This document shows positions 1 to 42,491 of a DNA stretch of 42,491 nucleotides, piece by piece; the stretch's first letter is position 1, and each line of letters starts with the position of its first letter. The notes under the pieces were generated by a model that was given only the letters and a program-made list of their open reading frames with translations, was not told the origin of the DNA and ran no database searches. The position numbers and the translations under genes are program-made. The stretch spans positions 1 to 42,491 of the forward strand of contig JAIXMF010000088.1 of the NCBI GenBank assembly GCA_025201365.1. The letters are read 5' to 3'. The DNA is from Syncephalis plumigaleata. Its lineage: Eukaryota; Zoopagomycota; Zoopagomycetes; Zoopagales; Piptocephalidaceae.

Positions 1-2081
1 TATAATGATCCTGCTGTATCGTCTCGCCATAATCATCGAATCGACGTCGACGTTCCGTGAATGGAAACATAGGAAATGATTGTGTTTGCTTGAAGAAACC
101 ACCGCTACGTACACCATCTCGTACGTATAGATCGTGTTCCGTGTCGAGCATTGCTTGATGACGTTCAGCATCTCGTACTGATCGATGTCGACCACTACCG
201 CCAGCACTTGCACCTGCACCACCTGCACTAATATCGCCTTCTCTTGGTGTTAAATGATCGAAATCCGTGTCCATAACATCATCAACATCCTCTTCATCTT
301 CTGAACCAGATGAATCTGAAGCAATACCGCCTTCATCTAGCACGTTACGACTACGTGCAATCACTGCTGCCTCATGAGCCTCTCGTTCTCGTTGTGTTCT
401 CTCCTCTTCTAGGTATAGACGTAACTCTTCACCTTCCAAGGGAATCTTAGTTTTCACCTAATTATAATGTGTAATTACACGTTAAACATGACACTTTCGT
501 AATTCAGCGAGTAATGCTTACCGTCACATCCATTGTTATGTCGAGTCCAGTGGCTGGATGTACCGTATTATCCTTGATATTGGCATAATACTTCATCCAT
601 GCATCATGCAGGTTACGAGTAATTGAATCTGGATCACCACGTTCCGTGAGAATAACCGTGTTATTGGGCTGTAACGCCCATTCGAGCCATAGCTGTCGAG
701 AATACCCGGTAATCATACTGGCACAAGTGGCCAACACCACCTTGGGACCAGTAAATTTGTCCAGCTCTTCTTTATTGTGAATTAAACGAATGGCACTATA
801 ATTTGATTACGTTGTAATATTATTATTATAAATATTGTATATGAATATCATAGGGTTATCATGACAATGAGTGATTATACTCCACTTACCGAAAATCAAA
901 TGGATGCTCCCTAGATTGATGGAATTGCTTTGCCGCATTACCTCCCATCCATTCTGTCATACTTTTCGCATATTGTATCGCGTAGTAGCTGGTGTGCCCT
1001 AATAGCAATAGCGGTGCCTTTATCTTTTGCGTCGACCAATGTTGATCAAGGAGGTAGGCCAACTCTAGAATACGCAGTGATGCATCTATTGGAATAAGAA
1101 CATTGCCACCGGCCTCTATGGTGGTATTAATTGTTTCTACAAATAAAGTTAGATAACAGTTTAATGATCTATACAGATAATAGTGCTCGTTTTTATCCTA
1201 CCGAATAGTGCTAAATCCCGTTGTTTCCTAGGTGGTTGCACCGATAGTGCATTGAATGCATCCGTAATAAGAATAGATGGACGCATGAGTGCTTCCAATA
1301 CCACGCCATTAGCATGTAACACCGTGCCATTAAGATGTCTAATGAGCATATAAATAGTTGTATTACTTAGTCGATGTTCATTATTGATACTAGACGACAG
1401 CAACAACAACAACAACATACCTTTCCTTTTTATGATTGTAATCTACCGCATATACAATCTCCTCCGTATTCTTATGTATCTTCCAGAGAGCGCCACCAAT
1501 GGTGTGTCCTGCCATATAGGCCACAACGGTAATACCGGCACATTTCCCGCTCAATTGCACGGGTTGCGAGTGTTTCAACGTGGTCATACGATTAAATGCA
1601 TGCTCAATATCATCGATGGTAAATAGCTTAAAATCCTCCTCTTGTCGACGCGACTGGAATGCATCGCGTAGTTCTAATCGACCCATGTACTGTACGGGTA
1701 GCGTAGCGTATACAGGACAATTCAGTCCTAAATGGGCTAACGCGTATGGATACGCGCCTAAATGACGAATATCCGCATGCGATAGTAAGACTGCATCGAC
1801 ACGTGGCGCAACACTAAGCGCAAGCGAGAAAAGAATGAGCACATATAGGTACATACATATGTATGTAGGTATGTATGTAGGTATGTTATCTACGCTGTAA
1901 TAAATGAGATCGCATTAGTATACTATGCTTACCGTTTTAACGATTCAAGATCTTGCAAATCGAATGAATCAAGCCAGCCACAATCAAGTAGAATCTTCGC
2001 GTTATCGATTTCTAATAGGTAGCAGAGCCCACCTTCGTTCAACGCGCCGGAGAGCGGTGTGAACTTGATGTAACTCGTCAT
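1..2081 (-). CDS. CFT2: CPSF100/Cft2 subunit of the cleavage and polyadenylation factor, C-terminus cut by window start
   Basis: Six exons are seen on the minus strand: 1933-2081, 1421-1813, 1202-1338, 890-1136, 522-795 and <1-457; all phases join without a stop. They give about 552 residues, roughly two thirds of the usual length. The start MTSYIKFTPLSG followed by CYLLEID and LLDCGW is typical of CPSF2/Cft2, as are HTIGG, the DAFNA region and the QPPRKQRD block. The metallo-beta-lactamase metal motif is degenerate (SHADIRHLG where active CPSF73 has HxHxDH), as expected for this non-catalytic partner of the CPSF73/Ysh1 nuclease. An acidic, Gly/Ala-rich linker (exon 6) precedes the window edge. 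In the family it acts in the nucleus in pre-mRNA 3'-end cleavage. It is divergent from the RING/LON gene across about 1.8 kb. The assignment is firm; exon edges are my reading of splice consensus and phase. Confidence 0.93.
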
Positions 2082-3075
2082 GATCTAGCATAGAAGGAAC
2101 ATGCACCGCTTTTCAAGTGAGCAATTAGTCGAATAGATAAAACGATAAGCTTGGTGAATATTATGAAATGTGATGGAAATAGCCTGTACACACACACACC
2201 ATTCAATTACTGTTTATCACATGACTATTTCTCATTGTTATTGTAACAATCGATTGAATAGATAGTGGCGAGTATTCTTGCGTAGTTAATATCATTTCAC
2301 GATTATGTAGCACGATAATATCTGTACTTGTATCATAATTATTATTTAATCAAGCTATATAGCATTATTAGTAGTAATACCCGGTGTTGAATAAGACAAT
2401 CTAACCGAATCAATACTGAAATGAACGCAATAAATCATGACGCGATATTAACGTTGCTGACCAATTGCCAATAATAAGTGATATCCGGACCGAATAGCAT
2501 GTGTTTCTGCCTTATTTACCGCCTTGAATTTCACCTATTATAAGGGATTAGTATTGGTGATAGCAATGACAACGGAGCTAATGGAGCCGTGATTAATGAT
2601 GCTACCTTTCTAAATCAATGTAATCCTGTAATGTATTTGCTTCGTTCTCTTGAATGAAATATAATAATAATCAACTGCTAGTTAATTATCTGATAACTCG
2701 GACCGATTTGTCAATTATTACTAAGTATTGTTGTTATAGGACCAATAATTGTACGAAATAGACTGGTAAAAGTAGTTGATATCGGACCGAATAGAATAGA
2801 AACGTATATACTATCGAATACGAGGTTAGAATTAACGTATTTCTCGACTGATAATTGTATATCATAGTAATAATACTACATGTATTGCTGACTAATTAAA
2901 TAAATGTGATCGAGTTTACCATACTGTCAATGTATACGACTAGGAATATGGTCAAACAAATGATAGTTCACGCTACGAATTAAGCACTGCCAAGTCACAC
3001 GGAATAACTTCTTGTACCAATTCAATGTGGACCGGGCCGAACAATGCAGCGCTCTTTTCATTCATTGTGTGCTTG

Positions 3076-3118
3076 ACACACACACACGCACACATACAGA
3101 GAGAGAGAGAGAGAGAGG
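3076..3118. repeat. AC then GA dinucleotide microsatellite
   Basis: An alternating CA tract passes directly into an uninterrupted GA tract. A simple repeat with no sign of coding use. Confidence 0.85.
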
Positions 3119-3320
3119 AAAAGAGAGATACATCCATCCATACAAATATATCAATGCTAGACATGTGAACACAGCAATAACCGTATAAATGGGTTGGTAC
3201 CAAATTCATTTATTGTGTCATCGTCATTTATATTTGGTACCTCGCTTTAACTCCTCCTATCTTATACTTTTCTTTCCTTTTGACTATTACTAATATTACT
3301 TTGAATATTGTAAAAGTTCT

Positions 3321-3361
3321 CTATTTATTTATCTATTTATCTATTTATCTATTTATCTATT
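3321..3361. repeat. TTAT/CTAT tetranucleotide microsatellite
   Basis: About ten tandem units of CTAT/TTAT type in the region upstream of the RING/LON gene. Likely length-polymorphic. Confidence 0.85.
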
Positions 3362-3925
3362 GATATCACTACAGTTAGCCATTTCTAGTCAGCTAGACCG
3401 TAGAACAATAGATGTACAAGATTTGATTTAGCAGTCGTGTGTTTACGGGTAAGTAATAAAAACGAGCCGCCCATTTTCTCAATTGGCAGTGTAGATATGC
3501 AAAATGGTATATGATATTGCCTGTTGTTATATTGCTACTACTACTGCTACTACTACTACTGCTGCGAATAAAGTCGTCGTTTGACCACATTGTTAATTTG
3601 ACTTCTTCGACACTCCTTTCCCACTTTGAACATGCATCTCATTGACTACTTATATTTTATCACCATTTATTATAGATATCCAGTCAATGCTGCCTGCTAT
3701 CAATTCGTAACCACAACCACTACAACAAGAACCCTAGTTATTAGAGTGTGATAGTTTACATGTTGGTCTCCACAGACCGAACCCACTTTGGCTATTGTCA
3801 GTACAGACAATCGTGTAATTACTAGCAAGTGTCCCGCTTCTCTTGAACCGAGAGTGTAGTACTGCCACAGTGTTGGTAAACAAGCAAGCAACGCCTTTTC
3901 CCCTGATTCCTTTAGTATAACAATC

Positions 3926-5793
3926 ATGCCTCATCGCTTCTTGGAACATTTCCTACGTCGCAATGGAGGTGACGCCAGTAATAGCAACAGAAATAATGGA
4001 CTTACATTTCCGAATCCCATCTCTCTTGAAACCAGCAACAACAGCAACGACGACAACAACAACAGCAATACTACTACTACTACTACTACGCAATCAGCTT
4101 TCATTGATACTAGACGACGTACAAGTAGATATCTCGGCAATTTATTCAATCGTCTATCGAATGCACGTCAACCGACATTGACTGAATCCTCATTAGAACA
4201 GGATTTGCTAGTGACACGACTTGTCGGTCTATTGCCGGGTGCAGCCTGGTTACAATGTCATCGTTGTACAGCATTAATACGAGATCCAGTGGTGGTGTTT
4301 CATCCGGATGAGCAACTATCTACACACACTAGAAAGGAAAGACGAAGACTAAGAAGGGAAGCGGCTGCCGAGCAACCGGATCCCACATTACGACATGATG
4401 GCTGGGAAATTATAGATTATTTGGAGAGAGCGGAACTATGCTACCAAGAGGAGGATGTGGGTAATGGTCAAGGATTCCAAGTGTCTCCCGGTTTATTACG
4501 ACCGTATTGTCGATCATGTATAGCGGTAACACCAAATGCATCTACTTCTGCTACTGCTACTGCTACTACTAGCGCTAGTACTGCCGCCACTATGGATGAT
4601 CAACCACAAGTGACCTGGCTAGGACGCGTCATTGATGTCACCTTATTACGTATTCTCGACAGTGTTAGAACTATGGCCCTGGAACTTGGTCGTGCCATTG
4701 ACGACCAGGATAACGAGACGGATGAGATGACGCTTGCGGCTATCGCGGAATGTTATCGTCCACGTTTACTGGATGATCTACAATGTGATATATGTCGAAA
4801 TCTACTCTATCACCCTATTGTGACGCCGTGTGGACACACCTTCTGCCGTAGTTGTTTGGAACGAGCTCACGATCATAGTCAGATATGTCCATCGTGTAGA
4901 CAGTCATTGCCAAGTCCAGTGGTGCTATTCACTCAGGGCAAACATCATCTAGTAACGGCATTGACCAAATTGTGGTTCCCGCGTGAATTAGACGAGCGCA
5001 AAGACATGGCGCTTAAGGACGAACCATCCGGCCACTTCATTAATTATAACTTTCACGTGCATGGCGCATTGATACCAATATTCGTGTGTGCATTAGTATT
5101 TCCCGGTATGCCTTGTTACTTGCATATATTCGAGCCTCATTATCGTCTGTTGATTCGTCGTTGCTGGATGGGCTCTCGTCGATTTGGTATGGTGTGCAGC
5201 TGGCCACCCACACCAGAGGGACAGACGCCACCCTCGGATCGTCCGCTCTATCGGGAATACGGCACTATGCTATGGATAGAACGAGTACGCTTCCTACCCG
5301 ACGGTAGACTGGTGGTGCTGACTCGAGCGGAGCGTTATTTCCGAGTAATGCGCATTGAACCACAACTAGACGGCTATAACATGGCGAGTGTCATGTGGGT
5401 CGATGACTCGGACATTCCACAGCGATTTAGCTTGATTAATCCGCAAGAGCGTGAACATGACGAAATCGGTCTGACCAACACCATTCCTGATAGTGAGAGT
5501 AGTCGTCGTGATAGTACTTCTGATGGTAGTGGCGATGATATGGTTGTAGATACTACTCCATCACTACCATCTAATCATAGCGAGGAAAGAAACAACAACA
5601 GCAACGACGATGATGACGATGACGATGACGATGATCATGACAATGTGTCATGTAGTGATCATCATAGTAGTCGAGCACACTCGATGACGAATACAGCAAC
5701 GGCTAATGACTCAGTGGCTGTATCACTTGGTGCTAGTCTATTAGCTGCCGCTGCTACCGTAAGTAATCATGACCATCCTAATCCTACTACTAT

Positions 5794-5824
<31 letters not shown>

Positions 5825-6247
5825 GCTACTGCTACTACGCATACCACTCCTTTATCTGCCACCGCTGTTGTTGTCTCCAATACTGCAAATGTGGATATAA
5901 TGACACGTAATGCGGCCGCTTCCTTATATCATTCGCATCGCCTACTTGATCCAAATCTGATTGCACTTAGTCAACTCATCTATACGCGTATGATGTACTA
6001 TCGTCAACAAGCGACACATGTGCAACGTCAACAGATTGACAACGTCTACGGTAGTATGCCTAACAATGATGCGCAAGCACTTAGTTTCTGGGCCGCCAGT
6101 GTCGTCCCCATTGATAAACACATTCGCTACAACGCTCTAATAGTGGGCTCGGTGCGTAATCGACTTATTCTCATTTCACAATGGCTCGACGCCCTAGATA
6201 GAATGCATCAGAACTGGTGGCGTTCCAATGCATGTACCGTTATGTGA
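3926..6247 (+). CDS. RING-finger and LON substrate-binding domain protein (LONRF type)
   Basis: A single exon of 773 aa. A C3HC4 RING runs from C287 to C324 (CDICRNLL, TPCGHTFCRSC, CPSCRQS). An earlier, widely spaced CxxC pair set (LQCHRCTAL near residue 110 and YCRSC near 193) may be a degenerate first zinc domain. A LON N-terminal domain starts near residue 382 (IPIFVCALVFPGMPCYLHIFEPHY) and ends with the helical segment FWAASVVPIDKHIRYN near the C-terminus. The two LON parts are split by a long Ser/Thr/Asn/Asp-rich insert (about 515-655) with poly-Asp and poly-Thr coded by GAY and ACT repeats. RING plus LON is the LONRF arrangement, so an E3 ubiquitin ligase role is likely; substrates are unknown. 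The start is the first in-frame ATG of the open frame. Confidence 0.88.
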
Positions 6248-6420
6248 TAACAATGTCGATAAGTGCCATTACACTACTCTTATTCCATCATCATCATCAT
6301 CATCATCACTATTATCGTTGCTGCTGCTGATCTACTATTTACTTTTAATATTTGTAACTTTCTTTACATATTTATTCACTCTATATTAGTGGTATTATCA
6401 TGGCTAACCATCTAGCCGAT

Positions 6421-6454
6421 TCTCTCTCTCTTTCTTTCTCTCTCTCTCTCTCTC
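6421..6454. repeat. CT microsatellite
   Basis: Nearly pure CT/CTTT pyrimidine tract in the 3' flank of the RING/LON gene. Confidence 0.8.
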
Positions 6455-6480
6455 CTTCACTTTATACGCTGTCTTTTCTC

Positions 6481-6504
6481 CTCCTCAAATCTTCTTTTGA
6501 GGAG
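6481..6504. repeat. Perfect 9-bp inverted repeat with 6-nt loop
   Basis: CTCCTCAAA (6481-6489) and TTTGAGGAG (6496-6504) are exact complements around a pyrimidine loop. It lies about 235 nt past the RING/LON stop codon, so it may fold in that mRNA's 3' UTR. Function unknown. Confidence 0.5.
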
Positions 6505-6756
6505 CCATCTACTGTACTTTTACTATTGTTATTTTACTAATCGGAAATCTCGCTTTATTTCTCCATTAAGTCGGTGGATAGTAGTCAACTATATATACAC
6601 GCATATATATATATATTATTACTTAGAAATACATCGACTTATTAGATCACCTGCTTAATACTGCTCATAACTATAGATGATGATAATATCCACTACAACT
6701 CTAATTATTTAATAGTAGTAGGTCGTACAATCCACATAATAAAATATTTATCCAGA

Positions 6757-6932
6757 ATGCGGATCGGCCGCATACTGGCTCCTCCCACTCCTCGCCGAGT
6801 GAACCTACTTCCTGGGACTCCATCAACAAGGCAGTATTCCGAACGGAGTATTACCTCAAGATGGTAGCCCCCTCGTGGAGCCTTTAGGGCCGGCCCACGT
6901 AAAGACGTGGCGGCCTAACTCGAATCATTTTT
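6757..6932 (+). ncRNA. Candidate structured noncoding RNA, family not recognised
   Basis: About 165 nt of GC-rich sequence stands out in AT-rich DNA and folds into a consistent set of stems. A 6-bp 5' hairpin pairs 6757-6762 with 6768-6773. A closing stem GGCTCC/GGAGCC (6777-6782 with 6877-6882) encloses a CACTC/GAGTG hairpin (6786-6801) and a long arm: CCATC/GATGG (6820-6824 with 6860-6864), AGG/CCT, then a 7-bp stem 6834-6840 with 6845-6851. A strong 3' hairpin pairs CCACGT/ACGTGG (6895-6900 with 6905-6910), extended by a bulged outer stem to 6918. A run of five T (6928-6932) follows, and a TCGAATC string just before it resembles part of a Pol III B box. Plus strand is preferred because of the T run. 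I could not match it to 5S, SRP, RNase P/MRP or spliceosomal RNA motifs. Confidence 0.45.
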
Positions 6933-7207
6933 ACACAATAATTTGAGAATGCAGTTAACTTTATTCATTTAATTATTAACAGCAGCGGCCCACTTGCTTT
7001 TAAAAATAAAAAATAATAAAATAATAAAATATTTATCTTTAACAAATAAATGATGATACATGAACATATGCTATACTTTTGTACAAGTGTAATGAACTGA
7101 TTTCCTCTTTATTCTCAATGGAAAGTTGTATATGACTCTCCTTAGACGGATGATAAAGGAAAATATGAGCAATAATAGCCTGGGGCATATTTGTATAATT
7201 AAATAGA

Positions 7208-8160
7208 TTATAATTTAGCCACTGCAGATTGAACGTGGTATGGCAACAAGAATGGTTGTACCATATCGTTGACTTGCTTCTTGACCGCTGCCAGATTAGC
7301 CCCGTTGACCGTCATTCGATAGTGGATAAGCGTGGAGATAAGCTGATTATTCAGCTTTTGTGCCAGCAAATTTTTAGCCGGTTGGGTTACCTCATTGTAA
7401 GGATAAGTTGCGCTGAAATTAATGAAGAACAAATTGTTGCCATGCAAACAAATGCTCTTATCGATATTTCCATGATACGCCCATTTCTTCTTTGCCATAA
7501 AATTGATAACCGTTAGAATCTGGCTTGATATGTGATTGACAAATTCGAGCTTCTCTGCTGGTGTGTTGAATTTCCTCGTGTTAAAAGCATCGTACAACAG
7601 AGAATCACATTTTCTTGGTGACATGTAGCAAATCTCCGATGGAAACTTGTACTGATTGACATTGAAAGGGAAGAAAGCATTTGACATATCGACTTTCTTG
7701 CTAATGCCCTCGTCGTAGAATTGCTAGTTTAAATAGTGTACCCATTGTTATTATGGTAAATAAATGTCATTTGCATTATACTTACCTTGTATATCAAGTA
7801 GGTTGCACTCTTGCTGTTTTGATCGCCACAAGCAACAGTTACCGGATTGCCTCCGAATGTACCGACGGCTATCCTGGCACCGCCATTGGTACTTAGCACC
7901 TCTTTAATATTTAAACCATGAACACTCTTGATGTTGTTACCCATGACGCTGTATGGATCATTGGCATTCTGCGTTTGTGATGATAGCGCATCAAATTATC
8001 AATAAATAATGTAATCATCTAGTTCCATGTTGATGTTACGTACCTGTGAAGAGCCAAACCATAAGAATGACATTGCAGCACTTTGCACATCGGTTACCAG
8101 AAGTAATGTGCTAACAAGTGTAGCAGCAATCAAATTGTACTTTGGAGAAAGGGAGATCAT
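7208..8160 (-). CDS. Secreted kinase-like protein with degenerate catalytic motifs (pseudokinase)
   Basis: Three exons, 8044-8160, 7786-7968 and 7208-7723, join in phase to 271 aa. The N-terminus (MISLSPKYNLIAATLVSTL, cut after about residue 27) looks like a signal peptide. The rest matches in layout the kinase encoded at 12225-13614: a beta3-like LIYK with Lys near residue 100, a helix SSQILTVINFM, then YHGNIDKSI where active kinases have HxDxKxxN, and NFS (202-204) where the paralogue has DFD. Catalytic Asp is Asn186, the loop Lys is Asp188 and the metal-binding Asn is Ile191. No APE motif or full C-lobe follows. It is therefore probably not an active kinase. An intron sits directly after the signal-peptide exon, as in the paralogue. 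No homologue outside this window is known to me. Confidence 0.65.
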
Positions 8161-9865
8161 ATTGACGATGATAATGATGTTGATGATGTTGATGATACGC
8201 GTTACGATGATTGTTCACTAGGAACCACGAGTGTAGAGTAGAGAAAGATAAAGTGAAGAGCGTGAAATGGAATGGAATGAATGAAAAGGCGATGTTGTTA
8301 CTTGATTGTCTCTAGACCAGCGAGCGATACAGATACATACACCGCTTAATTGCAAATACCATCTTTGGTATTTATAACAAATGGAATAGCTTCTCTATTG
8401 GATAGTGCGATCGTGTGTTTTACTCGAAACATCGTGCACACCAACCTAGAACCATTTCCAGTCATGGAAACGTGGTGTTGTTGTTCGTTATGGCACGTAT
8501 AAATTAGGCACCACGGAGCATCATCCAAAACGGTAAATCTCTAACGAAATACATGTGGCATTTCCAATGAACATTGATTAAGAGGACTGGGCCCATGTAA
8601 AATATATGTTGATTGTGCATGTGCGCTCGTTTTCTAGAAATCTAAAAAGGGGTACACGCTTCACTATAATCCTGGTTGCAGAAATACGAAAACCATGGTA
8701 GAACAGTTCAGTCGTCGTCATTTCTCCCTAATCATTTATGCAAGAGAGCAATATAATCGTGTGTGCGTGTGTCACGTACATGAAAATAACCATTAGAAAT
8801 AAATGAATGAATGATAGTGTAATGCTAGATGACTTGTTCATTATAGCATGTCATTTACAGGCTTTTTCCATCCAATTTGCGCAGTTAGCTTTTTGTCTTT
8901 ACGAATAAATAATAGTTACCACTAATTGTAATATATGATATCGCGATCATTAACATCTCCCTCAACTGCTAGGGCGATGACAACTACTCAATAATAATAG
9001 TAATGCGATAATGGTGTTAACAATTGTGTAGAGTTATCTATTAATAAACTGCAAAAGTTAAAGGATAAATGCGCTAATTGGATGGAAAAACACTGTATGC
9101 CAAGTACGCATTGTTGTCTGGCTAAAAAAGAATACCCAACTGATTTGTGTTGTCATTTTTACTGCCGCATGGTTTTTTTTGGGGAGGAGCGGAATATACA
9201 CCTAGTGAGGATGTTACCAGTATGATTGTATGTATTAATAGCATTGACATGTGTTGTCATATTATGCGCACACAACATCACTTGTATACAATGATAACAA
9301 TAATAATGTAATTACTTGTAAGATGGATACAGCTGCTTTATGCTGCGAAATACTGATAAATATGCAATGTAAATGATGATATAAATAAACAGATGAAATT
9401 ATCACTAGTATACGTATTTGTTCTATCGGGTGTTTGACTTGCCGATCCGATAACGCAGTCATTATTGATCTGTAATCGTTCATGGATAACCCAACAACTT
9501 GGCTTGTGGTGACCGGTACTCTCTTTGCCGCAAATCTAATGCCGATGTTGATAATAAAAGTTACTCGGGAATGATTATATCTCCGGAAGTTGTTCGTAGT
9601 ACGTGTGTGCGTGTGTGTAAGAACGTCTATAAAACTACGAACATTCGATGTTGCTGTCTAAGATATGTATTGTTCATTGCACTCACACAGTCTCACTCAC
9701 ACGCATACGCACGTATTGTTAGTTACTCACTTTTTCATAACATCAATTCAGTTTATCTCGGTTGTCTGTACTCGCTTTGTGACAGTGCTATTTCTGGTGT
9801 AGTCGATTTACGTTGCATCTCGTAGTTTCATCGTATAGCCTACTTGAAATTCAATTTACAACGAT
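8161..9865. other. Intergenic region with a MITE
   Basis: Between the minus-strand kinase-like gene and the plus-strand acyltransferase. Apart from the MITE at 8858-9095 I see no gene. The short open frames at 8346-8528, 9262-9483 and 9499-9825 have no recognisable domain and are judged chance. Confidence 0.55.
8858..9095. mobile_element. MITE copy A, TA target duplication, 238 bp
   Basis: The left end CAGGCTTTTTCCATCC and the complement of the right end CAGTGTTTTTCCATCC are terminal inverted repeats that agree over about 27 bp apart from the two bases after CAG and one internal base. Both sides are flanked by TA (8856-8857 and 9096-9097), the target duplication of the Tc1/mariner/pogo superfamily. 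It has no coding capacity. The element at 20484-21062 has the same two distinct end types in opposite orientation and shares a further stretch inside one end, so the two are copies of one family. Confidence 0.85.
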
Positions 9866-11719
9866 ATGCCAGCAGCTGCACATGAGTGCGATACCGTTGA
9901 CAACAGTCTACGTCAACGTCATCAAGCCACATCACTAATTGATGACAAGCAAGCAACATTTGAAGCAGATGAAAGGTTGCCGACATCCATCGGTGCGGAG
10001 GGAGTATCGCCAGCTTCAACTGCATCAACCTCTTATCATCTGAATCCAATCGATGACATATTTGTACGTATTACTACGCCAGAACGTAACTTTGGCGTGG
10101 CATCTCTATTCTGGGTGGAAGGCAATGTCCATACGACTACCATTCTATCATTGATGGAGCGTCTAGTGGAACGTGAACCGAAATTTCGACAACGCTGTAT
10201 TCAAGGATCGTTTTTCAAAACAGCACACTGGGTGGACATGGAAACAACAACAGCAATGACAACGACAACGATCAAGGATGATACGGGTATCATTGAATCA
10301 AGTAGCAATGAAGCGCTACCAGCTCATGCATGGAGTGTTAAGGATCAGCTTCATGTAATAGAAATGGATAGGAATAATGGTGAAACCGCGACATCCAAGG
10401 AAGCAGTCGAAGAATACGAGAAAAGGTGGATCGAGGACAAGTTTAGTGAGTTTGTCAGCCGCTCTTTCGACATGCGCCTTCCTATGTGGCGTCTCTTGCT
10501 AGTACGTGGCCTATCGGGAAATCGATCCGTTATTGGTATAGTGTCTCATCATTGTATGGCTGATGGGCAAGGATTTGCTCGGGTAATGAGCAGTATAATG
10601 AAGCCGGTAGAACTTGACACCGATACACAAACTAGCCTAAAAACCACACTTGCAACAACAGGATCAATAGGTACAAAGAAATTGCCACCAGTCTCCTTGG
10701 GCGATCAGAATGAAGATGCCACGATAGCATTACGTAATTTTGCTCTTACCGTTCATGCGCAAATCGAACTTACGTTAGGTGTATTAGTACATCTATTGCT
10801 TGTCTTGTGGTATTCACTCCTAACCCTGACTAGAGTGACATTCTTTAGTCGTCAAAGTTTCCGTACACATCACCCGCAGACTAACAAGAAACGCATTGCG
10901 TGGACCGATGCAATGAGTATGAGCGATATTAAAACTATACGAACTGCATATCCCAAGGTTACGCTTAATGATGTTATGGTTGCCTGCGTGGAGCGATCGT
11001 TTGCCGCCTACATGGACAGTATCGATCGGGAGATGAATGATGAAGACGGCAGCAACAACAATAGTGATGGTATAAACACGTCTAGCTTACGAAATCACCG
11101 TCGTGATAACATGCTTAATCTCAGTGTTCCAAAAGGTCTTCGCGGCATTAGCGACTCTCGTTTCGAGAATCTTGCAGGTATCGATTATTTGTTACTTCCA
11201 CTTTTACCGGAATCTGCATCAACATCCACTGTAATCAAGCATGCACACGAATGTATGAATCGCGTGAAAATGTCGCAAATTGCATCTGCCACAAGAGCAG
11301 CTACTTTTGCAGTTACCAAGTTACTTGGTCCAGGTGCTATTTCAGTACCATTGTAAGTGATATACGCGATAAATTATGATTATAATGCAATACTAATTGA
11401 TCTACTTTATTATAGCTTAAACCATTACATGGACAACTCTCATGGTATTCTCACAAATGTACCTGGTTCACCGAGAGAACTCTACTTTGCTAATGGTGCT
11501 GAAAAGCATCGTATCATCTCGTGTATCATGTACCCGCCCGCACTGTTTGAAGGATCAACCAGTATTGCTATCGCCTCGTATAATGGCGAGGTTAGAATAG
11601 GCCTCATCGCGGATGATTTGTCCGAATATCCGGACCAAGCACGTGTAATGGCAGATGGCATTTATACAGCATTCCAAAAGATGCTACTGGATGCTTGTGA
11701 TGGGCCTGAGTCGTTGTAA
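9866..11719 (+). CDS. WS/DGAT-type O-acyltransferase (wax ester synthase/diacylglycerol acyltransferase family)
   Basis: Exons 9866-11352 and 11416-11719 join through a 63-nt GTAAG/TATAG intron to 596 aa. The active-site motif HHxxxDG is present as HHCMADG (228-234), with the expected PMWRLLLVRG block shortly before it. After the intron the conserved TNVPGS motif of the C-terminal WS/DGAT domain appears. The N-terminal part (DDIFVRITTPERNFGVAS) matches the family's substrate-side start. A hydrophobic segment at about 303-325 may anchor the enzyme in the ER or lipid droplet membrane. Members use acyl-CoA to esterify fatty alcohols or diacylglycerol; the real substrate cannot be told here. An Asn/Ser-rich loop lies near 390-415. 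It is flanked by secreted kinase-like genes with no clear functional link. Confidence 0.85.
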
Positions 11720-12224
11720 TAAGCAAAGCAATGTATTCGAGCATTATTTCATTCGTATATTTATAATAATAATACAGCTGTTGTTGTGTCAATATACAAA
11801 AGTAAATACTATGATCTGGGTTTATTTAGCATGGCAGCACTTGATGGCTGGTTAACATTCAGCTATATGTTTGTTGGAATGATAACACCAGTACCGAGGT
11901 AGTTCTCATTCAATACAGGAATTTCTTAGGGGAACACAAGGAGAAAGAAAATAGGTTTTAAAGCCAAAACATCTTCTCCCTTAATCAAGTAGCATCATGG
12001 TGATTACTAGATTGGAATGCTCAATAAATTAGACACACCACTTACATGAGGACCGTCGTGGTAAGTAAGCTTGCTGTGGCATATGGAAGACGAATGAACA
12101 GGAGTGATGGAGCATTTGCCATTGCTGCAAGCTATTTAAGCATGCGCTGATAGATGTTTCGCTGCGAGTCGGTATAATTTTCGACATCTTACACTTCATT
12201 TACATTTTTACGATCGATTAAATC
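11720..12224. other. Intergenic, no gene seen
   Basis: This region of 505 bp holds the 3' end of the acyltransferase and the promoter of the secreted kinase. No coding sequence or repeat was recognised. Confidence 0.5.
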
Positions 12225-13614
12225 ATGCTCAAGTCCGCAGCTACGTTTCTTGTTGCCTTGAAGGCAGTTGCTCTTATCCTAGGCGTGCCCACTATACTAG
12301 CAAGTCCAGTAGCGTCTGAAATCAAGCGAGGTATGTATTCAGTCATTATGCTGTGATGTGCGTATATTAACATAGCGATTGGTTAGGTAAAATCCGATCC
12401 GATATCTTCCTGGGAGCACAGATTACAAGTATACAACGCCACTTTACTCCACACAAGGTTACACTTATCAAAACAATTGGAAGCAATGATGAGCAAGATA
12501 TTGCGCTTGCATCTGGAAAATATGGAGAATCAGCTGCATTTATCAAATGTCTAACTCAGCAACCATTTAGAGGATCAGCATTTGGTCGAGAGGCAGAAAT
12601 AGACAAGGAAATGGAAGCATTTTTGGTAAGATACTTGACATTTATTGTATGCACATACTAATCATGTTTCTTTTTCGCTTTTCTATCTAGATCCTTCAAA
12701 AGGCTGATGCTCGACCGGGAAGCGACAAACTAATTGGCTATACCAATGTTTCCCGTGCTTATACGCATTTTGAATATGGGAATAATTATTGCTTCGTATA
12801 CTCGTATGATGGCGATACTGACCTATTTGAATACCTTTACATGACATCGCCAGATAAGACCCCACTGGTGTCGCTGGATAACATTCCACTGATACGCTCG
12901 CTCATTACTGAGATCTTGAGTGGAATTATTTACTTGCATAATGCTCAACTGGTCCACCACGATATCAAGCTGGAGAATGTAGTTGTTTCATTCCCATATC
13001 CCCATGACAGAAGCAAGCCAAAAGCCACAATCATCGACTTTGATCTTTCAGAAAGAATACGTTATAATGGCAAAAATATCGTTCCGACTAGCAAGTCTTC
13101 AGGAAGCTCGCATTATATAGCACCAGAAGTTTATGCCAATAAGCTAGCAGACCCTACGAAAAAAGATGTCTGGGCAGCTGGTATTGCACTTTATGGCTTG
13201 TTAAAGAAATCGTTCCTATTTCATGCTAGGAGTGAAGCTGAACTTGCTCGTAACATTATGAATACACTTAAATATGGAATTCCAGAGAAAAATTTCGTTT
13301 TTACTGAAGCACAAAAACGACAAAAGGGGATGGACTCGTTAGTCAGAGCTCTCAAAGCTATGCTAACGCCAGATCCTGCAAAACGACCATCCGCCAGCGA
13401 GTGCTTAGATATCATCAACGAAGTTAATCCATTACCTAAAATGCAACCAACCATGTCAGCAGGAACATCCACCCAATTAGAAACAATTACTAAAGGTATA
13501 GGATCTATTAGATTAGGATCTGGATCACGGAACAACAATCAATGGAATGTGCCACAACAATTGTCACAACGCATGAATGTACCCATTGGGTCTAGTACCA
13601 CATTAGGATTCTGA
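12225..13614 (+). CDS. Secreted protein kinase with DFD in place of DFG
   Basis: Exons 12225-12330, 12387-12625 and 12691-13614 join in phase to 422 aa. The start MLKSAATFLVALKAVALIL is a convincing signal peptide, ending near residue 30. The kinase fold follows: beta3 AAFIKC with Lys89, alphaC acidic residues (FGREAEIDKEME), catalytic loop HHDIKLEN (Asp206, Lys208, Asn211), IIDFDLS (231-233 read DFD), IAPE near 259-261 and DVWAAG. All catalytic residues are kept, so activity is likely, with the third DFG position changed to Asp. A Ser/Gln/Asn-rich tail (about 355-422) has no domain. No ER retention or membrane segment is seen after the signal, so the enzyme would act in the secretory lumen or outside the cell. 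It is the intact member of a local family of three. Confidence 0.82.
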
Positions 13615-14758
13615 TAGGGAATTATACTACGCTCATGCCTATGCCTTATGCAACAACAGCTTCAGCAATTTACGAATACACATGGTACACACATAGAATC
13701 TAGAAAAGCGCAATAAGTTGGAGGCCATTCCTTTAGACATATGCCACAAGTTGCGCGAGTAACGAATGACATTTACACAGATTACAAATAAAACTACGTT
13801 ACCTTACACATGGTTGGTATGAATAAACCGCGCATTAGTGTACGCATTGTATTAAATGAGTATACAAGTGATCTTCATGCTATCCTTATGAGCTCACGAA
13901 GACATCACAACGAAGCATGATCATCAATGGCAATGAATTGATTGGTGACACTTTACAATCCAAAGAGTGATGGAAGCGGTCAACTATCTGTGCTGATTTT
14001 ATTTATCCTATAGCATAGCGAGAACATCACATATTGACATGGCAAGCGTGCATTAGTACCATTTCAGTAAGCATGATTGCTCCTGCTTGAAGTAACCAGC
14101 TGCTTCATCTCGCGGTCTCATTCGGATACAGACATTAGAAGTGGGATAAGGAACCTTAGTGCTCATTGTCTATTCACTCGTTATGTCGCTTATGCTATCC
14201 ATGGTATTGTCAACACGTGTGGCATATCAGCCTCACCTCATGGTGCCTATCTGATAAAGAGTACTTGACAAGTATTCACATGTGGCGTGGATGGCTTGCA
14301 CGTTTAGAATACCAGTAAGATTGTCGACCACACCGTAGCGAACTGTTACATCATGGCAGATTCATTGACTTGTGGTGTTCAGCTAAACTACATTAGAGAA
14401 GACGATTGCTGGATGCGACATTATTTCGTAGATCAAATAGCATATGTCTCCTTGATGAAGTTACATTGATAACGAGTTAATAATGAAATAGACATCAATG
14501 GAACTTTCACATTCGACACTCGTATGCATTATACTTGTACTTGCAGTAGAATCCATTTAACATCGGCTATCTACAATGATAGGCACCACATCGGTATTGG
14601 AAAATAAGGATAGAACATTAATGGTACTAATTTATGTCCTATAACCTGGCGTGTACTTGTTATTAGTCCGCCGAGCATTTAGTCAACGAATAAAAGCATC
14701 ATTAGACATTCTCGCTCGTCCAGGTAGAAACATTTGCTCATCTTGTCGCGATAAAATC
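13615..14758. other. Intergenic region between two kinase paralogues, no gene seen
   Basis: No recognisable coding exon. The open frame at 14077-14268 has no domain and no homology to the flanking kinases that I can see. Confidence 0.45.
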
Positions 14759-15933
14759 ATGCTTGGCCACAAGCACATTGCTGCTACTGGCTTGAAGATA
14801 TACACGATCTCATTGTGCTTATTTTATGCCGTAGCATCTCCCACTGGAGCCAGGGCAAACAACAGCAAGTGTACGGCAGTACTAGTATAGCTACTGGCTA
14901 ACTGGTGTACACAGATATCCAAACGTCTAACTTTCTAGGTTAAGGACTGGATTGGCCGGAGGTATTTGAAACGCAACTCATCCGTATAACTAAGGTGTTG
15001 TACATCAACCACGACAAGGGAATAAACATCGCGCAAGGATTCTACAAGACCACCGATGCGTTCATTAAGTGTGTCGATTACAACGCCTATGGCTATCCGA
15101 GTCGAGAGAATATACGAGCCATAGGAAGGGAAAGAGTCGCGTTCAATGTAAGTGCAAGTGTGGAAACGAGCTCTGCAACTAACATGACATGTGTTCATAA
15201 TGCTATAGCTCCTTGAAAAGCCAAGTCGAGCTTGATAGACGACCGAGCAATTGGACGGCAGTTTGTGTCGACACCGCTGATTATCGTCCCGTATCAAAGC
15301 AGCACCTGCTTCATATACTCTTATGATGGGGATACCGAACTGTCCTCCTACAAGTGGCCTGCATCACTTGGACAGAGTGTCCACACACTAATGTCTATAT
15401 TTACACAATTACTGCACGGTGTTGCCTATATTAAAAATGCAGGATTTGTGCATAACGACATCAAGCCTGAAAATGTCCTGATCTCATTTCCGTATGCCGA
15501 TAATCCGCAACGACCAAAGGCGACCATCGTTGACTTTGACCTTGCCACTCCAATAAAATACAGACGGGATGGCAAAACGGTGATTCCAGGATCGTTCTTT
15601 GGCGGCACACTCCAGTATCTTCCGCCTGAAACCCTTATGGGCATCTCGTCGGATCTGACCAAGAAGGACGTCTGGGGTGTTGGCGCAACCATCTTCCTTG
15701 CCATCACACGGCGGTACATATTCGGCAACGGTGACATTGATCATTGTAAGTCTATTGCACATCGCGTGTATCATAAAGGACTGCCAGAATCGCTTTTTAC
15801 ATTCACGAATGATCCAGCTGATATGGAGGACATGCATCCACTAGTCACCGCTTTGAAAGTAGCACTGGTGCCTAATTACACATCGCGTCCAAGTGCCGAA
15901 GAATGCTTGAGCACGATCGGACACACAGAATAG
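14759..15933 (+). pseudogene. Secreted protein kinase paralogue with broken reading frames
   Basis: Exon 1 starts at 14759 with a signal-peptide-like run (MLGHKHIAATGLKIYTISL, AVASPTGA). Exon 2 (about 14945-15147) carries TTDAFIKC, matching AAFIKC of the gene at 12225. Exon 3 (from 15209) carries YSYDGDTEL, HNDIKPEN, TIVDFDLAT, LPPE and DVWGVG, ending at 15933. The exons do not join cleanly. The natural acceptor at 14938 puts a TAA at 14941 in the kinase frame, and the natural acceptor at 15208 leads to a TGA after eight codons although those codons (LLEKPSRA) match the paralogue; one missing base near 15220-15230 would restore an alignment of equal length. Unusual AAG acceptors (15225 and perhaps 14944) could partly rescue it. 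Either a young pseudogene, an odd splice pattern, or base-call errors like those in the kinase gene at 38647. Confidence 0.6.
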
Positions 15934-17399
15934 CCATTTCGAGATGTTTCAATGGCAATGCAATTGTAACTATCAATACATGATCATACTCGCTATGGAT
16001 GCATGTCATTGAGCATATCATGAATGCATCTGTACTTCATTATGAGTAGCAAACTAGATATCTAATAAAGAATCGATATTGCAGTACCTGTTGATCACCA
16101 ATCATTTAGTGGCAAGTACTTGCAAATAAACAGCAATACGCATGTTTGATGCTTGCTATGCTGATTTGTTGCAATATTAACGATTACATTCATAAGAGCA
16201 ATCTTATTGTCCAGCATTCCCTTCCAATCTTACGTGAGCTGAGTTCATCATAGCACAGTAATCTATCATCATTTTAGGACTAGTATATCGTGTCTTGTAT
16301 GCATTACACTGGTCGATCACAGCGACATGTAATCTTTATAATATGAATAAATCAGCAGATTGTCCTTGTCTGCACAATCAACCTACCCTACAATCAGCAT
16401 ACTCATCAGTAGCCGTCATGGCAATTGACATGCTACGCTATTCAACATTGTCACAACATTGACAATTACATCATTAAACTGTACAAGCTAGAATGTCAAC
16501 ACTTTGCTGTGTATGAATATGAGGAAGCACCACATGGTTATGTTATTTGAAATGATGTCATGAATGCGTAAATCAACCTGTCAATGCACATATACTAGGT
16601 TGTCGACAATCATGCAGACCTCTGTATCAAAGGTAATGGGAACATCGTTTGCCTCAGTTTACATATTGAAGATATTGAGAAATGATGGTCGTGGTACCAT
16701 TTCCATCCTTCCACATAGTCAAAGGACTTGCTATTGCATAACAAAGGTGTAGTGCTTTTGTTCTATTTAGACATCTTATCCTTTACAGGTTGGTGATTGG
16801 AAAATGGAAATGGATGAATTTAGGCTGTACAAGTACCTCGTGTATTGTAATTGGAATTCCATAAGGAAAGATCATTGGAACAGCGATGCATCTAGAAAGA
16901 ACATATCCTTTCCGGTTATAATGATTCTAGTTCCGCATGATGTATTCTACACGCACCACGACCAAAGAAAAGCAAACACCAAGCGTATAGACTATTTTCA
17001 GTAATAGAATAAATTATCCGCCTTCTATTTGTGAGAATGTCGAAATGGTTAGCATGTGTTGACTTACTTTATCAATATGATGTGCCATTGAGGTATACAT
17101 ATTAGAGAGTGACGCATGCGGTTGCAAAACTGAACCATGTGCAATGCATGCTCGATATGTCAATGGTGCAAACGACAACTATACAAAGTGTTTCACTGCA
17201 TAACAGTAATTGGGGGGGGGCGTTCTACCGCGTGTCATCATCTATAAATTCGCCATTCTACGCAAGCATACCATTGTTGCTGCACGCTAGTCTTTCTTTA
17301 TTATTGCTACTACTGCTACTGCTACTACTACTATCATTATTGTTTTAAGCACTACTTGCTTATCTACACATCTCCATTGTTAGCTCTTTATCTACTATC
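15934..17399. other. Intergenic region, no gene assigned
   Basis: About 1.5 kb. Two short open frames (16564-16752 and 16804-17004) follow each other around a possible TACAG acceptor near 16789, but neither shows a domain, so I do not call a gene. A run of nine G (17212-17220) and a TATA box precede the next gene. Confidence 0.45.
17243..17248 (+). promoter_or_regulatory. TATA box of the secreted GPI-type protein gene
   Basis: TATAAA about 155 bp upstream of the start codon at 17400, followed by a pyrimidine-rich stretch of CTA/CTG repeats. It fits the strong, C-ending codon bias of the gene, which suggests high expression. Confidence 0.45.
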
Positions 17400-18143
17400 A
17401 TGTCCAAGCTTACCTACATTGCCGGCGTTCTGCTACTCGCCACCGCCGTAACTGCTCAAGCCACCACCGCCAACGATCCATTGGCCATTATCAATGCCGC
17501 AAAGTCAAACCTCGCCGCCATGAAGCAAAAGGAGGATACTCGCAAGACACCGATCGCCGGTATTTCCGCCGATTGTCAAGCGGCCATTAGCGGTCTTGAT
17601 GTCAATCCTGAGTGTATTGACGATATCGAGACCGATCCACAAGATCAGGACTTTGCCGCCCGCTGCGCAGCCCCCGCCGATGGAGCCAAGGATCATCGCT
17701 GTTCAAATGATCAAGTTCTTAAGGCGCTCGATACCCTAGAATCCAAGTGCAAAGCGGAACTTGACGCAAAGAATGCCAATGTCATGGCCTACCATACCAG
17801 CTGGCAAACTTACAGCCTTAGCGAGGAGATTCTGTGCTCTAAGAGCACCGCTGGAAAATACTGCATCCTAGATGCTTCTGACAAGCAATGTGCCACCAAC
17901 CAATTGAACCTCATCAAGGACTGGAAGGCACCACGCCCGGACAAGTATACCAATGACTCTGCCTCTACGCTGCGCACTGCTTCGGCCAATCTTGCTAAGC
18001 AAAACAACGTTGACGTGGCTCCGTCCAACAAGACTAGCGGTACTACCGGTACTACCGGTGCACCATCCACGGCATCGTCATTGACAACGGGTGCTGCCGC
18101 ATTGACTGCCGGTGTACTGGCTGTCGTTTCCATGTTGATGTAA
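17400..18143 (+). CDS. Secreted cysteine-containing protein with GPI-anchor-type tail
   Basis: Single exon, 247 aa. A signal peptide MSKLTYIAGVLLLATAVTAQA opens the protein. The mature part holds eight cysteines (in contexts ADC, PEC, ARC, HRC, SKC, ILC, KYC, KQC), enough for four disulfides, in a helix-prone body. A Ser/Thr/Gly linker (SGTTGTTGAPSTASS) leads to a hydrophobic C-terminal run (AALTAGVLAVVSMLM), the pattern of a GPI attachment signal, so it probably sits on the plasma membrane or cell wall. The eight Cys do not have CFEM spacing. Codon choice is strongly biased to C-ending codons, unlike neighbouring genes, pointing to high expression. I do not recognise the family; structural wall protein, adhesin or secreted effector are all open. 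Confidence 0.8.
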   Translation: MSKLTYIAGVLLLATAVTAQATTANDPLAIINAAKSNLAAMKQKEDTRKTPIAGISADCQAAISGLDVNPECIDDIETDPQDQDFAARCAAPADGAKDHRCSNDQVLKALDTLESKCKAELDAKNANVMAYHTSWQTYSLSEEILCSKSTAGKYCILDASDKQCATNQLNLIKDWKAPRPDKYTNDSASTLRTASANLAKQNNVDVAPSNKTSGTTGTTGAPSTASSLTTGAAALTAGVLAVVSMLM

Positions 18144-18423
18144 CCTGCTTTACCTGTACTCACAATTGCACGCATAATGCTTGTTCCACAGTATACTATA
18201 AATGAATAGAATAACATTGATTTTACATATTATATGTGCAAACCTCCATTTATTAATGTATTGAATACTTGTTTGTACTTTGCTTGATTCCGTACTGATC
18301 CTTAGTTAATAGCAATAGATAAAAAGTACATAATGAAAGATGATAAACGTGAATCTATCTTGAATTTTATTTAAGTTAGCGACCGGTCTTTTACTGCTTA
18401 TAACACAAGAATAATAAAGAAAA

Positions 18424-20370
<1,947 letters not shown>

Positions 20371-20467
20371 TATGATTAGAACAGCAACAACGATAATAAA
20401 AGAAAAAAAAGAAATAAACTGCAATCATCAATCACCCAGCTCACATTTGAAAAGCCATTGATTGCCG

Positions 20468-20475
20468 CACGTGAT
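20468..20475 (-). promoter_or_regulatory. CACGTG (ATCACGTG) site upstream of RCM1
   Basis: Read on the minus strand this is ATCACGTG, the consensus of Cbf1/Centromere-binding bHLH factors in fungi. It is 98 bp upstream of the start codon and 9 bp from the MITE edge. Function is inferred from sequence only. Confidence 0.35.
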
Positions 20476-20483
20476 AGTCACTA

Positions 20484-21062
20484 CAGTGTTTTTCCATCCA
20501 ATTTGCGCATTTATCCTTTAACATTTGCTGTTCTTATTAATAAATAGATTTACTCAATAGTTAACATCCATTATTACCATAGAAATGCCAATTGATACAG
20601 CATGATAATAACAATTCAGTATTTAGTAATGGATCATTTATTGATAGTGATAACTATCATCATCAATTCTATAAGATAGACGATACAAGTGTACAAGTAT
20701 AGTTGGATATTGCCATGTCATGTGCTTACAAGTAGCTATTGATTATCATGTATGGAATTGGGATATGGCTGCATGTCTGAACTTCATTCAGATTATTCGC
20801 AGTGTTCGTGCTAAAGGCCGTATTCCAGAACAATTTGAACGAAGTACCGTTTCTCCTCCTGATCATGGTACATCCACAAAACATTCACTAAATGAAGATC
20901 AAGATCAAGAGGGACAAGATCAAGAGGGATCCAAACATCAAAAAACAAATTAACCAGATTGTATCGTCAATCGTCTAAAATACAGGAGCCCTTGTAAGTG
21001 TTAATTATTATTTATTCGTAAAGACAAAAGGCTAACTGCGCAAATTGGATGGAAAAAGCCTG
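20484..21062. mobile_element. MITE copy B, TA target duplication, 579 bp
   Basis: The left end CAGTGTTTTTCCATCC and the complement of the right end CAGGCTTTTTCCATCC match the element at 8858-9095, with TA on both sides (20482-20483 and 21063-21064). One end continues GCGCATTTATCCTTTAAC and the other GCGCAGTTAGCC, as in copy A, so the two copies are in opposite orientation. Homology with copy A runs for about 100 bp inside the GCGCATTT end and then stops. The extra internal 340 bp holds a 77-codon open frame at 20720-20953. No transposase domain is visible, so it would need help in trans from a Tc1/mariner/pogo-type enzyme. Confidence 0.85.
20720..20953 (+). CDS. Short open frame inside MITE copy B, unknown
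   Basis: 77 codons with an N-terminal part rich in hydrophobic and basic residues (LNFIQIIRSVRAKGRIPEQF) and a tail with a short repeat (DQEGQDQEG). It lies only in the longer element copy. It may be a piece of a captured host gene, a transposase remnant, or chance. No family recognised. Confidence 0.2.
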   Translation: MCLQVAIDYHVWNWDMAACLNFIQIIRSVRAKGRIPEQFERSTVSPPDHGTSTKHSLNEDQDQEGQDQEGSKHQKTN

Positions 21063-21484
21063 TACCTATTGTGCTGTAATGATGAGGTCACCGTTTTCAA
21101 GACATCACCCCCAATATTTCTTATCCTCTCTCCAACAGTCACTTAACCACTTTCTATCCTGCTGACTCACCTCTCTTTCCTCTCTCTCTCTCTCTCGCTC
21201 TTCTTACTCTTCTTACTCTTGTCCCTCTTCTATCTCCTGCCACCACATATTGCTATTTTGCTTACTGTCCAATATTTGTTATTGTTCTTCACACATCTGT
21301 TTGCCATTGTCTAGCTGCTCTACTATTACCGCTGCTGCTGCTGCTACATACTGATCACCATACAATAAAGTTGATCAGTCCAAGGCATATCGTATCATAA
21401 CCACCACCACCTCATATCATCATCCTTGTATCCATTATTTGCAAACACCACCATCATCTTCATCCAATTTGATTCTATCTCGTC

Positions 21485-22867
21485 ATGAAGTTTTCTATCG
21501 CTACAGTATTGGCGGCCACCGCCTTACTCTCGGCCATGGCTCAGGCCAAGTTCACTACGTAAGTGTAGTTGTTGCTATACAGCAAATTAAAAACAAATTG
21601 CTTGTTTATTGGCAACCCCATCAATCGACTGATTGGTTTGTTGCAACGCACATGATGAATATACATGTATACATGTGTATATGTGATAATTTACTAATGA
21701 CAATGACAATGTCGCATTATTTTGTGTACATATAGTGTGAAAATCAAGCGTCTACCCGAGACGTCAGCCGAGAAATTGAACCGTTACGCCAACACTGCCT
21801 CGTATGTTGCACAACGCTACTTCACCTCTGACGCACGGAATCCAAACCTTAACATTCTGGGCAAGGACGAGAATGGCCAGGTCAAACATGGCGTGCCCAT
21901 CTCCAACTTCATGAACGCCCAATACTTTGGTGAGATCGGTATTGGCACGCCACCACAAACGTTCAAGGTGGTATTCGACACTGGTTCCTCTAATCTTTGG
22001 GTGCCTTCCACGCATTGCTCGTCCATTGCATGCTTCTTCCATTCTAAATTCGATTCGAGCAAGAGTAGCACGTTCAAGTCCAACGGCACCGAGTTTGCCA
22101 TTCGCTACGGTACAGGCAGTCTTGAAGGTATCATCAGCAATGACGTGATTACCGTGGGCGATATCGAAGTGAAGCATGCCGATTTCGGTGAATCCACGAA
22201 GGAACCCGGCTTAACATTTGCCTTTGGTCGATTCGATGGTATCTTCGGATTGGGCTACGATCGCATCTCTGTCAAGGGAGTCATCCCACCGTTCTACCAT
22301 ATGGTGGATCGCAAACTGATCGATAAGCCGTTGTTCAGCTTCTGGTTGAACGACGTAAAGTCAGGCGGTGAAGGTGGCGAGCTAGTGTTCGGCGACACCA
22401 ATCCCGACCATTACACGGGCGACATCCACTATGCTCCGGTAACTCGCAAGGGCTACTGGGAAGTGAAGCTGGAGAAGGTCCAATTCGACGGCGAAGACAC
22501 CGGACTTGACCCGGTGGGCGCAGCCATCGACACGGGTAGCTCGCTTCTCGTGGTGCCCACGGATTTGGCCGAGATGATCAACAAGCAGATCGGTGCCAAG
22601 AAGGGCTTTAACGGCCAGTACACCGTGGAATGCTCAAGAGTGCCTTCTCTGCCCGATTTCACCCTAACATTCAACAAGAAAGACTTTGTGTTGAAGGGAC
22701 AAGACTACATACTTGAGGTGCAAGGCCAGTGCATGTCCGGCTTTATGGGCATGGACATTCCAGCACCAATGGGTCCACTCTGGATTATCGGTGACGTTTT
22801 CTTGCGTAAATATTATACCGTCTACGATTTGAAGAATGATCGCGTTGGATTTGCCAAATCTAAGTAG
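21485..22867 (+). CDS. PEP4: Vacuolar aspartyl protease (saccharopepsin/proteinase A type)
   Basis: Exons 21485-21558 and 21736-22867 flank a 177-nt intron and give 401 aa. The signal peptide MKFSIATVLAATALLSAMA is followed by a propeptide (LPETSAEKLNRYAN) and the mature start NFMNAQYFGEIGIGTPPQTF. Both catalytic motifs are intact: FDTGSSNLWVP (Asp106) and AIDTGSSLL (Asp290), with the flap Tyr in IRYGTGSLEG and cysteine pairs CSSIAC and near the end (CSRVPS and GQC). The ending VFLRKYYTVYDLKNDRVGFAKS is typical of the family. It is a soluble, zymogen-activated endopeptidase of the vacuole/lysosome that matures other hydrolases. The upstream DNA is pyrimidine-rich, and codon use is biased as for a highly expressed gene. 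Confidence 0.95.
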
Positions 22868-23061
22868 ATTGGATCATTTCATAAGACGAATGAATAAATC
22901 TTACAGCATTATTGATACATTTATGATTTCATGGTTTGAGATGTTACTCGCTTTTTCTTTCTCTTTCTTTCTCAACTCAGTTTGATTCAATTTGATTTGA
23001 CAAAAAAAAGAAGAAAAATTCGCCCATTCACGCTTGATTTCTTCACTAATCATTGAACTAA

Positions 23062-23070
23062 AAAAATTTT
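23062..23070. promoter_or_regulatory. RRPE-like AAAAATTTT element upstream of NHP2
   Basis: AAAAATTTT matches the core of the rRNA-processing element found before fungal ribosome-biogenesis genes. It is 60 bp before the probable 5'-UTR intron of NHP2, itself a ribosome-biogenesis gene. AT-rich context means chance is possible. Confidence 0.35.
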
Positions 23071-23130
23071 ACTACTCATTTGCTTTCTCTCGTTTTTTTT
23101 ATTCCAGCAGTGTAGATCCGTTACGTTAAG

Positions 23131-23252
23131 GTAAGATCTTTATTGTTTATCATGATTGCGCTTATTTACAATAACACGATAACAATAATAACAAATCTAT
23201 TTATCCTATCCTGTTGACTAACGCGATTGCTTTACTATTATTATTCCTTTAG
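23131..23252 (+). other. Probable 5'-UTR intron of NHP2
   Basis: GTAAGATC donor at 23131, a GACTAAC branch-point match near 23216-23222, and a TTTAG acceptor at 23252, 21 nt before the start codon. Confidence 0.5.
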
Positions 23253-23273
23253 GCTTACGTCTCCGTCAACATT

Positions 23274-23919
23274 ATGGGCAAGAAATCAAAAGCTGCGGAC
23301 ACTTCCGCCATGGAAGTAGATACTACACCAAGCGAGGGTACAGAACGTGTTCTACTCACGTCGCCTATTGCCCATCCACTTGCCGAGGATAAGCTTAACA
23401 AGAAACTGCTAAAAACGGTCAAGAAAGGTGAGTAATAGTAGTAGCAACAATGTTGTATGATATTGACCATCATTATAATGTAATATGTAGCGGCCAAGCA
23501 GCGTCATGTTAAACGCGGTGTACGCGAGGTAGTCAAGGCTTTACGCAAGGGAGAGAAAGGGTAAGTAGGGATGATGATGCTCATGAATAGATGTGACATG
23601 CCTATATTTCTATCATTACAATGCATTCTAATCTTTGTTTTCCACATGTAATAGCATGGTTGTTCTAGCCGGCGATATCTCGCCCATTGATGTCATCTCT
23701 CATTTACCAGTATTATGCGAAGATAATAGTATCCCTTACTGTTTCGTGCCATCAAAGGAGGATCTCGGTGCAGCAGGTCGTACTAAGCGTCCCACCTCCT
23801 GTGTAATGATTGTACCAGGTGGCGGTGGTCGTAAATCCGAAGACACTAGCGAATATCAGGAAAGCTTCGATGAATGCAAGAAGGCATTGATCAAATTGAA
23901 TGCGGCCATGCTGGCTTAA
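23274..23919 (+). CDS. NHP2: H/ACA snoRNP core protein Nhp2 (L7Ae/L30e family)
   Basis: Exons 23274-23427, 23491-23560 and 23655-23919 join to 162 aa. An acidic/Lys-rich N-terminal tail precedes the L7Ae fold: KRGVREVVKALRKGEKG, MVVLAGDISPIDVISHLP, CEDNSIPYCFVPSKEDLG. These match Nhp2 closely, including the RNA-contacting KRGVxEV segment. Nhp2 binds H/ACA guide RNAs with Cbf5, Gar1 and Nop10 for rRNA pseudouridylation in the nucleolus. The introns are too short to host a typical H/ACA snoRNA and I see none. Confidence 0.95.
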
Positions 23920-25256
23920 TCCTTGCCATTCCATTTTATTATTAGCACACGATAAAGTTGTCTTTTTCTAATTGGCACGAAATGCGTATGTGTATGTATG
24001 TAATAATGACTGAAGTATACGCTGTAATCGATGAGCAGCATAATAGTAGTAGCTTAACCGTATATAACATTTGTGGATTGAATACAACGAATGATAGGGC
24101 AAGTTAGTTATTTATTACTCTAATGCGAGCATGAATAATAATGATAATAACAATGACAATAGCCCTAGAGCTGATAAGAGCATACAGAAACGTAAAAATG
24201 AAAGGATGTATATGTGCACACGCTTATTCAGTGGATATCAATCCCATACAATCCGATACACATGTATCTATATCGTAATGAATCCACACTAAATAGGCGA
24301 CCTATGTGCACACGTACACACACAAAAGTGTCGTAATGATCCCACATTCTATGGAGAGATAGAGATAGAAGAGTTCAAAAGAAACCGAAAAGGATAAATG
24401 AAAGCGTCTAACAAGCACATTAGATCAAAAAAACGAAAGAAAGTAAGAAAGAAAACGACAACAACGAGATGACTGCCTTCATGACATAATCAACGGATAA
24501 GACTAATAATAGTAATAGTAGTAATAGTAGTAATAATAAAGGCAAAACAACGCATAGTATAAGAAAAGAGTGAGTGAGTGAAAGAGACAGACAAAATTAA
24601 ACTAATATAGATGGGGGGAAGGGGAGAGTATAACCATGCGCATGCATCATCTATGCTTCATGCTGGTAGTATGTAACAACGACAAACAAACAAACAGATA
24701 CATCACATCTACTACATAACATTCCATAAGTGTTGATATTAATATCATATACGTCGATTTAGAGTAATGTTCATCATCATCGTCATCATAATAGTAATAC
24801 TACTACTGTACTACGGGTTATACAGCATTTGCTTACATTATCGGATTTAAATAAGGAAAAGAAAGAGATTAGGAAATAGGAGATGAATATACGTAGTTAG
24901 TTACACGACACAATTGCTTTGGTATTTCATAGTCATTATCTATCTATATTCATCAAGCTAGCTATATAGTATGTATGAATCGAGGGTACGATACGTTTCT
25001 ACTATATTATTGTTACAGTAATTATTATACTACATTCTATAGATGGATCATATGACTATTACCGCGTGCATGCATGTGTATATGTGTATACATGTAATAA
25101 GGGGAGAATACGAGTAAATAGCTAAATGGAAATCACAATGATGCAAAAGAGAGAGTATAACCCGTAGTTGTAGTAATCATTGACAATGTGTTAGCATTAA
25201 CCTAAATGAGCATATGCTATTAGTAGAGGAACTGATCGATCGTGATATTACACGCT
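23920..25256. other. Convergent 3' flanks of NHP2 and the bZIP gene, no gene seen
   Basis: About 1.3 kb of AT-rich DNA with short TAG/TAA trinucleotide patches (about 24508-24538), CA patches and poly-purine stretches. Probably 3' UTR on both sides. Confidence 0.5.
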
Positions 25257-26666
25257 CTAGATAGATGACCAACTATCAGAGTGTGGTCGACCATGAGTTA
25301 ATGGAATAATCGGTTTGGGTAGTGTAGGCGATGCTGACAAGTCGCGTGCCAACATATCCACAGAGTGTGATGGCGGCTGCTGCTGTTGCTGATGCTGATG
25401 ATGATGCGAACCCATTATATAGGATCCACCGTGAGAGGGTGGTGGCGTTGGCACGGAACTCTCGCGTCCTAATGATGCTACAGGTGAAGCGGTAGAACGA
25501 TCAGTCGTGTGTGTAGAACTGTCAGTAGGCAATGGGGTTACCATGTGACGTATATCACCGCCACCGTTACTGCCACCGTTCATTGGCGGCATGCTAGACG
25601 GCGTATTGTCCTCGAACATACCACGTCGATCCAAATGCATCGAGCCGAGGGTTAATTTTGCGTTCAACTCTTCGATTTCCTTACGAAGTCGTCGATTCTC
25701 CACTTCCATACGTTCCATACGATCTTCCAACTCTTGAACGTAGACCTTCTTCTTTTGACGGCATTCACGAGCTGCTAGACGGTTGCGTTCGAGACGACGA
25801 CGTCTACGCTCCTCGGGTGTCATGTGGAGGGTGCCGGAGGAGGTAGGCGTGGCGGGTCGTGAGCCGCCGTCAACGCTGCCCGCTCGGCTGGGCGATTCAT
25901 TGCCATAAAGCGAGTCGCGTCCCGGTGAACTAGGGACAGGCGAGGTCGATGAGCGTGTTGGAGCAAAGTCACCATGATTATGCGATGACACCATCGGATT
26001 GCCGTAGTTATGACGTGTAGCCGCCGGGGCGTACAGTTCATTAGATACCGGTGATCGAGACGACGACGATGGCGGGGACGAGCTCACGTTAGTGGGATTA
26101 AGTAGGGATGCAAGACCACCGGCGCCGCCTGAAGATGATATGGGCTGGGTCGAGGCAGGACGTGGACCCGCCTTTATCGCGGGCAAGGAGGCGGAGGAAG
26201 TCTCGCGATGCGAGTGATGTGGATGAGCCGATGTAGCCGGTAGAATGGCGGGTAGACGAGGGGATGGATAAGGGTTGTCATCCCGTCCACCATTATGACC
26301 TCGCTGCTGATGTGGATGATCGGACCATGATGCCACGGATGGTAGACGCTCGCTATTGGAGGAGGCACTATGCGCCAATGGAGAGCGTGCCTTGGGCGAC
26401 CAGGTTCGCTCGGGTAACTGGGCGTGGTCGTCAGCAGCTAGACACTTGCGCTTACGGTGATGATAGCCTAGATCGTCCATATATGTGGGACCGGCCGATG
26501 GCGAGGGAGGGGCTGAACCGGCATGTGAGGCGGGAACCGATGCTGTCGCGTGACTCGACTCGTGATTCAAGAAATAAAGATCACGACCTTCGAGACTACT
26601 GGTGGCAACCATCGACAAGGCAGCCAACGGCGAGGAGATAACTCGTGAGTCTAGAGAGGACGACAT
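25257..26666 (-). CDS. CREB/ATF-like bZIP transcription factor
   Basis: Single exon, 469 aa. The basic region is RRRRLERNRLAARECRQKKK with the invariant Asn295 and Arg303 in NRLAARECR, followed by a leucine-zipper coiled coil (VYVQELEDRMERMEVENRRL to about residue 345). The NxxAAREC signature is of CREB type and predicts binding to TGACGTCA as a dimer. The first 285 residues are Ser/Pro/His/Gly-rich and disordered, with several SP/TP sites (SPKARSP, SPSAGP) that could be MAP-kinase targets; a His/Gln run (HHHQHQQQQQ) and more SP/TP sites follow the zipper. A perfect TGACGTCA lies 585 bp upstream of its start codon. The gene is followed upstream by an unusually long gene-free region. Confidence 0.9.
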   Translation of the reverse strand: MSSSLDSRVISSPLAALSMVATSSLEGRDLYFLNHESSHATASVPASHAGSAPPSPSAGPTYMDDLGYHHRKRKCLAADDHAQLPERTWSPKARSPLAHSASSNSERLPSVASWSDHPHQQRGHNGGRDDNPYPSPRLPAILPATSAHPHHSHRETSSASLPAIKAGPRPASTQPISSSGGAGGLASLLNPTNVSSSPPSSSSRSPVSNELYAPAATRHNYGNPMVSSHNHGDFAPTRSSTSPVPSSPGRDSLYGNESPSRAGSVDGGSRPATPTSSGTLHMTPEERRRRRLERNRLAARECRQKKKVYVQELEDRMERMEVENRRLRKEIEELNAKLTLGSMHLDRRGMFEDNTPSSMPPMNGGSNGGGDIRHMVTPLPTDSSTHTTDRSTASPVASLGRESSVPTPPPSHGGSYIMGSHHHQHQQQQQPPSHSVDMLARDLSASPTLPKPIIPLTHGRPHSDSWSSI

Positions 26667-27250
26667 GACGACCAGTAATAAGGGCTAACAACAGTTGATA
26701 TGATGGAATAGCCTGGCAGTGGCGATGATGGTAATAGTAGTTGTAGTATTGGTAGTAGTAAATCAAAGAAAATAAAGCCTAAACTATTGATGATATATAA
26801 TAATAGTTAATCAATAAGTGTGATGCAATGTTGGTAGTAGTAGTAGTAGTAGTAATATAAAATGATGATGAGGTCAATAGTGGAAAATTAATAAAAGAGA
26901 AACGCAAACAAGCAAGTAAGCAAGCAAACAATCCCTTGTGAAAAACAGTCTCTACCACATAGACACACAAAGAGAAATACAACAACCAAAAGGTTTTTTT
27001 TTCTGTAGAAATTAGACTCTCTTATTATGCCCTATTTAATGATGGTGAGTTGATCCCTCTCTCGTATGTATCCACCACTACAATAAGTGAGAATACACGG
27101 TACAATGAGTCAGGGAAACGATAAAGCGAATGGATACAAATGATGAGAGTGTAGACTATTCAAAAGTAATACGTAGAGGGATAACCATCTGAAGAAGAAG
27201 AAAAAAAGCGAAAAAAAAGGTTTAAGGAGAATAAATTTCCACAAAGGACG

Positions 27251-27258
27251 TGACGTCA
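27251..27258. promoter_or_regulatory. Perfect CRE palindrome TGACGTCA
   Basis: The consensus CREB/ATF site lies 585 bp upstream of the start codon of a CREB-like bZIP gene, suggesting autoregulation. A one-mismatch copy, TGACGTGA, is at 27828-27835 and a TGACGT half site near 30729. Confidence 0.5.
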
Positions 27259-27979
27259 GCCGGTCTACGTGTAGATGTGTAACGAGAATGCTGAATATGC
27301 CAGCGTGGGTTACAAAAGGGCTGGGCAACAAAAAAAATTGAAGAAAAAAATACCAGAAAAGTCACACCCGTTCCCATTCATCATACACACACACTCGTAT
27401 ACACGCACGTGTGTACACCGTCGAAAAATGAATGAAATGGATAGTATTAGTCCATCATCATCATCATCATCCAATGTCTATTTACTTGTTGTATATACCA
27501 GCTACTAGTATTACAGGTATAGTATACTATTAGGTAATTAAAGTATACAAACCATATTGCTTATAGCAAGTATGTAGATGACTAGTCAGATGATTATCGT
27601 CATCAAAGAGATGTGAATATGATCGGAGAGAGATCAAGAGAAGCTAGGCAAGTAGTAGTAGTAGTAGTAGCTTATCATGAATATGAATTCCTTTTTGGCA
27701 ACGTATACAACATACACATTTCAAAGGTGATACGTCTGTTGTTATACACACATATTGCCACATTCATACATGGTACGATAGTAACAAAGAAAGTATGCCA
27801 AAAACATACAGAAAAGCCTGTCATCAATGACGTGATCGTGTAATCTTGTCATTCACAGGATCACATGAGAGGGAACAAACAATAATTGATGATGATGATG
27901 ATGATCCTGATGATAATGTCGTCACAAAGTCTATTTTGAGCAATGCTCATAGTTCCATTCTATGTCCTATACTCAGTAC

Positions 27980-27980
<1 letters not shown>

Positions 27981-28018
<38 letters not shown>
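27981..28018. repeat. GATA tetranucleotide microsatellite
   Basis: About nine tandem GATA units in the gene-poor region upstream of the bZIP gene. Confidence 0.85.
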
Positions 28019-28019
<1 letters not shown>

Positions 28020-28973
28020 AGATAGTTACGATAGTTACGATAATCTATAATCTATCTGTTTATGTGGTAGCCCAATAACCCTACTAATTGATTCATTGAT
28101 TGACTGAGTAATTGTCAAATGACTGACTGATGAGTCGTTTATAGACAATGACTGCATGGCAAAAGGCAAAAAAGAAATACCTCTATCTAATATGCATTAC
28201 ACATCCATTCATCCACACGTACATTACCATACACGACACCAGTCATGTGGTGCCATTAACTAAATGGAAGCGTATTCCTCACAAACCATGCATGATTTCA
28301 AGAGAATTGAAAATCCGCTTTATACACACACAATACACGCATGCGTGCATCCACATGTCTACGTGTATAGTAAATAGAATGAATGATGATGCTGCACTTT
28401 GTCCATTTAATCTATGAATAGCGCACATACACACATACACACATATCGTTTGAACCACTACTGCGTCATTCGTAAAGGGGTAAAAGATATCGAGTATGAT
28501 AATGATAACGATACGCGGTTAGAAGGGGAGGGACGTGGCTAGTCTATAATGACACTACACAAACACACGCATGCAGGCGCTCATTTCCTCTCCCTCTCTC
28601 CCTCTCTATCTCTTAATTTTACAAGTAATATTTAGTTACATGTTAGATAATAAAACACTTACCAGAAAACTTTTAATGTCGTCGACGCAGCAGTGATAGT
28701 TGTAAATAAACTAACTACGTAAATAAAAAGCAGCTCAAAATAATCAATCTATAATGAAGAAGGCGAAGAATTATAACGGTGGTAATACTAAATGGAAGAA
28801 GGATTCGATCGAAATAAAGAGGGAACTAGATAGAATAAAAGAAATATTCAAGTTTAATTAGGATCGTAGAAAGGCGAAGGAGAGAGAGAGAGTACTCTTT
28901 GAATCGATCAATCCAATAGGACAGTCACAAATAGTAGCCGTTGTAGTAGGGAATAATAGTATCAATGTCAATA

Positions 28974-29044
28974 ATAGTGTAGTAGTTGTAGTAGTTGTAG
29001 TTGCTGTAGCAGTTGTAGCAATAGTTGTAGTATTATTAATAATA
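28974..29044. repeat. Degenerate TAG/TTG trinucleotide repeat
   Basis: Imperfect GTA/GTT triplets over about 70 bp, ending in TAATAA units. No coding frame is supported. Confidence 0.7.
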
Positions 29045-31872
29045 ATGGCAATACTAGAAGCACACAGTGATGACGGAGTAAGATGAAAGAAAAAGAAAAA
29101 GAGAGAATGAGATGAGAATGAGAATGTATGCGTAGCGTTGTGTGTAAAAGGCGTGTCTAGTGAATAAGAAAGAAAAAGTCCAATACGTGTAGTAGTAGCA
29201 ACGACAGCAACAACGCTTGACAATAATAACGTTCAAAGCAAGAGCAAAGGTATGACTAACTCTAGACACTGTTCTATAATGCGACAAATAGTCGTATTTC
29301 TAATGTTCTAGTGATAGAAAAGGAAGAGATAGAATTAGAGAAGCCTGTAAAGTACTAGTGAATATATATTCTATAAAAGAACACACTATTGACTATAATA
29401 AAAGAGCAGAGGAATAGTAGGAAGAAGAAAAGAAAGGCACTAGCGTAGCAGTAATTAGCTATTACTATTACTATTATTACTGTAATAAATAGGAATCTAA
29501 CGGTATTTCTTGTAATGCAAATGGTCTCACAATATATAGAACGTAGAGTAGCGTGTGTGCGTGTGTGTTTCTAAGTATTGAACGCAAATAGCAGACGAAA
29601 AGAATAGAGCAAAAAATGAAGGCGACTAAAGATGAAAAAGAATCTTGATGAATAGAGAGGGAAAGAGAGAAAGAGAGAAAAGCAACTGAATAATGTAAGT
29701 GTGTGTGTGTGTAATAACGAGATGGATATAAAAGTGAGGCACACGTATTCAAATAGAGAACGGTTACTACTACTACTTCTAGGAATACTACGGATAACTA
29801 CTAGTACGTTATTAACGACAAATGATATTGACGATGACGATGATGGTGGTGATGGTGGTGATGATGATGTAGTGGGCGGGGAGGAGCAAAAGGACCGTGA
29901 TTTTATTTCATAATAATGTGAGCAGCAGTAGCAACGCTATACACCGTAAACCATCATTATTTAGCTATAACCGAAATAACCCTAAGCATAACCAGTTCCT
30001 TAACTTACCATATGGGTTACTTGTCATGATGAATGAGGCCAACATATTCATGCTTCGATGACACACATTAGAATGTTGCTTGCTCTGTGGTTAATTTACA
30101 TACAAGCTCATCATACACACACCTTCACGTTGATGCGTCGTAGTATCATTGGTAGACAACATGATACCAAGGGTTGTGTACGTGTATGTACGTGTATGTT
30201 CTTTACAGATAGACAGAAAGAGGGAGACAGAGAGAGGGAGACAGACTAGTTGATTTAGAATAACTCGTTTTACTTTTCAGATCCATGTGGCAGTAGCAAC
30301 ACATTCACATCAATGACGCCTTGTCCGTTCATATCACGCGTACATACACACATATACACATATACACAATGCTAAATGGTTATCCTTGACACCTGTCATC
30401 ATCCACACTTTCAATGAGTTGTTCGCTTCTCTTTATCTCGAGGAGTGATTGTTACTATTATCCGTCATTATTATGATCATTTCTCGTAATGCCTATCTTT
30501 TGCAATATAATAAAGAATAGTGATATTTGTCATACACAGCTATATACACACGCGTGCGTGTATGTCCACATGCCAACATCATTAAACCACGGATGTTCTC
30601 CTACTTGGCCTTTGCTTGCATATCAGGCAAGGTGGACACAGGTTTCTATTTTGTTGTTGTTCAACTACTGCCACTGCTACTGCCACTGCTATAACTCCGC
30701 TTTCATCTCGTGAAAAATGTACCATGACGATGACGTTGACAAAACACGCAGACTTCAACATGATACTACTGCTGTCCAATAGCAATCATTGCATGTGTTC
30801 GGTAGATCATCTTTTCTTTTAGTTTACAATAGGTACATGTGAGTATATGGAGGTGTGTGTGCGTGTGCGCGTGTGTGTGTGCTGATGTATACACTGTAAT
30901 GCGTCTAGTCGATGACAACATTCCACATGGTGTTTGTACTGCCGTGCCTGCACGAATGAGCGGTGGATGTTGCCCTGTGAATGGTTTCGTGTCATCATCC
31001 CGCATCGACCTTCAAGTAACTAAACATGCCCGCGTTGAAATGGCACTGGTCAGATAGTGCAAGCGACTCATGCTCGTCCCTGTTTGAGAGTTTATTCTTG
31101 CCCAAATGGGAAGATCCTACGTAGTAGAATGCCGAAGAGGATGCGTTGTTTATTTTGTTCAATAAAGAGAGAGAGGGAGATAGAGAGTAAGTTACATGTG
31201 TCGTATATACGAGAGAGCAAATTATTTGTTACGCAGTTAATGGACGGAAATGTGTGCACGATTGTTCTCATCTTCATTCCTTCATTCCTCCCTCTCCTTG
31301 GCCTAGTTACTGCAAGAGGCATGACGGGACAGATGCATTTCTAATGGGTTGGTTTCAGTTTCATGGTAAACAGGAAAGAGATATCGTTCATTTACAAGTA
31401 TCATGGCCTTGTCACCCGAGCCTACCGTTCTAACAATGGCGTTGAAAATGAAATTATTCTCATTAAACAGATGCTTGGCAATTCATGTGCAGGTTATCAG
31501 GTGATCTCATGTGATATACGCATATACATCAATATCATTTAGAGCATGATGATAGAATAAGCAGTTGAATTGTTTTTCATTAGATTACATTATACATGCA
31601 ATATGGAGAGAGCACCATAGAACACTGTTACCATCACAATAATAAAGCTTGTCAATTGATGATGCAGCATTGAATGTTACTAGACTAGGCAATTCACTTA
31701 TTCTTTGAATAATACTCCACCATAACGATTTATTAATGACTGATATGTGCATTGCGAATTGTGAACATCATAAACTAGCGATGAATGTGCATCTATACAT
31801 TCCTATAGGAACTACATATGCACGACAACACCCTAGCAGCAGTAGTAGCAGTAGTAGTTATTTCTTTCCAAG

Positions 31873-32555
31873 TTATTTGCTCTCATTGCTGTCACCCTCT
31901 TCTTCTTCGTCATCCTCTTCTTCTTCGAAATCCGCACCACCGCCCATCATGGCATTAAAGTCCATGTCGCCACCTGCTCCTTGGAATTGCGAAAAGTCCA
32001 TGCCTTCCATGCCGGGGAATCCTTGCATACCACCCTCGCCGGCTGCTTGTTCGTGTTGTTCATCTTCATCGACCCATCGGCTGAAATCAGTACGTAGATA
32101 CGGTAGCTTGATCTTTTCCTTTTGCAGACGTGGCCAGTAAGGCTGATCGTCGACCTTTTTCTTGATGATCATATGCAAATTCATACCAGTCTTGGCTTGT
32201 TTCGATTCCTATATAAACAATAAACAACAAACAATAAGCATATGTAATTGATCATTGATCACTCGAGCACTTACCTCTGGTACTACTTCATCATAGAGTT
32301 CAATGTCGAATGCATATTCAGTGCCATCGGATTCACCGCTAAAGGTAAGACGGTTGGACTCTAGGGTAACTTTCTCATTTTTGATATCACGCAAATTAAT
32401 CGTAACCAATAGAGTTTCTGTGCGTTGTGCCCAAAGCACTTCTGGATGGCGGATACTGTATACCAAGATATATAGATATTCGATGTTAGTTATGACGCGT
32501 ATATAATAAAAAGCTATTCCCTCTATATTCATTCGTATACTTACGTAGTAGTCAT
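31873..32555 (-). CDS. SBA1: Hsp90 co-chaperone p23/Sba1 (CS domain)
   Basis: Exons 32545-32555, 32275-32455 and 31873-32208 join to 175 aa. The first coding exon is only 11 nt (Met-Thr-Thr and two bases). The CS beta-sandwich has HPEVLWAQRTETLLVTINL, FSGESDGTEYAFDIELYDEV and the p23 hallmark YWPRLQKEKIKLPYLRTDFSRW, which contacts Hsp90. A Gly/Met-rich segment (GGMQGFPGMEGMDF) and a Glu/Asp-rich tail follow, as in Sba1. The protein stabilises the closed ATP-bound Hsp90 in the cytosol and nucleus and slows its ATPase. It is divergent from PCC1 with 447 bp between start codons. Confidence 0.93.
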
Positions 32556-33002
32556 GGTAATCACACAATATAAACGATACACTCAAGGTGGAGAGGTAAG
32601 AGAGAGAGAGAAAGGTGAACTACGTTAGAATCTCGTCAAAATAGCAAGAACGAGAATAGCCCACAAAACTAGACAAAGACAAAGACAAAAGAAAGAAAGA
32701 AAGAAAAAGTGAAAAGAAGTAAGGAGGAAACGAAAGACACGACAATATCAGTCAATAATAATATAGATGTGATGACGCTACACTATGAGGGTTGATGATG
32801 ATGATGACGATGCATTGGTAAAATGAGCATCCTCACTCTCTTTATTGATGCCTGTGTTCCAAAGTGTTCTAATTGATTCCACTCATTTGTGCCGTGTTTT
32901 TTGTGGATACATTTTAGTTTTACCTTTATCGCTACACTCGTTAAGCCAAAACTAACCTGCTCTAAGGCTTATAGTCGTCTACACTATCAGTATACATACA
33001 CT
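32556..33002. other. Divergent promoter between SBA1 and PCC1
   Basis: 447 bp with purine-rich tracts (GA and AAAG runs about 32590-32715) on the SBA1 side and a GAT patch near 32795. No gene. Confidence 0.5.
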
Positions 33003-33412
33003 ATGGACCATATTATGTAAGGAATACTTGTTATCACTATCTATTTATTACATACTGTTTATTGATCAGTGGTAAACGTTTAGTAATCTAAGTATTCCAT
33101 TTCCTTCGTCACGCTTGGCTACTATTGCCCAACGAGCAATTGAACCTAATCGTGAACCACGCAAAGATATCATAACACGTGAGCTGAGTGTCAACGAGGC
33201 AGCTGCAACATTGGAGGCGTAAGTAATTTGGCTATTGTCTATGATGTATATCTATATATCTAATGAACTGTGAATATGTTATCATTTCTACTAATGATAG
33301 GCGATTTATTTCGCGTGAATTGAAAACACTTCGCGTATCAGTTAACAGTTTCTTCGAATCATTAACCCTAGTTTCCGAGACTATGGAAGCATTCGATGAT
33401 CAAGACAAATGA
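33003..33412 (+). CDS. PCC1: KEOPS/EKC complex subunit Pcc1
   Basis: Exons 33003-33016, 33084-33218 and 33301-33412 join to 86 aa, the usual Pcc1 size. The first coding exon is 14 nt. SIPFPSSRLATIAQRAIEPNRE and RELSVNEAAATLEA are the conserved Pcc1 beta-strand/helix segments, and LKTLRVSVNSFFESLTLVSETMEAF the C-terminal helix that binds Kae1. KEOPS makes the t6A modification at position 37 of ANN-decoding tRNAs. The exon 2 acceptor TTTAG at 33083 was chosen over CAG at 33069 because the latter leads to an in-frame stop. Confidence 0.9.
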
Positions 33413-33536
33413 AGTGTTTATTTATAGTATATATAGTATATGTATATGTATGAATGTATGAATGTCGTTTTGTAGTAATATAGTGGAGTAGATCGTAATA
33501 GGAGCGAGCATGAATGTAGCTGCTCGATATCATCCG

Positions 33537-35393
33537 TCATGAATGTGTGGCGTCATCATTACAACAGCCGACTTCAGCTAATGCCTCGCTACAATTGTTG
33601 AACACCTCACGAGCCAGTCGATGAAACTCGTTACTAACATTGCTGGTATTTAATAGTTCACGTAATAATCGACGTACTTGACTCAACTTGTGCGGATACT
33701 CGCGATAATCGGTATAACAGATAATAGCGTTTAGTGCATTTAAACAAAGAACAAGAATCTAGTGGATATTGTTATGATCTGTAATTGATAGAAAAAGACA
33801 CTTGTATAGGAATACAACTTACGTCATTACGGTTGTCTTCGAGATCAGCGATATTTTGCAAGAGAATGTCTAGAATTACATTGCGATCATTTCTATAAAA
33901 ATAGTTGGATAACGGTGGTGACTTTAGAATACTAAATAATAACTCGATACACATATACTTGTTGGCGGCATTCTCTATAATTATATAGCATAGCATGAAT
34001 TAATTATTTAGTAGTGACAGTAACAGGCTATGTCTTACCTTCTCGATTCAATAGAAATACAAAACATTCCCCGAATGTTCTATTTGATTCAGGTCGTTGT
34101 GCCAGTTCGCAAAGTATAATATTATCGGATAGTGTACCCAATCGAGTAGGATCATGTTTAATAAGCACTCGATGTATGGCCACCTATTATTATCATGTTG
34201 TTATATTAGCTTGTAGTACCTGACCAATTAGAAATACTTACAAACAAGTAAATGGCAGTATTGGTAGTTTCATCATTTTGATCGTAACAAGTGGCATCAA
34301 TAATATTCAACAATCCACTAATGACTAGACCATCTATACCAGTGATTATTCGTGTATTAGTGACATGCATCAATACTGTACTGTACTCTCATGTATATAT
34401 ATATATGTGTAATCAATTACCTATTTGTTCTTCAGGTAACAAGTCTAACCGACAGAATTCAAGGCAAAGATTCATGATAACGATAAGTAATCGAGATAGA
34501 GCTGCTACTAGTGTAAATAAGTTAGTTCATCATTGACTATTACTTCTTGTATGCAATGATTACCTTGCCAGCCACATTGTAGTAGAGCTAAAGAGGACGA
34601 GATTACATTCGCTTGATGCTCACGCATATTAACATCAAGTGAACCAGGCTGAGCGAGTCGATCCACGGTGATTGTTGCAGGTTTTGAACGAATAATTGCC
34701 ACTAGTAATTCGCATACGAGTAAACTGCGTCGTTCTGGCACCTTTCCCTTTTTGTTTGTTTGTTTGTTTGTTTGTTCATTACAATGAAAGAAGGTAAGCA
34801 AGAAAGAAGATGAAGAGACCAGTCGGCAAATGCCATTCAAGCCATTTGACTATTTTATTTACCGTATTTATGCCATACAACTGAGTAGCCGCCTCCAGTA
34901 ATAATTGACACGTACCCAATCGAATGGATGATTCGTGAAACAGCGGCGACAATGTTAATATTTGATAGGCGACATCATTTCGTGTTTCTTCATTATCGAA
35001 CCAATCATCTAGATAGCGTCATCCATTAGCCGTTATAAGATATTCTATATATACTCATTGTGACTACCTTCATATTGTTCAGCGAAATCCAAAAGTTTAC
35101 GTAATGTAATAATAGATGTATGGTTAGTGATATCGCTATCATCATCATCATCGTCTTCATCATCGATAAAAGTACGCGCCGCTTTTCCTTTATCCACTCG
35201 AGTAGCTCGTTCCTTTAACTCTATTCATTTATTTATTACGTATTAACCAGTTAGCTATCATACAAATATATAAACCTATACTTTATTATTAGTATTATAC
35301 CGAGTAAACAATATACCTACCCGAAAGGAATTCCTGCAAATTCAGCGGTGTATTTGAAACCTTTTCATCGTTACTGCAAGACTCTGTAGTCAT
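33537..35393 (-). CDS. LDB17: SPIN90/Ldb17/Dip1-type Arp2/3 regulator
   Basis: Nine exons: 35321-35393, 35068-35220, 34863-35008, 34564-34741, 34421-34507, 34242-34333, 34039-34183, 33823-33974 and 33537-33758, giving 415 aa. The C-terminal half fits the SPIN90/Ldb17 leucine-rich domain: FGECFVFLLNREE, an intervening helix, SNYFYRNDRNVILDILLQ, NIADLEDNRND and a final helix bundle with YPHKLSQVRRLLRELL. An acidic loop (DDEDDDDDDSD) lies near residue 42. Proteins of this family start linear filaments through Arp2/3 at endocytic actin patches. Exon 4 has an unusual acceptor with purine-rich sequence (AAAG at 34742), next to a TTTG repeat; GGGAAAG offers an alternative two codons upstream in the same frame. 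Assignment rests on the C-terminal signature. Confidence 0.82.
34749..34776. repeat. TTTG tetranucleotide repeat inside an LDB17 intron
   Basis: Six to seven tandem units immediately before (on the coding strand, CAAA units) the exon 4 acceptor of the SPIN90-type gene, in place of a pyrimidine tract. Confidence 0.8.
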
Positions 35394-35951
35394 GACAAAC
35401 AATAATAATAATAACAGTGAAAGAATATTAAGAGTGAGTAGAATAGGTAAATAGTTAATTAGAGTAACGGTTCAAGATGAAATGCTGCTGATACGAAGGA
35501 AATAACGCTATATGAGAAATGGAAAGGGAATACTATCTAGCAAGACTGAATGAAAGCCAAGGCAACATTTTAATGATTACCCGCTGAAATAGAAGCTGTA
35601 AAAATCATTAACCTGCATGACCATTTTGTATCAAATGGTGAGTGAATTTCACCTGCTGTGATTAAACGGTATACCCGATTGCCATCATTATAATTAATTG
35701 TTTTCTCTCCTTTTTGCGCTTTTTCTTTTAACGGCAAGTATCTATCAATGTTTATTCATTGAAGAGGGCCATTCTACTACACATTCCTGATAAAGAGTAG
35801 TATATTGCAGACGTATATACGTACGTGCCTGTGTGTGTGTACGTGTGTGTATGTTTCGCTTCTTCTCTCTATCCTGTTATCCTTGTACACTCGGTAGTAT
35901 TCACTCTAGTATTGACGCGTGTTATTAGCGTGCTATTACTAAGATCACGTT
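35394..35951. other. Divergent promoter region, no gene seen
   Basis: 558 bp between the SPIN90-type gene and the small membrane protein gene, with a short GT run near 35831-35852. Nothing else recognised. Confidence 0.5.
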
Positions 35952-36356
35952 ATGCGTTCATTTACCGCTGCTCAACGCCATCAAATCACTGGCTCACTCT
36001 TCTGGCTACTAGGTGCAGGTGCAGTGGCTACCGTGGCTGCTCCCGCTCTTCTACCGTGTCCAGCTATCGAGCGAACTCGTAATGATGATGAGTCGTCGCG
36101 AACTCGATCGTTAAACACATCAAGTGAACATGCTGCACATGTGTCAACCGATGCGGCATCATCCGAATCCACCCTATCCTCAAAGCACATTTATGGTCGA
36201 GTCAATGTTCAAGTATTACCCCTAGAAGAGAATCAAACTGCTGCTTGGTCGTCTTCCTTGGCCGCTCATCCTCAGACCAATTCATCATCAGTAATAACAG
36301 CATCAACAACAACAACAACAGCAGCAGCAACAACATCGTCCACTGCTTCAACTTGA
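35952..36356 (+). CDS. Small single-pass membrane protein, probably mitochondrial or ER, family not recognised
   Basis: Single exon, 134 aa. The N-terminus MRSFTAAQRHQITGSLFWLL begins with a short basic amphipathic segment and leads into one hydrophobic span (about residues 13-36, ending in APALLPCPA). The rest is polar, Ser/Thr/Ala-rich and low in complexity, with a tail of ACA/GCA repeats coding Thr and Ala. The conserved look of the first 40 residues against a drifting tail suggests a small membrane-anchored protein whose anchor is the functional part. No domain name can be given. The start is the first ATG that opens directly onto this segment. Confidence 0.55.
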   Translation: MRSFTAAQRHQITGSLFWLLGAGAVATVAAPALLPCPAIERTRNDDESSRTRSLNTSSEHAAHVSTDAASSESTLSSKHIYGRVNVQVLPLEENQTAAWSSSLAAHPQTNSSSVITASTTTTTAAATTSSTAST

Positions 36357-36806
36357 TCAATTTATTATTGAACAAGTATCCTAATAGATTTGTATCTTTT
36401 CTCAATTTGAATTTCATAACCCACTCACTAACTAACTCATTAAAAATTGCGTATTATCTTTTGCTTTCCTATTTATCTTTCATCATTCATCATATGTTGG
36501 TATATGTTTTGCAATTAGCTCTCTCATAATAATAGTAGCTAAATAGAAAGAAAAGAGAACGCGAAAATAAACAAGTCATATGTATCCGCGTTAATGCATA
36601 GGCATAATACAAATGGTATACATATACATATATATGTGTGTGCACACGCCATGAAGTAGAAAATAAAACATTGTTTGTTTGTTTGTATTTGTGTTTACGT
36701 TTGTAATAAATCGGCAAATATCGCTTCAACCATCATATTCTTATTATTATCACGGATTGACGACGACAATGGTGACGACGGCGACAAGTGGTAATATAAT
36801 AAGCAT
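36357..36806. other. Convergent 3' flanks, no gene seen
   Basis: 450 bp of AT-rich sequence between the small membrane protein gene and ARF1, with TTTG repeats near 36674-36685. Probably 3' UTRs. Confidence 0.5.
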
Positions 36807-38646
<1,840 letters not shown>

Positions 38647-41600
38647 ATGTCGTCCAATCATCAGCTTTTGTTGCGTTTATTCAACTCGGAATTCTTCAAT
38701 TCCTGGTTAGCTGTCTCCTATCTATTTCGCTATCCAGATAATATTGGCATTCAACACTATCTATGCAATGAATTGCGTAAATTCCCTCTCAATGAGATTG
38801 AATTCTTTCTGCCGCAATTCTGGTAAGCAGCATTTATCTATGCATATACATGTGTATATTCTAACTACGTTGTAGTCATTTGTTAATTACGCAACCTACG
38901 GAATCAGTCGCGTTGGAAACGTTTATCTCGATCAATGTCAAACGTCAACGCATATTGCTATTCTAGTAAGCGATTCGATCTACGTTGCATATAAGATGTA
39001 TGCTAAATCATTGCTTATACATAATAATAATTAGACATTCTGGTATTTGCAAGCTTATCGGGCAGATCTGGCCAGTAAACCGTTCAGTAAATCGTATCGT
39101 ATTTGTCGACGTGTCTTCCATCGAGTGCGCGATATACTATTCGCCGATGATCAGTCAGAGGAGTTGCATCGACGACGAAATCGAGTACGTGAAAACATCG
39201 CACCCGCATGCGTCGGTATTAGTTGTGTGATGGCGGCTGTTGCCGCACCACTCATGCTTGCTCCCGCTGGACATATGGCTGTCGTGCAAGGCCGTAAAGT
39301 ATGTAGCTATCGTGATCCGGGAAAAGGCTCGTGCCATTGCTGCTGCCGCCCACGCTAAGGCAAATAAAAACAACAATCAAAGTGGTAGCAATACGCATAG
39401 TAATAGTGCGGCAGCTAGTGAAAAGGCCAGCAGTAATGACGGTCGGATCGATGATGGTAGATCGCGTTCCGGTACAACGCGTGACTCGATAGAGTTCGGC
39501 GATTCTGATTATGACGAAGAAGAAGACGAAGATGATGATGACGACGACAATGAAGATGGCGGTGGTGATGGTAATGAGGATGCTAATGGAAACGACAATG
39601 TTGGAATGATGATAGTTACGATAATGGTAATATTCAACATGATGAATCCATGGATCCTACCATCTCGCCTCGTATCAGTGTAAGCGATCGAGAATCAATT
39701 ATATCGCAACGCTTTCTGAAGCGTTTATCGGGCGTGTTTCCCACCAACTCGCCTACTATCGAGGAACTTACATCGTGGTAAGGCATTCTCGCTAAGTAGA
39801 TTTATGGAGGAAAGCGGCCGATTCATTCCGGATCAACCGAGCACACGGAAGTCACAGCATTACAATCAGAAAACGACGTCGACGCGACACTACCGCTAGT
39901 CGTGGCTCAAATACAGCCGATGACACCAGTTCCATACGAGAATTAGGCGATAGCGGGATTGCCGATGTAGAACCGGAACGACGTGAACGACTACTCGCAT
40001 CGCATTATTTCCACTCAGAAATGCAATTCGTTTATGGCATTAGTCGATATCTCGAAACGACTATGCAGCGCTGCTCGTCCTGCACGTCAAAGTGCCCTAC
40101 AAGCCGAGCTTACATTGCTCAATCATAATCTGCCGGCCGACGTTTGCATTCCACTATGGTGTTCAGCCACCGCCGACCGTCCCTATCATCACCAAGTGGT
40201 GCGTGTTGCATTACAAGACTGTGTCGTATTGAATTCGGCAGAAAAGGTACGTTACCTTGTGTCACTATAGTAAGAAATAGTAAGAGTGATCAACTAACGA
40301 AATGTAAACAGGTGCCCTATTTGCTATTAGTCGAAGTATTGGAACAAGAGCATCATGTGGATGAACATGAAACAACTGTACAACCAGTGGGTCGTTGGGA
40401 GAATACAGATCTAGAGGAGGAGTCCACTTGTCAACGATCACCCTCGCTAGATATTGATGACGAGAATACAGACGAGCTATTCGGTGGTAGCTATTACAAG
40501 TCGCAAAAGATGAAAGAAATTGCCTCAACTAAAGAAGGAGGTCAGGATGCACTGTTATATACACCGGAATTATTACTTCGAAGGGAGGATGACACGTCAA
40601 GCGACGATCAAGAGACGTCAGAACCATTGGCCATACAACTAAAGAAACCACATTTATCAGCGATAGAATACGATCATACTCGAGGAGCGGTCAATGGACA
40701 GACACGTCCATCGATTCAACGTACAAACTCGGCACCATCACATCCAATTCAGTCATCGGCCACTGCACCCTCTGCGATGATTAATTCACTAGGCAAATCA
40801 TTCGCTGATGCTTCATTATCACGACGTGAATCATTTAATCGACCATTAACTCGAGCGGAAACTGATAATAACGGCGATTATTTCAGTACAGTTCTTGCAC
40901 GACGCACATCTAATGCCGGTGCTGCCGATGAGTTCTCAGAGCGTATGCGTACAGCAGCTGTTATGCTAGCCCAATTGGCCGAACAAAGTAAACGAGAGGG
41001 TGGTGGTCGACGTGCCGGTGCATCAAAGGGTACAACCACAGCGGTGACAGGGAAAGGAAAGCTAGAGGAGATTCGCGAACGAATCATTCGTGAGATGATG
41101 ACATTAGAAGAGGAACGCTTGCAGAAATTAAACACGGAGGGTGTTAGTTCCACAATTAGCGGATCAGGCGGTGAAGGTGGCGGTGGCGAGTTAATCGAGA
41201 ATGAACGCGATTAATGAATGTCGTCAAACAGGACAAGGATGATCCAAGTGGTAAGCATTGATGTGATGTCTGAGTAATCAGCTATACAATACTTACTATT
41301 CTACTGTATAGCGGCTATTCTACGTGAAAGTTGGGAAATGAAACAGGCACGTATTAGAGCATCATCGCCATTCGGTCATCATCCAAATTGGCATTTGCTA
41401 TCAGTTATCGTGAAGACAGGCGATGATCTACGTCAAGAACAGTTTGCATTACAATTGATTAGAGAGATGCAACGTATTTGGCAACAAGCCAAGGTTGATG
41501 TATGGGTTAAATAGTAAGTATACATAAATACATATACACTCATTATAATAGCTACTAATGAATAACTATGTTAATAGTTACCGTATTCTCGTAACATCCA

Positions 41601-42491
41601 ATGGATCAGGTCTTATGGAAACAATTAAGAATAGCGTTCTATTCATTCATTAAAGAAGGAAGGCTATGCACGTCAATTGAATCATCGTGGTCTTATATTC
41701 ACGTTGTATGATCATTTTATTCAGGTAAACTAGTATGCTATTACAATTATCCTATTACTTATTAATACATGTACATCGAATAGGAATTTGGTGATCCTAC
41801 CACTGAAGAATTCCGACGAGCTCAGATTGTTTTATGCGCAGTTTGGCAGGTTATTCCGTAGTTAATTATATTCTACAATTAAAAGATCGGTAAGCTATGC
41901 TACTTAATCAACTATAACGAGTAAACAAATGAACTAACATACGAGTCATCAATGAATGATAGTCATAACGGCAATGTACTATTAGATAAAGATGGACATA
42001 TTATTCGTAAGTAGTCAATTAATAGCTGCTTTACTATTTACTCTCGTTATTTCATAATAGATATCGATTTTGGATTTATGTTATCAAATTCACCAGGTTC
42101 AGTAGGATTTGAAATGGCACCATTCAAATTACCACAGGAATACGTTGATATTCTAGGTGGCGTGAATGGACAAAAGTTTGCCGAATTCAAAATACTACTC
42201 AAAAAAGCTTTCCTTACCATTAGAAAATCAATTGAAAATCTCGTATTACTTATTGCTATGATGCAGAAAGGTAAGCAATATATATATATATATATATGCC
42301 TATCTTCGTTGAATGATATTTTATTAATGCAACTCTACTATTAGACTCGAAATTACCATGCTTAGCGAGTGACGCTACCATTAGTGCATTGCGTGATCGT
42401 TGTCAGCCAACGCTTAACGAGACACAAGCAGAGGAATTTGTCGACAAATTGATCATGAGCAGTTACGGCAATGTATTCACTCGTTTATACG
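38647..42491 (+). CDS. PIK1: Phosphatidylinositol 4-kinase (Pik1/PI4K-beta class), cut by window end and frame-broken
   Basis: Ten exons are visible: 38647-38822, 38876-38965, 39035-40246, 40312-41250, 41312-41513, 41578-41724, 41784-41889, 41963-42006, 42061-42270 and 42345 to the edge. The N-terminal lipid-kinase-unique domain opens FNSEFFNSWLAVSYLFRYPD; a long acidic, Ser-rich linker follows; then YFHSEMQFVY, LTLLNHNLPADVCIPLW, SVIVKTGDDLRQEQFALQL, HNGNVLLD and HIDFGFMLSNSPGSVGFEM, the catalytic and activation segments of the class. Pik1 makes PI4P at the Golgi and nucleus. The frame breaks about nine times by one base: near 38922, 39300, 39604, 39779, 39870, 40036, 41200, 41638 and 41826, mostly in short homopolymers. 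The protein on either side of each break is highly conserved, so errors in this sequence are likelier than gene decay. Confidence 0.88.

Follow-up and report, generated by a model that had tools for sequence, protein, structure and literature searches.

Apicomplexan parasites are known to use families of exported kinases as weapons, and three such families, as portrayed in the excerpts of the published accounts used here, invite comparison with the fungal genes described below. The Toxoplasma WNG kinases (WNG1/ROP35 and BPK1) are secreted, comprise kinase and pseudokinase members, carry an acidic residue in place of the Gly of DFG and have an absent or impaired Gly loop (PMC6442604). The activity of WNG1 requires its acidic residue, and the DFD motif of RNase L binds Mg through its two acidic residues (PMC6442604). 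The Toxoplasma ROPK family is lineage-specific and secreted, contains active and dead kinases and has a conserved disulfide (PMC3682881), and the exported FIKK proteins of Plasmodium are expanded Ser/Thr kinases whose substrate-binding loop evolves fast (PMC12137140). Among fungi the nearest family is FunK1, which shows lineage-specific expansions; secretion is not described in the excerpted part of the FunK1 account (PMC3203195). For the microsporidian kinome, the excerpted text gives a signal peptide in 0 of 131 kinases (PMC4280135). A survey of the open-licence literature, with subscription papers lying outside its scope, found no description of a secreted fungal kinase family of the kind reported here.

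The window analysed is a stretch of 42,491 nucleotides (contig C371) from the fungus Syncephalis plumigaleata. Chitin synthases, found at four places in the genome and in 0 of 14 prokaryote controls, mark the genome as fungal. A first-pass annotation had located three genes at 7208..15933, at coordinates that proved right, and had interpreted them as locally clustered members of one family of secreted proteins, each pairing a signal exon with a kinase-like fold. This interpretation is supported for gene 2 and its copies, likely for gene 3 and weaker for gene 1; the suggested role in contact with host or prey stays conjectural. The family to which gene 2 belongs is real, expanded, coherent and unusual.

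Results

Three kinase-like genes in the window

Gene 2, on the forward strand, encodes 422 aa in three exons; the introns between them measure 56 and 65 bp and have GT-AG borders. Exon 1 (12225..12330) specifies a signal peptide with predicted cleavage after residue 26, between ILA and SP, and ends in phase 1. Exon 2 (12387..12625) covers beta1 to beta3 and alphaC, with the catalytic Lys89 followed by Cys90 and the conserved Glu110, and exon 3 (12691..13614) extends from beta4 to the end of the kinase domain and a C-terminal tail, carrying Cys149 (beta5), HHD (Asp206), Asn211, DFD (Asp231) and APE. The earlier description of one gene as intact with all catalytic residues is borne out by Lys89, Glu110, Asp206, Asn211 and Asp231 of gene 2, and the same set (Lys, Glu, HxD Asp, Asn and DFx Asp) is present in seven divergent relatives. 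The protein matches Pfam PF00069 with an E of 9e-29 and 101.1 bits (cut-off 31.7); NCBIfam returned for gene 2 exon 3 and for the relative C13 general kinase models only, far under their cut-offs. It departs from canonical kinases in having HHD in place of HRD, DFD in place of DFG and a degenerate Gly loop (IGSNDEQDIA).

Gene 3, also on the forward strand, consists of a signal-peptide exon (14759..14868, donor approximate), an N-lobe exon (14944..15147) in kinase frame with an FIKC motif, and an open 238-codon C-lobe frame (15217..15933) with TCFIY, HND and DFD, which scores 73.2 bits against PF00069 (cut-off 31.7). A TAA stands directly before the N-lobe frame, in the same frame, and the 238-codon frame differs from the one that a conventional splice of intron 2 would reach. 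This is the gene previously said to have broken frames, and the interruption of its conventional frame is shared by the window gene, its allele and a paralog (C112:961): all three have the TAA, and in none of them does reading across the exon 2/3 border lead to the kinase frame. Additional small changes in length occur in the paralog. Yet the 238-codon frame is open in all three sequences, with exon 3 pN/pS ratios of 0.35 for window and allele (Fisher p 0.025), 0.23 for window and paralog (Fisher p 0.001) and 0.47 for allele and paralog (Fisher p 0.26). Interrupted frames combined with an open exon 3 of low pN/pS suggest that gene 3 is either recently dead or makes use of unusual splice sites.

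Gene 1, on the reverse strand, specifies a product of 271 aa. Exon 1 (8044..8160) encodes a signal peptide with predicted cleavage after residue 27 and ends in phase 0; exon 2 (7786..7968) encodes a degenerate N-lobe in which the catalytic Lys is replaced by Ala and the next Cys is kept (VTVACGD); and exon 3 (7208..7723) encodes a truncated, C-lobe-like part with HGN for HRD, NFS for DFG and a Cys at the beta5 position (EICYMS). It is thus the member recognized earlier as having lost its catalytic residues. An acyltransferase gene sits between gene 1 and gene 2, which are 4 kb apart.

Searches with gene 1 gave no kinase match in Pfam and no model in NCBIfam. A profile comparison with hhalign aligned its N-lobe in the correct register (E 4.4e-4, Prob 33.5), and after removal of the signal peptide the N-lobe profile score was 30.1, with none of 200 shuffles above 23.8. 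The case for a relationship to kinases is made by this match, by the two family cysteines and by the intron in alphaC. That gene 1 is unrelated to kinases seems less likely, given the register of the match, the presence of both cysteines, a signal peptide and a phase-0 alphaC intron, and a low-confidence structure model whose helix-strand order resembles a kinase C-lobe; among the 50 matches listed in a fold search with this model, 20 were by our own count kinases or pseudokinases. A resemblance to YebY/DUF2511 (PDB, E 0.0027 across 66 residues; Pfam, E 0.051-0.064, below cut-off) was judged to be probably due to chance, because it leaves out the N-lobe match. We regard gene 1 as a probable secreted pseudokinase belonging to gene 2's family, and its retention of both cysteines without the catalytic residues would fit a structural role for the cysteines.

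Signal peptides and intron placement

Signal peptides were scored with an approximate von Heijne matrix and a cut-off of 3.5, which 8 of 82 control ORFs (ATG start, 120 aa or longer) reached. Gene 1, gene 2 and the gene 3 exon scored 8.2, 8.3 and 6.9, and these values were equalled by 4, 12 and 13 of 500 shuffles, respectively. All 14 copies of gene 2 scored 8.3-10.0 at one common cleavage site. Five more distant gene types were scored, of which C124 (5.0), C100 (5.1) and C314 (4.4) passed the cut-off; C235 and C13 fell short of it (1.3 each), and 447 of 500 C13 shuffles did as well as the real sequence. In C235 and C13 the hydrophobic start and the kinase N-lobe share one reading frame with no intron between them, which bears on the concern that signal and kinase exons might not be joined.

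The intron placement previously taken to be common to the three genes is shared in part. A phase-0 donor lies in alphaC in all three; the intron that follows the signal region, however, is in phase 0 in gene 1 and in phase 1 in gene 2. Across 12 gene types of the genome, read partly or wholly (gene 1, gene 2, gene 3, C124a, C124b, C235a, C235b, C13, C100, C314, C329 and C1), the alphaC intron occurs in ten, in phase 0 where this could be determined (for C124a and C235b it was deduced from a frame change), and is absent from C13 and C1.

An expanded family with a distinctive signature

Searching the genome with gene 2 retrieved at least 14 close copies, one of them being that of the window, along with a few remnants. 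In splice models exon 1 measures 106 nt in all 14 copies, and the 12 intact copies have a 56-bp intron 1, a 239-nt exon 2 and a 64-65-bp intron 2, except that a short tandem repeat brings exon 2 of C112_966 to 281 nt; the other two, C112_963 and C112_1264, are broken. Contig C112 carries genes 1, 2 and 3 again in the same order; judged by this gene order, the window is an alternative haplotype of that contig, so there are fewer loci than copies; we estimate about nine. Genome searches seeded with four relatives revealed more distant members.

Gene 2 and seven relatives (21-64% identity) share as invariant residues K89, C90, E110, G131, C149, H204, D206, N211, I230, D231-F232-D233, Y257, W276 and G279. 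Among the 12 gene types, ten have Lys-Cys, 11 have the beta5 Cys and nine, gene 2 included, have DFD. The exceptions are gene 1, with Ala-Cys and NFS, C124b, with DLS, and C1, which has neither Cys, reads HGS and DFG and contains one in-frame stop. Of six further, distinct kinases encoded in this genome, none has Lys-Cys and one has a Cys in the beta5 column as aligned by eye. The beta3 and beta5 strands are neighbours in the kinase fold, and the Cys pair is predicted to form a disulfide because both cysteine-bearing strands adjoin. C13 has two cysteines only, residues 97 and 139, and its structure model places them in strands 91-98 and 137-143.

The expansion together with the Lys-Cys/beta5-Cys/DFD signature strengthens the idea of a distinct family. 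In a phylogenetic tree nine family members formed one clade against five other kinases of the genome (support 99/98), which gives no indication of orthology to an intracellular kinase within this small, mostly AGC control set. Viral contigs yielded 17 pattern matches and no relative; bacterial and archaeal contigs yielded 16 pattern matches and one 51-residue match of 36% identity that we took to be a generic kinase.

Uneven variation among the copies

Identities over the 66 pairs of the 12 intact gene 2 copies are 93-95% in the 600 bp upstream, 94% in exon 1 and 96 and 95% in the two introns. They are 84% in exon 2 and 89, 85 and 78% along exon 3, and drop to 76% and below in the downstream flank. 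In venom gene families introns are conserved and mature exons are variable, a pattern that the gene 2 copies recall.

For 13 sequences, pN/pS was 1.0 in exon 2 and 0.70 in the exon 3 core. Exon 1 showed few changes and a ratio of 1.66, so it appears conserved as a block of DNA and is not under clear purifying selection. Pairwise tests found pN significantly below pS in 29 of 78 pairs and significantly above it in none, so that this test gave no support to positive selection; three young pairs had ratios of 1.38-1.55, which were not significant. C112_1062 and C112_1059 are identical over some 480 alignment columns, and the adjoining blocks of 120 columns show differences of 4 and 13%; an identical run with divergent flanks points to gene conversion between them. 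Entropy was 0.92 bits over alphaD, the activation segment, P+1 and alphaG, substrate-facing ranges that we set from the kinase fold, against 0.48 for the rest of the domain, and 4 of 295 circular shifts were as high.

Comparison with known kinases

The closest solved sequences and folds, the latter found by aligning the C13 model with VIA-align, are Ser/Thr kinases of the CAMK/ULK type. These are intracellular and have DFG, whereas gene 2 has DFD and a signal peptide. The beta5 Cys is missing in the five CAMK/ULK alignments shown; beta3 is covered in two of them, both with ULK1, and both have Lys-Cys. The absence of a resemblance to the Fam20/VLK groups, suggested earlier from motifs, was confirmed in that no Fam20/FAM69-type Pfam model matched gene 1, gene 2 or gene 3 exon 3 at E <= 1.

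As far as the excerpted accounts go, gene 2's family is like the WNG, ROP and FIKK families in being an expanded set of exported-looking kinases with dead members and variable substrate surfaces; one defining feature of each was sought in gene 2, and all three were absent. In WNG1 the residue that follows DF is Glu, and a basic residue stands two positions past the VAIK Lys, whereas gene 2 has DFD and Lys-Cys-Leu, and WNG kinases lack beta1 and the Gly loop, whereas the C13 model retains a beta1-like strand. ROPK proteins have their disulfide between alphaF (WC motif) and the alphaG-alphaH loop (PMC3682881), whereas the Cys pair here lies in beta3 and beta5; alphaF of gene 2 reads DVWAAGIALYGLL and lacks a WC motif at its end. 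Where the Plasmodium kinases, likened here by description, have the motif FIKK at the catalytic Lys, gene 2 and gene 3 have FIKC. Exported FIKKs show a dN/dS of 0.34 (PMC12137140) against the pN/pS of 0.70-1.0 in exons 2 and 3 of the gene 2 copies, although this is a different kind of comparison.

Discussion

Gene structure, expansion, conserved residues, the pattern of variation and the predicted fold of one relative together make it fairly probable that gene 2 is a member of an expanded set of secreted Ser/Thr kinases with a varied substrate surface. The gene 2 product would be translocated into the ER, fold with a Cys90 (beta3)-Cys149 (beta5) disulfide, shed its signal peptide and leave the cell as a soluble enzyme. 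It would then transfer phosphate from ATP onto proteins by means of Lys89, Glu110, Asp206, Asn211 and Asp231. Metal binding is probably assisted by the acidic residue at the third position of DFD, and we propose that the poor Gly loop is offset in this way. Across the copies little would change in the signal peptide, the catalytic core or the upstream flank, while the substrate-facing surface may vary through duplication, gene conversion and selection that is relaxed or diversifying; this, we propose, would enable the family to phosphorylate a range of extracellular or host/prey proteins. Counted against this explanation are the balance of the pairwise tests (29 of 78 pairs with pN below pS, none with the reverse), the low signal scores of C13 and C235, and the position of C124b and C1 outside the signature.

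A less probable reading is that these kinases, like Fam20C in animals, stay in the ER/Golgi and phosphorylate proteins that the fungus itself exports, without acting on a host. ATP is present in the Golgi lumen, the signal peptides come without host evidence, and at least one other secreted-looking protein is encoded in the window (17349-18143), all of which this reading accommodates. However, no ER-retention ending was found among the C-termini read, 14 near-copies with varied substrate-facing surfaces would be unusual for a housekeeping Golgi kinase, and a Fam20/FAM69 Pfam match at E <= 1 is missing.

We give similarly limited credence to the possibility that gene 2's family is an early FunK1 (PF17667) branch that gained signal peptides. 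The relatives C100 (33.6 bits) and C314 (25.3 bits) pass the PF17667 cut-off of 24.1, as do C358:2015 (28.8) and C112:1049753 (27.7) in a genome search that also returned C1:1083834, C190:5200 and C373:130127. Gene 2 (13 bits) and gene 3 (20.7 bits), however, miss this cut-off, PF00069 outscores PF17667 in each of the genes and relatives scored that match both, and the best FunK1 stretches span part of the profile, around the catalytic loop. It is improbable that the hydrophobic N-terminus stays uncleaved and anchors the proteins in the membrane, making these surface kinases: the very hydrophobic start of C235 (KD 3.46) and the poor cleavage scores of C235 and C13 would suit it, but all 14 gene 2 copies have good scores at a single site.

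Should gene 2's family consist of secreted, diversifying kinases, the fungus may, as a tentative suggestion, have arrived independently at an equivalent of the apicomplexan ROP/WNG/FIKK arsenals: disulfide-stabilised DFD kinases exported along with a dead relative (gene 1), with a substrate-facing surface diversified against hosts or prey and a nearly constant signal peptide, upstream region and introns. The Lys-Cys/beta5-Cys/DFD signature makes the family searchable in other genomes and open to biochemistry at once. If the suggestion is true, convergent use of the kinase fold would be demonstrated, and fungal extracellular phosphorylation would become a testable question.

The conventional frame of gene 3 is interrupted in its three copies (window 14759-15933, L042 and L039), and in the same three the kinase exon is still open; it is apparently under constraint. 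Among the copies of gene 2, one on contig C112 (L046, G000:C112:1257000-1266500) has an exon 3 frame of 193 codons, with a matching 3' part lying about 4.5 kb away, an arrangement which suggests an insertion. A kinase-like ORF on contig C1 (L067, G000:C1:1280780-1282180) has a signal-like start, HGS at the HRD position, a retained DFG and one in-frame stop; it lacks the Cys signature. It is possibly another secreted pseudokinase.

Neighbouring genes in the window, all on the forward strand, encode a RING and LON-substrate-domain protein (3860-6247), a wax synthase/DGAT-type acyltransferase (9848-11719) and an aspartyl protease (21707-22867). A 264-aa ORF (17349-18143, forward strand) has a strong predicted signal peptide, a hydrophobic, GPI-anchor-like C-terminal tail and a weak, below-cut-off match to DUF7729.

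The window contig (1-42491) represents an alternative haplotype of the region near 980-990 kb on C112. Since many other kinase loci likewise form near-identical pairs, one member on each of two contigs, the genome assembly appears to be heterozygous diploid.
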